DNA from: Devosia sp. 66-14
GTDB taxonomy: Bacteria > Pseudomonadota > Alphaproteobacteria > Rhizobiales > Devosiaceae
Direction of reading: 5' to 3'
DNA: 62,025 nt
NCBI GenBank assembly: GCA_001899085.1
Contig: MKVB01000001.1
Coordinates: 635,117-697,141 of the forward strand
Part shown: piece by piece, positions 1-62,025 of the stretch
Layout: every line of letters starts with the position of its first letter
How positions within the stretch are numbered: the stretch's first letter is position 1
The notes under the pieces: model-generated
The model's input: the letters and a program-made list of their open reading frames with translations, nothing else
What the model was told of the DNA's origin: nothing
Database searches by the model: none
Made by a program: the position numbers and the translations under genes

Positions 1-1311
1 GCTCACGGTGATCCGCTGCAGACTGCCGCTCTCCAGCACCACCGCGAGGTTGGCGACGGCCCTGCGCATCCTCTCGGCCACCGCCTGCGCCTCGCGCCGT
101 GACACCCGCGGCAGCACCAGCGCAAACTCCTCGCCGCCGATGCGACCAAACAGGTCGCCCTGCCGGATGGCGGTGCGGATCGCCGCCGCCACCGCGACCA
201 GCACCCGATCGCCGGACGGATGTCCATGCAGGTCGTTGATCTGCTTGAAGTGGTCGGCGTCCAGCACCAGCACCGCAACTGCCGCCCGCTCCAGCTGAAG
301 CTGCGAGATCAGGCTGGTTCCCTCCTCCATGAAGGTGCTGCGGGTCAGCGCGTCGGTCAGCGAGTCGTGGCGCGCCAACCGCTCCAGTTGTTCGATCCGG
401 CGACGGCGCTCGACATTGACACTGGCGATCACCATCGGCCCCAGCGCCACCAACGCTACCCCCAGGTGCACGATGGTGATGGAATCGCCGGTGACTTCGG
501 CGCCCAGCCCCAGGTCGAACAGCCCCAATTTCATCCCGATCATCGCTGCGCCGGAATAGACCATCACCAGTATCGCGGTTGCCGACAATGGCAGGGTCAG
601 CGCACACCAGATCAGCGCCGGAACCGGGAAGACGATCGATACCGGATGCGGCACCAACATTGACAAGGCGATGACCAGCACCGTCACCAAAACCGGCAGC
701 GCCATGGGAAGCAGAGCTTCGCGCCGCAGCCGAGGCAGCGGCCACCATTTCGACGGCGGCGGCAGCGTCAGGATCACCGGCAGCAGCGCCAGATAGTTCA
801 CCAACTCGGCCGCGAACCAGGCCGACCAGCCTTCGAAATAGCTCGTGGCGGTTATCTCGCTCGAAGCGAGCCCGCCGATCACACCGGCGGCGGCCGAGGC
901 GGCGCAGGCCATCAACACCAGGGAAATCACGCCTTGCGGGCGGTTCAGCGCCCGGTCTTCCGGCTCCAGCGCCCCAAACAGCAACGTGAAGGCCAGTGCA
1001 CCCACGAGGTTGCCGGAGGTGAGCAGAATGCCCATGCGCAGGCTGTCGCCGATCACCAGCGCCGCGGCCAGGTACCCGAAGGCGGCCCCGACCAGCACCG
1101 GAACCGCGCGCAATCGCCCCGAGCGCACCAGCACCCCGGCCAGCAAGGCGTTTGCCGGCCAGAACACAGCCAGAAAGCCACTGGGTCGGGACAGGCCGCC
1201 AGCGATCGACGCGAGGAAAACCAGCGCGGCGACGATGAGAATATCGCGGGGAGAAAAAGCAAACAGACGGCTGCGGCCATTGCCGTCTCCGGCCGCGGGA
1301 GTGAAGTCCAT
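1..1311 (-). CDS. MASE1-GGDEF diguanylate cyclase, C-terminus cut by window edge
   Basis: Probable membrane-bound diguanylate cyclase making c-di-GMP from GTP. The reading frame is open from ATG at 1311 down to base 1 (437 codons), so the C-terminus lies outside the window. Residues about 20-270 form a run of hydrophobic helices resembling the MASE1 sensory domain (an early FWPANALLAG stretch, then many transmembrane segments). A GGDEF domain starts near residue 310: a DADHFKQIND segment precedes the signature GGEEF at residues 392-396, a catalytically competent variant. The frame ends inside the conserved ITVS(IGVA) strand, so only the end of the GGDEF domain and any EAL domain are missing. 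The fold is clear; the input signal is unknown. Confidence 0.88.
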   Translation of the reverse strand, partial: MDFTPAAGDGNGRSRLFAFSPRDILIVAALVFLASIAGGLSRPSGFLAVFWPANALLAGVLVRSGRLRAVPVLVGAAFGYLAAALVIGDSLRMGILLTSGNLVGALAFTLLFGALEPEDRALNRPQGVISLVLMACAASAAAGVIGGLASSEITATSYFEGWSAWFAAELVNYLALLPVILTLPPPSKWWPLPRLRREALLPMALPVLVTVLVIALSMLVPHPVSIVFPVPALIWCALTLPLSATAILVMVYSGAAMIGMKLGLFDLGLGAEVTGDSITIVHLGVALVALGPMVIASVNVERRRRIEQLERLARHDSLTDALTRSTFMEEGTSLISQLQLERAAVAVLVLDADHFKQINDLHGHPSGDRVLVAVAAAIRTAIRQGDLFGRIGGEEFALVLPRVSRREAQAVAERMRRAVANLAVVLESGSLQRITVS

Positions 1312-1515
1312 GGGGGGCCCCTGCGCGTGCGTCCAACCTTGGACATCGCGCCGGACACCTGACCCCTCAATCAGCACCCGGCATCTACTGCGATGCCACA
1401 ACACCGGCAGTAGACCACGCATGCGCGGCGCCGTCAGGGGGCTCGCATGCCAGCCATGCGGTTTTTGCAAGTCGACGCCCGGCTACGTACAAACTAGTAT
1501 TTCGCGCGCGTGAGC

Positions 1516-2109
1516 TCAGGCCACCATGTGGTGGTGCAATTCCTTCACCTTGCTGCCGCGCAGCCATTCCCGATCGAGAATGGCGAAGTGCAGTTCCTCG
1601 TCCCACTCGCCCTGGAATAGCGCATGCTCGCGGAAATGCGCCTCGAGCCGCATGCCGAGTTCCTTGAGGAGCTTTGCCGACGGCTGGTTGCGCCCCGAGC
1701 AGCGCGCGAATATCCGGTGCAGGCCGAGCTCGTTGAAACCGAGGTCCAGCATGGCGCGCACCGACTCGCGCGCATAGCCCTGCTGGCGCTGCGCCGGGCT
1801 GAGGATGAAACGCAGTTCCGCCTGCCCCGCCGTTGCGTCGGTCCAGCGCAGCGACACCTGCCCGATCAGCAGGTCGTCGGATTTGCGCACCACCGCCAGG
1901 GTCAGTGCGTCGCCCGGCCGGTTGAGTCGATGCTGGGCGCACATCGCATCCAGCGCCGCTTTCACCTCGACGCGATCGCGCGCCTTCCAATCCAGATAGC
2001 GTTGCACCTCGGGCAGCGCGTGGTAGGCCATCACTGCGTCCAGATCGGATTTCTGGAAGCTCCTGAGGGTAAGTCTCTCAGTCTCAATCGGAAAATCAGG
2101 CATCGTCAT
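1516..2109 (-). CDS. GNAT-family N-acetyltransferase (RimJ/RimL-like), copy 1
   Basis: 197 residues, normal length for a single-domain GNAT of the Acetyltransf_3 (RimJ/RimL) type, which moves acetyl from acetyl-CoA to an amine. It opens with the family signature IETERLTLRSF and has the acetyl-CoA binding region around RQQGYARESVRAML, then GLHRIFARC and the C-terminal AHFREHALFQGEWDEE segment. GAGGAG lies 5 nt before ATG 2109. The next gene on the same strand is a clear paralogue, so the pair looks like a tandem duplication. Substrate unknown; ribosomal protein N-termini, antibiotics and small amines are all possible. Confidence 0.87.
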   Translation of the reverse strand: MTMPDFPIETERLTLRSFQKSDLDAVMAYHALPEVQRYLDWKARDRVEVKAALDAMCAQHRLNRPGDALTLAVVRKSDDLLIGQVSLRWTDATAGQAELRFILSPAQRQQGYARESVRAMLDLGFNELGLHRIFARCSGRNQPSAKLLKELGMRLEAHFREHALFQGEWDEELHFAILDREWLRGSKVKELHHHMVA

Positions 2110-2241
2110 CTCCGCTCCTCCCCCTCACGTTTTCAAGTGTAGGTAGGGAACGTCACGGATTGATGGCGGTTCCGCCTTAGTCGTTGAAATATCTTGCCAA
2201 ATCCAGCCATACGAACCGAATAGCCAAGTCCTTGGCAGCAC

Positions 2242-2811
2242 TTAGCGGCTGGCGCGGTCCTGCCATTCGCCTTCCAGCAGGGCATAGACGAACTCTTCGT
2301 CCCAGCCGCCCTTGAACAAGGCATGCTCACGAAAATGCGCCTCGCGACGCATGCCCAGCCGCTCCATCACCTTCCACGATCCGGCGTTGCGCGCGTCGCA
2401 GCGTGCATAGATCCGGTGCATGCCGGCGCCTTCGAACCCCATCTGCAGCAGCATGTGGGCCGCCTCGGTGGCGTAACCGCGCCCATGAAACTGCGGGTGG
2501 AAGATGTAGCCGATCTCGGCCTGTCGGGCCGGCGCGTCCCGGAGGATCAGCGATACCTCGCCGATCACCTGCTGCGTCTGCTTGAGCTCGACGGCGAGGA
2601 ACACTTTTGCGCCTTCACCATCGAACTCGTACTGCCCGATCCGCTGCTGCACCACTTCGGTGACGCTCTCGTGGCTCATCGGACCATCGAACAGATACTG
2701 CGCCACATCCTCGCGCTGCCGATAGGCGAACACGGCGTCGACGTCACCGCGGCTGAACGGCCGCAGCCGCAGCCGCTCGGTTTCGATCGGATAGTGGGGC
2801 ACGTAGAGCAT
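2242..2811 (-). CDS. GNAT-family N-acetyltransferase (RimJ/RimL-like), copy 2
   Basis: 189-residue paralogue of the neighbouring GNAT. Shared landmarks are the opening IETERLRLRPFSRGDVDAV, the HGRGYATEA acetyl-CoA loop, GMHRIYARCDARN, and AHFREHALFKGGWDEEFVY near the end. The two genes lie head to tail with a 132-bp gap, which favours local duplication followed by divergence. No convincing Shine-Dalgarno sequence precedes ATG 2811, so the start is slightly uncertain. Substrate not predictable. Confidence 0.86.
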   Translation of the reverse strand: MLYVPHYPIETERLRLRPFSRGDVDAVFAYRQREDVAQYLFDGPMSHESVTEVVQQRIGQYEFDGEGAKVFLAVELKQTQQVIGEVSLILRDAPARQAEIGYIFHPQFHGRGYATEAAHMLLQMGFEGAGMHRIYARCDARNAGSWKVMERLGMRREAHFREHALFKGGWDEEFVYALLEGEWQDRASR

Positions 2812-2890
2812 GGCGTTCGTCTAAAGCCAGCGCCATCGGCGATCAAGCAGACGACTTGCGAATGGCAAACCCTCGGTGTCAGCATGCGCC

Positions 2891-3337
2891 ATGAGCAGCA
2901 ACGCCAAACCCGAAGTCGATCTCAGTGCCCGCTGCGCCTGCGGCCAGGTGGTGCTTACCGTCCGGGGACGCATCAGGTCGATGTTCCTGTGCTCGTGCGA
3001 GGATTGCCAGCGGGCGACCGGGACCGGCCACGCAACCGTCGCGCTGGCCCGCCCCGCCGACGTCACGCTCGCCGGCGCCGCCGCCAGCTTCGCCCGGCCG
3101 GCCCATTCGGGCGCCACGCTGACCCGCTGGTTCTGTGCAACCTGCGGTACGCCGCTCTATGCACAATCGAGCCGGGCGCCCGACCTGCTGATGCTGCCGG
3201 TCGGCCTGTTCGGCCCCAACGCCGACTGGTTCGCGCCCAACCAGGTGATCTTCGCCCGCAGCCACCACGAATGGGATGTCTTGCCGGCGGGCATCCCGCA
3301 GCATGAAACCTATCGCGATCCGGAGTCATCGCCATGA
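2891..3337 (+). CDS. GFA-family (Gfa/CENP-V domain) zinc-binding protein
   Basis: 148 residues. The family is named after glutathione-dependent formaldehyde-activating enzyme, but most members are uncharacterised small zinc proteins. Zinc-ligand cysteines are visible in three clusters: CACGQVVL near the start, CSCEDCQ, then WFCATCGTPLY. I chose ATG 2891; a GTG 15 bp upstream in frame would add only MSACA. The stop overlaps the ATG of the following TfoX-like gene (ATGA), suggesting translational coupling. It is transcribed divergently from the GNAT pair. A second, more divergent GFA-like protein is at 57250. Confidence 0.83.
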   Translation: MSSNAKPEVDLSARCACGQVVLTVRGRIRSMFLCSCEDCQRATGTGHATVALARPADVTLAGAAASFARPAHSGATLTRWFCATCGTPLYAQSSRAPDLLMLPVGLFGPNADWFAPNQVIFARSHHEWDVLPAGIPQHETYRDPESSP

Positions 3338-3663
3338 CCACTGCATCCGACGCCATGGGCGATCGCCTTCGCCCGCTGCTCCCCGCCGGCCTAATCGAAA
3401 AGAAGATGTTCGGCGGCATCGGCTTCATGCTGAGCGGCAACATGGCCATCGGCACGACGGCCAAGGGAGAGCTTCTGGTTCGCATCGATCCGGCTCGGCA
3501 GGCCGAAGCGCTGGCCATGCCCGGCGCTTACCAGATGCACATGGGCGCCCGCCCGATGACCGGCTTCATCGCGGTGGAGGCGAACGGCACCGCCGACGAC
3601 GACGCCCTCAACCGCTGGATCGCCTACGCCCTCGGCTTCGCCAAGACCCTTCCCCCCAAATAG
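3334..3663 (+). CDS. TfoX N-terminal domain protein, copy 1
   Basis: 109 residues, matching the stand-alone TfoX_N family. The typical KMFGGIGFMLSGNMAIG stretch near residue 25 is present, followed by LLVRIDP and the PMTGFIAVEA segment. TfoX/Sxy in gammaproteobacteria activates competence genes, but single-domain TfoX_N proteins in alphaproteobacteria have no established role. Its ATG overlaps the stop of the GFA gene, and it is followed after 15 bp by a paralogue. Confidence 0.85.
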   Translation: MTTASDAMGDRLRPLLPAGLIEKKMFGGIGFMLSGNMAIGTTAKGELLVRIDPARQAEALAMPGAYQMHMGARPMTGFIAVEANGTADDDALNRWIAYALGFAKTLPPK

Positions 3664-3678
3664 GCCCCCTGCCCCGAA

Positions 3679-4023
3679 ATGAAATCCGCCTCCACCACCA
3701 TGACGCATCTCGCCGAGCGCATCCGCGATATCCTCGACGGCGATCCGCGCATCACCGAAAAGACCATGTTCGGCGGGCTTACCTTCCTGCTCAACGGCCA
3801 CATCCTGGTCGGCTGCAAGAAGGACGGCCGCATCCTGCTCAGTGTCGGCAAGGACAATAATGACGCTGCCCTGGCGCGCCCTGGCGCGACGCAGATGATC
3901 CACGGCGACAAGGCAATGCGCGGTTTCATCTGGGTCGACGCCGAAGCCATCGAGGAAGACGACGACCTGCGCGACTGGGTGGAAACCGCAGAGCGCTGGG
4001 TCGCGGCGATGCCACCGAAATAG
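3679..4023 (+). CDS. TfoX N-terminal domain protein, copy 2
   Basis: 114 residues, paralogous to the preceding gene: TEKTMFGGLTFLLNGHILVG aligns with copy 1, and both end in PPK. Copy 2 has GCKKDGRILLSVGKDN where copy 1 has GTTAKGELLVRIDP, so the two have diverged clearly while keeping the fold. It is the last gene of a short GFA-TfoX-TfoX operon and is followed by a perfect long inverted repeat. Function unknown. Confidence 0.84.
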   Translation: MKSASTTMTHLAERIRDILDGDPRITEKTMFGGLTFLLNGHILVGCKKDGRILLSVGKDNNDAALARPGATQMIHGDKAMRGFIWVDAEAIEEDDDLRDWVETAERWVAAMPPK

Positions 4024-4090
4024 CTTTGCGTCGGCGAGATGCCCGACGCGAAAGAGGGAACAACGCACGACATCGCCGCCCCCACCGGCT

Positions 4091-4168
4091 GTCATCCCTG
4101 CGAAAGCAGGGACCCAGCTATCCGCCGGCAGGGGCTGAGATTTGGGTCCCTGCTTTCGCAGGGATGAC
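4091..4168. repeat. REP-like palindrome, perfect 26-bp arms (family A)
   Basis: The arm beginning GTCATCCCTGCGAAAGCAGG at 4091-4116 is the exact reverse complement of 4143-4168, around a 26-nt loop. It lies between convergent genes (TfoX copy 2 and fabF) and could act as a bidirectional terminator. The arm sequence recurs at 16467, 24683 and 26593. Confidence 0.85.
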
Positions 4169-4215
4169 TTCGCGTCGGTGGTGAAGATGGTACCCCACCG
4201 GATCGCCCAAATGAG

Positions 4216-5487
4216 CTAGATCGCCGAAAACACCAGCGTCGCGTTGACCCCGCCGAAGCCGAAGGCATTCGACAATGCGTGCCGGACGGTCTTTTCCTGC
4301 GCCACCTTGGGCACCAGGTTGAACTGTTCCCCCACGTCCGGGTCTTCGAGGTTGCGGGTCGGCGGCACGATGCCGTTGCGGATCGCGAGGATCGAGAACA
4401 GCGCCTCGATCGCGCCCGCCGCGCCCATCAGGTGCCCGGTCGCCGACTTGGTCGAGGAGATCGCCAGGTCCTTGCCGCGGTTGGCGAACACCGCGCCGAT
4501 GCCGGCCAGTTCCGCCGCGTCGCCGACCTGCGTCGAGGTGGAGTGCGCATTGATGTAGTCGATCTCACCCGGCGACAGCCCGGCCATCCGCAAGGCGCCG
4601 CGCATCGCTGCCTGCGCCCCGGCCCCACCGGGCTCGCCGGCCGTCAGGTGATAGGCATCGGCCGAGGTCCCGTAACCGGAAAGTATCGCGAGCGGCTCTG
4701 CGCCGCGCGCCCTGGCGTGGCTCAGCCGCTCGATCACCAGCACGGCCGCGCCCTCCGCCAGCACGAAGCCGTCGCGCTTGCGGTCGAACGGCCGTGACGC
4801 GCCTTCCGGGTCATCGTTGAACGCCGTCGCCAGCGCCCGCGCCGCGCCGAACCCGCCGACCGAGATGGGGTCGACCGAGCCCTCGGCCCCGCCGACGATC
4901 GCCACGTCCGCCTCGCCGGTGAGGATCAGCCGCATGCCATCGCCGATCGCCTGGCCCGACGCCGCGCACGCCGTCACCGGCGCGCCGATCGGCCCCTTGA
5001 AGCCATAGCGGATGGAAATCCAGCCGGCCGCGAGGTTGGCGAGAAAGCTCGGCACCGTGAACGGCGACAGCCGGCGCGGCCCCTTCTCGATGATGGTCTC
5101 CACGGCATGCGCCATCACCGGCGAACCGCCGACGCCGGTGCCGATCACCGTGGCCGTCCGCGCCTTCTCGTCCTCGGTCTGGGGCGCCCAGCCGGACTGG
5201 GCGATCGCTTCCTGGGCGGCGACCAATCCATACTGGATGAACAGGTCCATCTTCTTGATGTCCTTGGGGTCGATCGCCACCAGCGGATCGAACCCTTCAG
5301 GGTCCGTCGCTGTCGTCGGCACCAGTCCGGCCACCTTGGCGGCATAGTCGGTCACGTCGAACCGTGTGTTCCTGACGATACCGCTCCTGCCGGCGATGAG
5401 GCGGGACCACACGGTCTCGACGCCGGTGCCGAGCGGGCTCACCACGCCCATGCCGGTAACGACGATCGGATCGGACTGAGTTGCCAT
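4216..5487 (-). CDS. fabF: Beta-ketoacyl-ACP synthase II
   Basis: 423 residues, full length for KAS II. It condenses malonyl-ACP with a growing acyl-ACP in fatty acid elongation, in the cytoplasm. The complete active site is visible: nucleophile Cys174 in VTACAASGQA, His315 in NAHSTST, Lys347 in SSTKSATGHLMGAAG and His352. It lies 62 bp downstream of a MarR-type regulator on the same strand rather than next to acpP/fabD, so this may be an accessory copy used in a specialised or regulated pathway. Whether a second fabF exists elsewhere cannot be seen here. Confidence 0.92.
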   Translation of the reverse strand: MATQSDPIVVTGMGVVSPLGTGVETVWSRLIAGRSGIVRNTRFDVTDYAAKVAGLVPTTATDPEGFDPLVAIDPKDIKKMDLFIQYGLVAAQEAIAQSGWAPQTEDEKARTATVIGTGVGGSPVMAHAVETIIEKGPRRLSPFTVPSFLANLAAGWISIRYGFKGPIGAPVTACAASGQAIGDGMRLILTGEADVAIVGGAEGSVDPISVGGFGAARALATAFNDDPEGASRPFDRKRDGFVLAEGAAVLVIERLSHARARGAEPLAILSGYGTSADAYHLTAGEPGGAGAQAAMRGALRMAGLSPGEIDYINAHSTSTQVGDAAELAGIGAVFANRGKDLAISSTKSATGHLMGAAGAIEALFSILAIRNGIVPPTRNLEDPDVGEQFNLVPKVAQEKTVRHALSNAFGFGGVNATLVFSAI

Positions 5488-5549
5488 CGAAGTGCTTCCT
5501 TATGTGTAGTTACACGGGTGGAGTCGGGATCGTGCTCCGCCCATCCTGG

Positions 5550-5975
5550 TCAGATGGTGGCGAGCCGCTGCAGTTTCATCAGGGTATCTTCAAAGCCCTC
5601 GGCGCCGAGCTCCTGACGGATCTCTGCCTGCGCCTTGCGCCAGAGCGGCAATAGTTCGTCCACCAGCGCCCTGCCCTTCGGGGTCAGCGAGCAGATGCGG
5701 CCATTGCCATGCTCGGCCGGCCGCGAGGCGATCAGCCCCATCTTCTCCAGCCGATCGAGGTTGCGCGTCAGCGTCGTCCGCTCGAAGCCGCGCTGTTCCG
5801 CCAGCTCGCTGACGTTCCGCTCGCCCGACGCGACGATCAGCCCGAGCACCGAATACTGCGTCGAAGTGATGCCGAACGGCCGCGTATAGGCATCGTAGCG
5901 CCGCGTAATCGCCCGCGCCGCCATCCGCGTGTTCGAAACCATGCACCGGCTGAAATCATCCATATGCCGATACAT
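5550..5975 (-). CDS. MarR-family transcriptional regulator
   Basis: About 141 residues from the chosen ATG (5975). The MarR winged helix is evident: ITSTQYSVLGLIVASG, then the recognition-helix region ERNVSELAEQRGFERTTLTR, and the wing around ASRPAEHGNGRICSLTPKGR. The frame is open about 95 bp further upstream, but that part is arginine-rich and unlike the family; ATG 5963 is another possible start. It probably shares a transcript with fabF and may regulate it. A candidate operator (ATACA-N5-TGTAT) overlaps the start region. The ligand is unknown. Confidence 0.85.
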   Translation of the reverse strand: MYRHMDDFSRCMVSNTRMAARAITRRYDAYTRPFGITSTQYSVLGLIVASGERNVSELAEQRGFERTTLTRNLDRLEKMGLIASRPAEHGNGRICSLTPKGRALVDELLPLWRKAQAEIRQELGAEGFEDTLMKLQRLATI

Positions 5976-5984
5976 AGTGTGTAT
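5970..5984. promoter_or_regulatory. Candidate MarR autoregulatory operator
   Basis: Perfect 5-bp inverted arms ATACA/TGTAT separated by 5 bp, overlapping the likely start codon region of the MarR gene in the divergent gap to icd. MarR proteins commonly bind palindromes over their own promoters. The assignment comes from position and symmetry only. Confidence 0.35.
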
Positions 5985-6118
5985 ATGCACGGTGTCAACG
6001 ACCGTGCGTCGCCTTCCGACAAATCCGACCGTCTCTCGCCGCCGCGGGCGCTTCCCCGTGGCCGATTTCATGCTATTAGCCCGGCATCAGATTTTCCGCG
6101 CCGCTGAGGAGCTTACGC

Positions 6119-7333
6119 ATGGCCAAGATCAAAGTTGCCAACCCTGTCGTCGATCTCGACGGCGATGAGATGACCCGCATCATCTGGCAGGCGATCAAGG
6201 ACAAGCTGATCCTTCCCTATCTCGATCTCGACATCGAGTATTACGACCTCTCGGTGCAGAACCGCGACGCCACCAACGACCAGGTGACGGTCGATGCCGC
6301 CAACGCCATCAAGAAGCATGGCGTCGGTATCAAATGCGCCACCATCACCCCCGACGAGCAGCGCGTCGAAGAGTTCAAGCTCAAGAAGATGTGGAAGTCG
6401 CCCAACGGCACCATCCGCAACATCCTGGGCGGCGTGATCTTCCGCGAGCCGATCATCATGTCGAACGTGCCGCGCCTGGTGCCAGGCTGGACCCAGCCGA
6501 TCATCGTCGGCCGCCACGCCTTCGGCGATCAGTACCGCGCCACCGACTTCAAGTTCCCCGGCAAGGGCAAGCTGACGATGAAGTTCGTCGGCGATGACGG
6601 CACCGTGCAGGAGTACGACGTGTTCGACGCCCCCTCCGCCGGTGTCGCCATGGGCATGTACAACCTCGACGATTCCATCGCCGACTTCGCCCACGCCTCG
6701 TTCAACTACGCCATCAACCGCAAGGTCCCCTGCTACCTCTCCACCAAGAACACCATCCTCAAGGCCTATGACGGGCGCTTCAAGGATATCTTCCAGGAGA
6801 TTTTCGACCGCGACTACAAGGCGAAGTTCGACGAACTGAAGATCTGGTACGAGCACCGCCTGATCGACGACATGGTCGCCTCGGCGCTGAAGTGGTCCGG
6901 CGGCTATGTCTGGGCCTGCAAGAACTATGATGGCGACGTGCAGTCCGACATCGTGGCCCAGGGCTTTGGCTCGCTCGGCCTGATGACCTCGGTGCTGATG
7001 ACCCCCGATGGCAAGATCGTCGAGGCGGAAGCCGCCCACGGCACCGTCACCCGGCACTACCGCCAGCACCAGCAGGGCAAGGAGACCTCGACCAACTCCA
7101 TCGCCTCGATCTTCGCCTGGACGCGTGGCCTGCAGCACCGCGCCAAGCTCGACGGCAATGCCGAGCTGGCGAAGTTCGCCGAGACCCTGGAGCAGGTCTG
7201 CATCGACACCGTCGAGGCCGGCCAGATGACCAAGGATCTCGCGCTGCTCGTCGGCCCGGACCAGAAGTGGCTCTCGACGCTGGGCTTCCTCGACGCCATC
7301 GACGCCAACCTCAAGAAGGCCATGGCTGCCTGA
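6119..7333 (+). CDS. icd: NADP-dependent isocitrate dehydrogenase
   Basis: 404 residues, full length for the homodimeric type-II (eukaryote-like) NADP-IDH found in many alphaproteobacteria. It oxidatively decarboxylates isocitrate to 2-oxoglutarate in the TCA cycle. Landmarks: [20 protein letters not shown] at the N-terminus, [20 protein letters not shown] for substrate binding, [20 protein letters not shown] with metal-ligand aspartates, and [13 protein letters not shown] near the cofactor site. GAGGAG precedes ATG 6119 at good spacing. The stop overlaps the start of the glycosyltransferase gene. Confidence 0.95.
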
Positions 7334-8316
7334 TGCCCTCTCCGGCCGCAGGCGGCGACAGCATCGCCGTCTGCACCGCCCTCGATGCCGGCTATCTGCC
7401 GCTCGTACTGGTGGTCGCGACATCCATCGCGGCCAACGCCGGCCCCGGCAGCCACGTCGTGTTCCATGTGCTCTACGACGGACCGGACAGCCGGATTGTC
7501 CGCCGCATCGAACGCTGGCGCCACCCGCAGGTCGAGATCATCCTGCATCGCCTCGCCAACCCGCTTGCCGCCCTGGGCACGATCAGCGGCTTTCCGCCTT
7601 CGACCCTGTTCCGCTTCATCGTTCCGCGGGTGCTCGCCGACCTCGATCGCGTCATCTACCTCGATGCCGACCTGATCGTCGAAGCCGACCTCGCGGCGCT
7701 GTTCCGCGCGCCCCTCGACGGCAAGCCACTCGGCGCAGCCATCGATATCCGCATGATCGACGAAGCGCTTGCCGTGCAGCCGCACCGGCAGGCCCTGCGC
7801 GAGCGGACCTATGCCTATCTGCGTGACGTGCTCGGCTTTGGCAGCGCGGCCGAAATGCTCGGCTGCATCCAGGCCGGGGTCACCGTTCTCGACCTCAGGC
7901 AACTGCGCGATCTGGGCTACGAGCAACGCATGACCGACACGGTGCTGCGGATGCGCGGCGTATTGCAGTTCGCCGACCAGTGCGCCATCAACGCCGCGTT
8001 CCGCGGCAGCATCGCCTTGCTGGACCCGCGCTGGAATGTCCTGCCTGAAGCGCTCGTCGACCATATGTGGGAGCCGGTCGCGCCCGAACTTGCTGCCCAG
8101 GTCGCCCTGCAGCGCAGCGAGCCGTGGATCATCCATTTTGCCTATCGCAAGCCATGGCGGCGCTGGGGCCTGCCGGCCAGCGACCGCTGGTGGTCCTATG
8201 CGCGCAAGGCGGGGCTCGGCTTCTACTTCGCGCGTCACTTCCTCGCGACCCGCGCCCGCATCGAGCTTGGCACCCTGCGCCGGCGCTTTGCCGGCCCCAG
8301 CCGACAGAAAAGCTGA
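7333..8316 (+). CDS. Glycosyltransferase family 8 protein
   Basis: 327 residues, a retaining GT8 enzyme related to LPS galactosyl/glucosyltransferases. It opens with the family segment IAVCTALDAGYLPLVLVVAT, has the metal-binding DxD motif in RVIYLDADLIVEADL, then GCIQAGVTVLDL and QFADQCAINA, and a C-terminal WIIHFAYRKPW segment matching the GT8 HF..KPW region. ATG 7333 overlaps the icd stop (TGATG), so translation may be coupled, though the two functions are unrelated. Probably acts at the cytoplasmic face on envelope glycans. Acceptor unknown. Confidence 0.86.
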   Translation: MPSPAAGGDSIAVCTALDAGYLPLVLVVATSIAANAGPGSHVVFHVLYDGPDSRIVRRIERWRHPQVEIILHRLANPLAALGTISGFPPSTLFRFIVPRVLADLDRVIYLDADLIVEADLAALFRAPLDGKPLGAAIDIRMIDEALAVQPHRQALRERTYAYLRDVLGFGSAAEMLGCIQAGVTVLDLRQLRDLGYEQRMTDTVLRMRGVLQFADQCAINAAFRGSIALLDPRWNVLPEALVDHMWEPVAPELAAQVALQRSEPWIIHFAYRKPWRRWGLPASDRWWSYARKAGLGFYFARHFLATRARIELGTLRRRFAGPSRQKS

Positions 8317-8371
8317 CCCTTCCGCCCCGGCGAGGCGTATGCTGGCGCCGCGATTTCAGGGAGCGCACAAC

Positions 8372-8773
8372 ATGGCGACAGGTACCAAGGACGATCCGTG
8401 GTTGCTCAAGACGCCACCGGGCAGCAGCGACATCACCCTCTACCGGGCTCCTGACGCATCGCCACCGGCGCTGATCTGTATCGCCGGCGGGACTGAGCTG
8501 CGCTACCACCTCAGCGCCATCCAGGACCTCCACGAAATGCTCAAGCGGCACGGCGACTGGATGGAACTCGGCAATGCCGATGAACAGAAGGATGCCAAGC
8601 CCGGCACTGTCGAAGCCTGGGCCCGCTCGCCCGACAACCCGGTGGGCGGTTGGTATGGTATCAGGAAGGGGTTCCGCGGCCGCTTCGCCAACTACGTGAC
8701 ACCAGTACTCGAGGCCCTCGGCCTGGTCGAGCTGGAGCACGGTCCGCGCAACAACCGGGTCCGCGCCCTCTAG
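8372..8773 (+). CDS. Conserved hypothetical protein, 133 aa
   Basis: Small soluble protein beginning MATGTKDDPWLLKTPPGSS, with a central LHEMLKRHGDWMELGNADEQ and a C-terminal half (WARSPDNPVGGWYGIRKGFR) that looks well conserved. I recall similar proteins in other Proteobacteria but know no function. No signal peptide or membrane segment. It lies 55 bp after the glycosyltransferase gene on the same strand. The frame is open far upstream, but that part is the antisense-like shadow of the GT8 gene and was excluded. Confidence 0.72.
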   Translation: MATGTKDDPWLLKTPPGSSDITLYRAPDASPPALICIAGGTELRYHLSAIQDLHEMLKRHGDWMELGNADEQKDAKPGTVEAWARSPDNPVGGWYGIRKGFRGRFANYVTPVLEALGLVELEHGPRNNRVRAL

Positions 8774-8858
8774 CAGGTTTCCATCGTCAGCCCCCCAAGG
8801 ACGCTTGAACGCCGCGCGTCAAAGCTCCTAGAATTACAGTTCTCGGGGGATTTTCCGC

Positions 8859-10400
8859 ATGCGTCTTCTCGCTCTTTCGATCGCTCTGCTGTCGATCGCC
8901 TTCGCCTTGCCGTTTGGTGCGTCGGCCGCAACTATTTCCATCGTCTCGATGCAGTATTCCGCCACCCACCCGGTGCCGCACCTGCACTATGACGGCACCA
9001 CCGAAGACGGTGACGTCGCGACGCTGCAGAGCATGTACGAGACCTTCGTGAAGTGCCGCCTGTCCTGTATCGGGCCCGATGGCGGGGCCACCGCCGTGCT
9101 GACGCTCAACGGTCCCGGCGGCAGCTACTACGAGGGCCTGGCGCTCGCCGACTTCCTGCGCGCCAACCATATCGCCACTGTCGTCGAACGGGGCAGCACC
9201 TGCTATTCGGCCTGCGCATTCGCCTTCCTCGGCGGCTCCGGCTGGTCGAGCCAGGAGGGCGTCGGCACCTATGTCGACCGCATGGTCGAGCCGGGTTCCA
9301 TCGTCGGTTTCCATGCACCCTATGCCGACGAAGAGTCCTTCACCAACGCCATCAACGAGCGCGGCGCCATGGCGACACAGGGCCAGACGCGCGACTCGCT
9401 CGCCCTGATGGTCAAGGAACTGGTCAAATGGAACGTCGACCCCGAAGTCATCTTCAGGATGGTCGGCATGGGCCCCGACGAGACCTACAATCTCGTTACG
9501 GCCGAGGACCTCTACCTGGCGCGCGTCACGCTCCCGCCCACGCCATCGTCCGGCTGGATCACCGACCTGCCCTCGGCGGTCCGCGAGGTCTGCCTGCGCC
9601 TCCTCGCCATCGACGAGCGCGCCGATCCCTATGACATGCAGTGGCGCTTCGAGTCCGACTATACGCCTTCGATCGGCAAGGCCGAGTTCGTGGGTCCGAT
9701 CTCGGGCTACAAGCTGGGCGATCGCCTGCTCGATATCGGCAACTGCTCGGCGACCGACGCCTCCATGGCAAGCGACGGGGACTATGAGGTCGCCCTCTAC
9801 TTCACTCCCGGCCTCGATGGCCTCAATGCGCCGAGCACAAGCTTCTTCAATCGCCAGCACGGCTGGTCCTCCGCCGGTGTCGGGCGCGACCCGCTGAAGC
9901 GCATCTTCGCTAAAGGCCCGCTCAACAGCTTTTTCCTGCCGCTCGATGTCAACATCGATGCGCTGGACCTGCCCGGCGAAGCCGATATCGACGCCAATCG
10001 CTTCAACACTTTGCTCCCGCCGCTGCTCCCCACCATGCCCGCCGATCTCGTCGTCGACGCCAGCACACCCAGCTCGCGCGTCTCGCATCTGGGCGACGTC
10101 TTCGTCTTCGAGCGCGTCGGCTCGCGCCAGCTCTATGACAGTGCCCTCGCGCAGGGCGCGCTGGGCCGCGCCTACACCAATGACGTCACCACCGATACCG
10201 GCTTCGTGCGTGAGGGCGCCTTCGTCGATACCGCCGCGACCTTCGTCTGGTTCGGCATCCCCAATGGCGAAAGCAGCGCCGTGGTCGAGGCCATCGTGGT
10301 CAAGCCGAACGGTGAAGCGCCGACCGACGAGGACCTGGCGACGCTCCGGCGCATCCAGTGCGAGACCGATTTCCTCGGCGCCACGCTCAACTGCGGCTGA
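8859..10400 (+). CDS. Secreted ClpP/crotonase-fold protein
   Basis: 513 residues with a Sec signal peptide (cleavage near ASA, residue 23). Residues about 70-200 resemble the ClpP/crotonase-like fold of periplasmic serine-peptidase-related proteins: TLNGPGGSYYEGLALADFLR, then ERGSTCYSACAFAFLGG, where the serine of CYSACA sits at the expected nucleophile position, then VGFHAPY. The region from about 230 to the end is unlike anything I recognise and has scattered cysteines, consistent with an extracytoplasmic location. Whether it is an active peptidase is not certain. No partner is evident in the neighbouring genes. Confidence 0.72.
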   Translation: MRLLALSIALLSIAFALPFGASAATISIVSMQYSATHPVPHLHYDGTTEDGDVATLQSMYETFVKCRLSCIGPDGGATAVLTLNGPGGSYYEGLALADFLRANHIATVVERGSTCYSACAFAFLGGSGWSSQEGVGTYVDRMVEPGSIVGFHAPYADEESFTNAINERGAMATQGQTRDSLALMVKELVKWNVDPEVIFRMVGMGPDETYNLVTAEDLYLARVTLPPTPSSGWITDLPSAVREVCLRLLAIDERADPYDMQWRFESDYTPSIGKAEFVGPISGYKLGDRLLDIGNCSATDASMASDGDYEVALYFTPGLDGLNAPSTSFFNRQHGWSSAGVGRDPLKRIFAKGPLNSFFLPLDVNIDALDLPGEADIDANRFNTLLPPLLPTMPADLVVDASTPSSRVSHLGDVFVFERVGSRQLYDSALAQGALGRAYTNDVTTDTGFVREGAFVDTAATFVWFGIPNGESSAVVEAIVVKPNGEAPTDEDLATLRRIQCETDFLGATLNCG

Positions 10401-10475
10401 GCCGACCCGGTCATAGATTCGGCCATACTTGGGCCACGAACCAAAACGAGCGTCTGCGCCATTCGAGGGGTGTTG

Positions 10476-11453
10476 ATGTTCAAGAAGATTCTGCTCGGCC
10501 TCGCGGTCATTGTCGCCGCGGTCTACGTCTGGAATGCATCCTGGCGCGCGGCGCCACCCGAAGGGAACGTCGAGCTGATCGCCCATCGCGGCGTGCACCA
10601 GACCTTCGATCGGGCCGACCTCACGAACGACACCTGCACGGCCGAGCGGATCGACCGGCCGACCCATGACTACCTCGAGAACACCATCCCCTCGATGCAG
10701 GCCGCCTTCGCCGCCGGCGCCGATATCGTCGAGCTCGACGTGCATCCGACCACCGACGGCAAGTTCGCCGTGCTGCATGACTGGACCGTCGATTGCCGCA
10801 CCGAAGGCACCGGCAAGACGCGCGGCCACGACCTGGCCTCGCTCAAGCTGCTCGACGTCGGTTACGGCTACACCGCTGATGGCGGCGCTACCTATCCGTT
10901 CCGCGGCCGCGGCATCGGCCTGATGCCCGAACTGCAGGAAGTGTTCACCGCCCTCCCCGACCAGCGTTTTCTCGTCAACTTCAAGAGCAACGAGGCGCGC
11001 GAAGGCGACATGCTGGCCGATCTGCTGTCGTCTCATCCGCAGTGGCGGTCGGCCGTCTGGGGCGCCTATGGCGGCGATCCGCCGACCTATCGCGCTGCCG
11101 AACGGATCAGCGATCTCAACGTCTGGTCGCGCAAGGGGCTGATCGATTGCCTATTGCAATACGAGGGACTGGGCTGGACCGGTTTCGTGCCGGATGCCTG
11201 CCGCAACACCAAGGTGATGTTGCCGATCAACCTCGCCCCGTTTGTCTGGGGCTGGCCGAACCTGTTCATCGAACGCCTGCGACAAGCCGGCTCGGAAGTG
11301 ATCCTGCTGGGCCCCTACAGCGCGGGCGACCCCGGCACCGCCGGCATCGATACAGCCGAGCTATTGGCTCAGGTGCCCGATGACTTCGTCGGCTACATCT
11401 GGACCAACAAGATCGAAACCATCGGACCGCTTGCCCGCCAACGTTTCAAGTAG
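10476..11453 (+). CDS. Glycerophosphodiester phosphodiesterase family protein, membrane-anchored
   Basis: 325 residues. An N-terminal hydrophobic helix (FKKILLGLAVIVAAVYVW) is followed by a GDPD TIM barrel: ELIAHRGVHQ carries the catalytic His-Arg, LENTIPSMQAAFAAGADIVE and LDVHPTTDGKFAVLHDWTVD carry the metal-binding Glu/Asp and second catalytic His. Members hydrolyse glycerophosphodiesters to glycerol-3-phosphate and an alcohol; here the barrel is probably periplasmic. GAGGGG sits 5 nt before ATG 10476; an in-frame GTG at 10470 is the alternative. An insertion with DTCTAERIDRPTHDY between the first two motifs is unusual. Confidence 0.85.
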   Translation: MFKKILLGLAVIVAAVYVWNASWRAAPPEGNVELIAHRGVHQTFDRADLTNDTCTAERIDRPTHDYLENTIPSMQAAFAAGADIVELDVHPTTDGKFAVLHDWTVDCRTEGTGKTRGHDLASLKLLDVGYGYTADGGATYPFRGRGIGLMPELQEVFTALPDQRFLVNFKSNEAREGDMLADLLSSHPQWRSAVWGAYGGDPPTYRAAERISDLNVWSRKGLIDCLLQYEGLGWTGFVPDACRNTKVMLPINLAPFVWGWPNLFIERLRQAGSEVILLGPYSAGDPGTAGIDTAELLAQVPDDFVGYIWTNKIETIGPLARQRFK

Positions 11454-11563
11454 AGTCGAAATAATTAGCGCCTGTGGCCTTCGCGCCCATCGACGGCCAC
11501 CGACCGCCAGCGTATACGCAACTAACATACCAGTTGCCCCTCCCGCTTCGGATTCCCCCTCAG

Positions 11564-12547
11564 ATGCCCGTCGGCGTCGCATTCGCGCTTTTTGCCTACC
11601 TGCTCTATTCCTGCTGCGACGCCATCATCAAAGGGTTCGGCACCAGCCTCTCCGTCTTCGAGATCGCCTTCTGGACGGCCTTGTTCTCGTTCATCCCGGC
11701 GATCTTCACCAAGCCCAAGGGTGAGCACTGGCGGCACCTGCATCGCATGCGCCACCCCTGGCTGGTGCACCTGCGCAGCATTGCCGGCGTGATTGGCAAC
11801 CTCTGCATCATCTACGCCTTCACCCACATCCCGCTGGCCGAGGCCTACTCCATCGCCTTCCTCGCCCCGATCATCGTGGTGGCGCTGTCGAGCTCCTTCC
11901 TCGGGGAGACGGTGACCTGGCAGCGCTGGCTGTTTCTCGGCGCCAGCTTCTGCGGTGTGCTGCTGGTCGTCCGGCCGGGCTTCCGCGAACTGCAGCTCGG
12001 CCACCTCATGGCGCTCGGCGCCGCGCTGATGGGCGGCATCGCCACCACCACATTGCGCAAGGTTGCGCCGGTCGAGAAGCGCGTCAGCCTGCTCGGTCTG
12101 CCGTTGGGCTATGTCGTGGTGATCAACTCGATCCTGATGCTTTTCGCCGGCTTCCATTGGCCGACGCTGCAGGAGTTCGCCTTCCTGATCCTGATCGGCG
12201 CACTGGGCGGCACCGGCAACATCCTGTTCATCACCGCGACCCGCAACGCGCCGGTGAGCATGATTGCACCGGCCCAGTACAGCCAGATCGCCTGGGCGGT
12301 GATCTTCGGCGCCATGTTCTATGCCGAGTTCCCCGACACCATCGCCTATTGCGGCCTCGTGGTCGTCGCCTTCGGCGGCATCCTCAACGTCATGTCCGAC
12401 GAAACCCGCATCCGCATCTTCTCGCGGCTGTCGGTGTTCGGCCCGGCCAGCGCCATCTCCGAGGTCAGCCCGCCGCTCGGCGACGATGCCAAGCTGCCGC
12501 GCCGCGGCGAGGCCGACGACCAGGCGCCTGCGGCGACAGGCAAGTAG
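11564..12547 (+). CDS. EamA/DMT-superfamily transporter, copy 1
   Basis: About 327 residues with ten predicted transmembrane segments in two EamA repeats, the standard drug/metabolite transporter layout. Motifs include IPLAEAYSIAFLAPIIVVAL, LLVVRPGF at the end of the first repeat and IAPAQYSQIAWAVIFGAMFY in the second. The C-terminal tail is hydrophilic. ATG 11564 was chosen because upstream in-frame codons are not membrane-like; the start lacks a strong ribosome site. The next gene is a close paralogue starting one base after this stop. Confidence 0.83.
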   Translation: MPVGVAFALFAYLLYSCCDAIIKGFGTSLSVFEIAFWTALFSFIPAIFTKPKGEHWRHLHRMRHPWLVHLRSIAGVIGNLCIIYAFTHIPLAEAYSIAFLAPIIVVALSSSFLGETVTWQRWLFLGASFCGVLLVVRPGFRELQLGHLMALGAALMGGIATTTLRKVAPVEKRVSLLGLPLGYVVVINSILMLFAGFHWPTLQEFAFLILIGALGGTGNILFITATRNAPVSMIAPAQYSQIAWAVIFGAMFYAEFPDTIAYCGLVVVAFGGILNVMSDETRIRIFSRLSVFGPASAISEVSPPLGDDAKLPRRGEADDQAPAATGK

Positions 12548-13507
12548 ATGCTGCGCTCGCTCACACCCGTTTCGCTCGGCGTGCTCTGCGTGCTGGGCGG
12601 CATGGCGTCGTTCTCGACCGCCGATGCGTTGGTCAAGGCGCTGGGCGGCTCGCTCAACGTTTTCGAGATCGGTCTGTTCTCCACCCTCTTCTCGTTCCTG
12701 CCGGCATTGTTCTCCAAGCCGCGCGAAGAACGCTGGCGCGACACCTTCAAGCTCAATCGGCCGGCGCTGATGATCCTCGTGGCGTTCTGCCGGGTGCTGA
12801 GCGCGGTGCTGATCACCTACGCCTTCGTCACCATCCCGCTGGCTGAGGCCTACTGTCTTGTCTTCCTCATCCCGGTACTGGCGACGATCCTGTCGGTCGT
12901 GGTGCTCAAGGAGGAGGTGCCGCTCGATCGCTGGGCGCTGGTCGTCATCAGCTTCCTCGGGGTGCTGCTCGTCGTGCGGCCGGGCTTTCGCGAGATCGAA
13001 CTGGGCCACATCGCCGCCTTGATCTGCGCCCTCGCCGCCGCCGTATCGCTGACCACCATCCGGCTGATCTCCGGCGCCGAACGGCGCGTCACCCTGTTCG
13101 CGCTGCCCGGCCTGCTCACGCTGGCCGCCAACCTGGTCGGCGTCTTCGTCGTCGGCTTCACCTGGCCCAGCCCGCTGCTGCTGGGCGGGCTGGTGCTGTG
13201 CGGGGTACTGGGCGGCATCGGCTATCTGCTGCAGCTCAAGGGCGTGGCCCTGGCGCCGGCCAGCCGGGTGGCGCCGATGCAGTACAGCCAGATCATCTGG
13301 GCGCTGCTGTTCGGCGCACTGTTCTTCAACGAAGTACCCGATGCGGTCAGCCTCGCCGGCCTGGGCATCATCGTCGCCGCCGGCCTCGCCAACATCTTCG
13401 CCGACGGCGCCCGCACCCGCATCGCCGGGCGCTGGGCCGAGTATCGTGCCCGGCGAGACAATCCCTCACCGGACGATTTCAAGGGGCCGGGACCGGATCC
13501 GGTGTAG
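12548..13507 (+). CDS. EamA/DMT-superfamily transporter, copy 2
   Basis: 319 residues, paralogous to copy 1 along the whole length: LNVFEIGLFSTLFSFLPALF matches LSVFEIAFWTALFSFIPAIF, IPLAEAYCLVFLIPV matches IPLAEAYSIAFLAPI, and both share GVLLVVRPGFRE and MQYSQI/AQYSQI. The ATG immediately follows the TAG of copy 1, so the two are surely co-translated. They may work as a heterodimer, as small DMT pairs do, though each is a complete ten-segment protein, so independent transporters are equally likely. Substrate unknown. Confidence 0.84.
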   Translation: MLRSLTPVSLGVLCVLGGMASFSTADALVKALGGSLNVFEIGLFSTLFSFLPALFSKPREERWRDTFKLNRPALMILVAFCRVLSAVLITYAFVTIPLAEAYCLVFLIPVLATILSVVVLKEEVPLDRWALVVISFLGVLLVVRPGFREIELGHIAALICALAAAVSLTTIRLISGAERRVTLFALPGLLTLAANLVGVFVVGFTWPSPLLLGGLVLCGVLGGIGYLLQLKGVALAPASRVAPMQYSQIIWALLFGALFFNEVPDAVSLAGLGIIVAAGLANIFADGARTRIAGRWAEYRARRDNPSPDDFKGPGPDPV

Positions 13508-13550
13508 TTCGGAGAAGATGCCGCGAAGCCCTGGTGGCTCGAAGAACCCC

Positions 13551-13628
13551 AGTCTTCGCGAAAACTACGGACCTAGCTGCGCCAGACCCGATTTCGCTTT
13601 CTGATGCTCCGATGCACTTCTGCGAGGG
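13551..13628. repeat. Degenerate half-copy of the family C palindromic repeat
   Basis: The stretch CGCGAAAACTACGGACCTAG followed by CTGCG, then TTTCGCTTTCTGATGCTCCG, matches the reverse complement of the long palindrome at 30718-30909, including its loop segment CTGATGCTCCGATGCA. It lies between convergent genes (EamA copy 2 and alaS) and no longer forms the full hairpin. Confidence 0.6.
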
Positions 13629-13675
13629 AGGGGCTTGGAGGGCACAATGGCGCCCTCCACCAGCCGCAGCGCGGC

Positions 13676-16315
13676 CTACAGCCCGCCGCGCACCGCCGCG
13701 ATCGCCTCGGTGCCCTTGGCGCCATCAGGACCGCCGCCCTGGGCCATGTCGGGCCGACCGCCGCCGCCCTGCCCGCCCAGTGCCGCAGTCGCGAGCTTGA
13801 TCAGCTCGCCCGCCGAATACTTACCGGTGAGGTCGTCGGTGACGCCGACGGCGACGGTGCCGCGGCCATCTTCGCCCTTCAGCACAACCGTAACCACACC
13901 CGAACCGATCCGCTTCTTCTCGCTATCGACCAGACCCTTGACGTCCTTGGCTGAAATGCCTTCGACGGCACGGCCGACATAGGTGACGCCGTTGACCGTC
14001 TCGTCCGCCGAAGCCGGCGCCGAACCGCCGCCACCGAGCGCCAGCTTCTTGTTGGCGTCGCTGAGCGCGCGCTCGGCCTTCTTGAGGTTCTCCTGCAACG
14101 CTTCGATGCGGGTGAACACCTCCTGTGTCCCCACATGCAGCGCATCGGCGACGCCGGCGACGAGATTGGCGTTGGTGCGCGCATGCTGGCGCGCTCCCTT
14201 GGCCGTCAGGGCCTCGATACGGCGCACGCCGGCGGCAACGCCGGAATCGCCAAGCACCGTGATCAGCCCGATATCGCCGGTGCGGCGCACATGCGTGCCC
14301 CCGCACAGCTCGACCGACCAGCCGACCGCGTTGCCGGTCGGATCGCCCATCGACACGACCCGCACTTCATCGCCGTACTTCTCGCCGAACAGCGCACGAG
14401 CACCTGACTCCTTGGCCTCCTCGACGCCCATCAGGCGCGTCTCGACCGGGGAGTTCTGCAACACGATGTCGTTGGCGATCTCTTCGACCTGCGCCAGTTC
14501 CTGCGGCGTGATCGGCTTGGTGTGGACGAAGTCGAAGCGCAGCCGGTCGGCCGAGACCATCGAGCCCTTCTGCGCCACATGATCCCCCAGCACCAGGCGC
14601 AACGCCTCGTGCAGCAGATGCGTCGCCGAGTGGTTGGCCCGGATGGCCGAGCGCCGGTCGTGATCGACGAGCAGCGCCAGCGGTGACCCGACGGTTATCG
14701 CGCCCTCGGTGACCTTCACCTTGTGGCCGAACACCCCGTTATTCTTGACCGTATCGGTCACCGTCGCGGCAATGCCTTCGCCGGACAGCGAACCGGTATC
14801 GCCAACCTGGCCGCCGCTCTCGCCGTAGAACGGGGTCTGGTTGAGCACGACATAGCCTTCGTCGCCCGCCTTCAGCGCGTCGACCATGGCGCCGCCCTTG
14901 ACCAGCGCCGTCACGGCGCCCTCGGCGGTCTCCGTCTCGTAACCGAGGAACTCGGTCGGGCCGACCTGGTCGGCCACCGCGAACCACACCTTGTCCTCGC
15001 TCGCCTCGCCCGAACCGGCCCAGCTCTTGCGGGCCTCGGCGCGCTGGCGGGCCATCGCATCCTCGAAGCCCGAGAGATCGACATTGATGCCGCGGGTACG
15101 CAGCGCATCCTGGGTCAGATCGAGCGGAAAGCCGTAGGTGTCATAGAGCTTGAAGGCGGTGACGCCCTCCAGCATGTCGCCTTCCTTGAGGCCGGCTGTG
15201 GCGTCATCGAGAATGACGAGGCCGCGGCTCAGCGTCTTGAGGAAGCGCTGCTCCTCGAGGCGGACCGTCTCCTCGATCATCTGCTCGCCACGGACCAGCT
15301 CGGGATAGGCCTGGCCCATTTCCTTGACCAGCGTCGGCACGATCTTGTGGATCACCGGATCGGTCGCGCCCAGCAGCGTGGCGTGGCGCATGGCACGACG
15401 CATGATGCGGCGCAGCACATAGCCGCGGCCTTCATTCGAGGGCAGCACGCCTTCGGCAATGAGAAAGCTCATGGCGCGCACGTGGTCGGAGATCACGCGC
15501 AGGCTCGGCGTCGTCGGGTCGCCATTGAAGTTGGTGGCGTGCATGGTCGACGAAACCAGCGACTTGAACAGGTCGATCTCGTAGTTGTTGTTGGTGCCCT
15601 GCATCACCGCCGCAACACGCTCGAGGCCCGAGCCGGTATCGACCGACGGTTTTGGCAGGCTGGTGCGCGAGCCGTCGGCAAACTGCTCGAACTGCATGAA
15701 CACCAGGTTCCAGATCTCGACGAAGCGGTCGCCATCTTCCTCGGGCGATCCCGGAGGGCCGCCCCAGTATTTGTCGCCATGGTCGTAAAAGATTTCGGAG
15801 CACGGACCGCAGGGGCCGGTATCGCCCATCTGCCAGAAGTTCGACTTGGCCCCGAGCCGCACGATGCGATCCTCGGGCAGCCCGGCGATCTTCTTCCAGA
15901 GCGCCATCGCCTCGTCGTCGTCTTCGTAGATCGTCGCGGTCAGTTTTTCCTTGGGCAGACCCCACTCCTTGGTGAGCAGGTTCCAGGCAAGCTCGATCGC
16001 GTGCTCCTTGAAATAGTCGCCGAACGAGAAGTTGCCGAGCATCTCGAAGAAGGTGTGATGGCGCGCCGTGAACCCGACATTGTCGAGGTCGTTGTGCTTG
16101 CCACCGGCGCGCACGCATTTCTGCGAGGTCGTTGCCCGCACGTAGTCGCGCTTCTCGACGCCGGTGAAGACGTTCTTGAACTGCACCATGCCGGCATTGG
16201 TGAACATCAGGGTCGGATCGTTCCGCGGCACCAGCGGGCTCGATGCGACTTCTTCGTGACCATTCCTCGCGAAGTAGCTCAGAAAGCTCGACCGGATATC
16301 GTTCACGCTCGTCAT
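13676..16315 (-). CDS. alaS: Alanyl-tRNA synthetase
   Basis: 879 residues, full length. Charges tRNA-Ala in the cytoplasm. It begins with the aminoacylation domain ([33 protein letters not shown]), followed by the tRNA-recognition domain, then the editing domain with the zinc site HSATH and the CGGTH motif, and a C-terminal DHHA1-like C-Ala domain ending in a glycine-rich [16 protein letters not shown] stretch. Single-copy essential gene next to recA, an arrangement common in Rhizobiales. Its start is 422 bp from the recA stop. Confidence 0.97.
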
Positions 16316-16466
16316 GACGGGTCTCTTACAGACAAATGGCGAGGCCGTAGCCCCGCCAAGAACAACAGGAAAGGCCTTCTATCGCGGGGCTTGCGGTTGT
16401 GTCCAGCGCGGGGTGGCAGGAGCTGGTAGTTTGGGTAGGCAGAAGCAATTACTCCGTGCCCCCTCA

Positions 16467-16624
16467 CCACCGGCCGTCATCCCGACGAAAGTCGGGACCC
16501 AGTGCGCCGGAATGATCCACCCGTGCCGAACTGTGCGACCTTGCCGTGATGGACCGACACGGTTCGAGCCCACCCAACTCTCCGAGCAGTGGGTCCCGGC
16601 GTTCGCCGGGATGACGGCCGGTGG
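16467..16624. repeat. REP-like palindrome (family A), imperfect arms, long loop
   Basis: Arms of about 37 bp (16467-16503 and 16587-16624), both built on GTCATCCCG.CGAA.G.CGGGACCC with four or so mismatches between them, around an 83-nt spacer. Same family as 4091, 24683 and 26593. Confidence 0.78.
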
Positions 16625-16680
16625 ATGGGCATGATCGAGTTCCACCATTGCTGGCGTGGGACGCAACCCAACCCACGGCC

Positions 16681-16713
16681 CCAAAAACCAAAGGGCGCCA
16701 CCCGGGCGCCCTT
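16681..16713 (-). terminator. Rho-independent terminator of recA
   Basis: Reading the minus strand, AAGGGCGCC pairs with GGCGCCCTT around a 5-nt loop and is followed by TGGTTTTTGG. It lies 25 bp past the recA stop. Confidence 0.75.
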
Positions 16714-16737
16714 CTGTTCACGTCGCAGCGGGGCCGA

Positions 16738-17814
16738 TCACGGCTCCCCGTCGTCGCCTTCGTCGCCTTCCGGACCGGTGAGCAGCGCTTCGCCCAGGAT
16801 GCCGGAGCTTTCGCGCACGCCCTTTTCGATCTCGTCGGCGATCGCCGGGTTGTCCTTGAGGAACTGGCGGGAGTTTTCACGTCCCTGCCCCAGCCGCTGG
16901 CTGTCATAGGAGAACCAGGCGCCGGACTTTTCGACGAGGCCCGACTTCACGCCCAGGTCGAGCAGTTCGCCGGTCTTGGAAATGCCTTCGCCATACATGA
17001 TGTCGAACTCGACCTGGCGGAACGGCGGCGCCAGCTTGTTCTTGACCACCTTGACGCGGGTCTGGTTGCCGATGACTTCCTCGCGTTCCTTGATCGCGCC
17101 GATGCGGCGAATGTCGAGGCGCACCGAGGAATAGAACTTCAGCGCATTGCCGCCGGTGGTGGTTTCGGGCGAGCCGTACATCACACCAATCTTCATGCGG
17201 ATCTGGTTGATGAAGATCACCATGGCCTTCGACTTCGAGATCGAGCCGGTGAGCTTGCGCATCGCCTGGCTCATCAGGCGGGCCTGCAGGCCCGGCATCG
17301 AATCGCCCATCTCGCCTTCGAGTTCGGCTTTCGGCGTCAGCGCCGCCACCGAGTCGACCACCAGCACATCGATAGCGCCGGAGCGCACCAGCGTGTCGGC
17401 GATCTCGAGTGCCTGCTCACCGGTGTCCGGCTGCGAGATCAGCAGTTCATCGACCTTCACGCCGAGCTTCTTGGCATAGACCGGATCGAGCGCATGCTCG
17501 GCGTCGACGAAAGCGGCGATGCCGCCATTCTTCTGCGCCTCGGCCACCACGTGCAGCGCCAGCGTGGTCTTGCCCGAGCTTTCCGGCCCGAACACTTCCA
17601 CGATACGGCCACGCGGCAGACCGCCGATGCCCAGTGCGATATCCAGTCCGAGCGAGCCGGTGGAAATCGCTTCGACCTGGGCAATGGCGCCCTCGCCGAA
17701 GCGCATCACCGTGCCCTTGCCGAAATTCCGCTCGATCTGGCTCAGCGCTGCCGCCAGCGCCTTGTCCTTATCCATCGATCCCTCAATAACTCGCAGAGGC
17801 GCAACAGCAGCCAT
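16738..17814 (-). CDS. recA: Recombinase A
   Basis: 358 residues. DNA-strand-exchange ATPase and LexA coprotease. The Walker A motif GPESSGKTT, the L1/L2 DNA-binding loops ([19 protein letters not shown]) and the acidic C-terminus ([10 protein letters not shown]) are all present. ATG 17814 follows AAGGGAGA at proper spacing; an internal [11 protein letters not shown] start at 17775 is less likely. Upstream are a TTGACG -35 candidate and SOS-like half-sites, so induction by DNA damage through LexA is expected. A terminator follows. Confidence 0.97.
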
Positions 17815-17876
17815 CACCGGTCTCCCTTATTCCACTTCGGTCAGCGCCGCGCAAACCGATAAGATGTCCATCTAAT

Positions 17877-17914
17877 GTACCCATTCTGTTCTCATTTCGT
17901 TTCCAAATCGTCAA
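17877..17914 (-). promoter_or_regulatory. recA promoter with overlapping SOS-box half-sites
   Basis: On the plus strand three half-sites run GTAC-N7-GTTC-N7-GTTT (17877-17902). The alphaproteobacterial SOS box is GTTC-N7-GTTC, so two overlapping boxes, each with one mismatch, share the middle GTTC. On the recA strand a TTGACG (-35, 17909-17914) sits just upstream, with the -10 region about 17 bp on falling over the shared half-site. LexA binding would block the promoter. Which pair LexA prefers cannot be read from the sequence. Confidence 0.6.
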
Positions 17915-18069
17915 GGGGGTAAATTCCCTGTTCCTTACGCACCGGGGCCTTGCGATTCGACCGCGGCAGCGGTTCGACACCAGCAATGGTGATCTACATC
18001 CAAAATCCAAATGCATTCGACGCCGCGCCGCGCTATAGGGCGGCAACAAAAACCGAGGGAATGGGCTTC

Positions 18070-19062
18070 ATGCATCTCATCCAGTTCGAGGACGACAAGG
18101 GTGCACGCGCCGTCGGCGCCACCGAAGGCGGCGTCACCACCGTGGTCACCGGGGCCGGGAGCGTCTACGCGCTTGCCGCCGAGGCCGCCGAGCGCGGGCT
18201 GTCGCTGCGCGCCGTGGTGATCGAGAAGGGCCTCGGCGCAAAACTCGATCGCGAGGCGCTGGCCCGAGAGGGCCGCCTCCTCTCTCCGGTCGATCATCCC
18301 GATCCGTCGCACCTCTATGTCACCGGCACCGGCCTGACCCACCTGGGCTCCGCTTCCACCCGCGACGCCATGCACAAGTCGAACCAGCAGCAGGCCGAAG
18401 CGCCACTGACGGATTCGATGAAGATGTTCCGCATGGGCCTCGAGGGCGGCAAACCCGCCCCGGGCGAAATCGGCGTGCAGCCGGAATGGTTCTACAAGGG
18501 CAACGGCTACACCGTCGCCGCGCCGGGCCAGCCGATCCCGTCACCCGCCTTCGCCAAGGACGCCGGCGAGGAGCCGGAAATTGCCGGCATCTACTATATC
18601 GGCAAGGACGGCACGCCGTTCCGCCTCGGCTTCGCGCTGGGCAACGAGTTCTCCGACCATGTGACCGAGCGGGTGAACTACCTGTTCCTCGCCCATTCCA
18701 AGCTTCGCTTCTGCTCGTTCGGGCCGGAGCTGCGCGTCGGCGAGCTGCCGCGCAACGTCTCGGGCATGTCGCGAATCCTGCGGGCCGGCAAGGTCTTGTG
18801 GGAGAAGCCGTTCCTCTCGGGTGAGGACAATATGAGCCACACCATCGCCAACCTCGAGCACCACCACTTCAAGTACGATCTGTTCCGCCAGCCGGGCGAC
18901 ATCCATGTCCACATGTTCGGCACCGCGACCCTCAGCTTCGCCGACGGCATCAAGACCGAGCCGGGCGATGTATTCGAGATCGAGGAAAGCCAGTTCGGCC
19001 TGCCCCTCCGCAATGCCGTGTCCTGGAACGAGGATCGGCCGGTGACCGTGCGCCAGCTCTAG
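18070..19062 (+). CDS. GguC/AraD1-like fumarylacetoacetase-family protein
   Basis: 330 residues. The C-terminal two thirds has the FAH fold seen in 2-keto-3-deoxy sugar-acid-cleaving enzymes. The N-terminus MHLIQFEDDKGARAVG and the overall length fit the GguC/AraD1 group, named from the Agrobacterium sugar-transport gene gguC. The usual FAH metal-site acids are in the YYIGKDGTPFRLGFALGNEF region. GAGGGA lies 9 nt before ATG 18070; an ATG at 18061 is too close to it. Here the gene stands alone, not beside a sugar ABC transporter. Substrate probably a keto-deoxy sugar acid, unproven. Confidence 0.8.
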   Translation: MHLIQFEDDKGARAVGATEGGVTTVVTGAGSVYALAAEAAERGLSLRAVVIEKGLGAKLDREALAREGRLLSPVDHPDPSHLYVTGTGLTHLGSASTRDAMHKSNQQQAEAPLTDSMKMFRMGLEGGKPAPGEIGVQPEWFYKGNGYTVAAPGQPIPSPAFAKDAGEEPEIAGIYYIGKDGTPFRLGFALGNEFSDHVTERVNYLFLAHSKLRFCSFGPELRVGELPRNVSGMSRILRAGKVLWEKPFLSGEDNMSHTIANLEHHHFKYDLFRQPGDIHVHMFGTATLSFADGIKTEPGDVFEIEESQFGLPLRNAVSWNEDRPVTVRQL

Positions 19063-19088
19063 CAGCTGGTCAGTCCTGACGTTCTGCG

Positions 19089-19119
19089 AGCCGGGCCACG
19101 TGCCCGGCTTTTGCTTTTG
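19089..19119 (+). terminator. Rho-independent terminator after the GguC-like gene
   Basis: AGCCGGGC pairs with GCCCGGCT around a 5-nt loop, followed by TTGCTTTT, 27 bp past the stop. Confidence 0.75.
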
Positions 19120-19314
19120 GCCTTTTCCACAGCGCGCACATTTCGGCCCCTTCCTCGCCCCGATTGGCAGGCGAGGTTGCGCTGTTCCTCGCGCATTTGG
19201 CGCAAATCCGACCGATCGGCCTCAGCCGGGGTTAGCGCTCGCGCGAGACACTGCCGACGCGGTGCAAAGGGAGGCATTCGCGTCCACCACCACGTATTGC
19301 GAAAGGTACTCCCG

Positions 19315-21414
19315 ATGATCACCGTATCCGCCTCGACCTCCGCGGCCGAGCTGCAGGCCATTATCGACTCGGCCCCCGCAGGCGAAACCATCCTGATGGG
19401 CACCGGCACGTTCGAGTTCAACGAGACGATCGTCATCAATCGCGACGATATCACCGTCATGGGCACCGGCTCGGGCGCCACGACGATCGAGCTCGTCGGC
19501 AACGCCCGCGACGGCGGCGCCTTTCAGATCGGCGGCGTCATCGACGTCCCCAGTTACTCGGGTGCTTTTGCCCTGGATGAGCCGGCCGCGGAAGGCTCGC
19601 TCTATCTGCACCTCGCCGACGCCTCCGGCCTCGCAGCCGGCGACCACCTGTGGATCGAACTCGAGAACACGCCGGAATATCTGGACTCGATCGGCGACAC
19701 GGAGTGGCGTGAGGACAAGCCGTTGCGCACCTCGATGGTCGAGGTCGCCTCGGTCCATGGCAACACGGTGCGGCTGACCAACGGGCTCGCCTTCGATTTC
19801 TCCACCATTGCCTCGGTGCAGAAGATCGAGGTGGCCGAGAACGTGCGGCTCGGCGGCTTCACCGTGGAGTCCGGCCTCGCCGAACAGGATCCGGGTAGCT
19901 TCACCAACGTGTCGGCAGCGTTCGACCGCTCCAACGTCATCTCGCTCTCGGGCACCAGCCACGTAAAACTGTTCGACATCGCCATCGACAACGCCCCGTC
20001 CAACGGCTTCACCTTTGCCCAGTCGATCTTCCTCGACGCCTCGAACCTCACGGTCGATGGCGCCGTGAACAAGGGCGACGGCGGCAATGGCTACGCCTTC
20101 CAACTGAAGGCGCTCTATGACAGCCAGCTGGTCGGGCTCGAAGCCTTCGACACCCGCCACGCCGTGCTGTTCGCCAGTTGGACCAGCGAGGCCAACAACA
20201 CCATCCAGGTGCGCGAAACCAACCGCGACATCAACTTCCACGGCGGCGACGACCACGACAACATCGTCACCGTGCTGAGTTCGGAACGCACCGACCTCGA
20301 GGCCACCTACCTGTCGCCGACCCTGTTCGTGAACGACGAGGGCACCAGCTACGGCGCCCCCACCAATCCCCACGCCAACACCGTCACCTTCGACACCGTC
20401 AAGGGCACCAACAAGAGTGAGCTGCTGGTGGCCAATGACAGCGGCGTCGAGTTCCACGCCCGGGCCGGCGCCGACATCCTCGTCGGCGGCAATGGCAGCG
20501 ACCGGCTCTACGCCGAAAACGGCGACGACCTGGTGTACGCCTCCGGGGGCAACGACCTCATCGATGGCGGGCTCGGCACCGATGTGCTGGCCTATGCCGG
20601 CGACCGCGACGACTACACCCTGACGCGCGACCTCTCCGGCCGCTTCGTCGTCCACAAGGCCGGTGGCGGCTACGACATCGTCGGCGGCGTCGAGGCGTTC
20701 CGCTTTGCCGACGGCACCGTGGCGGCATCGACGCTCACCAACCTGCCGACCACCTATTTCGGCTCGGATGATGCCGACCGCATCACCGTCACTTCGGTCC
20801 ACGACGTGGTGCTGTCGGGCGCCGGCTACGACCGCATCGTCGCCTCGAGCAGCTACGTGCTGGGCGACGAGAACGAGGCGCTGGAGCTTGTCGGCGACCG
20901 GGCCATCAACGGCTTCGGCAACGCAGGCAACAACAGCTTCACCGGCAATGACGCGGCCAACGAGCTGTTCGGCTTTTCCGGCGACGATCGCTTCTTCGCC
21001 CGCGGCGGCAACGACTACCTGTCCGGCGGCGACGGCGACGATGCGCTCTACGGTCAGGCCGGCAACGATCGGCTGTTCGGCGGCGCCGGCGATGATCTGC
21101 TGAACGGTGGTTCGGGCGCCGACACCTTCGTGTTCTCGGCCGGCCGCGACACCGTCGAGGACTTTTCGCTCCGCTCCGGCGACCGGCTCGACACCGGACT
21201 CACCGGCTTCGCCTCGGCGGCAGCCTTCCTCGCGGCCTTCCGCGAGGCGGCGGCCAGCGGCGGCGACACTTTCGATACGCTCGGCATCGATGTCGATGGC
21301 AGCGGCTATCATGTCGAGATCCGCGTCGCCGATGCGCATGGCGATCCACTCGTCATGGCGCTGAACGGCGCGACGCTCGAATCCCTGTTGGCGTCGTCGG
21401 ACTGGATCGTCTGA
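19315..21414 (+). CDS. RTX-repeat exoprotein with beta-helix N-terminal region
   Basis: 699 residues from ATG 19315 (GAAAGG just upstream); no Sec signal, as expected for a type I substrate. Residues 1-330 resemble a pectate-lyase-like right-handed beta-helix (ETIVINRDDITVMGTGSGAT; later SHVKLFDIAIDN, SQLVGLEAFDTRHAVLF). Calcium-binding RTX nonapeptides (GGxGxDx-type) occur at about 382-430 (GADILVGGNGSDRLYAENG) and 535-617 (NDYLSGGDGDDALYGQAGND, FGGAGDDLLNGGSGAD), and the C-terminus is a hydrophobic type I signal region. The T1SS exporter genes follow. Possibly a polysaccharide-active enzyme or adhesin; catalytic residues are not recognisable. Confidence 0.87.
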   Translation: MITVSASTSAAELQAIIDSAPAGETILMGTGTFEFNETIVINRDDITVMGTGSGATTIELVGNARDGGAFQIGGVIDVPSYSGAFALDEPAAEGSLYLHLADASGLAAGDHLWIELENTPEYLDSIGDTEWREDKPLRTSMVEVASVHGNTVRLTNGLAFDFSTIASVQKIEVAENVRLGGFTVESGLAEQDPGSFTNVSAAFDRSNVISLSGTSHVKLFDIAIDNAPSNGFTFAQSIFLDASNLTVDGAVNKGDGGNGYAFQLKALYDSQLVGLEAFDTRHAVLFASWTSEANNTIQVRETNRDINFHGGDDHDNIVTVLSSERTDLEATYLSPTLFVNDEGTSYGAPTNPHANTVTFDTVKGTNKSELLVANDSGVEFHARAGADILVGGNGSDRLYAENGDDLVYASGGNDLIDGGLGTDVLAYAGDRDDYTLTRDLSGRFVVHKAGGGYDIVGGVEAFRFADGTVAASTLTNLPTTYFGSDDADRITVTSVHDVVLSGAGYDRIVASSSYVLGDENEALELVGDRAINGFGNAGNNSFTGNDAANELFGFSGDDRFFARGGNDYLSGGDGDDALYGQAGNDRLFGGAGDDLLNGGSGADTFVFSAGRDTVEDFSLRSGDRLDTGLTGFASAAAFLAAFREAAASGGDTFDTLGIDVDGSGYHVEIRVADAHGDPLVMALNGATLESLLASSDWIV

Positions 21415-21490
21415 CGATGCCCTCAATTTCGGCACGGGGGGACCCAAATACCTGTTGCTGAAAAATGCGGCACCAACCCCGCATAAACTA

Positions 21491-21523
21491 AACCCCGAAA
21501 CCTGAGCGTTTCGGGGTTTTTTC
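21491..21523 (+). terminator. Rho-independent terminator between RTX gene and exporter genes
   Basis: AACCCCGAAA pairs perfectly with TTTCGGGGTT around an 8-nt loop and is followed by TTTTC. It sits 76 bp past the RTX stop. Partial read-through would give more exoprotein than exporter. Confidence 0.88.
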
Positions 21524-21649
21524 TTGCCGACGGGATGCCGGGCCATGCCGTTCGAGCATGCCTGCTATCCAAGCTCGCCGGTTCAAGCAGGGCTCGGCTG
21601 AAACCAGACTCCGCCGCAGTCGCCCAACGGGCAGCGACGGAGTAGAGAC

Positions 21650-23368
21650 ATGTCGAACGGCGCCCGGCGCGAAAGCGCCGTCCGCGCCCTTCTGAGGCGC
21701 ACCGGCTTCCCGCTGCTGGCGCTTGGCGTCATGAGCCTCGCCACTAACCTCCTGGTGCTGACCGGCCCGCTGTTCATGCTGCAGGTCTACGATCGCGTGT
21801 TGGCCAGCCGCTCGGTGCCTACCCTCGTGGCGCTGTTCGTGCTGGTCGCCGGCACCTACGCCTTTCTCGCGCTGCTCGAACTGCTGCGCTCGCGCATGGC
21901 CGCGCGTTTCGCCGGAGCATTCGAAGCCTCGCTCGCCCCTGAGGTGTTTCGCGCCTCGCTGCGGACCGGGCTGGCCCCGCTCGGCCTGGCGCGGCCCGAT
22001 GCCGTGCGTGATCTCGATTCCATCCGCTCCTATCTCGCGGGTCCAGGTCCCCTGGCGCTGTTCGACCTGCCCTGGCTGCCGGTCTACCTGGCGATCGTCT
22101 TCCTGTTCCATCCGGCGCTCGGCTGGCTGGCGACCGGCGGTGCACTGGTGGCGACGATCCTCCTGGTGATCAACGAGCGCTTGTCCGGGCGGCCCATCGC
22201 TGAGGCGTCGGCAGCGATGGCGCTGCGCCAGTCGCTCGGTGACGATGCCCGCGCCAACGCCGAGCCGGTCTTCGCCATGGGCATGCAGGACGACGTCACC
22301 GCACGCTGGCGGGCGCGCTCGATGGCGCTGGCCGAGGTGCAGAGCCGGGGATCGGACGTCGGCGCGCTCTACACATCGGTAACCAAGTCGTTCCGCCTCC
22401 TGCTGCAATCGGCGGTGCTGGCCCTGGGCGCCTACCTCGCCATTCGCGGTGAACTGTCCGCCGGGTTGATGATCGCCGCCTCGATCGTCACCTCCCGGGC
22501 GTTGGCGCCCGTCGAACAGGTAGTGGCGCAATGGCGCGGGCTCACGGCTGCCCGCCAGGCGCTGCGGCGTACAGAGCAGCTGCTCGCAACCCAGCCATCG
22601 CCGGCCGCTCGCCTGAGCCTGCCCGATCCGCAATTCACTCTCGAAGTCCGCCACTTCGCCACCGGCCCGGACCTGCACAAGCCGCCTTTGGTGTCCGGCG
22701 TCGGCTTCGTCCTGGCGGCCGGTGAAGCCATGGGCGTGCTGGGCCTCTCCGGCTCGGGCAAGACCTCCCTTGCCCGCGGCCTCTGCGGCATCTGGCCGGT
22801 ATTGCAGGGGGAGGTTCGGCTCGATGGCTCCGAGCTCACCCATTTCGATCCCGTGCAGCTCGGCCGCCGCGTCGGCTACTTGCCGCAAAGCGTGGGGCTG
22901 TTCGATGGCACGGTGGCCGAGAACACCGCCCGCTTCCGCGCCGACGCCGACAGCGGCACCGTACTCGAGGCGGCGCGCCTTGCCGGCGTCCATGACCTGA
23001 TCACCAGCCTGCCCGATGGTTACGACACCCGCATCGGCTCGCGCGGCGTGGCGCTCTCGGCCGGCCAGCGCCAGCGCATCGGGCTGGCCCGCGCCCTCTA
23101 CGGCGATCCGTTCCTCTTGGTGCTGGACGAACCGAACGCCAACCTCGATTTCGCCGGCGACAACGCCCTCACCACCGCGCTCACCGCCGCCAAGGCGCGC
23201 GGCGCCGTGGTGATCGTCATTGCCCATCGCCCCAGCGCCATCGCGGTATGCGACAAGCTGATCTACCTGGTGAATGGGCGGCAGAGTGCCTTCGGCGCCA
23301 AGGAGGAGGTGCTGCGCCAGGTCACGGCCCCTGCCCCACGTATCGAAGGGGTGCGGATCAATGGCTGA
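21650..23368 (+). CDS. Type I secretion ABC permease/ATPase (PrtD-like)
   Basis: 572 residues. Inner-membrane ABC exporter half-transporter without a C39 peptidase domain, the PrtD/AprD arrangement used for RTX substrates. The membrane domain spans about 15-310 (LATNLLVLTGPLFMLQVYDR signature). The ATPase has Walker A GLSGSGKTSLARGL, Q-loop YLPQSVGLFDGTV, signature LSAGQRQRIGLARALYG, Walker B LLVLDEPNANLD and the H-switch AHRPS. It overlaps the adaptor gene by 8 bp, and the RTX gene upstream is the obvious cargo. Confidence 0.93.
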   Translation: MSNGARRESAVRALLRRTGFPLLALGVMSLATNLLVLTGPLFMLQVYDRVLASRSVPTLVALFVLVAGTYAFLALLELLRSRMAARFAGAFEASLAPEVFRASLRTGLAPLGLARPDAVRDLDSIRSYLAGPGPLALFDLPWLPVYLAIVFLFHPALGWLATGGALVATILLVINERLSGRPIAEASAAMALRQSLGDDARANAEPVFAMGMQDDVTARWRARSMALAEVQSRGSDVGALYTSVTKSFRLLLQSAVLALGAYLAIRGELSAGLMIAASIVTSRALAPVEQVVAQWRGLTAARQALRRTEQLLATQPSPAARLSLPDPQFTLEVRHFATGPDLHKPPLVSGVGFVLAAGEAMGVLGLSGSGKTSLARGLCGIWPVLQGEVRLDGSELTHFDPVQLGRRVGYLPQSVGLFDGTVAENTARFRADADSGTVLEAARLAGVHDLITSLPDGYDTRIGSRGVALSAGQRQRIGLARALYGDPFLLVLDEPNANLDFAGDNALTTALTAAKARGAVVIVIAHRPSAIAVCDKLIYLVNGRQSAFGAKEEVLRQVTAPAPRIEGVRING

Positions 23369-24659
23369 TCCGCTCGAGAGCCTCAGGCGGCACGCCATCG
23401 CCGGGCTTGGCGCCATCGCGCTGTTCATCGGCCTGCTCGGCGGCTGGGCCGGCACCACCGAGATCGCGGGTGCGGTGGTGGCGCAGGGCACCGTCGTGCC
23501 GCTCGAAGGCAGCAAACGCGTGCAGCACCCGGAAGGCGGCGTGGTCAGCGCCATCCTGGTCAAGGATGGCGATGCGGTCGCGGCCGGGCAATTGCTGCTG
23601 CGTCTCGACAGCACCACGGTGTCCGCCAATCTCGCGGTCATCGTCTCGCAGCTCAGCGCCGCATTTGCCCTCGAAGCCCGGCTCACCGCCGAGAGTATCG
23701 GTAACGACGAGCTGACGCTTCCGAGGAGCCTCGATGCCTGGCCGGACCGCGCGACGCTTGCCGGCCTGCTGGCTGCGCAGGAGCGCCTGCGCCAGAGCCG
23801 GGCCGAGGCGCAGGCCGGTCTTGCCGCGCAGTTGCAGGAACAGATCGGCCAGCTCGGCGAACAGATTTCCGGGCTCCAAGCCCAGGAGGCGGCGGTGCGG
23901 CAGCAGCGTGAAATCCTCGCCGGCGAAGTCGCCGATGCCCAAATCCTGTTCCGCGATGGCCTGATGGAAGCCAGCCGCCTCAACGCCTCGAGGCGCGAGC
24001 TGGCGCGGCTCGAGGGCGAGGCCGGCAACCTCTCCGCCGAGATCGCCTCGGCCCGCACCGCCATCGCCGGCAGCCGCGCCAAGATCGCCGAGAACACCGC
24101 TACCTTTCGCGCCGGCGTGCTGGAGGACCTGCGCGATGTCGGGCTTCAGATCGCCGAGTTGCTGCAGCAGAAGATCGCCGCCGAAGACCGCCTGGCAAAG
24201 CTCGAGATCCGCGCTCCCCAGGCCGGCATCGTGCACGAGTCGATCGTCCGTACCGTCGGCGGCGTGGTCGCGGCCGGCGAGACCTTGATGCAGGTCGTGC
24301 CGCATACCGACCGGCTGGCGCTCGAGGCACGGGTGTCGCCGCTCGACATCGACAAGCTGAACGTCGGCCAGCTTGCCGCGGTGCGATTGACCGGGCTCGA
24401 CGCCCGAACCACGCCCGAGCTGGTGGCGGCGGTCGATGCCATTTCCCCCGACCTGTCGCGCGATCCGGCGACGGGCGTCGCCTATTTCTCCATCCGCATG
24501 AAGCTGAGCGAAGCCGAACTCGCCCGCCTGCCCGAAGGCCAGCACGTCACTGCCGGCATGCCGGCCGAGGCATTCCTGCGCACCGCGGACCGGACGGTGC
24601 TGTCGTACCTGCTGGGGCCGCTGGCGGCACAGCTGAGTCATGCGTTCCGGGAGGATTAG
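23361..24659 (+). CDS. HlyD-family type I secretion periplasmic adaptor
   Basis: 432 residues. Membrane-fusion protein linking the ABC exporter to a TolC-type outer membrane channel. One N-terminal transmembrane helix (GLGAIALFIGLLGGWAGTT) is followed by a lipoyl half (GTVVPLEGSKRVQHPEGGVV), a long coiled-coil hairpin (QLQEQIGQLGEQISGLQAQE and onwards), the second lipoyl half (IRAPQAGIVHESIVRTVGG) and the beta-barrel region. Start ATG 23361 overlaps the exporter stop. No TolC gene is nearby, so the channel must be encoded elsewhere. Confidence 0.92.
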   Translation: MADPLESLRRHAIAGLGAIALFIGLLGGWAGTTEIAGAVVAQGTVVPLEGSKRVQHPEGGVVSAILVKDGDAVAAGQLLLRLDSTTVSANLAVIVSQLSAAFALEARLTAESIGNDELTLPRSLDAWPDRATLAGLLAAQERLRQSRAEAQAGLAAQLQEQIGQLGEQISGLQAQEAAVRQQREILAGEVADAQILFRDGLMEASRLNASRRELARLEGEAGNLSAEIASARTAIAGSRAKIAENTATFRAGVLEDLRDVGLQIAELLQQKIAAEDRLAKLEIRAPQAGIVHESIVRTVGGVVAAGETLMQVVPHTDRLALEARVSPLDIDKLNVGQLAAVRLTGLDARTTPELVAAVDAISPDLSRDPATGVAYFSIRMKLSEAELARLPEGQHVTAGMPAEAFLRTADRTVLSYLLGPLAAQLSHAFRED

Positions 24660-24682
24660 CGCCCGCAACAGGCGACGCTCTA

Positions 24683-24800
24683 CCCCACCAACCGACGTCA
24701 TCCCCGCGAAGGCGGGGATCCAGTGGGATCTTTCAGCGTCAGCAGGTGTTGCAGCATCCCACTAGGTTCCCGCCTTCGCGGGAATGACGCTGGTGGGTGG
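24683..24800. repeat. REP-like palindrome (family A, long-loop subtype), copy 1
   Basis: Left arm with GTCATCCCCGCGAAGGCGGG, right arm its near reverse complement (CCCGCCTTCGCGGGAATGAC), around the loop TTTCAGCGTCAGCAGGTGTT. A second copy with nearly the same loop is at 26593, on the other side of the aldo/keto reductase-HAD pair. Confidence 0.83.
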
Positions 24801-24919
24801 GGAACATCACAGCGAGGATAGCCCCGCAGCCCCCTTGCCCTAAACCCTTTGGCTGGTTTACCCCGTGCGACTGACATGTCAGTGTCCGCCGCCGTTCGGC
24901 CCAGGGAGTTTAGCGAGAA

Positions 24920-25951
24920 ATGAGCGCCACCAGTTTCAAGCAGCGCAAGGTTGGTCGGACCGGCCTCGAATTGACCGAACTCGGGCTTGGCGGCGCGACG
25001 CTCGCCGGCATCTTCACCGAGGTCCCCGACGAGCAGGCCCGCGCCACTGTCGGCGCCGCTCTCGATGCCGGCATCCGCTACTTCGATACTGCACCGCAAT
25101 ATGGCTATGGCCGCTCCGAACACCTGATGGGCGATGGCCTGCGCTTCCGTACCGAGGGCGTCGTTGTCTCCACCAAGGTCGGTCGCCTGCTGCGACCGGT
25201 GCAGTCCGAAGCCGAGCGCGACTATCCGCACAGCTGGGTCAAGCCGCTGCCGTTCGAGCAGGTCTACGATTACAGCTACTGGGGCGTGATGCGGTCCTAC
25301 GAGGCCAGCCTTGCCCGCCTCGGGCTGAGCAAGGTCGATATCCTCTATGTCCACGATATCGGCCTCGCCACCCACAGCGCCGAGCAGAACCCGATCTACT
25401 GGAAGCAGCTGGCCGAGGATGGCGGCTACAAGGCCCTCAAGGAGCTGAAGGCCACCGGCAAGGTCTCGGCCATCGGCCTTGGCGTCAACGAGTGGGAAGT
25501 GCTGATGGATGCCTTCGCCCTCGGCGACTGGGACGTGTTCCTGCTGGCCGGCCGCTACACCCTGCTCGAGCAGACCTCGCTCAGCCCGTTCCTCACCACC
25601 TGCCTCGAACGCGGCGCCTCGGTGGTCTGCGGCGGCCCGTTCAATGGCGGCGCCCTGATGGGTACCGGCACCTGGAACTACGCCAAGGCCCCCGAACACA
25701 TCATCAAGCGCGTCGCCGACCTCGAGGCGCTGTGCAAGGAATTCGGCGTGCCGCTCGGCGCCGCCGCCCTGCAGTTCCCGCTGGCGCACCAGGCGATCTG
25801 CAACATCCTCCCCGGCCCGAAATCGCCCGCCGAACTCAACGGCATCCTCGACTGGTGGAACGTCAGGATTCCCGACGCGCTGTGGGACGCGCTGGCCGAT
25901 CGCAAACTGGTGGCAACCGGCACGCCGCTGCCGAACGGGCGCACCGCCTGA
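24920..25951 (+). CDS. Aldo/keto reductase (D-threo-aldose 1-dehydrogenase-like)
   Basis: 343 residues. NAD(P)-dependent oxidoreductase of the AKR TIM-barrel fold, closest in feel to the L-fucose/D-threo-aldose 1-dehydrogenase and pyridoxal 4-dehydrogenase group. The tetrad is traceable: Asp in YFDTAPQYGYGRSE with the Tyr four or so residues on, Lys in VVSTKVGRLL, His in LYVHDIG. The C-terminal cofactor segment is NILPGPKSPAEL. The stop overlaps the start of the HAD gene (TGATG), so they form a two-gene operon. Likely substrate an aldose or related sugar. Confidence 0.85.
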   Translation: MSATSFKQRKVGRTGLELTELGLGGATLAGIFTEVPDEQARATVGAALDAGIRYFDTAPQYGYGRSEHLMGDGLRFRTEGVVVSTKVGRLLRPVQSEAERDYPHSWVKPLPFEQVYDYSYWGVMRSYEASLARLGLSKVDILYVHDIGLATHSAEQNPIYWKQLAEDGGYKALKELKATGKVSAIGLGVNEWEVLMDAFALGDWDVFLLAGRYTLLEQTSLSPFLTTCLERGASVVCGGPFNGGALMGTGTWNYAKAPEHIIKRVADLEALCKEFGVPLGAAALQFPLAHQAICNILPGPKSPAELNGILDWWNVRIPDALWDALADRKLVATGTPLPNGRTA

Positions 25952-26562
25952 TGGCTGGCAAGGTGCTGATGATGGACGTCGATGGCGTCCTCGTCAGCGG
26001 CCGGCCCTCCGACGGCCGGCATCTGTTTGCCGAACTGGAAGCAGATCTCGGTCTGTCGCCCGATCGGCTGAGGCAGACCTTCTTCACCCCGTTCTGGGAG
26101 GCGATCGTCACCGGCCGCGAAGGGCTGACCGAACGGCTGACGCCGGTGCTGGCCGAGATCGCGCCGAGAGTTTCGGCCGAGCGGCTGATCGCCTACTGGT
26201 TCGAGAACGACTCGCGCGTCGACCAGGCAGTGCTTTCGGCAGTGAAGCGCTACCGCGACCGCGGCCTGCCGGTGTTCCTCGCCACCAACCAGGAGCACCT
26301 GCGGGCCGACTACCTGATGCGGCAGGTCGGCCTCGGCGCCCATGTCGACGGCATCATCTATTCGGCCGCCCTCGGCCACCGGAAACCGTCCACCGAGTTC
26401 TTCGAGCGCGCCGCTGCCATCGCGGCTGCGGCGCCCGAGGACATCGTGCTGGTCGACGACACGCTGGCCAATGTCGAGGCGTCGCGACAAGCGGGCTGGA
26501 GCGCCGTGCACTGGACTGGTAACGGCAGCCTCGATGAGGAACTGGCGCGATATCTTGGGTGA
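25951..26562 (+). CDS. HAD-superfamily hydrolase
   Basis: 203 residues. Haloacid-dehalogenase-type phosphatase with all four motifs: MDVDGVLV (motif I, nucleophile Asp), FLATNQE (II), GHRKPSTEFF (III Lys) and VLVDDTLANVEASRQAGW (IV). The helical cap lies between I and II, similar to epoxide-hydrolase-N/HAD-IA proteins. It is translationally coupled to the aldo/keto reductase, suggesting the pair acts on a phosphorylated and free sugar or a related metabolite. Confidence 0.86.
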   Translation: MAGKVLMMDVDGVLVSGRPSDGRHLFAELEADLGLSPDRLRQTFFTPFWEAIVTGREGLTERLTPVLAEIAPRVSAERLIAYWFENDSRVDQAVLSAVKRYRDRGLPVFLATNQEHLRADYLMRQVGLGAHVDGIIYSAALGHRKPSTEFFERAAAIAAAAPEDIVLVDDTLANVEASRQAGWSAVHWTGNGSLDEELARYLG

Positions 26563-26592
26563 CGCGATTACGCTCGGTAATGGACCTCCCCA

Positions 26593-26701
26593 CGGCATCA
26601 TCCCCGCGAAGGCGGGGACCCAGTGGGATTTCTCAGCGTCAGCGGGTGCCGCAGCATCCCACTAGTTTCCCGCCTTCGCGGGAATGACGTCGGTGGTGGG
26701 T
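26593..26701. repeat. REP-like palindrome (family A, long-loop subtype), copy 2
   Basis: Arms with ATCATCCCCGCGAAGGCGGG and CCCGCCTTCGCGGGAATGAC around the loop TCTCAGCGTCAGCGGGTGCC. It differs from the copy at 24683 at only a few positions, including the loop, so the two are recent relatives. Confidence 0.83.
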
Positions 26702-26754
26702 GAGACGCAGTGTGCCTCCGCAGCCCTTCCGTCAGCCACAATGAACGAGCTGGC

Positions 26755-27942
26755 TCAAAGCCCCACCGCATCCTCGAGATAGTGCCGGCGGATACCGAAG
26801 AAGGCCTTGGCCTCCGCCAGCTTCCTCAGCTGCGAAGCATCCTTGCCGCGCTTCGTCTTCGTCGCGACGATCAGCACGTTCTTGGGCGTGTGCACGTCGG
26901 AGATGAACTCGAACACCTTGGTCGAGTAGCCGAAATGCTCGAGGATCATGGCGCGCATCGCGTCGGTCACCATCTCGGCCTGCCGCTCGACGAAGATGCC
27001 GTGCTTCATCAGGAAATCCAGCGCATTGCCATGGTTCGAGGTCTCGATCTCGCGGCGGATCTGCTTGTGGCAGCACGGCGCGACGACGATCAGCTCCGAA
27101 CCGGCGGCAATCCCCTTGGCGATGGCGTCGTCGGTGGCGGTGTCGCAGGCATGCAGCGCGATCAGCACATCAGCCCCGGCGGAGTCGAAATTATCGATCG
27201 TTCCCTGTTCGAAGCGCAGGTTGTCGACTCCGGTGGCGCGCGCGGTATCGTTGCAGAACGTCACCAGGTCGTCGCGAAACTCGACGCCCACCACCTCGGT
27301 GGCGCGCCCGAGGTTCTGCTTCAGGTAGTCGGCCACTGCAAAGGTCAGGTAGCCCTTGCCGGCGCCCATGTCGACCACCCGGTTCAGCTTGCCCTCGGGA
27401 ATGGCCTTCAGCAGCGGACCGAGGATCTCGACATAGCGGTTGATCTGCCGGAACTTGTCGCCGGCGCCTTTCAGCACCTGCCCGTCGGCCCCGGTGACGC
27501 CGAGCTCGGCGAGCCACCCCCTGCCGGCCGCCGGGATCGGGCGCGCCTTGGCGCGATCATGTGACAATGTGGCCGGGGCCTTGCTGGTCGGCTCGGTCTG
27601 CTTCAACCGCGGCGCTTTGCCCTGGCTGTCGAATTGCAGGTCGAAGCGCGTGGTGAACAGGAAACCCTGCCGAAAATCCTTTTCCAGCAGACGCCGGAGC
27701 TGGCCGATCGCACCCGACGGCGGATGGTTCTGCACGAGATCGCGGGTCTGGTGGTGGAAGGTGAAGCTGAGCTTGAGCTGTTCGCGGATGGTCGCGGGTT
27801 TGATGTCGACGCTCTTCAGCGTCTCGTCGGCGCCGAACGGCAGGCGCAGCGCCAGACGCACGAAGCTGCCATCGGCAACGGCGCTGTCGAGCGCGGCAAG
27901 GAACTGGTCGATCTTGGCAAGGCTGGTATCCATGTCCGGCAT
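26755..27942 (-). CDS. Class I SAM-dependent methyltransferase (Methyltransf_32-like)
   Basis: 395 residues. The C-terminal half has a Rossmann methyltransferase core: RVVDMGAGKGYLTFAVADYL binds SAM, GVEFRDDLV holds the acidic residue for the ribose, then LIALHACDTATDDAI and VVAPCCHKQIRREI. That HACDTATD plus APCCHKQ combination is typical of the group that includes eukaryotic METTL25/GSTCD-type proteins. The N-terminal 140 residues look like a separate substrate-recognition domain. Substrate unknown, perhaps RNA. It lies on the same strand as cckA, 33 bp downstream of it. Confidence 0.82.
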   Translation of the reverse strand: MPDMDTSLAKIDQFLAALDSAVADGSFVRLALRLPFGADETLKSVDIKPATIREQLKLSFTFHHQTRDLVQNHPPSGAIGQLRRLLEKDFRQGFLFTTRFDLQFDSQGKAPRLKQTEPTSKAPATLSHDRAKARPIPAAGRGWLAELGVTGADGQVLKGAGDKFRQINRYVEILGPLLKAIPEGKLNRVVDMGAGKGYLTFAVADYLKQNLGRATEVVGVEFRDDLVTFCNDTARATGVDNLRFEQGTIDNFDSAGADVLIALHACDTATDDAIAKGIAAGSELIVVAPCCHKQIRREIETSNHGNALDFLMKHGIFVERQAEMVTDAMRAMILEHFGYSTKVFEFISDVHTPKNVLIVATKTKRGKDASQLRKLAEAKAFFGIRRHYLEDAVGL

Positions 27943-27975
27943 ATAGGCCTGCCGGAGCCGAAAGGCTACTGCCCG

Positions 27976-30540
27976 CTACTCCGCGCCCTGTTCGATCTTG
28001 CCCAGGACGTCCTTCACCTTGGAGTTGATCTGGTCGAGCGAGTACGGCTTGGGCAGGAACTCGACGCTCTGATTGTCGGCGATGTCCTGCCGGACATTCT
28101 CTTCGGCATAGCCGGAAACGAAGATCACCTTGAGCTCCGGCATATGCTCGCGCACCTTGGTCAAGAGCGTCGGGCCGTCCATTTCCGGCATCACCACGTC
28201 CGAGATCATCAGGTCGATCTTGTAGTCGAGCTCCTCCAGCACATCGAGCGCCTCGTCGCCGCTATCGGCTTCGAACACCTCGTAGCCGGTGGTGCGCAGG
28301 GCCCGGGCCGAGAAGGCTCGCACGCTGTCCTCGTCCTCGACCAGGAGGATGCGCTCATGCCCGGTGAGATCCTTGACCTGCACGACCGCCTGCTTGACCG
28401 GCGCGTCGCTTTCGGTCGGCACGTAGCGCGGCAGGAAGATGCGGAAAGTCGTGCCCTTGCCGACGACCGAGTCGGTGTAGATGAAGCCCGACGACTGCTT
28501 GACGATGCCATACACCGTCGACAGCCCGAGGCCTGTACCCTTGCCGAGTTCCTTGGTGGAGAAGAACGGCTCGAAGATCTTTTCGAGGATTTCCGGCGAC
28601 ATGCCGGTGCCGGTGTCCTCGACCTCGATCAGCACGTAGTCCGCCGGGGGCATCCCGGTATAGCTGAAGCCGGCGGCCTCTCCCTCGGTGACGTTGCGGG
28701 TCCTCAGCGTGATGGCGCCACCATTCGGCATCGCATCGCGCGCGTTGACCACGAGGTTCACCACCACCTGCTCGAGCTGCACCAGGTCGGCCTTCACCGG
28801 CCAGACCGGGTTGGAATGCTCGACGCTGAGGGTGATCTGCTCGCCGATCAGCCGCTTCAGCAGCACCGTCAGGTCGTCGAGATGCCCCGGCACCTCCAGC
28901 ACCTGCGGCCTGAGCGTCTGTCGGCGCGAGAAGGCCAGCAACTGCCGGGTCAGCCCGGCCGCGCGGTTGGCGCTGTTCTTGATCGACATCAGGTCGGCAA
29001 AGCTCGGGTCACCCGGCTTGTGCTTCAAAAGCAGCAGGTCGGCGAAGCCGATAATGGCGGTCAGCACATTGTTGAAATCGTGCGCCACGCCGCCGGCCAG
29101 CTGGCCCACGGCCTGCATCTTCTGGCCCTGGGCGAACTGCGCCTCGAGCTTGCGCTGCTCGCTCATGTCGAGCGCATAGACGTTGATCCGCTCGGCGGCG
29201 CCTTCGGCCTCCTCGGAGCTGGAAACGTAAAGCCGTACCGCATGGTCGCTGCCGCGGGTCAGCGTTGCATCCACCGGCTCGATCTCGGACCGGCTGGCCA
29301 ATGCTGCGTCGATCGCCTTGGCAAAGGCCTCGCGGTTGCCCTCCGCCAGGAGGTCGGCCATCGGCTGCATGTCGATCGACTGCTCGCCGCCGGCCCAATC
29401 GAAGATTCGGCTGAACGGCGCATTGGTGCGGATGATGCGGCCGGATTTGTCGAGCGTCGCGATAGCGAAAGGCGTGTCGTTGAAAAAGCGCGAGAACCGC
29501 ACCTCAGAGGCGCGCAGCGCCTCTTCCTTGTCGGCGCCCTGCCGCCGATCGAGCACCAGCGTGCGGGTCTCGCCCAGTTCGCCATCGGCGAGGCGGGCGG
29601 CGCGATGCATCAGGCGGACCGGGAAACTGGTGCCGTTACGGCGCACCAGGTCGATATCGATGATCTCGGTGCGGATCTCGCCGTCGGAGCGGCCGCGCAT
29701 CAACAGGCTGGCGCCGTCGCCGCGGACGATTTCGCTGAGCCGGATGGCGGTGGATTCGAACTCGGCGAGGTCATAGCCGAGCCAATCGGCGAGGGTCGAG
29801 TTGAGGTACTGCACCCTGCCCTGCGCATCGGCCGAGAAGAAGCCGGCCGGTGCGTGGTCGAGATAGTCGATGGCCCGCTGCAGTTCGAGAAAGGCATTGT
29901 CCTGCCGCTCGCGGTCACGGGTGATGTCCTCGACCGTCCACAGCACCAAGGGCTTTCCGCCCTCGTCGATGGTGGGCAGTGCCCGCACCCCGACCCGATA
30001 CCAGAACGGCTTGGTGGAGCCGCCGACCGAGCCGCCGAGCCCGCCGATGATGCGGATGTCTTCGATGGCCGGGCGTCCATCGCGCGCCGCGCGCGCCAGG
30101 CGATACACCGCCTCGGAGGCTTCCGGCTCGCCGGCGAACAGTCGCGGCACCGACACCGGCACGCCGTCCGTGACCCCGCCGGGAAACTCGCCGTAATGCG
30201 CGTTGACATAGCTGATCTTGCCCTCGCGGTCGGTGACCAGCGCGCCGAACGGCAGGCTGTCGACCACGGCGCGGCTCAGCGTCTGGGTGTCCTCGCTGGC
30301 CGAAAAGCGGAACAGGCCCGCCGCCACGGCGAACAGGCAGAACACCCCGACAACGGCCAGGAGGCCGAGAAATACCAGGATCAGGTCAGCCGGTATGCGG
30401 TCGCCCAGCGTCGCCAGCAGCACCGCGCCCGCAATGAAGAACGCCGCCAGCGCCACCACGCGCCACAGCCCGGCGCTGCTGCGCCCGCGATTCAGCAGCG
30501 GGTTGGGATAGTTATCCTCGTCGAGCGGCAGAGGTGCCAT
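27976..30540 (-). CDS. cckA: Hybrid histidine kinase CckA
   Basis: 854 residues. Cell-cycle kinase that feeds phosphate through ChpT to CtrA and CpdR. Two N-terminal transmembrane helices (about 27-75) are followed by several PAS domains (about 85-460), the HisKA domain with His487 in GGVAHDFNNVL, the HATPase_c domain (N-box NLVVNARDAM, EDTGTGM, KGTGLGLSTVYG) and a receiver domain with Asp781 in MISDVVMPEMDGP. Domain order and the QGQKMQAVGQLAGGVAHDFN motif fit CckA. Its presence links to the CtrA-type boxes found at flagellar promoters in this window. Confidence 0.93.
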   Translation of the reverse strand: MAPLPLDEDNYPNPLLNRGRSSAGLWRVVALAAFFIAGAVLLATLGDRIPADLILVFLGLLAVVGVFCLFAVAAGLFRFSASEDTQTLSRAVVDSLPFGALVTDREGKISYVNAHYGEFPGGVTDGVPVSVPRLFAGEPEASEAVYRLARAARDGRPAIEDIRIIGGLGGSVGGSTKPFWYRVGVRALPTIDEGGKPLVLWTVEDITRDRERQDNAFLELQRAIDYLDHAPAGFFSADAQGRVQYLNSTLADWLGYDLAEFESTAIRLSEIVRGDGASLLMRGRSDGEIRTEIIDIDLVRRNGTSFPVRLMHRAARLADGELGETRTLVLDRRQGADKEEALRASEVRFSRFFNDTPFAIATLDKSGRIIRTNAPFSRIFDWAGGEQSIDMQPMADLLAEGNREAFAKAIDAALASRSEIEPVDATLTRGSDHAVRLYVSSSEEAEGAAERINVYALDMSEQRKLEAQFAQGQKMQAVGQLAGGVAHDFNNVLTAIIGFADLLLLKHKPGDPSFADLMSIKNSANRAAGLTRQLLAFSRRQTLRPQVLEVPGHLDDLTVLLKRLIGEQITLSVEHSNPVWPVKADLVQLEQVVVNLVVNARDAMPNGGAITLRTRNVTEGEAAGFSYTGMPPADYVLIEVEDTGTGMSPEILEKIFEPFFSTKELGKGTGLGLSTVYGIVKQSSGFIYTDSVVGKGTTFRIFLPRYVPTESDAPVKQAVVQVKDLTGHERILLVEDEDSVRAFSARALRTTGYEVFEADSGDEALDVLEELDYKIDLMISDVVMPEMDGPTLLTKVREHMPELKVIFVSGYAEENVRQDIADNQSVEFLPKPYSLDQINSKVKDVLGKIEQGAE

Positions 30541-30940
30541 GCGCAGGTGGTGCCCCGGGGAAAGTCACGCCGAATCGGCCTTCTCAAGGTCTAGCAAAGC
30601 CACAAGTCGGTTGGGTAGCCGCAATGGCGTTATCCCCGTCGGGTGGGGACGATTTGTGAGGGGGCACAGCCCCAGGTCCGCAGGAGTAAGTTGTTGGGAG
30701 CCATTGTGCCCACCACGTCCCCTCTCTTGCGATTTCTAGGACTTAGCAAACGCTAAGCCCAAGAAATCGCTTTCTCCCCCGCAAGGGGGGAGATGAGCGG
30801 TGGCCTCCACCTGCATCGGAGCATCAGTCAGGACTCTCCCCCTTGGCGGGGGAGAAAGCGAAAACTTGGGCTTAGCGCAGCTAAGTCCCTAGTTTTCGCA
30901 AGAGAGGGGTTTGGAGGCATTGCGCCCCGCCAACGCTCCC
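30541..30940. other. cckA-flhB intergenic region, no gene
   Basis: 400 bp between the flhB stop and the cckA start, both on the minus strand. It is mostly a very long palindromic repeat (30718-30909). The part next to cckA (30541-30700) should hold its promoter, but I see no clear -35/-10 pair or TTAA-N7-TTAA box there. Confidence 0.7.
30718..30909. repeat. Long palindromic repeat (family C), about 75-bp arms
   Basis: The left arm, starting CCCCTCTCTTGCGATTTCTA, matches the reverse complement of the right arm, which ends CTAGTTTTCGCAAGAGAGG, over about 75 bp at roughly 90 percent identity. The loop is about 45 nt. Inner parts include CTTTCTCCCCCGC on both sides. A degenerate half-copy is at 13551. 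Confidence 0.85.
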
Positions 30941-32023
30941 CTACCCCGCCGTCCACCCGCGGCTCTGCTTCAGCCGCATCACGAAGCCGATGACTTCGGC
31001 GACCGCCTTGAAGTGCTCGGTCGGAATGGTCTGGTCGATATCGACGCTGGCATAGAGCGCCCGGGCCAGCGGCGGATTCTCGACAATGGGCACGTTGTTC
31101 GCCTTCGCCAGCTCGCGGATGCGGAACGCTATGGCGTCGGCGCCCTTGGCCACGCATTGCGGCGCCGCCATGTCACGATCGTATTTCAGCGCCACCGCGA
31201 AATGGGTCGGGTTGGTGATCACCACCGTCGCCTCGGGCACCGCCGCCATCATGCGCTTGCGGCTGCGCTCCATGCGCACCTGCCGGATGCGCCCTTTGAC
31301 CTTGGGGTCGCCTTCCTGCTGTTTGTACTCGTCGCGGGTCTCCTGGACCGTCATCTTCAGCCGGTTCCACCAGCGGTTGCGCTGATACACGTAGTCGGCG
31401 ATGGCGATGATGGTGACGACGGCCAGCACCGCCCCGAAGATACTGAGGCTCAGGTCCATGAACTCGGCCGCGATCATCCCGGGCTCGAGCTGGATCATCA
31501 TCTCGAGGCTGTCGATCTTCGGCGCCAGCACGAACCACAGCACGGCCGAGACCACCGTGAGCTTGATCAGGCCTTTGCCGAAATTGACCAGCGCCTCGGT
31601 CGAGAACAGCCGCTTGGCGCCGGCGATCGGGTTGATCTTGGAGAATTTCGGCTTGATCGGGTCGAGCGACAGCAGCGGCCGGTGCTGCACCAGGTTGGCG
31701 GCAATGCCGAAGGCGGCGAGGACGATCGACGGCAGCAGCGCGACGAGCAGGATCGAGCCGGTGAGATTGCTCCAGAACGCCGTCAGCGCCTGGCTGCCTA
31801 CTTCGAATTTCTCGGCATTGCCGAGCAGTATCTTCAGTTGTTCGACGAGGCTGGCGCTGGTCGGTCCCGCCATCATGGCGAACACCAGCGTCGAGCCCGA
31901 CAGGATGAACCAGGTGTTGACCTCCTGGCTCTTGACCACATCGCCCTTCTCATGGGCGTCGCGGAGCTTTTTTTCCGAGGGGTCTTCGGTTTTTGATGAC
32001 TGTTCCGGGGCCTCGTCGCTCAC
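30941..32023 (-). CDS. flhB: Flagellar export apparatus switch protein FlhB
   Basis: 360 residues. Inner-membrane component of the flagellar type III export gate that switches substrate specificity from rod/hook to filament. N-terminal KTEDPSEKKLRDAHEKGDV is followed by four transmembrane segments and a cytoplasmic domain with the autocleavage motif NPTH (Asn271), then HFAVALKYDRDM. It is the last gene of the flgB-flgC-fliE-fliQ-fliR-flhB unit, separated from fliR by a 101-bp repeat-like gap. Confidence 0.95.
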   Translation of the reverse strand: MSDEAPEQSSKTEDPSEKKLRDAHEKGDVVKSQEVNTWFILSGSTLVFAMMAGPTSASLVEQLKILLGNAEKFEVGSQALTAFWSNLTGSILLVALLPSIVLAAFGIAANLVQHRPLLSLDPIKPKFSKINPIAGAKRLFSTEALVNFGKGLIKLTVVSAVLWFVLAPKIDSLEMMIQLEPGMIAAEFMDLSLSIFGAVLAVVTIIAIADYVYQRNRWWNRLKMTVQETRDEYKQQEGDPKVKGRIRQVRMERSRKRMMAAVPEATVVITNPTHFAVALKYDRDMAAPQCVAKGADAIAFRIRELAKANNVPIVENPPLARALYASVDIDQTIPTEHFKAVAEVIGFVMRLKQSRGWTAG

Positions 32024-32029
32024 TTACCG

Positions 32030-32124
32030 CATGTCTCCAAAAACGTGGACGCCGGTTTCGGGAGACACGCGGAAAGACAAAGAGCTGAGGCGCCTGGAGC
32101 GCATCTGAAGGACTGCGGCGCGCA
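32030..32124. repeat. Rhizobiales-type dispersed intergenic repeat, probable
   Basis: Fills the gap between fliR and flhB. TGTCTCC and GGAGACA form an inverted pair, followed by GGAAAGACAAAGAGCTGAGG and CTGGAGCGCATCTGAAGGA. I recall very similar wording (ATGTCTCC..GGTTT.GGGAGACATGC, then ACAAAGAG.T..AGCGC) as a common dispersed element of Rhizobiales genomes. Only one copy occurs in this window, so a genome search is needed. Confidence 0.5.
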
Positions 32125-32895
32125 TCAGCGAACGCCGCGCAGCATGGCGAGCACGCCCTCGAAATGCATCAGGTAGAGGCCCATCATCATGCTCAGCAGC
32201 AGCGCCATCAGGATCAGCCCGACGCCGACCGTCGCCGGCATGGCGATGAAGAACACCTGCAACTGCGGCATCAGCCGGCTGAGGATCCCCATCCCCAGGT
32301 TGAACACCAGACCGAACACGATGAACGGCGCCGACATCTGCACCCCGATGACGAAGGCGCCGGCCACCGTGTCGACCACCGTCTGCGCCGCGTCGCCGAA
32401 CATCAGCGGCTCTTTGGGCGTGAAGATCATGTAGCTGTCATGGATCGCCGACAGCGCCACGTGGTGGAGATCGGTGGCAAAGATCAGCGCGATGCCGAGG
32501 AAACTGAGGAACGCGCCGATCAGCGCGCCCTGGACCCCGCCATTGGTCGGGTCGGCCGCCTGCGCCACCGAAAGTCCCGACGACGAGGCGATGATGGCGC
32601 CGGCGGTCTGCGTGCCGGAGACCGCGAGGCGCGCGATGGCGCCGAGGATCAGCCCGACGATCACCTCGTGCAGCACCACCACGACGATCTCGGGCAGGTT
32701 GGTCGGCAGCGCCGGCAGCTGCGGCGAGACGATCGGATAGAGCACGGCGGCGAAAACCAGGGCAAAGCTCAGCCGCATGCGGGCCGGGATCGTGGTCTCA
32801 CCCAGCGCCGGGATCAGCATCAGCATTGCGCCGACACGGGCGAAGATCAGCACATAGAAATAGGCGGTCTCGGGCAGCCAGTTGAGCGAGATCAT
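32125..32895 (-). CDS. fliR: Flagellar biosynthetic protein FliR
   Basis: 256 residues. Export-gate membrane protein that assembles with FliP and FliQ. It has six hydrophobic segments, the early FARVGAMLMLIPALGETTIPAR motif and the AGAIIASSSGLSVAQAADPT region typical of FliR. ATG 32895 lies 2 bp after the fliQ stop. The C-terminus includes the usual very hydrophobic LILMALLLSMMMGLYL. Confidence 0.94.
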   Translation of the reverse strand: MISLNWLPETAYFYVLIFARVGAMLMLIPALGETTIPARMRLSFALVFAAVLYPIVSPQLPALPTNLPEIVVVVLHEVIVGLILGAIARLAVSGTQTAGAIIASSSGLSVAQAADPTNGGVQGALIGAFLSFLGIALIFATDLHHVALSAIHDSYMIFTPKEPLMFGDAAQTVVDTVAGAFVIGVQMSAPFIVFGLVFNLGMGILSRLMPQLQVFFIAMPATVGVGLILMALLLSMMMGLYLMHFEGVLAMLRGVR

Positions 32896-32897
32896 CG

Positions 32898-33164
32898 TCA
32901 GCCGCCGGAAATGATCATGTCGGCGAGCTTGGTCATGTAGCCGCCGAGAATGGCGCCCATGAACGGCAGCGACAGCAGCATGGTGATGAAGATCGCGAGG
33001 ATCTTGGGTACGAACACCAGCGTCATTTCCTGGATCTGCGTCAGCGCCTGGAACAGCGCGATGACCACGCCGACCACCAGCCCGACGATCATCATCGGCG
33101 CGGCGACGAGGATCATTACCCAAATGCCCTCACGGGCCAGATCGAGAACCGCCGCGCCGGTCAT
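32898..33164 (-). CDS. fliQ: Flagellar biosynthetic protein FliQ
   Basis: 88 residues, the normal size. Two transmembrane helices (IWVMILVAAPMMIVGLVVGV; LAIFITMLLSLPFMGAILGG) around the conserved ALFQALTQIQEMTLVFVPKI hairpin. Component of the FliPQR export gate. Start MTGAAVLD at 33164. The 138 bp before it, back to fliE, contain no recognisable promoter. Confidence 0.94.
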   Translation of the reverse strand: MTGAAVLDLAREGIWVMILVAAPMMIVGLVVGVVIALFQALTQIQEMTLVFVPKILAIFITMLLSLPFMGAILGGYMTKLADMIISGG

Positions 33165-33302
33165 GGGCGTGTGTCCTGGCCGGCCACGATGCACGCCTCC
33201 GCACCGGCGTCGATGAGTTGGGCAACGGCAGAGGTGGAGAACAAGTGCATCCAGGAGTGCCCGTCAGTTCGATCTCTGCACGATATCGCGAGTCGCGAAC
33301 CG

Positions 33303-33626
33303 TCAGATCGGCATCCGCATGATTTCCTCATAAGCCGAGATCACCCGGTCGCGGACCGTCACCATGGTATCCATCGCGAGCTCCGTCTGGCTGATGGCGG
33401 TGACCACGTCGACCATGTCGCCGCGGCCGTTGACCATCTCCATCGCCTTTGTGTCGGCGACCTTGCCGCTGTCGACCACGCCCTGCACGGCCTGGCCGAG
33501 CAGTTTGGCGAAGTCCTGCCCGCCGCCCAGCTCGGCGACCTGGTTCAGCTGCGGCTTCTGCGCCTGCCCCAGGAGCTTGGCGGCATTCGAATAGGCTGCG
33601 GTGGCGGCGTTGATTGGCAAGGCCAT
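33303..33626 (-). CDS. fliE: Flagellar hook-basal body protein FliE
   Basis: 107 residues. Adaptor between the MS ring/export gate and the rod. It matches the family in size and in the C-terminal DVVTAISQTELAMDTMVTVRDRVISAYEEIMRMPI (here shown by its landmarks AISQTELAMDTMVTVRD and YEEIMRMPI). It lies between flgC and fliQ, the standard order. Confidence 0.93.
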   Translation of the reverse strand: MALPINAATAAYSNAAKLLGQAQKPQLNQVAELGGGQDFAKLLGQAVQGVVDSGKVADTKAMEMVNGRGDMVDVVTAISQTELAMDTMVTVRDRVISAYEEIMRMPI

Positions 33627-33649
33627 GGTCAGTTCCCGGAGAGGGCGCG

Positions 33650-34063
33650 TCAGCCGCGCAGGAGGTCGAGGGTGGAGCCCAGCATCTGCCGGGTGACGGT
33701 GACGACGTTGAGGTTCGCCTCGTAGCTGCGCTGTGCCTCGCGCATGTCCATCGTCTCGATCAGCGAGTTGACATTGGGATAGCGGACATAGCCGGTGGCG
33801 TCCGCCGCCGGGTGGCCCGGCTCGAAGCGCGAGCTGAAGTCCGACTGATCATAGGCGATGCGGCCGATCTCCACCTTGGTGGCGCCCAGCTCGTTGTCCA
33901 TCACGGCCTTGAAGGTCGGAATCTTGCGCCGATACGGATCCTCGCCGGGAGTCTTGCCGGCCGAATCCGCATTGGCGAGGTTCTCGGCGATCACCCGCAT
34001 GCGGGCGGACTGGGCGTGCAGCCCGGTCGCCGCGATCTTCATGGACGAAAGGAAGTCGTTCAT
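33650..34063 (-). CDS. flgC: Flagellar proximal rod protein FlgC
   Basis: 137 residues. Rod subunit exported through the flagellar system. The N-terminal rod signature MKIAATGLHAQSARMRVIAE is followed by NLANADSAGKTP, and the C-terminus EAQRSYEANLNVVTVTRQML is the paired helix typical of axial proteins. Four bp separate it from the flgB stop. Confidence 0.95.
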   Translation of the reverse strand: MNDFLSSMKIAATGLHAQSARMRVIAENLANADSAGKTPGEDPYRRKIPTFKAVMDNELGATKVEIGRIAYDQSDFSSRFEPGHPAADATGYVRYPNVNSLIETMDMREAQRSYEANLNVVTVTRQMLGSTLDLLRG

Positions 34064-34066
34064 CGC

Positions 34067-34465
34067 TTATGCCTGCTTGCCGAGGGCGGTTTTGATCAGC
34101 TTGACCGAGCGCGTGTAGAGCGCGGTGATCGTCTGGTAGTCCATCTGGTTGCCGGCAACCTTCATCATCTCGTCCTCGAGCGTGACGCCGTTGCCTTCAG
34201 GGGTGATCTCGAAACTGTTCATCGAGCGCGCGCCGAACCCATCTGCATCGGTGCCGGAAATCGCGATATGCCCCGGCTGCGTCGTTACCGTCGCGATCTT
34301 TGCCGTCGACAGGTTCTTCATGTGCTCCTCGAAGCCATAGGCCTTGAGGTCGCGCCCCCGATAACCGGGCGTGTCGGCATTGGCGACATTCTCGGCCAGC
34401 AGCGTCTGCCGGGCCTGGTGCCAGCGCATCTTCTCGCTGATGGCGTCGAGCAGTCCTAGTTTCAT
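34067..34465 (-). CDS. flgB: Flagellar proximal rod protein FlgB
   Basis: 132 residues. First gene of the flgB-flgC-fliE-fliQ-fliR-flhB unit. The N-terminal ARQTLLAENVANADTPGYRG is the classic FlgB motif; the C-terminus QMDYQTITALYTRSVKLIKT forms the second coil. A perfect CtrA-like box lies 56 bp upstream, shared with divergent fliO. Confidence 0.95.
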   Translation of the reverse strand: MKLGLLDAISEKMRWHQARQTLLAENVANADTPGYRGRDLKAYGFEEHMKNLSTAKIATVTTQPGHIAISGTDADGFGARSMNSFEITPEGNGVTLEDEMMKVAGNQMDYQTITALYTRSVKLIKTALGKQA

Positions 34466-34520
34466 GGTGAGGCGGGTCCAGAATCCCCTGAGGAACTGGG
34501 CAAATCCTGCCTAGCAAGCG

Positions 34521-34535
34521 TTAACGAGACATTAA
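34521..34535. promoter_or_regulatory. CtrA box between flgB and fliO
   Basis: Perfect TTAA-N7-TTAA (spacer CGAGACA) followed by CC, in the divergent promoter region of flgB and fliO. This is the full consensus for the cell-cycle regulator CtrA; CckA, its upstream kinase, is encoded 4 kb away. Confidence 0.72.
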
Positions 34536-34656
34536 CCACGCGGCTTCGCACGGCGAGTTGTCTCGCATTTTGCATAATCTGGGCGCATTACTCGGCAAGA
34601 AGTTCCACTGATTTGCGTTCGGATGGCCACCCCGAGCGTCGAGGGAGTGCGCGGCG

Positions 34657-35274
34657 ATGCAGTTCATGACGAGTTTGCTGGGCGAGTCGGCGGGGACCAT
34701 CGTCACCTCGGTGCTGGCATTGGGCATTGTCCTGGTGCTGATCGTCCTGGGCCTGTGGGGGCTGAAACTGCTGACCCGCGGCACCGCCGTGGTCGGTCGC
34801 GGCCGCAACCGGCGGCTCAGCGTCATCGACCACATGCAGGTCGACGCCAAGCGGCAGCTGCTGATCATCCGGCGTGACAATGTCGAGCACCTGATCCTCA
34901 CCGGCGGCCCGCAGGATGTGGTGGTCGAGGCCGGCATCCCGGTCGAGCGCCCGCCGCTGCCGAGCCGCCGCACCGTGGAACAGGAAGTGCCGCCGCCCGC
35001 CGCTCCGACGCTCAGCACCTCCGAAATCGACCGGCTGCGCGAGTTCGTGCGGCCCGGCGCCGCCCGCCGGCCGACCTCGCTGCGCCACACCGGCCTGCTG
35101 CGTCCGGTAAGCACCATGGAGCCCGCCGTCATTCCGATGCCCGCGATGACTGGGGATAACTCCGGCCGCGGCAAAGCCGACTCAGCTACAACGCCCGCAG
35201 GCAAGGACAACGGGCGGACTGCGCTTGGCGCTCAACGCAATCTCGGGGACGAACCCAAGGCGGACACGCACTAG
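34657..35274 (+). CDS. fliO: FliO-like flagellar biosynthesis protein
   Basis: 205 residues. Scaffold that helps FliP assemble. One transmembrane helix (about 14-36, TIVTSVLALGIVLVLIVLGL) is followed by the FliO core RNRRLSVIDHMQVDAKRQLL plus LIIRRDNVEHLILTGGPQDV, then a proline- and alanine-rich disordered tail. The last 50 bp overlap the start of fliP. Sequence conservation in this family is weak; position before fliP supports the call. Confidence 0.87.
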   Translation: MQFMTSLLGESAGTIVTSVLALGIVLVLIVLGLWGLKLLTRGTAVVGRGRNRRLSVIDHMQVDAKRQLLIIRRDNVEHLILTGGPQDVVVEAGIPVERPPLPSRRTVEQEVPPPAAPTLSTSEIDRLREFVRPGAARRPTSLRHTGLLRPVSTMEPAVIPMPAMTGDNSGRGKADSATTPAGKDNGRTALGAQRNLGDEPKADTH

Positions 35275-36019
35275 CCGGCCGGCCCTCCGGCGGGTCCTCA
35301 CCCTAGTCGCATTCCTGCTTGCGCTGATCCTGCCCGGCCTCGCCTTCGGCCAGGACATCTCGATCGATTTCGGCAACGACGCGACGATCACCGAGCGGGC
35401 GGTTCAGCTCGTCGGTCTGATCACCCTCTTGTCGCTGGCGCCCTCGATCCTCGTGATGGTGACGAGCTTCACCCGCATCGTCGTCGTGTTGTCGCTGCTG
35501 CGCACCGCCATCGGGCTGCAGACCGCGCCGCCCAACTCGGTGATGGTCAGCCTTGCGCTGTTCCTGACCTTGTTCGTCATGGCCCCGACGCTGCAGCAGA
35601 GCTACGATAACGGCATCGCGCCGCTGATCGCGGGCCAGATCCAGATCGAGGAAGCCTTCACCCGGGCTTCGGGTCCCGTCCACGACTTCATGGCGGCCAA
35701 CGTCCGCCCCGCCGACCTGCAGCTGTTCTTCGACATGTCGTCGACCCCGCCGCCTGCCGATCGCACCGCCATTCCGCTGCAGGTGCTGATCCCGGCCTTC
35801 ATCATCTCCGAACTGCGCCGCGCCTTCGAGATCGGCTTCCTCTTGTTCCTGCCCTTCGTCATCATCGACATGGTGGTGGCCTCGGTACTGATGTCGATGG
35901 GCATGATGATGCTGCCGCCGGTGGTGATCTCGCTGCCGTTCAAGCTGATCTTCTTCGTCCTGGTCGACGGCTGGCACCTGGTCGCCGGCTCGCTGATCCG
36001 CAGCTTCGTCAGTACCTAG
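35225..36019 (+). CDS. fliP: Flagellar biosynthetic protein FliP, TTG start
   Basis: 264 residues. Core of the FliPQR export gate. An N-terminal signal peptide (VLTLVAFLLALILPGLAFG) precedes the conserved APSILVMVTSFTRIVVVLSL, TAPPNSVMVSLALFLTLFVM and IPAFIISELRRAFEIGFLLF segments. No ATG lies ahead of the signal peptide; the best start is TTG 35225, 50 bp inside fliO, so expression is probably coupled to fliO translation. It converges with the large solenoid gene. Confidence 0.94.
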   Translation: MALNAISGTNPRRTRTSRPALRRVLTLVAFLLALILPGLAFGQDISIDFGNDATITERAVQLVGLITLLSLAPSILVMVTSFTRIVVVLSLLRTAIGLQTAPPNSVMVSLALFLTLFVMAPTLQQSYDNGIAPLIAGQIQIEEAFTRASGPVHDFMAANVRPADLQLFFDMSSTPPPADRTAIPLQVLIPAFIISELRRAFEIGFLLFLPFVIIDMVVASVLMSMGMMMLPPVVISLPFKLIFFVLVDGWHLVAGSLIRSFVST

Positions 36020-36063
36020 CCCCAGCACCAGCTCCTGAACTGCTGCAAAGCAGGCGCGGGACG

Positions 36064-39000
36064 CTAAGCCGCGCCGGGGGCTGCCGGCTTGCTTGGCACC
36101 ACGCTGCCGGCATCGCCGTAGAGCTCGCGATACGAAGCGAGGAAAGCATCGAGCGAATCCGCGCTCGCAACTTCGCGGGCCACCTTGCGGAACTCGAGCG
36201 ATTGCGGGGCGATGTCGCGCGTCACGTACTCGAACAGCGGCCACTCGGCCGAATTCGCCATCGGCTCGGAGAATTTCGAACGGATGCGCGACAGCCCGAG
36301 CGCATCGCCGGCGAGGACGAATCCGACGGCTGCCTTCACCACGCTCATCCGGGCCGGCTGCGACAGCTTGCCAGCACCGCCGGCCGGGGTGTTGAGCACT
36401 TCCAGCAGTTCCGACGCCATGGCGTAGTTCTTGGACTTCCAGTAGCCGTCGACGCGCAGGATATCGGCATCCTTGCCGTTGAGCTTGGAAATCAGGTCGA
36501 GCGCCAGTTCCTGCCGACCGGCATCGATCAGCGCCCTGGCCTCGAGCACGCGCCGCTGCCGTTCGAGCTGCGGCGGCAGGTCCGCCAGCCGGGTCCGGTT
36601 CAGCACGCGCAACGCCCCCTCGGGGTTGCGATCGGCGATGCGGATCAACGCCAGGTCGGCCGCCACCTGGGACTGCGCCACGCCGGTCAGGCGACTGTCG
36701 ATCTGGTACTCGAGCAGGTCGGCCGCCTGGGTCAGCAGATCGACCTTCACCAGCCGGCGCGCCAGGTTGCGGATCATCTCGTCGCCGCGCGTTCCCGGCG
36801 GCGTCAGCTGGCGGAAATCGTAGTAGAGCGCCAATGCGTCGAGGTCGCTCAGCGTGTCGGCCGCGCCGTTGAGATAGAGGTCCTCGAACGTCGTCTGCGC
36901 TTCGGCCAGCAGCGTGTCGGTGGATTCGCTCTCGGGGAAACTGGCCGCCGCCTGTTTCACCGCGTCGAATCCGTCCCGATAATCGTGGTTGGCGAAATAG
37001 AGCTCTGCCAGCAGCTTCTGCATGTCCGCTTCCAACGCCGTGCCGCGCCACATCAGCGCCTCGGCCGAGAGCGTATCGGTGGCCTTGGCGAGGTCGACCT
37101 TGCCTTGCTTGCGCAGCAGCAACAGCGTCCGATACACCGCCTCGGCTCGCGTCGGCCGCACGTCATAGGCAATCACCTGCCCATAGGTGTCGACCGCATC
37201 CTGGTCGCGCCCTTCCAGTTCGGCCGTGCGCCCCTGCATCAGCTGGAAATAGCTGACCTGCTCGGGGTCGAGCTTGGGGAAATCCACCTCGCCCAGCAGC
37301 CGCAACGCCAGCTGCGCATCGCTGGTCTCGACCGCCGCACGCAGCGCCGCGAACAGGAACCTGGTTCGAACCCAGGTCGGATAGGTCCCGATCACCCCTT
37401 CCGCCGCGACCGCGTCGAGCCGCGCACCGCGGAAGTCGCCGCTGTCGGTGCGTGCAATGGTCCGCCACATCAGCGCATCGCTTTCCTCGGGGAACGTGCC
37501 GCCGTTGAGCGTCTGCAGGGCATCCCGCCACCGGCCGGCCAGCGTATCAGCGATGGCGCGCACCAGCCGCGTCTTCTTGCGCAGATCTTCGTTCTTGAGT
37601 TCGGTATCGAGCACGCTGAGCACGCCGATGGCCTCGTATGAGAGGTCGTTGGCGACGTAAAGCTGCGCCAGGTCGAGCCGCGCCGCATCGCGCGCCTGCC
37701 CTTCCGCCGCGGCGGCGCGCGTCATCGTCTCTTCCTTGCGGGCGGTGAAGGTGGCCGGGTTATCCTCCCGCCACACCCCGAGGTCGAGATAGCTCTGCCG
37801 GAACTCCGGCGAGTTGCCGGCATCGAGCTTGCGCGACGTCTCCTGGGCGGAGAGGGTCAACCCGGAGGCCGCCGAAATGACCGCCACCTTCTCGTCGATC
37901 TCGACATCGAGCTCGTCATTGCGCGGCTTGATCACCAGGCCATGGGCCGAACGCAGCGCATCGAAATCGACGAATTGCAGGTTGCGCGTCAGCCCGCGTG
38001 CCGGCGGCATCATGGTAACGACCCGCAACGTGTCGCCGACCACCGGGTCGCGCAACACATGTACCTGCCCCGGCCGCTCGATATCGGCCGTCATCTCATA
38101 GCGGCCGTCCTCGTCGCGCTCGCGGTGGAGCGTCATCGGCTCGGTCGCCGTCAGCAGGGCGTCGCCCAGCGACAGCACCCACGCCCGGCCTTCCGAGCCC
38201 AGCGTCGCCAGCCGATCCGCCGACAGATCCATGCGAGCGACCTTGGTCTGGCCCGCCGCGACCATCTCGAAATTGCTGGCAATGCTCGCCAGCGCATCGG
38301 ACGGCGGCGGCGCGACGATCGCTTGCGGTGTGTCGAACACCATCCACACCGTGTCGCCGCGGCGGAACACCGCCGCCGGCGTATCGGCATCGAATGGGAA
38401 GGCGATGCGGACGGTCTTGCCGACAGTCGTCACCACCGGAGTCACGACGCCGCGCGTCGTCGGATAGAGCTCGGCGGCGTCGTCGCCGCCGGCTTCGAGG
38501 CCGAGCCGGGCCGCCAGGCGCTGCTCCTGCTCGGCAGCGGCGACTTCGAGGTCCAGACGGGCCTGCTTGGTCTTGGCCTCTGCCGCAAGCGCCGCCTTCA
38601 GCCCCTCCTCCGGCGCGATATCGACATCGACCACGAACTGCCGTGGCGACAATTCGTAGAAGCGCGGCACCACGCCCTCGGCGACGGTGAAATCGACCGC
38701 CGAGCCTGACGGGCTGACGGCGTTGCTCGCGCCCTTGAACTCCGGCGGCATGTCCGCCTTCAGTGCGTAGAGGTCAATCGGCACCGGCCAGTCGAAGCCG
38801 AGCGTCCCCTTGGTGCCTTTCAGCGTGAACTTCGCCTTGGCGTCGACGTTCCAGTCGAACTGGATGCGCAGGAAGGTCGGGTTGCGGCCGACGCGCAGGG
38901 TGGCCACCGGCTGCAGCAGCTTGGCCTCTTCTTCCTTGCGCTTCTGCTCTGCGATCCTCGCCAGCTTTTCGGAGCGATCGGCGAGTGCCTTGACCACTTC

Positions 39001-39441
39001 GGCCGGCAGCGCCGGCGGCAGGCCGACCCAGCTGGTCGGCAGCAGATCGATATAGAGCTTTTCGCCCGCATCCATGCGGTTGATGTTGAAGGTCGTCCTG
39101 AGCCCGATGCGGATGCCGCGCTGGTCGGGATCGACGCGGGCAATGGTCGCGTAGTCCGGCATGGCGAGCGAGATATCGGGCAACAGGATCGAGATCGGCT
39201 GCTCGAACTCGATGGCCAGCACGCCGTTATCGTACTTCACCTTGTACTTGGGCAGGTCCATGCGCTCGGGAAAGGCGATGACCAGGCGCCCGAAACCCTG
39301 TTCGGGCGTCGCAAAGATCTGGGCCTTGTCCTGAGCCAGCGCGAGGTTAGGCCACAGGCTGCAGGCGACGAGCAACGCCAACGCAACCAGGCGCCACGGG
39401 AACGCGAACGCCCCTCGCCGATATTCGCCCCGCAATGTCAT
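36064..39441 (-). CDS. Large secreted AMIN-like/TPR-like protein of the motility operon
   Basis: 1125 residues with a Sec signal peptide ending near residue 37 (ALAQ). Three beta-rich segments share one pattern, at about 48-82 (GFGRLVIAFPER), 187-222 (NPTFLRIQFDWNV) and 338-376 (GKTVRIAFPFDAD), each ending in a hydrophobic strand plus a proline; they recall AMIN-type domains. Charged coiled coils lie at about 150-176 and 285-312. From about 560 to 1100 the protein is alpha-helical with TPR-like repeats (LDLAQLYVANDLSYEAIGVL, ALRVLNRTRLADLPPQLERQ). It is the last gene after fliL-fliM-DUF6468-motE, so a periplasmic role in the flagellar motor is likely but unproven. Confidence 0.75.
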   Translation of the reverse strand: MTLRGEYRRGAFAFPWRLVALALLVACSLWPNLALAQDKAQIFATPEQGFGRLVIAFPERMDLPKYKVKYDNGVLAIEFEQPISILLPDISLAMPDYATIARVDPDQRGIRIGLRTTFNINRMDAGEKLYIDLLPTSWVGLPPALPAEVVKALADRSEKLARIAEQKRKEEEAKLLQPVATLRVGRNPTFLRIQFDWNVDAKAKFTLKGTKGTLGFDWPVPIDLYALKADMPPEFKGASNAVSPSGSAVDFTVAEGVVPRFYELSPRQFVVDVDIAPEEGLKAALAAEAKTKQARLDLEVAAAEQEQRLAARLGLEAGGDDAAELYPTTRGVVTPVVTTVGKTVRIAFPFDADTPAAVFRRGDTVWMVFDTPQAIVAPPPSDALASIASNFEMVAAGQTKVARMDLSADRLATLGSEGRAWVLSLGDALLTATEPMTLHRERDEDGRYEMTADIERPGQVHVLRDPVVGDTLRVVTMMPPARGLTRNLQFVDFDALRSAHGLVIKPRNDELDVEIDEKVAVISAASGLTLSAQETSRKLDAGNSPEFRQSYLDLGVWREDNPATFTARKEETMTRAAAAEGQARDAARLDLAQLYVANDLSYEAIGVLSVLDTELKNEDLRKKTRLVRAIADTLAGRWRDALQTLNGGTFPEESDALMWRTIARTDSGDFRGARLDAVAAEGVIGTYPTWVRTRFLFAALRAAVETSDAQLALRLLGEVDFPKLDPEQVSYFQLMQGRTAELEGRDQDAVDTYGQVIAYDVRPTRAEAVYRTLLLLRKQGKVDLAKATDTLSAEALMWRGTALEADMQKLLAELYFANHDYRDGFDAVKQAAASFPESESTDTLLAEAQTTFEDLYLNGAADTLSDLDALALYYDFRQLTPPGTRGDEMIRNLARRLVKVDLLTQAADLLEYQIDSRLTGVAQSQVAADLALIRIADRNPEGALRVLNRTRLADLPPQLERQRRVLEARALIDAGRQELALDLISKLNGKDADILRVDGYWKSKNYAMASELLEVLNTPAGGAGKLSQPARMSVVKAAVGFVLAGDALGLSRIRSKFSEPMANSAEWPLFEYVTRDIAPQSLEFRKVAREVASADSLDAFLASYRELYGDAGSVVPSKPAAPGAA

Positions 39442-39496
39442 GCCGGCTTCTGCCTGCCCTACACTCTTCTGGTGCAGCGAGCATAGGCAGCCAGGC

Positions 39497-39511
39497 TTAA
39501 CGGGGGCCTAA
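39497..39511. promoter_or_regulatory. Weak CtrA-like box upstream of the solenoid gene
   Basis: TTAA-N7-CTAA (one mismatch) followed by CC, 56 bp ahead of the 1125-residue gene in the 216-bp gap to motE. It would allow separate transcription of that gene. Confidence 0.3.
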
Positions 39512-39657
39512 CCGGCACCCAGGGAAACACTGCAGCCTTCTCAGGAAAAGCTCGTCCTCGGGAAGCCGGTTTCCGAATCGAACGCGCGCCCGATCAAGGG
39601 CTTGGGCATCTTATCGAAACGATGACATCCGTGAGCGAGCTTGGGTTTCGCGAGGCG

Positions 39658-40662
39658 CTACTGGCCGACGATCTGCGGCAGGCTGGCGAGGTCCTCGACC
39701 GGCGTGTCGAGCGCCGGCTCGACCTCTTCCGCGGCGAGACCCGAGGTCAGCGACTTGGCCTTGAGCGGGTCCATCCGCGCCAGGATCGGCGCCATCTTGC
39801 GCGGGTTCATGGCCTGCGCCACCCGCATCAGCACCGACATATCGAGCTGGTTGAAAATCGTCGCCGCTTCCTTGGGCTTCATCGTCTCGTACATTGCGAC
39901 GATCCCCGCGAACTGCTCCTTCTCGGCCGATTTCTTCTCGTCGACCAGCGCGTTGATCTTGGCTTCGACGGCCTTCAGCGTCGCGGTGCGTTCATCGAGC
40001 CGCTTCTCGGCGGCCTCGACCAGCGCCAGGCGCATCTCGAGTTCCTTCTCGCGCGCATCGAGCGCATCGCGGCGCTCGCTGAGCCGGCCGAGCAGCTCGA
40101 CCTCGCTGCCGCCATTGGCCTCCATCGGCACCAGCGCCCCGGCGCTGTTGACTTCCATCGGCAGCGCATCGCCATGCGCATTGACCGCCGGCGGAGGACA
40201 GTCGGACGCCGCCCCCGCTTCGGCCGGCGCCGCGCCATGGCCGGCCGCCGCTGCGGCAGGGGTCGGCGCGCAGGCCGTCGGCGCGGGTTCTGCGGCATGG
40301 TCGGCCGCGGGCTCGGTTGCATGCTCGGTCGCCGCCGCGGTGCCGGTCTCAGCCGCCGGCGCTTCGGCGCCATGGCCGCCGGCCGCCGCTTCCGGGCCGA
40401 GCGGCAGCACTGGCGCCTGGTCGGCCAGCGTCGGGCTGGTATCAGCCATGGTCGTATCGGGCGGCAATGCCATGGTCGGATCGGCCGTCGCCGTGCCATC
40501 CGCCGCCGCCGGCGCCGCTGAACCGCCGCCGCCACCCGCCGCCACCGCGCTGCCCGCGCCGGTCAGCACATAGCCACCAGTCGTCACCAGCCCGATGCCC
40601 TTGAAGAGCAGGAGCGCGGTGGCGGCGGCTATGACGACCGGAAGCAGGCGGGGCGTTTTCAT
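39658..40662 (-). CDS. MotE-family protein (MgtE N-terminal-like domain)
   Basis: 334 residues. An N-terminal transmembrane or signal helix (LLPVVIAAATALLLFKGIGL) is followed by a long Ala/Pro/Glu-rich low-complexity stretch (about 40-170), a coiled coil (about 190-245) and a C-terminal MgtE_N/MotE-type domain (VAMYETMKPKEAATIFNQLD; RKMAPILARMDPLKAKSL). In Sinorhizobium meliloti MotE is the periplasmic chaperone of the motor protein MotC. Its ATG overlaps the stop of the preceding gene. No motC is in the window. Confidence 0.8.
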   Translation of the reverse strand: MKTPRLLPVVIAAATALLLFKGIGLVTTGGYVLTGAGSAVAAGGGGGSAAPAAADGTATADPTMALPPDTTMADTSPTLADQAPVLPLGPEAAAGGHGAEAPAAETGTAAATEHATEPAADHAAEPAPTACAPTPAAAAAGHGAAPAEAGAASDCPPPAVNAHGDALPMEVNSAGALVPMEANGGSEVELLGRLSERRDALDAREKELEMRLALVEAAEKRLDERTATLKAVEAKINALVDEKKSAEKEQFAGIVAMYETMKPKEAATIFNQLDMSVLMRVAQAMNPRKMAPILARMDPLKAKSLTSGLAAEEVEPALDTPVEDLASLPQIVGQ

Positions 40663-41093
40663 CAGGCAGCGTTGCCGCGGATACGCGGGCGCATCGACAG
40701 CTGCTGCAGCGCCGACTGCACCTTGTTGGGCTCATCCAGCCGATCGTCGAACGGCTGCGTGCCGCGCGCCGCGCTGGTGATACGGGCCAGCCGGTCCATG
40801 ATCTGCTGGCCGGCATTGACGTGATTGGCCAGCTCGACCCCGAACCGCTCGGCCTCGCCCAGCCGGGTCTCGAGCACCGTCTCGGCTTCCTGCGCGGTGT
40901 GCTTCAGCTCCTGGATCGCCGCATTGGCGAGGCCGGTGGCCTGCACCAGGTCGGCGACCATCTGCTTGAGCTCGCCGCGATCGGAGTGCAGCCGCTTCAG
41001 GCGCTGGTTGAGGATCACGCAGTAGCCGATTGTCGTAGCGAGCAATATCGCGACCAGCGTTTCGATCACGATCCCCAGCGGCAAACCGAACAT
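40662..41093 (-). CDS. DUF6468-like membrane-anchored coiled-coil protein of the fliM operon
   Basis: 143 residues. A short N-terminal membrane helix (VIETLVAILLATTIGYCVIL) is followed by basic NQRLKRLHSDRGELKQMVAD and a long heptad-rich coiled coil. I recall DUF6468 as the name of this family, which sits between fliM and motE in many alphaproteobacteria. It overlaps both neighbours by one base or so, so it is tightly coupled to fliM. Function unknown; a motor-associated accessory factor is plausible. Confidence 0.72.
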   Translation of the reverse strand: MFGLPLGIVIETLVAILLATTIGYCVILNQRLKRLHSDRGELKQMVADLVQATGLANAAIQELKHTAQEAETVLETRLGEAERFGVELANHVNAGQQIMDRLARITSAARGTQPFDDRLDEPNKVQSALQQLSMRPRIRGNAA

Positions 41094-42253
41094 CAGCGGC
41101 CCTCCTGTTTGTTTTCGTCGATGGCTTCGAAGGCCGCCATCGTTACCTTCGGCGGATTGAGCGGGCGGGAGACCCGCACCGATACGTGGTTGCCGATATG
41201 CCCCATGATGGCTTCGGTCAGGTCGACGTCGCCGCAGCGCAGCCCGATCGGGTCACTCGGCGTACGGTCGAACATCACGGTGTCGCCCGGCTGCATCGAC
41301 AATACCCGGCTCAGCGGCAGGTCCATCTCGTGCAGGATCGCGTCGACCTCGATATCGGCGGCGAAGATTTCGGTGGCGAGGTGGCCTTCCCAGATCGGGT
41401 CGCGGCCGAACTTCTCGCCCATATACATCTGCAGCAGCTGCTCGCGGATCGGCTCGATCGTCGCGTAGGGCAGCAGGATTTCGATCTTGCCGCCGCGATC
41501 GTCCATCTCGATCCGGAGTTCGATCAGGATAGCGGCGTTGGCCGGACGCGAGATTGCCGCGAAGCGCGGATTGGTCTCCAGCCGCTCGATGCGGAAATTG
41601 ACCTCCGTCACCGGCTCGAAGGCCCGGTGCGTGTCCTCGAGGATCACCTCGATCATCCGGCGCGCCAGCGCCATCTCGATGGTGGTGTAGGGGCGGCCTT
41701 CGACCCGGATCTGCCCGCCGACGCGGCGCCCGCCCAAGAGCACATCGATCATCGAATAGATCAGCGAGGAGTCGACGGTCAGCAGCCCGTAATTCTCCCA
41801 CTCCTCGGCCTTGATCACCGACAAGATGGCCGGCAATGGGATCGAATTGAGGTAGTCGCCGAAGCGCACCGACGAGATCGAGTCGAGCGCCACTTCGACA
41901 TTGTCGGAAGTGAAATTGCGCAGCGACGTCGTCGCCAGCCGCACCAGCCGGTCGAAGACGATCTCCAGCATCGGCAGGCGCTCGTAGGAGACCAGCGCCG
42001 AGTTGATCAGCGCCTGCACCCCGGTGAGTTCGGCCCCGCCGCCCGCATTGGGATCAAAGCCGAGCAGGCTGTCGATCTCGTCCTGGTTGAGCACCCGGTC
42101 GGCGGCGCCGGCTTCGGCGCTGTCGGCCTCGAGCATGGCCGCCCACTCGGCGCCCATTTCATCTTCGCCGCCGGTCGCTGCGGCAGGCGCGCCCGCGGCC
42201 CCTTCGAGGCCCCACTCGTCGCTGAGTTTGTCCTGGTCGCCGGGTCCAGCCAT
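41093..42253 (-). CDS. fliM: Flagellar motor switch protein FliM
   Basis: 386 residues. C-ring switch protein that binds phosphorylated CheY. The CheY-binding motif LNQDEIDSLLGF is at about 55-66 instead of at the extreme N-terminus: an extra acidic, alanine-rich segment of about 50 residues precedes it. The middle domain (SSVRFGDYLNSIPLPAILSV, the GG pair in DVLLGGRR) and the C-terminal surface-presentation domain are complete. ATG 42253 overlaps the fliL stop (TGATG). Confidence 0.94.
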   Translation of the reverse strand: MAGPGDQDKLSDEWGLEGAAGAPAAATGGEDEMGAEWAAMLEADSAEAGAADRVLNQDEIDSLLGFDPNAGGGAELTGVQALINSALVSYERLPMLEIVFDRLVRLATTSLRNFTSDNVEVALDSISSVRFGDYLNSIPLPAILSVIKAEEWENYGLLTVDSSLIYSMIDVLLGGRRVGGQIRVEGRPYTTIEMALARRMIEVILEDTHRAFEPVTEVNFRIERLETNPRFAAISRPANAAILIELRIEMDDRGGKIEILLPYATIEPIREQLLQMYMGEKFGRDPIWEGHLATEIFAADIEVDAILHEMDLPLSRVLSMQPGDTVMFDRTPSDPIGLRCGDVDLTEAIMGHIGNHVSVRVSRPLNPPKVTMAAFEAIDENKQEGR

Positions 42254-42738
42254 CACTGCACCAGGATTTCCTTGAACAGGATGGAATCGACCTGCGCCGG
42301 GAAGATTGCGATGTTGACCCGGCGGCGCAGCTCTTCCTTCAGCCGGTAGATCCCGGCCGAGCCCTCGAGATCGCTCTTGCGCAGCTCGCGCAGGTACACC
42401 TGGAAGGCGTCGACCACCTTGGCCATGCGCGGCTGGATCTCGGTCATCACCTCTTCGTTGGCGACTTCGAGCGCCACCGTCAGCTTCATGAACTGCTCGC
42501 GCTCGCCTTCGCCGCGCAGGTTCACCGTCATGGTCGGCAGGTTGAAGATGAAGGTCTGGGGTACGGCAGCCAGGTGCGCTTCGTCCGTCTTGGGCGCCGA
42601 GAACAACAGAAAGTAGGCCGCCGCGCCGCCGCCGAGCAGCACCACGGCTGCCGCGATCATGGCGATCAGCATGATGGGCAGCTTCTTCTTCTCGGGCGCG
42701 GCGACTTCGCCACCCTCGATATCGGCTTCAGCCGTCAT
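42253..42738 (-). CDS. fliL: Flagellar basal body-associated protein FliL
   Basis: 161 residues. Single-pass inner-membrane protein that supports stator function. Basic EKKKLPIMLIAMIAAAVVLL forms the membrane anchor at about 17-47; the periplasmic domain has TMTVNLRGEGEREQFMKLTV and ends FPAQVDSILFKEILVQ, both typical of FliL. First gene of the minus-strand fliL-fliM-DUF6468-motE-solenoid unit. Confidence 0.93.
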   Translation of the reverse strand: MTAEADIEGGEVAAPEKKKLPIMLIAMIAAAVVLLGGGAAAYFLLFSAPKTDEAHLAAVPQTFIFNLPTMTVNLRGEGEREQFMKLTVALEVANEEVMTEIQPRMAKVVDAFQVYLRELRKSDLEGSAGIYRLKEELRRRVNIAIFPAQVDSILFKEILVQ

Positions 42739-42797
42739 GCCCCAAACCCCTGCCCCACCGGACGATTCCGGTCAGGATCGAGCTAAGCGCCCGAGGG

Positions 42798-42812
42798 TTA
42801 ACGATTGGTTAC
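42798..42812. promoter_or_regulatory. CtrA-like box between fliL and flgF
   Basis: TTAA-N7-TTAC (spacer CGATTGG), one mismatch from the CtrA consensus, 60 bp from the fliL start in the 277-bp divergent gap to flgF. It could serve both units. Confidence 0.55.
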
Positions 42813-43015
42813 GAACTGCACCAACCCGGCACAAATTGCCGGGCAGTTTTTGCCACACGCCATGCCGAGCGGCAGTGACTGCCGGGCCAGCACCCACATC
42901 AAGTCATTGATTTTGTTCGACATCACGACTTGGCATGGTTGCTGCAGTGTTAATGGCGAGCCTGACGGCCTGGGGAGGTCGGACGGTTCGGGGACGTAAC
43001 GGGGACTTCGGCGCC

Positions 43016-43753
43016 ATGGAAAATGCGCAGCTCATCGGATTGTCGCGGCAGATCGCCTTGCAGCGGCAGATGGACGTGGTGGCGAACAATATCGCCAACA
43101 TCAACACCACCGGTTTCAAATCCGAACAGTTGCTGTTCGAGGAGTACCTGATGCCGGTCGCCCGGGATCGCGACTTCCCGGCGCTCGACCAGCCCCTCAG
43201 CTACACCGACGACTGGACCACCATCCACGACATGGCCGGCGGCGCACTGGTCCAGACCGACAACCCGCTGGATGTGGCGCTGCAGGGCGACGGCTTCCTG
43301 ACCGTGCAGACCGCCGCTGGCGAGCGCTACACCAAGTCCGGATCGCTGGCGATCGACGCCACCGGCACGCTGGTCGACCTCAGCGGCAACCCGGTGCTCG
43401 GCACTGGCGGTCCGATCCAGTTCGCGGCCGGCGAAACCGACATCACCATCGGCGAAGACGGCACGATCTCGTCGAGCGCCGGGCAGAAGGGTCGCCTCGC
43501 GATCGTCGAGTTCGCCGATCCGCAGGCCGTCCAGCGCCAGGGCTACAACCTGTGGTCCGGCGGCAATCCGGTGGCGGCCACCGCCACCCGGGTGCTGCAG
43601 GGCACGCTCGAGAAATCCAACGTCAACGGCGTCGGCGAGATGACCGAGATGATCCGCGTGCAGCGCGCCTATGAGAGCATCGCCTCGCTGATCTCCAAGC
43701 AGGACGACCAGCGCCGCACCGCGATCCAGAAACTCGGCAACCTCAACGGCTGA
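43016..43753 (+). CDS. flgF: Flagellar proximal rod protein FlgF
   Basis: 245 residues. Rod protein with the N-terminal axial motif LSRQIALQRQMDVVANNIAN plus INTTGFK, and the C-terminal coil MTEMIRVQRAYESIASLISK. ATG 43016 was chosen; upstream in-frame codons are not conserved. First gene of flgF-flgG-flgA-flgH, with a CtrA-like box about 200 bp upstream. Confidence 0.94.
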   Translation: MENAQLIGLSRQIALQRQMDVVANNIANINTTGFKSEQLLFEEYLMPVARDRDFPALDQPLSYTDDWTTIHDMAGGALVQTDNPLDVALQGDGFLTVQTAAGERYTKSGSLAIDATGTLVDLSGNPVLGTGGPIQFAAGETDITIGEDGTISSSAGQKGRLAIVEFADPQAVQRQGYNLWSGGNPVAATATRVLQGTLEKSNVNGVGEMTEMIRVQRAYESIASLISKQDDQRRTAIQKLGNLNG

Positions 43754-43767
43754 TCGGAGCACACAAG

Positions 43768-44553
43768 ATGAAAGCCCTCTACATCGCTTCGACCGGCATG
43801 GCCGCCCAGGAACGCAACGTCGAAGTCATTTCCAACAACATCGCGAACATGCGCACCACCGGCTACAAGCGGGCGCGTGCCGAGTTCCAGGACCTGCTTT
43901 ACCAGGTGCAGCGCCAGGCCGGCAGCACCACTTCCGAGACCGGCACCATGGCCCCGGTCGGCGTCGAGGTCGGCTCAGGTGTGCGCACCGCCGCAACGCC
44001 GCGTGTGATGAGCCAGGGCACCGTCGCCCCCACCGAAAAGGAACTCGACGTCGCCATCCGCGGTGAAGGCTTCTTCGTGGTGCAGATGCCGGATGGTCGC
44101 ACCGGCTACACCCGCGACGGCTCGTTCGAGCGCAGTGCCGAAGGCCAGCTGGTCAATGTCGACGGCTACGAGATCCAGCCCGGCATCACCATTCCCGGCA
44201 ACGCCAACTCGGTGTCGATCAGCCCGGACGGCACCGTCGAGGTGTTCCTCGACAACGACACCACCCCGACCACCGTCGGCCAGTTGCAGCTGGCGCGCTT
44301 CGTCAACAAGGCGGGCCTCGCCTCGGCCGGCAACAACCTGTTCCTCGAGACCGCGTCGAGCGGCCCGGCCCAGGTCGGCACGCCCAACCAGAACGGCATG
44401 GGCGACCTGCTGCAGGAGTATCTCGAAAGCTCCAACGTCAACTCCGTCACTGAAATCGCCGACCTGATCGCCGCTCAGCGCGCCTACGAGATGAACGCCC
44501 GCGTCATCTCCGGGGCCGACGAGATGATGCAGTCGGCCAGTCAGTTGCGCTGA
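43768..44553 (+). CDS. flgG: Flagellar distal rod protein FlgG
   Basis: 261 residues, the normal FlgG size. The N-terminus MKALYIASTGMAAQERNVEV plus ISNNIANMRTTGYKRARAEF and the C-terminus ESSNVNSVTEIADLIAAQRA plus YEMNARVISGADEM are diagnostic. It lies 14 bp after flgF. Confidence 0.96.
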   Translation: MKALYIASTGMAAQERNVEVISNNIANMRTTGYKRARAEFQDLLYQVQRQAGSTTSETGTMAPVGVEVGSGVRTAATPRVMSQGTVAPTEKELDVAIRGEGFFVVQMPDGRTGYTRDGSFERSAEGQLVNVDGYEIQPGITIPGNANSVSISPDGTVEVFLDNDTTPTTVGQLQLARFVNKAGLASAGNNLFLETASSGPAQVGTPNQNGMGDLLQEYLESSNVNSVTEIADLIAAQRAYEMNARVISGADEMMQSASQLR

Positions 44554-44567
44554 TCGGGAGACCATAG

Positions 44568-45515
44568 ATGCGCCAGTTCATCCTCCCTGCCCTGTTCACG
44601 GTTCTCGCCGGTTCCACTGCCTTCGCGGCGCCGGTGCTGCGGGCCGAGGTTTCGGTCAACCACCCCGTCGTCACCGTCGGCGACATGTTCGAGGACGCCG
44701 GCCTCCTCGCCGAGCGCGCCCTGTTCCGGGCGCCTGCGCCGGGCACAACCGGCATGGTCAGCCTCGAGGCGATCCGCGCCGCGGCGCTCAAGGCCGGCCT
44801 CACCGATTACACGCAGGATGGCCTGTTGAATGTGCGGGTCGAGCGTCGCGCCACGGTGGTCGATGTCGCCACCCTCACCAGCCTCATCTCCGGCGATCTC
44901 GCGGTGCGCGGCCTGCTGCCTGCTGGCGCCGAACTGCACGCCCGCTTCGACAACCCGGCGCTCAGCTACAATGCCGAGGCGGTCGACACCCCGGTGACGC
45001 TGGTCGCCCTGCGCTACCAGCCGGGCGCCGCAGGCTTTGCCGCCCGCTTCCAGGTCGCCGGCATGGACCTGCCCGTCGATGTCTCCGGTAGCCTCGATAT
45101 GCTGGTCGAGGTTCCGCATCTCGCCGCCTCCCTCAAGGCGGGTGCCGTTCTCACCTCCAGCGACATCGAGATGAAGCGCGTGCCGCTCGATTTCGCCGAC
45201 CAGTCCGGCGTCGAGAGCCTCGACGATCTGGTCGGCAAGCAGCTTCGCCGCAACTCCCGCGCCGGGGTCATGCTGAAGGCCGCCGACGTCACCGAGCCGC
45301 TGGCGGTACGCCGCAACACCCAGGTCACCGTGCTGCTGCGCACCGGTCCGATGACGCTGACCGTGATCGGCCAGTCGCTGGGCGATGCGGTGTCCGGTCA
45401 GCCGGTGCAGGTGATGAACACTGTTACACGCAAGATCCTCAATGGCGTCGCGACCGCCAACGGCACGGTGGAAATCACCACTGCTGCCGCCAAGCTTCAG
45501 GTCGCCGGGCTGTGA
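44568..45515 (+). CDS. flgA: Flagellar P-ring formation protein FlgA
   Basis: 315 residues with a Sec signal (LPALFTVLAGSTAFA). Periplasmic chaperone for P-ring (FlgI) assembly. The C-terminal SAF domain is visible (AGAVLTSSDIEMKRVPLDFA; QLRRNSRAGVMLKAADVTEP), ending in TVIGQSLGDAVSGQPVQVMN. GGGAG precedes the ATG. Its usual neighbour flgI is not here but 16 kb away at the window end. The stop overlaps the flgH leader. Confidence 0.92.
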   Translation: MRQFILPALFTVLAGSTAFAAPVLRAEVSVNHPVVTVGDMFEDAGLLAERALFRAPAPGTTGMVSLEAIRAAALKAGLTDYTQDGLLNVRVERRATVVDVATLTSLISGDLAVRGLLPAGAELHARFDNPALSYNAEAVDTPVTLVALRYQPGAAGFAARFQVAGMDLPVDVSGSLDMLVEVPHLAASLKAGAVLTSSDIEMKRVPLDFADQSGVESLDDLVGKQLRRNSRAGVMLKAADVTEPLAVRRNTQVTVLLRTGPMTLTVIGQSLGDAVSGQPVQVMNTVTRKILNGVATANGTVEITTAAAKLQVAGL

Positions 45516-45535
45516 TGGGCGAAAGGACAACCGAG

Positions 45536-46276
45536 ATGAACCCGATGAAACTCTTCGCCGCCCTCGCGCTCACGGCCCTGCTTGCCGGCTGCTCGACCAT
45601 GGACCAGTTGGCGAGCGTCGGCGAACAGCCCCGGCTCACCGCCATCGCCGACCCCACGGCGCAGGCCGGCTATCGCCCGGTGCAGATGCCGATGCCCGAG
45701 CCGGTCGTCGCCTCGTACCAGCCCAACTCGCTGTTCTCCAACGAAGCCCGTGGCTTCTTCAAGGATCAGCGCGCCCACAAGATAGGCGACATCCTGACGG
45801 TGATGGTCACCATCGACGACAGCGCCAAGATGCAGAACACCACTGACCGCGAACGCTCCTCGTCCTCCTCGGGCAGCGTCGGCGGTGTGCTGGGCTCGAT
45901 CTTCGGCGGCAAGGTGCCGCTGGCCGATGTGCAGGCGTCCGGCAAACTCACCACCGCCGGCGACATGGCCGATGGCGGCTCGGGCTCGGTCAACCGCAAG
46001 GAAAGCCTCGCCACCCAGGTCGCCGCAGTCGTGGTGCAGGTGCTGCCCAACGGCAACCTGGTGATCGAGGGGCGGCAGGAAGTCCGCGTCAACTTCGAAG
46101 TGCGTGAGCTGATCGTCGCCGGCATCGTCCGCCCGGAAGACATCCACGCCGACAACACCATCCCCTCGTCCAAGATCGCCGAGGCCCGCATCTCCTACGG
46201 CGGCCGTGGCCAGATCACCCAGATGCAGCAGCCGCGCTACGGCCAGCAGATCGCCGACGCCATCATGCCCTTCTGA
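45536..46276 (+). CDS. flgH: Flagellar L-ring lipoprotein FlgH
   Basis: 246 residues. Outer-membrane lipoprotein forming the L ring. The lipobox LLAGC lies at about 15-19. Characteristic segments are SLFSNEARGFFKDQRAHKIG, DILTVMVTIDDSAKMQNTTD and GNLVIEGRQEVRVNFEVREL. Start ATG 45536 gives a standard lipoprotein signal; earlier in-frame codons overlap the end of flgA. Last flagellar gene before the 15-kb interruption. Confidence 0.95.
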   Translation: MNPMKLFAALALTALLAGCSTMDQLASVGEQPRLTAIADPTAQAGYRPVQMPMPEPVVASYQPNSLFSNEARGFFKDQRAHKIGDILTVMVTIDDSAKMQNTTDRERSSSSSGSVGGVLGSIFGGKVPLADVQASGKLTTAGDMADGGSGSVNRKESLATQVAAVVVQVLPNGNLVIEGRQEVRVNFEVRELIVAGIVRPEDIHADNTIPSSKIAEARISYGGRGQITQMQQPRYGQQIADAIMPF

Positions 46277-46386
46277 TCCCCCGAGGAGGCGTCTCTCCTC
46301 CTGATGAATTTCCCCATCGCCGGTCCGCACAATCCCCCATCTGGTGCGGTCGGCCTCGGCAGGTTCCAGAACGGAACCCGCCCCAG

Positions 46387-46417
46387 AGGGCGCAGTCTCC
46401 CCGGCTGCGCCCTTTCC
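46387..46417 (+). terminator. Probable terminator after the flgF-flgH operon
   Basis: AGGGCGCAG pairs with CTGCGCCCT around a 9-nt loop, followed by TTCCCC. The T tract is short, so strength is uncertain. Confidence 0.5.
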
Positions 46418-46478
46418 CCATTTGTGGGGAACGCCATGGCCTGCCGACCGTTGGCTCCGGAGCAAAAGGAGTGGGACC

Positions 46479-46646
46479 ATGCGCGGCAGGAACTATGGAA
46501 CGGTCATTGCGGTCGGCGTCGTCGTCGGCATCGCCATCGGCCTGATCACCGGCAGCACCGCCATGGGGATAGGCATCGGCATCGCGCTCGCCATCGCTGG
46601 CGCCGCGGCGATGGGGCTGTGGAAACAACCCGGTAAGGACGAGTGA
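46479..46646 (+). CDS. Small membrane protein, 55 aa
   Basis: Preceded by a strong AAGGAG 7 nt before the ATG. The product MRGRNYGTVIAVGVVVGIAI and onward has one or two short glycine/alanine-rich hydrophobic segments with GxxxG-like spacing, then a polar tail ending KQPGKDE. No family recognised. The ribosome site and codon pattern argue that it is real. Confidence 0.55.
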   Translation: MRGRNYGTVIAVGVVVGIAIGLITGSTAMGIGIGIALAIAGAAAMGLWKQPGKDE

Positions 46647-46722
46647 AGCCACGTCCGGGGCGGGGATGACATTGACGGGGAATGGCGTTACCCAAGTCCG
46701 GCCCTAAGTTCAGGATCGCGAC

Positions 46723-48234
46723 ATGGCCACTCCCAACTCCGCCTTCTCCAAACTCGACGCGCTGAGCCGCAAGCTCGAAGCCATCGAGCACGCCCAATCG
46801 ATGCTGGGCGTCGATGAGGCGGTGATGATGCCGGTGGGCGGCGGCGAGAAACGCGCCGAGACCATGTCGACGCTGGCCGGCATGTATCACGAGATGGCCA
46901 CCGCGCCGGAAGTCGGCGACTGGCTCGGCGATGCCGAGGCCGAGCCGCTGGACGAGATGCAGACGCTCGCCATCCGCGAGTTCCGCCGCGTCCACACCAA
47001 CATGACCTGCCTCTCGGCCGATTTCGTCCGCAAGCAGGTCAACGCCCGCATCCGCGCCGAGCAGTTGTGGCGCGAGCTCCGGCCCACCGGCGACTGGGCT
47101 GGCTTCCTGCCCGCCTTCGAAGGCCTGGTGGCGACGGCGCGCGAAGAGGCGCAGCTGCGCGCCGACGTGCTCGGCCTGTCGCCCTATGACGCGCTGATGG
47201 AGCAGTACGACCCCGGCAACCGCGTCGCCGAGGTGGCGCCGGTGCTCAACGACCTCAAGACCTTCCTCAAGGATTTCGTCCCGGCTGCCCTCGCCCACCA
47301 GGAGGAAAAGCTGGCCAAGCGTCCGCTGAAGCCGCTCAACGCCCCCTTCGCCATCGACAAGCAGAAAGCGCTGGGCCTCGTCATGATGGAGGCCGTCGGT
47401 TTCGATTTCGAGCACGGCCGGCTCGACGTCTCGCACCACCCGTTCTGCGGCGGCGTGCCCACCGATATCCGCATGACCACCCGCTATACCGAGGGCGAGT
47501 TCCTCACCTCGCTGATGGGCATCCTGCACGAGACCGGGCACGGCCTCTACGAACAGGGCCTGCCCAAGGAGTGGACGCACTGGCCGGTCGGCCGGGCCCG
47601 CGGCATGGCGATGCACGAGAGCCAGAGCCTGTTTGTCGAAAAGCAGATCGCCCGCTCGCCCGAGTTCTGGGAATGGGCGATGCCGCATGTCCGCGAAAAG
47701 CTCGGCGAAGACGCCATCGCCGGCTGGGACCTCGAAGACGTGCTGGCGCATGTCCATTTCATCGAGCGCGGCCTGATCCGCGTCGACGCCGACGAGGCGA
47801 CCTACCCGCTGCACGTCATCCTGCGCTTCGAGCTGGAGCAGGACCTGATCAGCGGCAAGCTGGCGCCCAGGGATGTGCCCGAGGCCTGGGACGCCAAGAT
47901 GCGCGAGTATCTGGGGCTCTCGACCATCGACAACATGAAGGATGGCCCGATGCAGGACGTGCATTGGCCGTCTGGCGCCATCGGCTATTTCCCCAGCTAC
48001 ACGCTCGGCGCCATCATCGCCGCCCAGCTCTGGAGCGCCATCGAACGGGACCAGCCCAACGCCCGCGAGGACATGCGCAATGGCCGCTTCGTCGGCATCA
48101 ATGACTGGCGGCGGGAAAAGATCTGGAACGAGGCGAGCAAATATTCGACGCCCGAGCTGCTGCAGCGCGCCACCGGCGAGAAGCTCAATGCGCGCCACTT
48201 CCAGGAGCACCTGACGCGCCGTTACCTCAGCTGA
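46723..48234 (+). CDS. Carboxypeptidase Taq family metallopeptidase (M32)
   Basis: 503 residues, full length. Zinc carboxypeptidase that trims C-terminal residues, cytoplasmic. The zinc site is HETGHGLYEQ (HExxH variant with both histidines) with the downstream glutamate in MAMHESQSL. DIRMTTRYTE and HPFCGGVPTD before it and the C-terminal GYFPSYTLGAIIAAQLW are also typical of M32. The start has AGGA upstream. It is followed 13 bp later by the MFS gene on the same strand. Confidence 0.93.
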   Translation: MATPNSAFSKLDALSRKLEAIEHAQSMLGVDEAVMMPVGGGEKRAETMSTLAGMYHEMATAPEVGDWLGDAEAEPLDEMQTLAIREFRRVHTNMTCLSADFVRKQVNARIRAEQLWRELRPTGDWAGFLPAFEGLVATAREEAQLRADVLGLSPYDALMEQYDPGNRVAEVAPVLNDLKTFLKDFVPAALAHQEEKLAKRPLKPLNAPFAIDKQKALGLVMMEAVGFDFEHGRLDVSHHPFCGGVPTDIRMTTRYTEGEFLTSLMGILHETGHGLYEQGLPKEWTHWPVGRARGMAMHESQSLFVEKQIARSPEFWEWAMPHVREKLGEDAIAGWDLEDVLAHVHFIERGLIRVDADEATYPLHVILRFELEQDLISGKLAPRDVPEAWDAKMREYLGLSTIDNMKDGPMQDVHWPSGAIGYFPSYTLGAIIAAQLWSAIERDQPNAREDMRNGRFVGINDWRREKIWNEASKYSTPELLQRATGEKLNARHFQEHLTRRYLS

Positions 48235-48247
48235 TCGGGGGTTAGCC

Positions 48248-49876
48248 ATGGCCAAGGATCGACCATCGGTCCTGCAGCCGCTGCAGCACGGAACCTTCCG
48301 CAACATCTGGGTTGCCAACCTTGTCTCGAGCTTCGGCGCCCTGATCCAGGGCGTCGGCGCCGCCTGGATGATGACGGCGCTGACCAACTCGGTCGATCTC
48401 GTCGCGCTGGTCCAGGCCTCCACCTCGCTGCCGATCATGCTGTTCTCGCTGCTCGGCGGCGCCATCGCCGACAATTTCCCGCGCCGCCGGGTGATGCTGG
48501 TGGCGCAGTTCTTCATGCTGGCAGTGTCGGCACTGCTGACCATCACCGCGCTGCTCGGCTTGATCACGCCCTGGCTGCTGCTGACCTTCACCTTCCTGAT
48601 CGGCTGCGGTACCGCGCTGAATAACCCCTCCTGGCAGGCTTCGGTGGGCGACCTGGTGCCGCGCTCCAGCGTCGGCTCGGCCGTGGCGCTCAACTCGATC
48701 GGCTTCAACCTGTCACGTAGCCTCGGGCCGGCGGTGGGCGGCATCATCGTCGCCGTCGCCGGCGCTGCCGCGGCCTTTGCCGTCAACCTCGTGAGCTATC
48801 TGGGGCTGCTGGTCGTGCTGCTGCGCTGGAAGCCGGCCCCTGCCCCCGCCGGCCTGCCGCGCGAGGCGGTGGGCGCCGCGATGTTTGCCGGCGTCCGCTA
48901 CATGGCGCTGTCGCCACAGATGGGCAAGGTGCTGGTCCGCAGCTTCATCTTCGGCCTCACCGCCAGTTCGGTGCTGGCGCTGCTGCCGGTGGTGGCGAGC
49001 CAGATCCCCGGCGGCGGCCCGCTGGTCTATGGCCTGCTGCTGGGCGCTTTCGGCCTCGGCGCCGTCGGCGGCGCGCTGATCAGCGCCCGGCTGGCCGAGC
49101 AGTTCTCCAGCGAGGCCATTGTCCGCCTCGCCTTTATCGGCTTCGCCATCTGCGCCGCCACCACCGGCCTCAGCCCCTCGCCCTGGCTGACCGGCGTCGC
49201 ACTGCTGATCGGCGGCGCTTGCTGGGTGCTGGCGCTGACGCTGTTCAATGTCACCGTGCAGCTCTCGACCCCGCGTTGGGTGGTGGGCCGCTCGCTCTCC
49301 CTCTACCAGACGGCGACCTTTGCCGGCCTCGCCGGCGGCAGCTGGCTCTGGGGTGTCGCCGGCGAGCAGTTCGGCGTCAGCAATGCCCTGCTGGCTTCGG
49401 CCGTCGCACTCGTCGTGGGAGCAGCCGTCGGCCTGGTGCTGTCGATCCCGCCGCGCGTGATGCTCGACCTCGACCCCGCCAACCGCTGGCAGGAACCGCA
49501 GATCACGTTGCCGATCGAGCCGCGCTCCGGCCCGATCGTCATCAGCATCGAGTACCGTATCCGTCCGCAGGACGTGCGCGAGTTCCTGCGCGTCATGGCC
49601 GATCGAAAGCGGGTGCGGATGCGCGACGGCGCCCGTGAATGGGTGCTGCGCCGCGACCTCTCGGAAACCGATGTCTGGGTCGAAAGCTACAAGAGCCCGA
49701 CCTGGACTGAATATGCGCGCCATAACCAGCGGCTCACCCACGCCGACGAGGTGATCGGCGAGAAACTGCGCAACCTGCACCAGGGCTCGGAACGCCCGGT
49801 GGTGCGCCGGATGATCGAGCGCCCGCCCAACTGGTTCGCAGCGATTGCGGCCAACCGGACGATCGATCCGCCGTGA
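48248..49876 (+). CDS. MFS exporter with C-terminal ABM-like domain (MFS_3 type)
   Basis: 542 residues. About twelve transmembrane segments (about 18-410) with the loop motif GGAIADNFPRRRVML match the MFS_3 (enterobactin exporter-like) group. The last 120 residues are soluble: VISIEYRIRPQDVREFLRVM and ESYKSPTWTEYARHNQRLTH resemble an antibiotic-biosynthesis-monooxygenase-type (dimeric alpha/beta barrel) domain, seen in this transporter group. It probably exports a small molecule or siderophore-like compound; substrate unknown. Confidence 0.87.
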   Translation: MAKDRPSVLQPLQHGTFRNIWVANLVSSFGALIQGVGAAWMMTALTNSVDLVALVQASTSLPIMLFSLLGGAIADNFPRRRVMLVAQFFMLAVSALLTITALLGLITPWLLLTFTFLIGCGTALNNPSWQASVGDLVPRSSVGSAVALNSIGFNLSRSLGPAVGGIIVAVAGAAAAFAVNLVSYLGLLVVLLRWKPAPAPAGLPREAVGAAMFAGVRYMALSPQMGKVLVRSFIFGLTASSVLALLPVVASQIPGGGPLVYGLLLGAFGLGAVGGALISARLAEQFSSEAIVRLAFIGFAICAATTGLSPSPWLTGVALLIGGACWVLALTLFNVTVQLSTPRWVVGRSLSLYQTATFAGLAGGSWLWGVAGEQFGVSNALLASAVALVVGAAVGLVLSIPPRVMLDLDPANRWQEPQITLPIEPRSGPIVISIEYRIRPQDVREFLRVMADRKRVRMRDGAREWVLRRDLSETDVWVESYKSPTWTEYARHNQRLTHADEVIGEKLRNLHQGSERPVVRRMIERPPNWFAAIAANRTIDPP

Positions 49877-49917
49877 GGGGCGGGAGTCGCAGCGCCAAGA
49901 GAGGGCGAGATTGCAGC

Positions 49918-50041
49918 AGACGGCCCCCTCCCATCCTCCCCCATGAAGGGGGAGGTGCCGCATCCAGTGTGTGGCACGATCGAGCCACAACCTCGACTCT
50001 TCACCTCCCCCTTCATGGGGGAGGCCGGGAGGGGGCCGTCT
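49918..50041. repeat. Long palindromic repeat (family B)
   Basis: Left arm GACGGCCCCCTCCCATCCTC and onward to CCCCATGAAGGGGGAGGTG, right arm its near reverse complement ending in GGGAGGGGGCCGTC, about 38 bp per arm with few mismatches, loop about 45 nt. It lies after the MFS stop and may terminate transcription. Confidence 0.83.
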
Positions 50042-50071
50042 CTCTCAGTCGGGGTAAGCCAACCCCAAAGG

Positions 50072-50099
50072 TTGACATCTCGTTTATCATCCCTATTTT
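50072..50099 (+). promoter_or_regulatory. Sigma-70 type promoter of the ABC-F gene
   Basis: TTGACA (50072-50077), 16-bp spacer, TATTTT (50094-50099). Predicted start near 50106, giving a leader of about 82 nt before the ABC-F ATG. The best consensus promoter I found in the window. Confidence 0.65.
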
Positions 50100-50187
50100 C
50101 CGCCCATCCGCATCACCAACCGGCAGGTCCCCATGGATATCCGCATGACCGATCAAACCACCCTGATCCGTCACCCGGAGTCCAACC

Positions 50188-51768
<1,581 letters not shown>

Positions 51769-51883
51769 CGCGGCTTGAATATATCCGGCCAGTTTACAAA
51801 TACTGCGGCGCAGGCCTATCGTCGTTGATCCGGCGGAGGAGATCAAAGGAGCCGCCGGGTCACAACATCGAGGGGAGGTTTCG

Positions 51884-52861
51884 ATGCGCAACGCGTCGAC
51901 GATGACTGCTGCCCTGCTGGGCACGCTACTACTCTCTAGTGCATCCGTTTCCGCAGCCGACATCAAGATCGGCTTCCTGCCGGGCGTGGTCGATCCGTTC
52001 TACCAGGTCATGCAGCTGGGCGTCGAAGCCGCCGCCAAGGACCTCGGCGTCGAGGTGGTGACCCAGGTGCCGCCGACCTGGGGGGTCGAGGCACAGACGC
52101 CGATCCTCGATGCCATGGTGGCACGCGGCGACCTCAACTACATCATCACCGCGCCCACCGATAAGGACCAGATGGTGGCGCCGCTGCAGGCCGCGCTCGA
52201 CGCCGGGATCAAGATCATCACCGTCGATACCTTCCTCGGCGATGGCGACTATGCCAAGGGCCCGGTGACGTTCCCGATCAGCTATATCGGCTCCGACAAC
52301 GTCGAAGGCGGCCGCATCTCGGCGCGCGGCCTCGCCAAGGCGATCGGCGGCAAGGGCACGGTCTACATCAACTCGACCAACCCCAACGTCTCGTCGGTCG
52401 AAGGCCGCGAGCAGGGCTTCGCCGAGGTGATGAAGAACGAGTATCCCGACATCAAGGTGCTCGGCCCCGACTACAACCTCGATGACCAGAACAAGGCGGC
52501 GCAGCAGACCGCGGCGGTGATCGAGCAGAACCCCGATCTCGCCGGCGTATTCGGCACCAACGTGTTCAGCGCCGGCGGCGCCGGCAACGCGGTGGTCAAT
52601 GCCGGCCTCGGCGGGCATGTGCAGGTCGTAGCCTATGACGCGACGGCCGAAGCCATCGAACTGATGAACAAGGGCGTGGTCAGCCTGGTGCTGGCGCAGA
52701 AGCCGTTCGACATGGGCTATATGGCGGTACAGTTCGCGGTGGCCGACCATGCCGGTGTCACCAGCCTGCCGCGCCGTGTCGAGACCGGCTTTGCCATCAT
52801 CGACAAGGACAATGTCAGCGACCCCAACTTCTCGCGCTTCATCTACAAGGTCGGCAACTGA
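51884..52861 (+). CDS. Sugar ABC transporter substrate-binding protein (CUT2 type)
   Basis: 325 residues with a Sec signal (cleavage after ASVSA, about 25). Periplasmic binding protein of the ribose-binding fold: GFLPGVVDPFYQVMQLGVEA at the N-terminus, YIITAPTDKDQMVAPLQAAL, then the hinge and the second lobe with VQVVAYDATAEAIELMNKG. GGGAGG precedes the ATG. It starts a three-gene operon with permease and ATPase. The ligand cannot be read from the sequence. Confidence 0.9.
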   Translation: MRNASTMTAALLGTLLLSSASVSAADIKIGFLPGVVDPFYQVMQLGVEAAAKDLGVEVVTQVPPTWGVEAQTPILDAMVARGDLNYIITAPTDKDQMVAPLQAALDAGIKIITVDTFLGDGDYAKGPVTFPISYIGSDNVEGGRISARGLAKAIGGKGTVYINSTNPNVSSVEGREQGFAEVMKNEYPDIKVLGPDYNLDDQNKAAQQTAAVIEQNPDLAGVFGTNVFSAGGAGNAVVNAGLGGHVQVVAYDATAEAIELMNKGVVSLVLAQKPFDMGYMAVQFAVADHAGVTSLPRRVETGFAIIDKDNVSDPNFSRFIYKVGN

Positions 52862-52961
52862 CGCCACGCAGGGCGGCCCCTGGCGCGCCGCCTTGCGCAC
52901 ACCCGATCACGGCCGGGGCTGAGGTCGCGGCCGCCTTCGTCACTCCACCACCGGGGCGCCC

Positions 52962-54082
52962 GTGACCGACAGCAAGGCAATGCCAGCGGAGCCCCGGCTC
53001 CCACCCGACAAGCGTTTCATCCTCTTGGCCAGCCGGCTCTGGGCCTGGGCGTTCCTCGGCCTGATGATCGCCTTTTTCATCATCGTCGTGCCGCTGTCGG
53101 GCGGCGCCACCTTCCTGACGCTGCGCAACGCGATGAACATCCTCGTCGCCATCACCCCTGTGCTGCTGCTCGGGCTGGGGCAGACCTTCGTCATCATTTC
53201 AGCGGGCATCGACCTCAGCGTCGGCTGGGTGATGAGCCTGGCGTCGGTGGTCTCGGCCCATGCCATCCGCGCCTCGTTCAATGCCGGCGCACCACTGTTC
53301 CTCGCCGCGACGCTGGGTTTCCTCGCGGCGGTCGCCGCCTCGGCCGGCGTCGGCCTCGTCAACGGCCTGATCATCGCCAAGCTCAAGGTACCGGCCTTCA
53401 TCGTGACGCTCGGCTCCTCCTTCATCGTGCGCGGCATGGCGCTGCTGTTCTCCGAGAACACCACGGTGATCGGGCTGCCCGCCGACATCCGCGACTATGG
53501 CAATGAGTCGCTGTTCTACGTCGTCAACGGCGAGGGCGGCGGCTTCTACGCCTTCTTTCGGCCCGACGTCACCGGCGCGATGCTGCGCCAGATGGACCGC
53601 ATCTTCACCTGGCCGGTGGTGATCACCGCCATCGTGGTGATCATCTGCATGTTCATCCTGAACCGCACGCAGTTCGGCCGGCACACCTACGCCATCGGCG
53701 GCAACATGCAGGCGGCGCTGCGCACCGGCATCCCGGTCGATCGCCACATCGTCAAGCTCTACATGCTGAGCTCGGTGACCGCCGGCATCGCCGGGTTCCT
53801 GTCGACGCTGCGCTTCACCGCCGGCTCGGCGGTGATCGGCGATCCATTGCTGCTCAGTTCCATCGCCGCAGTGATCATCGGCGGCGTCAGCCTGTTCGGC
53901 GGCGCCGGCTCGATCATGGGGACGGTGATCGGCGCGCTGATCATCGCGGTGCTGACCACCGGCCTGGTGATGATGAACGTCCAGGCCTTCTGGCAATTCA
54001 TCGTCGTCGGCGCAGTGGTGATCATCGCCGTGCTGATCGACCAGTCGCGCGACCTGGTCCTTGGCCGCCGCGGGAGGGGATC

Positions 54083-54086
<4 letters not shown>
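52962..54086 (+). CDS. Sugar ABC transporter permease (CUT2 type)
   Basis: 374 residues from GTG 52962; an in-frame ATG at 52980 is an alternative. BPD_transp_2 family with about ten membrane segments: LLLGLGQTFVIISAGIDLSV, AKLKVPAFIVTLGSSFIVRG and YAIGGNMQAALRTGIPVDRH are typical of ribose-type permeases. It is the single permease gene, so it probably works as a homodimer. It overlaps the ATPase gene by 4 bp. Confidence 0.9.
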
Positions 54087-54853
<767 letters not shown>

Positions 54854-54885
54854 GTCCGACCGTCCGACGAGGAAGAAGGGCGATG

Positions 54886-55069
54886 GCGCACCGCCCGCCC
54901 AACGTCCGTCCCCTAGCCCCTCTGGGGAGCGGGTCAGGGTGAGGGGTAGCCAAGCGCACCGGTCGAGCAACTGCCGGCAACATTGGTTTGCCACCTTCCA
55001 GATCGTAGAGGGCCGCACGGCCCTCAGCGCGCTTGGCGCCCCTCACGCCAGAGGGGCGAGGGGGCGGTG
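54886..55069. repeat. Long imperfect palindrome (family D)
   Basis: Arms CGCACCGCCC..CCCCTCTGG..GGTGAGGGG..CCAAGCGC (54886-54957) and its reverse complement with several indels (55026-55069). It lies between convergent genes and may terminate both. Confidence 0.65.
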
Positions 55070-55109
55070 CGGCACGGCCGGTACAAAGTGTGTCCCCCGG
55101 AAAGCGGGC

Positions 55110-55475
55110 TCAATGGCTGCCGATCACCATCCGGTTGCCCTCGCTGTCGCGGAACTCCGCGACGATCCGGCCCGGTTGCCAGGGCGCCTCGCCGGGTTCG
55201 GTGATGATCTCGACGCCTTTGGCGCGCAGCCGTTCGATCGTACCCGCCACGTCGGCCTCGACCAGCACGAGCACCGGCTCTGCCGATGGCTTGTCGTCGG
55301 CGCGGCGGAGGAAGTGCAGCGCCGTCCGGGCGCCGGGAAACCTGACCTCCACCCAGCGCCAGCCGTCGGCGCCCATCGGCGCATCCGCGGCGACCTCGCA
55401 ACCGAGCTTGTCGACATAAAAGGCAATGGCCCGGTCCTGGTCGAATACCGGCAGTTCGGCAAACTGGATATGCAT
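55110..55475 (-). CDS. VOC-superfamily protein (glyoxalase-like)
   Basis: 121 residues. Single vicinal-oxygen-chelate domain with paired beta-alpha-beta-beta-beta modules: DQDRAIAFYVDKLGCEVAAD and FRDSEGNRMVIG are typical; His in MHIQF and Glu late in the chain could be metal ligands. This group includes glyoxalases, dioxygenases and resistance proteins. It lies 14 bp downstream of the alpha/beta hydrolase on the same strand, so probably shares its TetR-controlled promoter. Confidence 0.83.
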   Translation of the reverse strand: MHIQFAELPVFDQDRAIAFYVDKLGCEVAADAPMGADGWRWVEVRFPGARTALHFLRRADDKPSAEPVLVLVEADVAGTIERLRAKGVEIITEPGEAPWQPGRIVAEFRDSEGNRMVIGSH

Positions 55476-55489
55476 CTGCGTTCCTCCCG

Positions 55490-56467
55490 TCAGTTGGCCA
55501 ACGAGGCGTCGAGCGCCTCGGCGAAAGCGGCGGCCTGCGGACCAAAACCCATATGGTCGCCGGGGTACGTCGTCGGTGCGATGCCCAGCTTGCCGGCCAG
55601 CGCCAGGCTCATCTGCTCGATCGGCTGGCCGGCCGACGCTTCGCCGATGGCCACGACGATCCGCGGGGCGCCGGCCTTCAGCGTCGCCACGTCAGGCACA
55701 TAGAGCGACAGCGGCATCATGCCGTGCTTGAGCCAGTACTCGAAATTGCCGCTCACTCGAGTGAAGGTTTCCGCCTCTTCCGGCGACATTTCGAACTCCG
55801 GCGGCGCTTCGGCTGCTTCCGACGCGTCGCCGCCGCCATCGAGTCCGTTCATGGAAAAGAACATTCCCATCGCCGCATCAACGCCATCCCTGACATAGGT
55901 GTCGTACAGCGCCTTGTCGGCAGCCACAGCGTCGCTCGGATCATCCATCAGCATCATCGAGGGCGGCTCATGCGCCACCAGCGCCCGCACCTGCTTGGGG
56001 TGCCGTGCCGCCAGGTTGAGCCCGATCTGAGCGCCGCCGCTGGTGCCGAACACATAGGCGGGACCATTGCCTACCGCCTCGATCAGCGCGGCTGCATCGT
56101 CCGCCTGCTGGTCCATCAGCAGCGGCATTGCCTCGCCGTCGAAACTCGAACGCGAATTGCCGCGCGGATCATAGGCGACCACCGTGTAGCGGTCCGCCAG
56201 CAGTTGCGAGAGTTCCGCAAACACGCCCGCGTCCTGCGGGCCGCCGGGGATAATCAGCAGCGTCGGGCCACTGCCCCGCACTTCGTGGTAAAGGGTCGCG
56301 CCCGGAACCTTGAGGGTGGCGGGCTTGGCAGCATTGCTCATCGAAACGTCTCCTGCGGTCTGAGTCTCAGCGTTGGGTGTTGTCGCGGTTTCGGCCAGCG
56401 CCGCGGGGACTGGCAGGGCGAGCACCCCGATCACCGCCGCTGCCAACGCCATATTTCGCTTCGGCAT
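55490..56467 (-). CDS. Secreted alpha/beta hydrolase
   Basis: 325 residues with a Sec signal (NMALAAAVIGVLALPVPAAL, cleaved after ALA). Alpha/beta-hydrolase fold: oxyanion region IIPGGPQDAGVF, YDPRGNSRSSFDG, nucleophile elbow Ser in VFGTSGGAQIGL, catalytic His in PGDHMGFGPQ. ATG 56467 has GGGAG upstream; the frame is open slightly further but without signal. It is divergent from a TetR regulator, with two operators between. Exact substrate unknown. Confidence 0.86.
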   Translation of the reverse strand: MPKRNMALAAAVIGVLALPVPAALAETATTPNAETQTAGDVSMSNAAKPATLKVPGATLYHEVRGSGPTLLIIPGGPQDAGVFAELSQLLADRYTVVAYDPRGNSRSSFDGEAMPLLMDQQADDAAALIEAVGNGPAYVFGTSGGAQIGLNLAARHPKQVRALVAHEPPSMMLMDDPSDAVAADKALYDTYVRDGVDAAMGMFFSMNGLDGGGDASEAAEAPPEFEMSPEEAETFTRVSGNFEYWLKHGMMPLSLYVPDVATLKAGAPRIVVAIGEASAGQPIEQMSLALAGKLGIAPTTYPGDHMGFGPQAAAFAEALDASLAN

Positions 56468-56494
56468 TCGAACTCTCCCTGCCTTCACCCCGAA

Positions 56495-56515
56495 GGAACT
56501 GGACCGTCCAGTTCC
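56495..56515. promoter_or_regulatory. TetR operator 1 (perfect palindrome)
   Basis: Perfect inverted arms GGAACTGGAC and GTCCAGTTCC around one central base, in the gap between the hydrolase gene and tetR. Its core ACTGGAC-N-GTCCAGT recurs at 56531 with one mismatch. Confidence 0.75.
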
Positions 56516-56530
56516 GTGCTATTGTCAGAA

Positions 56531-56545
56531 ACTAGACTGTCCAGT
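56531..56545. promoter_or_regulatory. TetR operator 2
   Basis: ACTAGAC-T-GTCCAGT, one mismatch from the core of operator 1. The centres are 33 bp apart (three helical turns), so two dimers would sit on the same DNA face. Position suits control of both divergent genes. Confidence 0.7.
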
Positions 56546-56593
56546 ACTGTGATGTCAATCAGGGCTGTGAATGTTTTGCGGAGCGATAGGTCG

Positions 56594-57253
56594 ATGGGGC
56601 TGGAAGGCAACGAGCATACCGATGTGGAAAGCGATGGCCGCTCCGCACGCAAGCGCCGCGCCATCCTCGATGCCGCCACCGAGGTGTTCCTGAAAAGCGG
56701 CTATCTGGGCACCAACATGGATGAGATCGCCGCCCTCTCCTCGGTTTCCAAGCAGACGGTCTACAAGCACTTCTCTTCGAAGGAGGCGCTGTTCGTCGAG
56801 ATCGTCGGCGGCATGACCACCGGCGCCGGCGACGTGGTGCACAACGATGTCGCACAGCTCGCTGAGGGCGAGGACCTCGCGGCCTACCTGACCGAGTACG
56901 CCCTCCGCCAGCTGACGGTGGTACTGACGCCTCGCATCATGCAGCTGCGGCGCCTCGTGATCGGGGAAGTGACGCGCTTCCCCGAACTGGCGCGGGTGCT
57001 CTACGAGCGTGGACCGGCGCGCGCCATGAATATGCTGGCCGCGGTGTTCGCCGGGCTGGCCGAGCGCGGCTTGCTCGAAATCGAGGATCCCGGCGTGGCG
57101 GCGGAGCACTTCAACTGGCTGATCATGTCGGCCCCGCTCAACCGGGCCATGCTGCTCGGCGACGCCGCCATCCCCTCCTCCGCCGAGCTTCGCCGCAATG
57201 CCGAGGCCGGCGTCCGGGTGTTTCTCGCCGCTTATGGCAGGTCGCAGCGATGA
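56594..57253 (+). CDS. TetR-family transcriptional regulator
   Basis: 219 residues. The N-terminal helix-turn-helix is clear: KRRAILDAATEVFLKSGYLG, TNMDEIAALSSVSKQTVYKH and FSSKEALFVEIV. The C-terminal ligand domain (RQLTVVLTPRIMQLRRLVIG) resembles the AefR/TetR_C group. It is divergent from the alpha/beta hydrolase and presumably represses itself and that gene through the two operators. An in-frame ATG about 45 bp upstream is a less likely start. The stop overlaps the next gene (ATGA). Confidence 0.87.
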   Translation: MGLEGNEHTDVESDGRSARKRRAILDAATEVFLKSGYLGTNMDEIAALSSVSKQTVYKHFSSKEALFVEIVGGMTTGAGDVVHNDVAQLAEGEDLAAYLTEYALRQLTVVLTPRIMQLRRLVIGEVTRFPELARVLYERGPARAMNMLAAVFAGLAERGLLEIEDPGVAAEHFNWLIMSAPLNRAMLLGDAAIPSSAELRRNAEAGVRVFLAAYGRSQR

Positions 57254-57753
57254 CGGCGCAACACGTGGCACGCTGTGCGTGCGGCAAAGTCGAGCTCGAA
57301 CTGAGCGGCGCGCCGCTGATCAGTCTCGTCTGCCATTGCGACGACTGCCAGGCCGGCTCGGCGATGATCGAGGCCCTGCCCGGCGCTCCCCGGATTCTCG
57401 ATGCCGGCCACGGCACGCCCCATGTGCTCTATCGCAACGACCGCGTGCTCTGCACCAAGGGCACCGAGCTGCTCCAGGGCTACACACTGAAGCCGGACTC
57501 GACCACCCATCGCATGGTGGCCAGCTGCTGCAATTCGCCCATGCTGGTGCGGCTTCCGCCCGTACTGCACTGGACCCCGATCTATCGCGACCGCATCGCC
57601 CTACCGGCGCCGCCGCTGGAGATGCGTATCCAGACCAGGTTCCTGCCGGCCGGCATCGCACTGCCTGCCGATCTGCCTGCTGTCAGCGGAACGCCGCTCA
57701 CCTTCGTCGTCCGGATGGTCGCGGCCAAGCTCGCCATGCTGCTCGGCCGCTGA
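57250..57753 (+). CDS. GFA-like zinc-binding protein, divergent
   Basis: 167 residues. The N-terminus CACGKVELELSGAPLISLVC followed by HCDDCQAGSA matches the first GFA cysteine clusters, and a later CCNSP replaces the usual C..C pair, so the last zinc site looks altered. The DUF6151-type proteins have this pattern, in my recollection. It is translationally coupled to tetR, and so likely co-regulated with the hydrolase. Function unknown. Confidence 0.75.
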   Translation: MTAQHVARCACGKVELELSGAPLISLVCHCDDCQAGSAMIEALPGAPRILDAGHGTPHVLYRNDRVLCTKGTELLQGYTLKPDSTTHRMVASCCNSPMLVRLPPVLHWTPIYRDRIALPAPPLEMRIQTRFLPAGIALPADLPAVSGTPLTFVVRMVAAKLAMLLGR

Positions 57754-57781
57754 CGCAGCGGCCAGGGCGGCTCCGGGCCGC

Positions 57782-58354
57782 TCAGCAGTCTTTCCAGCGC
57801 AGCCGGTAGACGATTGCCGTCTTGACGTCCTGCGCCCGGATGCTGGCCGAAGCGGCCTGCCCGCCGGCAGCCCGGACCAGCAGGCTCGAATTGGTGCGCA
57901 GCGTCACGCCGCCGCCGCAGGCCGACCAGACCAGCGCGGCATCGCTCGCGGCGGTGAAGCGCCCGTTCTGCGGTCCCTTGAAGCTGCGGCTGAACACCGG
58001 ACCGGTGCCGCCCGCGAGGAACTGCTCGATGGTGAATTGCGACGTCGCCCCCGCCGGCAAGCGGTTATAGCCGGCATAGTTCACGGCAATCACCGCCACG
58101 CTCTTGCCGGCCGGCACCGTGACCGGCACCGACAGGCTGCAGGCCTTGCGGTCGAACGTCTTGCCGCTCGAACCACCGGCGGCGACCTGGTAGCGGTCGA
58201 ACCGGATGCTGATGCTGTCATTGCCGGCGACCACCGTCGCTGTCCCCGCCGGGCAGCCGGGCCCGCCATAGGAGGGCTTGCCCAGCTTCGGGGCCGCTGC
58301 CGTTGCCGGCAGGCTCATCGCAATCAGTGTCAGGGCCAGCAACCAGGCTTTCAT
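57782..58354 (-). CDS. Secreted DUF4360-domain protein A
   Basis: 190 residues with a Sec signal (WLLALTLIAMSLPATAA). The DUF4360 pattern is clear: GGPGCPAGTA, a DRKAC segment, VIAVNYAGYN, VWSACGGGV and the ending DVKTAIVYRLRWKDC. Cysteines 34, 72, 146 and 190 match those of protein C, predicting two disulfides. GGAGA precedes ATG 58354. Third gene of the operon, 20 bp after the autotransporter-like gene. The function of DUF4360 is not established. Confidence 0.83.
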   Translation of the reverse strand: MKAWLLALTLIAMSLPATAAAPKLGKPSYGGPGCPAGTATVVAGNDSISIRFDRYQVAAGGSSGKTFDRKACSLSVPVTVPAGKSVAVIAVNYAGYNRLPAGATSQFTIEQFLAGGTGPVFSRSFKGPQNGRFTAASDAALVWSACGGGVTLRTNSSLLVRAAGGQAASASIRAQDVKTAIVYRLRWKDC

Positions 58355-58374
58355 CAGGCTCTCCAATAACCGCG

Positions 58375-59715
58375 CTAGAACTGCAGGCTCAGCGTCGTGC
58401 CGGCCTGCACGTGCGTGCCGCTGACGGCGCCGCTCGAGCCCTGCGCGAAAACTCCGAGGGTGGTCGAAGGACCGAAGGTCCACCCCAGCCGCGCCCCATA
58501 CTCGGCGAACAGCTCACTTTGCCCGCCGACCGAAACCGGACCGACGAACGCCACGTCTGCGGCGACCGCGTCATTGGCGAAGCTGTGGCCGATGGCACCA
58601 TGAACCGTCAGGTCGATGTCGGGCGTCACGGCACTGGTCCAGGCGGCGTCGGCCTTCACCGTGGTGAAGCTGTTGGTGCTGTCGCCGAACGTCGCCGGAA
58701 ACAGATTGTCGGTCCCGAATGTCTCGCTGTAGCCATCGACGCTGAGCCAGCTCTGCAGCAGCGTGCCGGTAAAGGCGATCTCGTTGCTGGGATCCAACGC
58801 ATAGAGCGCGCCGCCCTCGAGATAGAGGCCGACCAGCGAAGCCGAGGTGCTGGATTTGACGGTAGCACCGTCCGCCGAGCCGTCATCATACTGGCGCGTG
58901 AAGCCGAGCGACATGCCAGGAGCGGCGTTGATCCCGGCGCCCCCGAACAGCCGGATACCGCCGGTGTCGGGCTGCAGATACTTGGCGCGGCCGCTGAACA
59001 ACAGGCCGTCCGCACTCGACTCGCCGACCGACTGGCCGAACAGCGCCACGCCCCCGTCGACGGCAAAGCCATCGCCCATGTTGAGGTGGCCGGTAGCCCC
59101 TACCGTGTGTGAGCCGACAGCGCCGAGCAACGCCACATTGTCCGGGCGCTCGACCGGCTGACCGCCGCCGACCAGCAGCTCCGATGTCGCATTGAGGTGG
59201 GTGACGATGCCGGTACGGCCGGTAGCGATGTCGCCGATCGAGCTTTCGACCGATGCCAGCGTGGTGCGGCCGAGTTCCACGTAATCGACACTGTCGAGCC
59301 CGGCCTGCGATGGCGGGCTGGGACTTTGCAGGTTCAGGCTGATGTCGCTGACGATGTTGCCGGCGGCATTGGAGCCGACATAGCCGGTATGGAAAAAGTC
59401 GGTAGCTGAACCGGGAATGACCGCCACGTCCGAGACGCCACCCTGCGTCGTCGTCAGCGTTCCGGTGTCGCCCTCGATCACGAAGCCCCGATAGTCGGCC
59501 CGATAGACCGCAAACGTATCCTCTGGCAGCAGCGTCGGCGCCACCAGGTTGCAGGTCGCGCTTGCGGTGGTCGTCGCCAGAAACACGTCGAAGATGACGC
59601 TGACCGACGTGCCGTTATTGGTGATGCTGGTGTCGCCGGGCGGGCAACCGTCCGCGGCGAATGCGCCGCCCGACATCAGGAGAAACAGTGGGGCGGCGGC
59701 GAACGGGATTCTCAT
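58375..59715 (-). CDS. Autotransporter-like outer-membrane protein with short DUF4360-like passenger
   Basis: 446 residues. Sec signal 1-20, then about 23-80 similar to the first half of DUF4360 (DGCPPGDTS, Cys24 and Cys55, YRADYRGFVI), an intervening region, a predicted helix at about 140-182 (DYVELGRTTLASVESSIGDI) and a C-terminal beta-barrel at about 195-446 with alternating aromatic strands, ending AGTTLSLQF with terminal Phe, the outer-membrane signature. This is the layout of a type V autotransporter with an unusually small passenger. It lies between the two DUF4360 genes. Confidence 0.78.
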   Translation of the reverse strand: MRIPFAAAPLFLLMSGGAFAADGCPPGDTSITNNGTSVSVIFDVFLATTTASATCNLVAPTLLPEDTFAVYRADYRGFVIEGDTGTLTTTQGGVSDVAVIPGSATDFFHTGYVGSNAAGNIVSDISLNLQSPSPPSQAGLDSVDYVELGRTTLASVESSIGDIATGRTGIVTHLNATSELLVGGGQPVERPDNVALLGAVGSHTVGATGHLNMGDGFAVDGGVALFGQSVGESSADGLLFSGRAKYLQPDTGGIRLFGGAGINAAPGMSLGFTRQYDDGSADGATVKSSTSASLVGLYLEGGALYALDPSNEIAFTGTLLQSWLSVDGYSETFGTDNLFPATFGDSTNSFTTVKADAAWTSAVTPDIDLTVHGAIGHSFANDAVAADVAFVGPVSVGGQSELFAEYGARLGWTFGPSTTLGVFAQGSSGAVSGTHVQAGTTLSLQF

Positions 59716-59769
59716 CTGGTCACTCCGAAGACCGGAGGGGTGGACACCACCCCTCCGCAGGAGCTGTGC

Positions 59770-60369
59770 TTAGCACTTCTTCCATTGCAGCTGGTAAACG
59801 ATGGCCGCGCTCACATCTTCGGAGTCGACCGTCGCCAGCGCCTGCTTGTTCTGCTTGGTGGTGACGCGAATGCTCGAATTGGTGCGCAGGTTCACGTCCG
59901 CGCCGCATGCCGACCATACCGTCGTCTGCGCCGTCAGCTTGTTCTGGATCAGGTAGTTCTCATCCTTGGGACCGTTGAAGGTCTTGCTGAAGGTCGGGCC
60001 GCGGGCGCCGGCGAAGAAGTACTCGACATTGAACTGGGAGTTCGAGCCGGCCTGGAAATTGTTGTAGCCGCGATAGTCGATGGCGAGCACCGCAATGCTC
60101 AGCCCCTGCGGCACGTGCACCGGGATCGCGACATTGCAGGCCTTGCGATCGAAGGTCTTGCCGGTATCACCGCCGGCTTCGACGACGTAGGAGTCGAACA
60201 GCAGGCTGAGCGAGGTGGCGTCGGGGCTCAGCGTTGCCGAAACACTCCCGCCCGGACAACCGGTACCGCCATATCCTGGAGTGCCCAGCGTGATGGCCTC
60301 CTGAGCGTGTGCCATGCTGGTGAACGAGGCAGCGGCGACGAGCGCGGTGACGGCGAGGAGAGATTTCAT
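59770..60369 (-). CDS. Secreted DUF4360-domain protein C
   Basis: 199 residues with a Sec signal (LLAVTALVAAASFTSMAHA). DUF4360 landmarks: GYGGTGCPGG, FDRKACNVAIPVHVP, LAIDYRGYNNF, VWSACGADVNLRTNSS and the ending VDSEDVSAAIVYQLQWKKC. Cysteines at 38, 78, 155 and 199 align with those of protein A; the two are clear paralogues. AGAAGGG lies before ATG 60369. First gene of the three-gene operon, 54 bp before the autotransporter-like gene. Confidence 0.85.
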   Translation of the reverse strand: MKSLLAVTALVAAASFTSMAHAQEAITLGTPGYGGTGCPGGSVSATLSPDATSLSLLFDSYVVEAGGDTGKTFDRKACNVAIPVHVPQGLSIAVLAIDYRGYNNFQAGSNSQFNVEYFFAGARGPTFSKTFNGPKDENYLIQNKLTAQTTVWSACGADVNLRTNSSIRVTTKQNKQALATVDSEDVSAAIVYQLQWKKC

Positions 60370-60434
60370 TTGAGCAGCCCTTCTGGAAGCTACGGCGAAC
60401 CTGCCGCAGTTGCCGCAAGCTAACCGAGCGTCCA

Positions 60435-60452
60435 TGACTCCGAGGTGAGTCA
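60435..60452. promoter_or_regulatory. Inverted repeat with two GANTC sites before the DUF4360 operon
   Basis: TGACTC-N6-GAGTCA, perfect 6-bp arms, each arm holding one GANTC (the CcrM methylation site of alphaproteobacteria), 65 bp upstream of gene C. Possible operator or methylation-sensitive promoter element. Confidence 0.35.
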
Positions 60453-60501
60453 GCCGTTCATCTCCCGTTCAGGTGCGCGCGCGCTGCCGGTTCCGAGAAC
60501 G

Positions 60502-60531
60502 AAAAAGGGCCCGCGCCAGGCGGACCCTTTC
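60502..60531 (-). terminator. Rho-independent terminator of dksA
   Basis: On the minus strand AAAGGGTCCGC pairs with GCGGGCCCTTT (one G-T pair) around a short loop and runs into TTTTC, 28 bp past the dksA stop. Confidence 0.8.
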
Positions 60532-60558
60532 AAGCTTGCTGTCGGCGGTGCCGGCGAC

Positions 60559-60972
60559 TTACTCGTCGCGATACACCTTCTCGCGCCGCTCATGCATTTC
60601 CTGGGCTTCCAGGGAGAGCGTGGCGATCGGCCGGGCGTCGAGCCGGGCGATCCCGATCGGGTCGCCGGTTTCTTCGCAATAGCCGTAGGTGCCGTCTTCG
60701 ATCCGCTTGAGCGCCGAGTCGATCTTCGAGATCAGCTTGCGCTGCCGATCGCGGGTACGGAGCTCAAGGGCACGGTCGCTCTCCGAGGAGGCGCGGTCGG
60801 CCATGTCCGGATGGTTCTGGCTTTCTTCCTGCAGGTTTTCGAGCGTTTCGCGGCTTTCCCGAAGGATCTCTTCCTTCCACCGCTCCAGCTTCTGCCGGAA
60901 ATACTCCCGCTGCCGCGGGTTCATAAACGGTTCGTCCTGAGTAGGTCGGTATTCAAGAACTTCAGTCGACAT
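60559..60972 (-). CDS. dksA: RNA polymerase-binding transcription factor DksA
   Basis: 137 residues. Binds the RNA polymerase secondary channel with ppGpp in the stringent response. The coiled coil (about 25-95) carries the tip motif with DMADRASSESDRALELRTRD. The zinc-finger region has only one of the four usual cysteines (YGYCEETGDPIG, then ARPIATLSLEAQ), a pattern common in alphaproteobacterial DksA, which fold without the classical zinc site. Two adjacent GANTC sites lie just upstream of the start. Followed by a strong terminator. Confidence 0.94.
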   Translation of the reverse strand: MSTEVLEYRPTQDEPFMNPRQREYFRQKLERWKEEILRESRETLENLQEESQNHPDMADRASSESDRALELRTRDRQRKLISKIDSALKRIEDGTYGYCEETGDPIGIARLDARPIATLSLEAQEMHERREKVYRDE

Positions 60973-60975
60973 TCT

Positions 60976-60985
60976 GACTCGATTC
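60976..60985. promoter_or_regulatory. Two adjacent GANTC (CcrM) sites before dksA
   Basis: GACTCGATTC contains two abutting GANTC sites starting 4 bp upstream of the dksA start codon. In Caulobacter-type genomes such sites mark promoters responsive to CcrM methylation and GcrA; the position here is nearer to the ribosome site than usual. Confidence 0.3.
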
Positions 60986-61087
60986 CAAAACGCCCCTAAT
61001 GGCCGGCCTTATAGTGGCGCAAGGGTATGCTTCGCAAGCTTTCAAAAGCTTGGTGATCAATCCGTGAGTGGACAGCCGCCGACTGTG

Positions 61088-61504
61088 TCAGGCGGGGTAC
61101 AGTCCGCGTTTGGCCAGTTCGACCCGGGCCCGCAGCTCGATATCGTCGAGCAATGCGTCCAATCCCGGCTCACTTGCCTCCCGCGCCTGGCTCAATACTG
61201 CCATGAGCTGGTTGAGGCGTCCCTCGGCGAGCTGGCCAACCAGCAGGTCGCCGCGCAACCCTTCCAGGGTATCGATCAGCTGGTTGCCGCGGCGCACGAT
61301 CTTCTTGCGCTTGAGCAGCGGATCTTCGACCGCCTGCAATGCCAGGAGCGCGTCCAGCGAGGTCGCGGCGGCGATCGTCGCGGTCGCTCGAGCTTCCTGG
61401 GCCTGCGGCCCCTGCCCGATCTCGAACACGGCGCCGGACGAGCTGCGGCCGGCCGCAGAGCGCCCCGCCACATTGCCTACCCGCGCACCATTCTCAATCC
61501 GCAC
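61088..61504 (-). CDS. fliX: Flagellar assembly regulator FliX
   Basis: About 138 residues from GTG 61504 (MRIENGARVGN); TTG 61522 and GTG 61513 are alternatives. It fits the FliX family: variable N-terminus, then TSLDALLALQAVEDPLLKRK, VRRGNQLIDTLEGLRGDLLV and the end LDDIELRARVELAKRGLYP. In Caulobacter FliX couples class II flagellar assembly to FlbD-dependent late gene expression and is divergent from flgI, exactly as here. Confidence 0.9.
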   Translation of the reverse strand: MRIENGARVGNVAGRSAAGRSSSGAVFEIGQGPQAQEARATATIAAATSLDALLALQAVEDPLLKRKKIVRRGNQLIDTLEGLRGDLLVGQLAEGRLNQLMAVLSQAREASEPGLDALLDDIELRARVELAKRGLYPA

Positions 61505-61552
61505 CGGACTCACCTGCCCCAACCGTCACCCGGCAAAATCTGCCGCCAGCGG

Positions 61553-61567
61553 TTAAGCAAACGTTAA
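61553..61567. promoter_or_regulatory. CtrA box between fliX and flgI
   Basis: Perfect TTAA-N7-TTAA (spacer GCAAACG), 48 bp upstream of fliX and 156 bp upstream of flgI, in the divergent promoter region. Same motif as at flgB/fliO. Confidence 0.72.
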
Positions 61568-61723
61568 TGTGCCCGGCAGGACTTGCCCATCGGCACTGAA
61601 TTCGCCGGCCAGGCGATAGTCATTGTCCAGAAAACTCAATCACTTACCGAGTTTGGCACGGTTCTCGCAATGCTCTTGGCAATCGCGGCGCATGGGGATG
61701 TGCCGCAGTCCGGGGACTGCCAG

Positions 61724-62025
61724 ATGGCCAAATTCAACCTGAAGCGCGCATTGCTTGGTCTGATGACCGCACTGCTGCTGGTGCCGCAGCCGAGCATGAC
61801 CTACGCCGCCGCCGCCCGCATCAAGGACGTCGTCAACATCGAAGGCGTCCGTGACAACCAATTGGTCGGCTACGGCCTGGTGGTCGGCCTCAACGGCACC
61901 GGCGACGGCCTCAACAACTCGCCCTTCACCAAGCAGAGCCTGCAGGCGATGCTCGAGCGGCTGGGCGTCAACACCCGCGGCGAGAACATGCGCACCGGCA
62001 ATGTCGCGGCGGTGATGGTGACGGC
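61724..62025 (+). CDS. flgI: Flagellar P-ring protein FlgI, 3' end outside window
   Basis: Partial; the first 100 codons are present. Sec signal (RALLGLMTALLLVPQPSMTY) followed by the conserved P-ring start ARIKDVVNIEGVRDNQLVGY plus GLVVGLNGTGDGLNNSPFTK. It forms the P ring around the rod, assembled by FlgA. In most alphaproteobacteria it sits between flgA and flgH; here it lies 15 kb beyond flgH, with fliX divergent. Confidence 0.95.
   Translation, partial: MAKFNLKRALLGLMTALLLVPQPSMTYAAAARIKDVVNIEGVRDNQLVGYGLVVGLNGTGDGLNNSPFTKQSLQAMLERLGVNTRGENMRTGNVAAVMVT

Follow-up and report, generated by a model that had tools for sequence, protein, structure and literature searches.

A 2022 review (PMC9289746) states in its available text that a beta-helix is present in more than 90% of the autotransporter passenger structures published, and that EstA is the only globular passenger among them. 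Mutual binding of autotransporter passengers is known from Ag43, as described in the available portions of two sources (PMC9289746; PMC6668479). For the autotransporter Pet, disulphide loops of more than 20 residues are reported, in earlier work that PMC10269718 cites, as incompatible with translocation. Members of the DUF4360 family include, according to excerpts of the respective papers, Bd1399 of Bdellovibrio, a predation protein (PDB 8OKH; PMC10792529), and fungal secreted proteins (PMC10949477). The excerpt on 8OKH describes a crystal in which beta8 edges pack as a continuous sheet spanning two molecules, and its authors leave the physiological status of this dimer undecided (PMC10792529). 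An open-access literature search returned no paper combining DUF4360 with an autotransporter, in agreement with an earlier note on the DNA analysed here, whose author knew of no described system of this form.

The window, a 62,025-nt stretch of Devosia sp. 66-14 whose coordinates count from its first letter, holds such a combination in a bacterium related to rhizobia. The three consecutive genes described in the earlier note, D1, BAR and D2, are present, all on the minus strand, as are the motifs they have in common, the passenger's first two cysteines and ADYRGF motif, and the terminal Phe of the barrel. The Pfam scores and cysteine counts listed below also bear out the reading of D1 and D2 as four-cysteine DUF4360 proteins.

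59770..60369, minus strand: D1, secreted DUF4360 protein, 199 aa, 4 Cys, first gene of the unit (PF14273, 166.6 bits)
59733..59757, minus strand: hairpin of 11 pairs with a loop of 3, inside the 54-nt D1-BAR gap
58375..59715, minus strand: BAR, autotransporter-type protein with a DUF4360 passenger, 446 aa, last residue Phe
59656..59715, minus strand: BAR signal peptide, residues ~1-20 (by eye, hydrophobic stretch up to AFA|AD)
59260..59655, minus strand: BAR passenger, DUF4360 domain lacking the second cysteine pair, residues ~21-152, with Cys24 and Cys55
59176..59259, minus strand: BAR linker, helix-like, residues ~153-180 (alignment pattern by eye)
58378..59175, minus strand: BAR autotransporter-type beta-domain, residues ~181-446 (hhalign against PF03797 barrels)
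57782..58354, minus strand: D2, second secreted DUF4360 protein, 190 aa, 4 Cys, optional (PF14273, 109 bits)

The D1 match extends over profile positions 3-178 of 178, and the signal peptides of all three proteins were assigned by eye. Across the whole 5.72-Mb genome, D1, BAR and D2 are the only DUF4360 matches at E<=0.001. Comparison of the window proteins with NCBIfam gave nothing reaching a cut-off, and scans found no Rfam family in 57400-61000 and no consensus promoter in 57600-60700. We tentatively favour, with somewhat less than even confidence, a two-part surface system in which a small autotransporter would display a DUF4360 domain as a docking site for a soluble homologue present in excess.

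Conservation of the D1-BAR pair

D1 lies directly upstream of BAR in all 14 distinct loci, which comprise 10 genome contigs from two families and four plasmids (Mesorhizobium, Pararhizobium, Rhizobium and Shinella), and the BAR reading frame is open in every one of them. Among these loci, the D1 of G012 is clipped by the contig end and that of the Rhizobium plasmid is frame-broken; the D1 sets exclude this broken copy (L151), and the trees and D1 alignments exclude the cut D1 of G012. A second Shinella plasmid (H5) was neither fetched nor counted, because its length and scores equal those of H4. The gap between D1 and BAR measures 54-76 nt in the 10 genome loci, and the unit is found in differing gene contexts as well as on plasmids. 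Within this order, D1-BAR is present in 10 of the 11 genomes in which DUF4360 was found, and in the remaining one (G001) a contig end cuts the gene. D2 lies downstream of BAR in 5 of the 10 genome loci, and in the three plasmid stretches with annotation, whose gene table is incomplete, none of the genes listed after BAR is a DUF4360 gene. The three-gene arrangement put forward in the earlier note therefore stands for its conserved core, D1-BAR, but not for D2, which falls outside that core. Absence of the arrangement from relatives, named in the earlier note as evidence against it, was looked for, and relatives proved to have the pair; the search for DUF4360 genes adjoining autotransporter barrels, also suggested there, finds the pairing across families and replicons.

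The pairing holds per genome and not for every DUF4360 gene. Single DUF4360 genes also occur in G003, G006, G008, G477 and G311 (the D1-type gene of G003 lies on another contig, and G003 has no second barrel match), and DUF4360 is found without BAR on nine plasmids of Nostoc, Streptomyces and Streptantibioticus and in the G983 pair. The PF14273 searches at order, class and phylum level are samples; they listed two of the three matches in the window genome and missed the passenger, so weak DUF4360 domains elsewhere may be overlooked.

These occurrences apart from BAR, the presence of the same domain in BAR and in the soluble proteins, and the fast divergence of BAR but not of D1 (see below) favour a reading in which BAR, fixed, and D1 and D2, free, would bind one outside target in parallel (e.g., a polysaccharide), share an operon for regulation and never come into contact. 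We regard this as possible, though short of probable; by itself it leaves unexplained the position of D1 beside BAR in every DUF4360 genome of the order in which the gene is uncut.

The passenger and barrel of BAR

Pfam matches BAR residues 22-90 to PF14273 at 27 bits, right at the curated cut-off, and taken alone it stops at the first half of the domain, in keeping with the 'half-DUF4360' passenger of the earlier note. That description did not hold: profile alignment to DUF4360 covers passenger residues ~19-144, and the C-terminal half of the passenger scores 25.7 against DUF4360 in hhalign when 10 passengers are used and 36.7 when 14 are used, in both cases above all 200 shuffles of the columns (maxima 14.6 and 15.5). 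In addition, a plasmid-borne passenger and a free DUF4360 protein (pair L149-L101) align at 36% over 161 residues, with an E value of 6e-23 that applies to this one lone comparison. Judged by these profile tests and this pair, which rule out a half-domain, homology of the passenger to DUF4360 extends through both halves and along almost its full length. The passenger would fold as a DUF4360 beta-sandwich. A split domain, working by strand complementation, was abandoned because the half-domain passenger had been rejected.

Two elements of DUF4360 are absent from the passenger, the Cys3 loop and the Cys4 at the terminus. The first conserved cysteine pair is present in 14 of 14 fusions and the second in none; two fusion proteins carry one further Cys each, inside the presumed signal peptide. 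By fusion-profile score, the nearest free DUF4360 type is that of L044, L041 and L101. Long branches come together in a tree built from passengers and free DUF4360 proteins, and for that reason it does not place the origin of the passenger.

At profile level the barrel is kin to the autotransporter beta-domain, as the earlier note had supposed: 18 barrels compared with 21 PF03797 barrels score 56.9 in hhalign over 240 columns reaching the terminal Phe (maximum of 60 shuffles, 21.1), and the 14 fusion barrels score 62.4, a value given without shuffles. The PF03797 reference set comprises 21 of 30 fetched loci, eight short or partial matches and L145 being left out. Taken singly, 2 of the 18 barrels match PF03797 at E<=10 (best E 1.3e-4), the window BAR barrel gives no match to it, and the barrel of the G013 ortholog aligns with profile positions 25-252 at E 3.6e-4, under the cut-off. 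The last residue is Phe in all 14 fusions, and a helix-like conserved stretch ahead of the barrel can be seen by eye in the alignment. A PDB search with the barrel profile gave EstA (3kvn) as the best match, not significant at E 0.13. HAF repeats are present in the passengers of four barrel relatives, and in the barrel tree both HAF-repeat barrels of G007, a genome with no DUF4360 match, group with 10 DUF4360-fusion barrels (99/98); for window BAR itself NCBIfam gave no match, HAF repeats included, at E values up to 1.

In all 14 fusions the two retained cysteines lie 29-47 residues from each other, which places the pair above the reported limit of 20 residues and counts against autotransport of the passenger; if oxidised, the pair would speak against easy export. 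Such a spacing is easier to reconcile with an oxidising periplasm than with threading of the chain through a barrel, and it favours an alternative in which the DUF4360 domain would stay periplasmic with its disulphide formed and the barrel would serve as exporter or porin for D1 as cargo, somewhat like two-partner secretion, a role that the constant adjacency of D1 and BAR would also fit. We consider this alternative quite unlikely. PF03797 barrels, as a family, export their own N-terminal part, and the BAR barrel is kin to them; moreover, Pfam finds no POTRA domain in BAR, returning DUF4360 only up to E 10. The barrel family is also shared with HAF-repeat proteins, one of which is described, from annotation and in the available text of its source, as exported to the cell surface (PMC8685578).

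The intergenic hairpin and evolutionary rates

A hairpin with a score of at least 25 is present in the D1-BAR gap of all 14 loci. Control gaps, taken from two plasmid stretches only, hold such a hairpin in 0 of 11 cases at 40-90 nt, a length class of our own choosing, in 6 of 21 at 40-220 nt and in 2 of 3 at 93-99 nt; the Shinella D1-BAR gap, at 204 nt, lies beyond the 40-90 nt class, and the gap ends of L149 and L151 depend on start codons that we chose. The score of the window hairpin is reached by 0.5% of random windows drawn from the same source. The window hairpin has no T run and is not among the predictions of a terminator scan, and the fold energies of 10 gaps relative to shuffles are mixed (z -0.2 to -5.4). 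Since the gaps do not align, covariation computed from an automatic alignment did not support the hairpin (energy -0.36, with a double change at 1 of 5 pairs), and a test for each locus separately was used instead. We suggest that it acts as an attenuator, terminating or protecting most transcripts at a point past D1, so that D1 would be produced in excess over BAR.

Whole-gene dN/dS of BAR ranges from 0.20 to 0.54 in four pairs, indicating purifying selection. In all four pairs BAR has the faster rate and D1 the slower, a pattern that a tight, fixed D1-BAR interface would not lead one to expect and that counts against docking. The D1 and BAR trees, compared without a formal test, have the groups window/G004, G003/G006/G008 and G477/G311 in common. 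The proposition that the passenger always evolves faster than the barrel was rejected, as dN/dS agrees with it in two of four pairs only. A reading of BAR as a decaying remnant of DUF4360 gene duplication, in which one copy fused by chance to a barrel gene and persists solely through linkage, would fit the lost second cysteine pair and the bare detection of the second half of the passenger by Pfam, but it is very improbable in view of the open frames, the dN/dS values, the first cysteine pair and terminal Phe retained in 14 of 14, and the varied contexts and plasmids in which the unit occurs.

Proposed working and comparison with known systems

In the two-part surface system that we tentatively favour, D1 would be a small beta-sandwich protein of the DUF4360 fold, exported by Sec. 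BAR would insert into the outer membrane by its C-terminal barrel, and the DUF4360 domain at its N-terminus would pass to the outside and remain attached. There the soluble homologue would dock on the displayed domain, or be anchored to the membrane by it, through pairing of edge strands, and the outcome would be a DUF4360 coat, or a layer binding a presumed target. A putative anchoring of both D1 and D2 by BAR is plausible; templating, the other role suggested in the earlier note, found no support. The sheet across molecules in the 8OKH crystal and the mutual binding of Ag43 passengers speak for the proposal. A profile of 17 local DUF4360 proteins matches 8OKH at E 2e-6, and a solved-structure search with D1 alone gave five insignificant matches (E 0.16 to 0.94), including an esterase module and an adhesin. 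A more daring form of the proposal, 'anchor plus free twin', appears to us unlikely on the whole: BAR would represent an undescribed sub-kind of type V secretion, in which the displayed, trimmed copy captures and patterns the soluble copy, present in excess by way of the hairpin, and in which the over-limit cysteine pair is exported with its oxidation delayed until after translocation. If the two-part system is true, it would add to the known kinds of autotransporter passenger a conserved small beta-sandwich that has a free homologue as partner, the DUF4360 family would gain a testable genetic partner, and the reported disulphide-loop size limit in autotransport would find a natural test.

A further comparison is with two-partner secretion (TpsA/TpsB; PMC5422565). 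TpsB proteins have periplasmic POTRA domains. In BAR, by contrast, Pfam finds no POTRA domain, and the barrel has its own passenger; common to both are adjacent genes for an exported protein and a barrel. With self-associating autotransporters (Ag43 and kin), as far as the available descriptions of these go, BAR would share a binding of like domains at the surface. Ag43 binds its own copies via a long beta-helix, whereas the partner of BAR would be a soluble paralogue and its passenger, of ~130 aa, is DUF4360-homologous rather than a beta-helix. HAF-repeat autotransporters (TIGR02913) have a barrel of the same subfamily as BAR, but their passenger consists of HAF repeats and that of BAR of DUF4360. 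D1 and D2 are whole members of the known DUF4360 proteins; BAR differs from these, 8OKH included, by its fusion to a barrel and the missing second cysteine pair. Common to BAR and the type Va autotransporters (PF03797) are a signal peptide (by eye), an N-terminal passenger, a linker and a C-terminal barrel ending in Phe, with profile homology of the barrels over the 240 aligned columns. BAR departs from type Va in carrying as passenger, in place of a beta-helix or lipase, a small DUF4360 domain that has a cysteine pair, and in that a free homologue of this passenger is encoded beside it.

The passenger and barrel of the fusion protein

The operon comprises three genes:

59770-60369, minus strand: D1, a small secreted four-cysteine protein, 199 aa; DUF4360 (PF14273) at 166.6 bits (Pfam)
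58375-59715, minus strand: BAR, a DUF4360 passenger followed by a barrel, 446 aa; DUF4360 at residues 22-90, 27 bits, barely at the cut-off (Pfam)
57782-58354, minus strand: D2, a second small secreted four-cysteine protein, 190 aa; DUF4360 at 109 bits (Pfam)

The gaps measure 54 nt (D1-BAR) and 20 nt (BAR-D2); dksA lies upstream and a GFA-family gene downstream on the opposite strand (Pfam). These are the only DUF4360 matches in the 5.72-Mb genome (E<=0.001).

That the Pfam match in the window protein is limited to DUF4360 positions 13-93 of 178 accounts for the half domain described in the earlier note, a reading not borne out by profile tests and a direct pair, in which the second half is also homologous. 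Pfam coverage extends to position 126 of 178 in two plasmid fusions (BAR-type proteins). Ten passengers aligned with 22 free DUF4360 proteins, which have no barrel, at a score of 118.5 over 129 columns, reaching free-profile position 169 of 187. The part after the ADYRGF motif scored 25.7 against the second DUF4360 half, whereas 200 versions with shuffled columns averaged 9.1 and never exceeded 14.6; barrel segments, a natural control, gave no more than 14.2. Enlarging the sets to 14 passengers and 25 free proteins gave 36.7 (maximum of 200 shuffles, 15.5). The sole passenger/free pair compared directly, from a Mesorhizobium plasmid (L149) and locus L101, aligned over 161 residues at 36% (E 6e-23 when only these two are compared); the Cys3-bearing loop falls in an alignment gap. 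Judged by these sequence comparisons, the passenger is a whole, trimmed DUF4360 domain. Its mature form carries two cysteines at the first-pair positions, 29-47 residues apart, in 14/14 fusions (signal peptide ends set by eye); the second pair was found in none of the 14, and each of the 22 free proteins has four cysteines. The local DUF4360 profile retrieves 8OKH, the structure of Bdellovibrio Bd1399 (E 2e-6), a sandwich locked by two conserved disulphides (PMC10792529).

As a single sequence the window barrel gave no match to the autotransporter beta-domain PF03797; 2 of 18 single barrels did, and the G013 ortholog covered positions 25-252 below the cut-off (E 3.6e-4). Profile against profile, the 18 barrels scored 56.9 with PF03797 barrels of related genomes (21 of 30 fetched loci) over 240 columns to the terminal Phe (60 shuffles, at most 21.1), a residue that ends all 14 fusions. 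HAF repeats precede the same barrel family in G007 (two proteins), G108 and G406. Since the barrel profile is kin to PF03797 and the family stands behind other passengers, BAR is, by homology, of the autotransporter type, its passenger being the unusual part. In the four proteins examined from a genus of a different family, closely similar related barrels of this type follow very short Pro-rich or Ser/Thr-rich stretches (L105 6553-7686, L106 6633-7703, L107 6610-7509, L108 6089-6982).

Distribution and gene order

Within the genus, DUF4360 occurs in 9/19 genomes and the fusion in eight; in the ninth, G001, a contig end interrupts the gene. In wider searches, which may miss weak domains (the window's own passenger is absent from the family, order, class and phylum lists), the family's remaining 117 genomes gave neither DUF4360 matches nor whole fusions, G108 having the barrel with a different passenger; the order sample (397) gave both in the same three genomes, the window's and two from another family; and the class (385) and phylum (398) samples gave DUF4360 in the window genome and G983 alone. 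G983, related at phylum level only, has a tandem pair of divergent DUF4360 genes (L147 683-2013) with no barrel beside them within the flanks examined. Five of 72,556 plasmids carry a fusion (Mesorhizobium, Pararhizobium, Rhizobium and two Shinella that are alike), each adjoined by a D1 match; nine further plasmids with D1 relatives, from Nostoc (4), Streptomyces (3) and Streptantibioticus (2), gave no fusion match.

D1 lies upstream of BAR on the same strand in 10/10 genome loci (gap 54-76 nt), including G012, where a contig end truncates D1. D2 follows BAR in five of the ten, and two have an additional DUF4360 gene ahead of D1. The D1-BAR order recurs in 4/4 fetched plasmid loci, with D1 frame-broken in one: in the unannotated Rhizobium sp. 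32-5/1 record (L151, ~5300-5870) the adjoining fusion is open, and sequencing error may account for the break. The pairing holds for genomes, not for each gene: in G003 a D1-type gene sits on a separate contig and no second barrel was matched, and G003, G006, G008, G477 and G311 have additional single DUF4360 genes. Another single type, lacking the DYRG motif (L045 8653-9222, L046 8316-8885), occurs in each of the two genomes on the same stretch as a frame that looks gyrB-like by eye; these stretches gave no barrel match.

The surroundings of the unit vary, with flgI nearby in both the window and G013, LysR in the vicinity in G008, and copper, methionine-salvage or IS66 genes on plasmids. Compared informally, the D1 and BAR trees have three groups in common and disagree over a single pairing, which has weak support. 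Rough dN/dS values for four locus pairs (some dS >1) were 0.07-0.14 for D1, the slower gene in all four, and 0.20-0.54 for BAR, whose passenger was faster than the barrel in two.

The hairpin between D1 and BAR

All 14 D1-BAR gaps contain a hairpin whose stem spans 9-13 positions and includes no more than one mismatch, its sequence similarity restricted to close kin. Codirectional control gaps, drawn from two plasmid stretches, reached the hairpin score (>=25) in 0/11 cases at 40-90 nt, 2/3 at 93-99 nt and 6/21 over 40-220 nt (14/14 versus 6/21 gives Fisher p 1.8e-5, with the reservation that related loci are not independent). For the ten genome hairpins, 0 to 3.5% of random windows from the same locus scored as high. 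Fold energies against shuffles were mixed, and an automatic covariation test gave no signal. T-rich DNA lies 3' of some hairpins (e.g. G006, G008, Pararhizobium) and is absent after the window's, which a terminator scan did not call. The hairpin would terminate part of the transcripts or protect their 3' ends, in favour of D1. Other free DUF4360 genes may carry their own 3' hairpin. The gap between tandem DUF4360 genes also folds strongly in L100 (8597-8787; hairpin terminator-like by eye) and L102 (9518-9709).

Proposed function and relation to known systems

Most likely, BAR would display a DUF4360 domain at the cell surface and serve there as a fixed partner for soluble D1, because D1 and the passenger are homologous, the two genes are paired in every resolvable DUF4360-bearing genome of the order, their gap contains a hairpin, and 8OKH molecules pair edge-to-edge in the crystal, a contact whose meaning its authors regard as unclear (PMC10792529). 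Against this count the drift of BAR beside a constrained D1, the solitary D1-type genes and the cysteine pair. A serious rival is that BAR and the soluble DUF4360 proteins have separate, parallel binding functions.

In the open-access library searched, six papers mention DUF4360 and none mentions it together with autotransporters; 4/5 plasmid records already label the fusion 'DUF4360 domain-containing protein', with the barrel unmentioned. What appears new is an autotransporter with a novel passenger type and a free twin. For the autotransporter Pet, disulphide loops of >20 residues were reported to block translocation (PMC10269718); with its cysteines 29-47 residues apart, the BAR pair would imply either that oxidation is delayed until after export, as display would have it, or, alternatively, that BAR is an exporter whose DUF4360 domain stays periplasmic.
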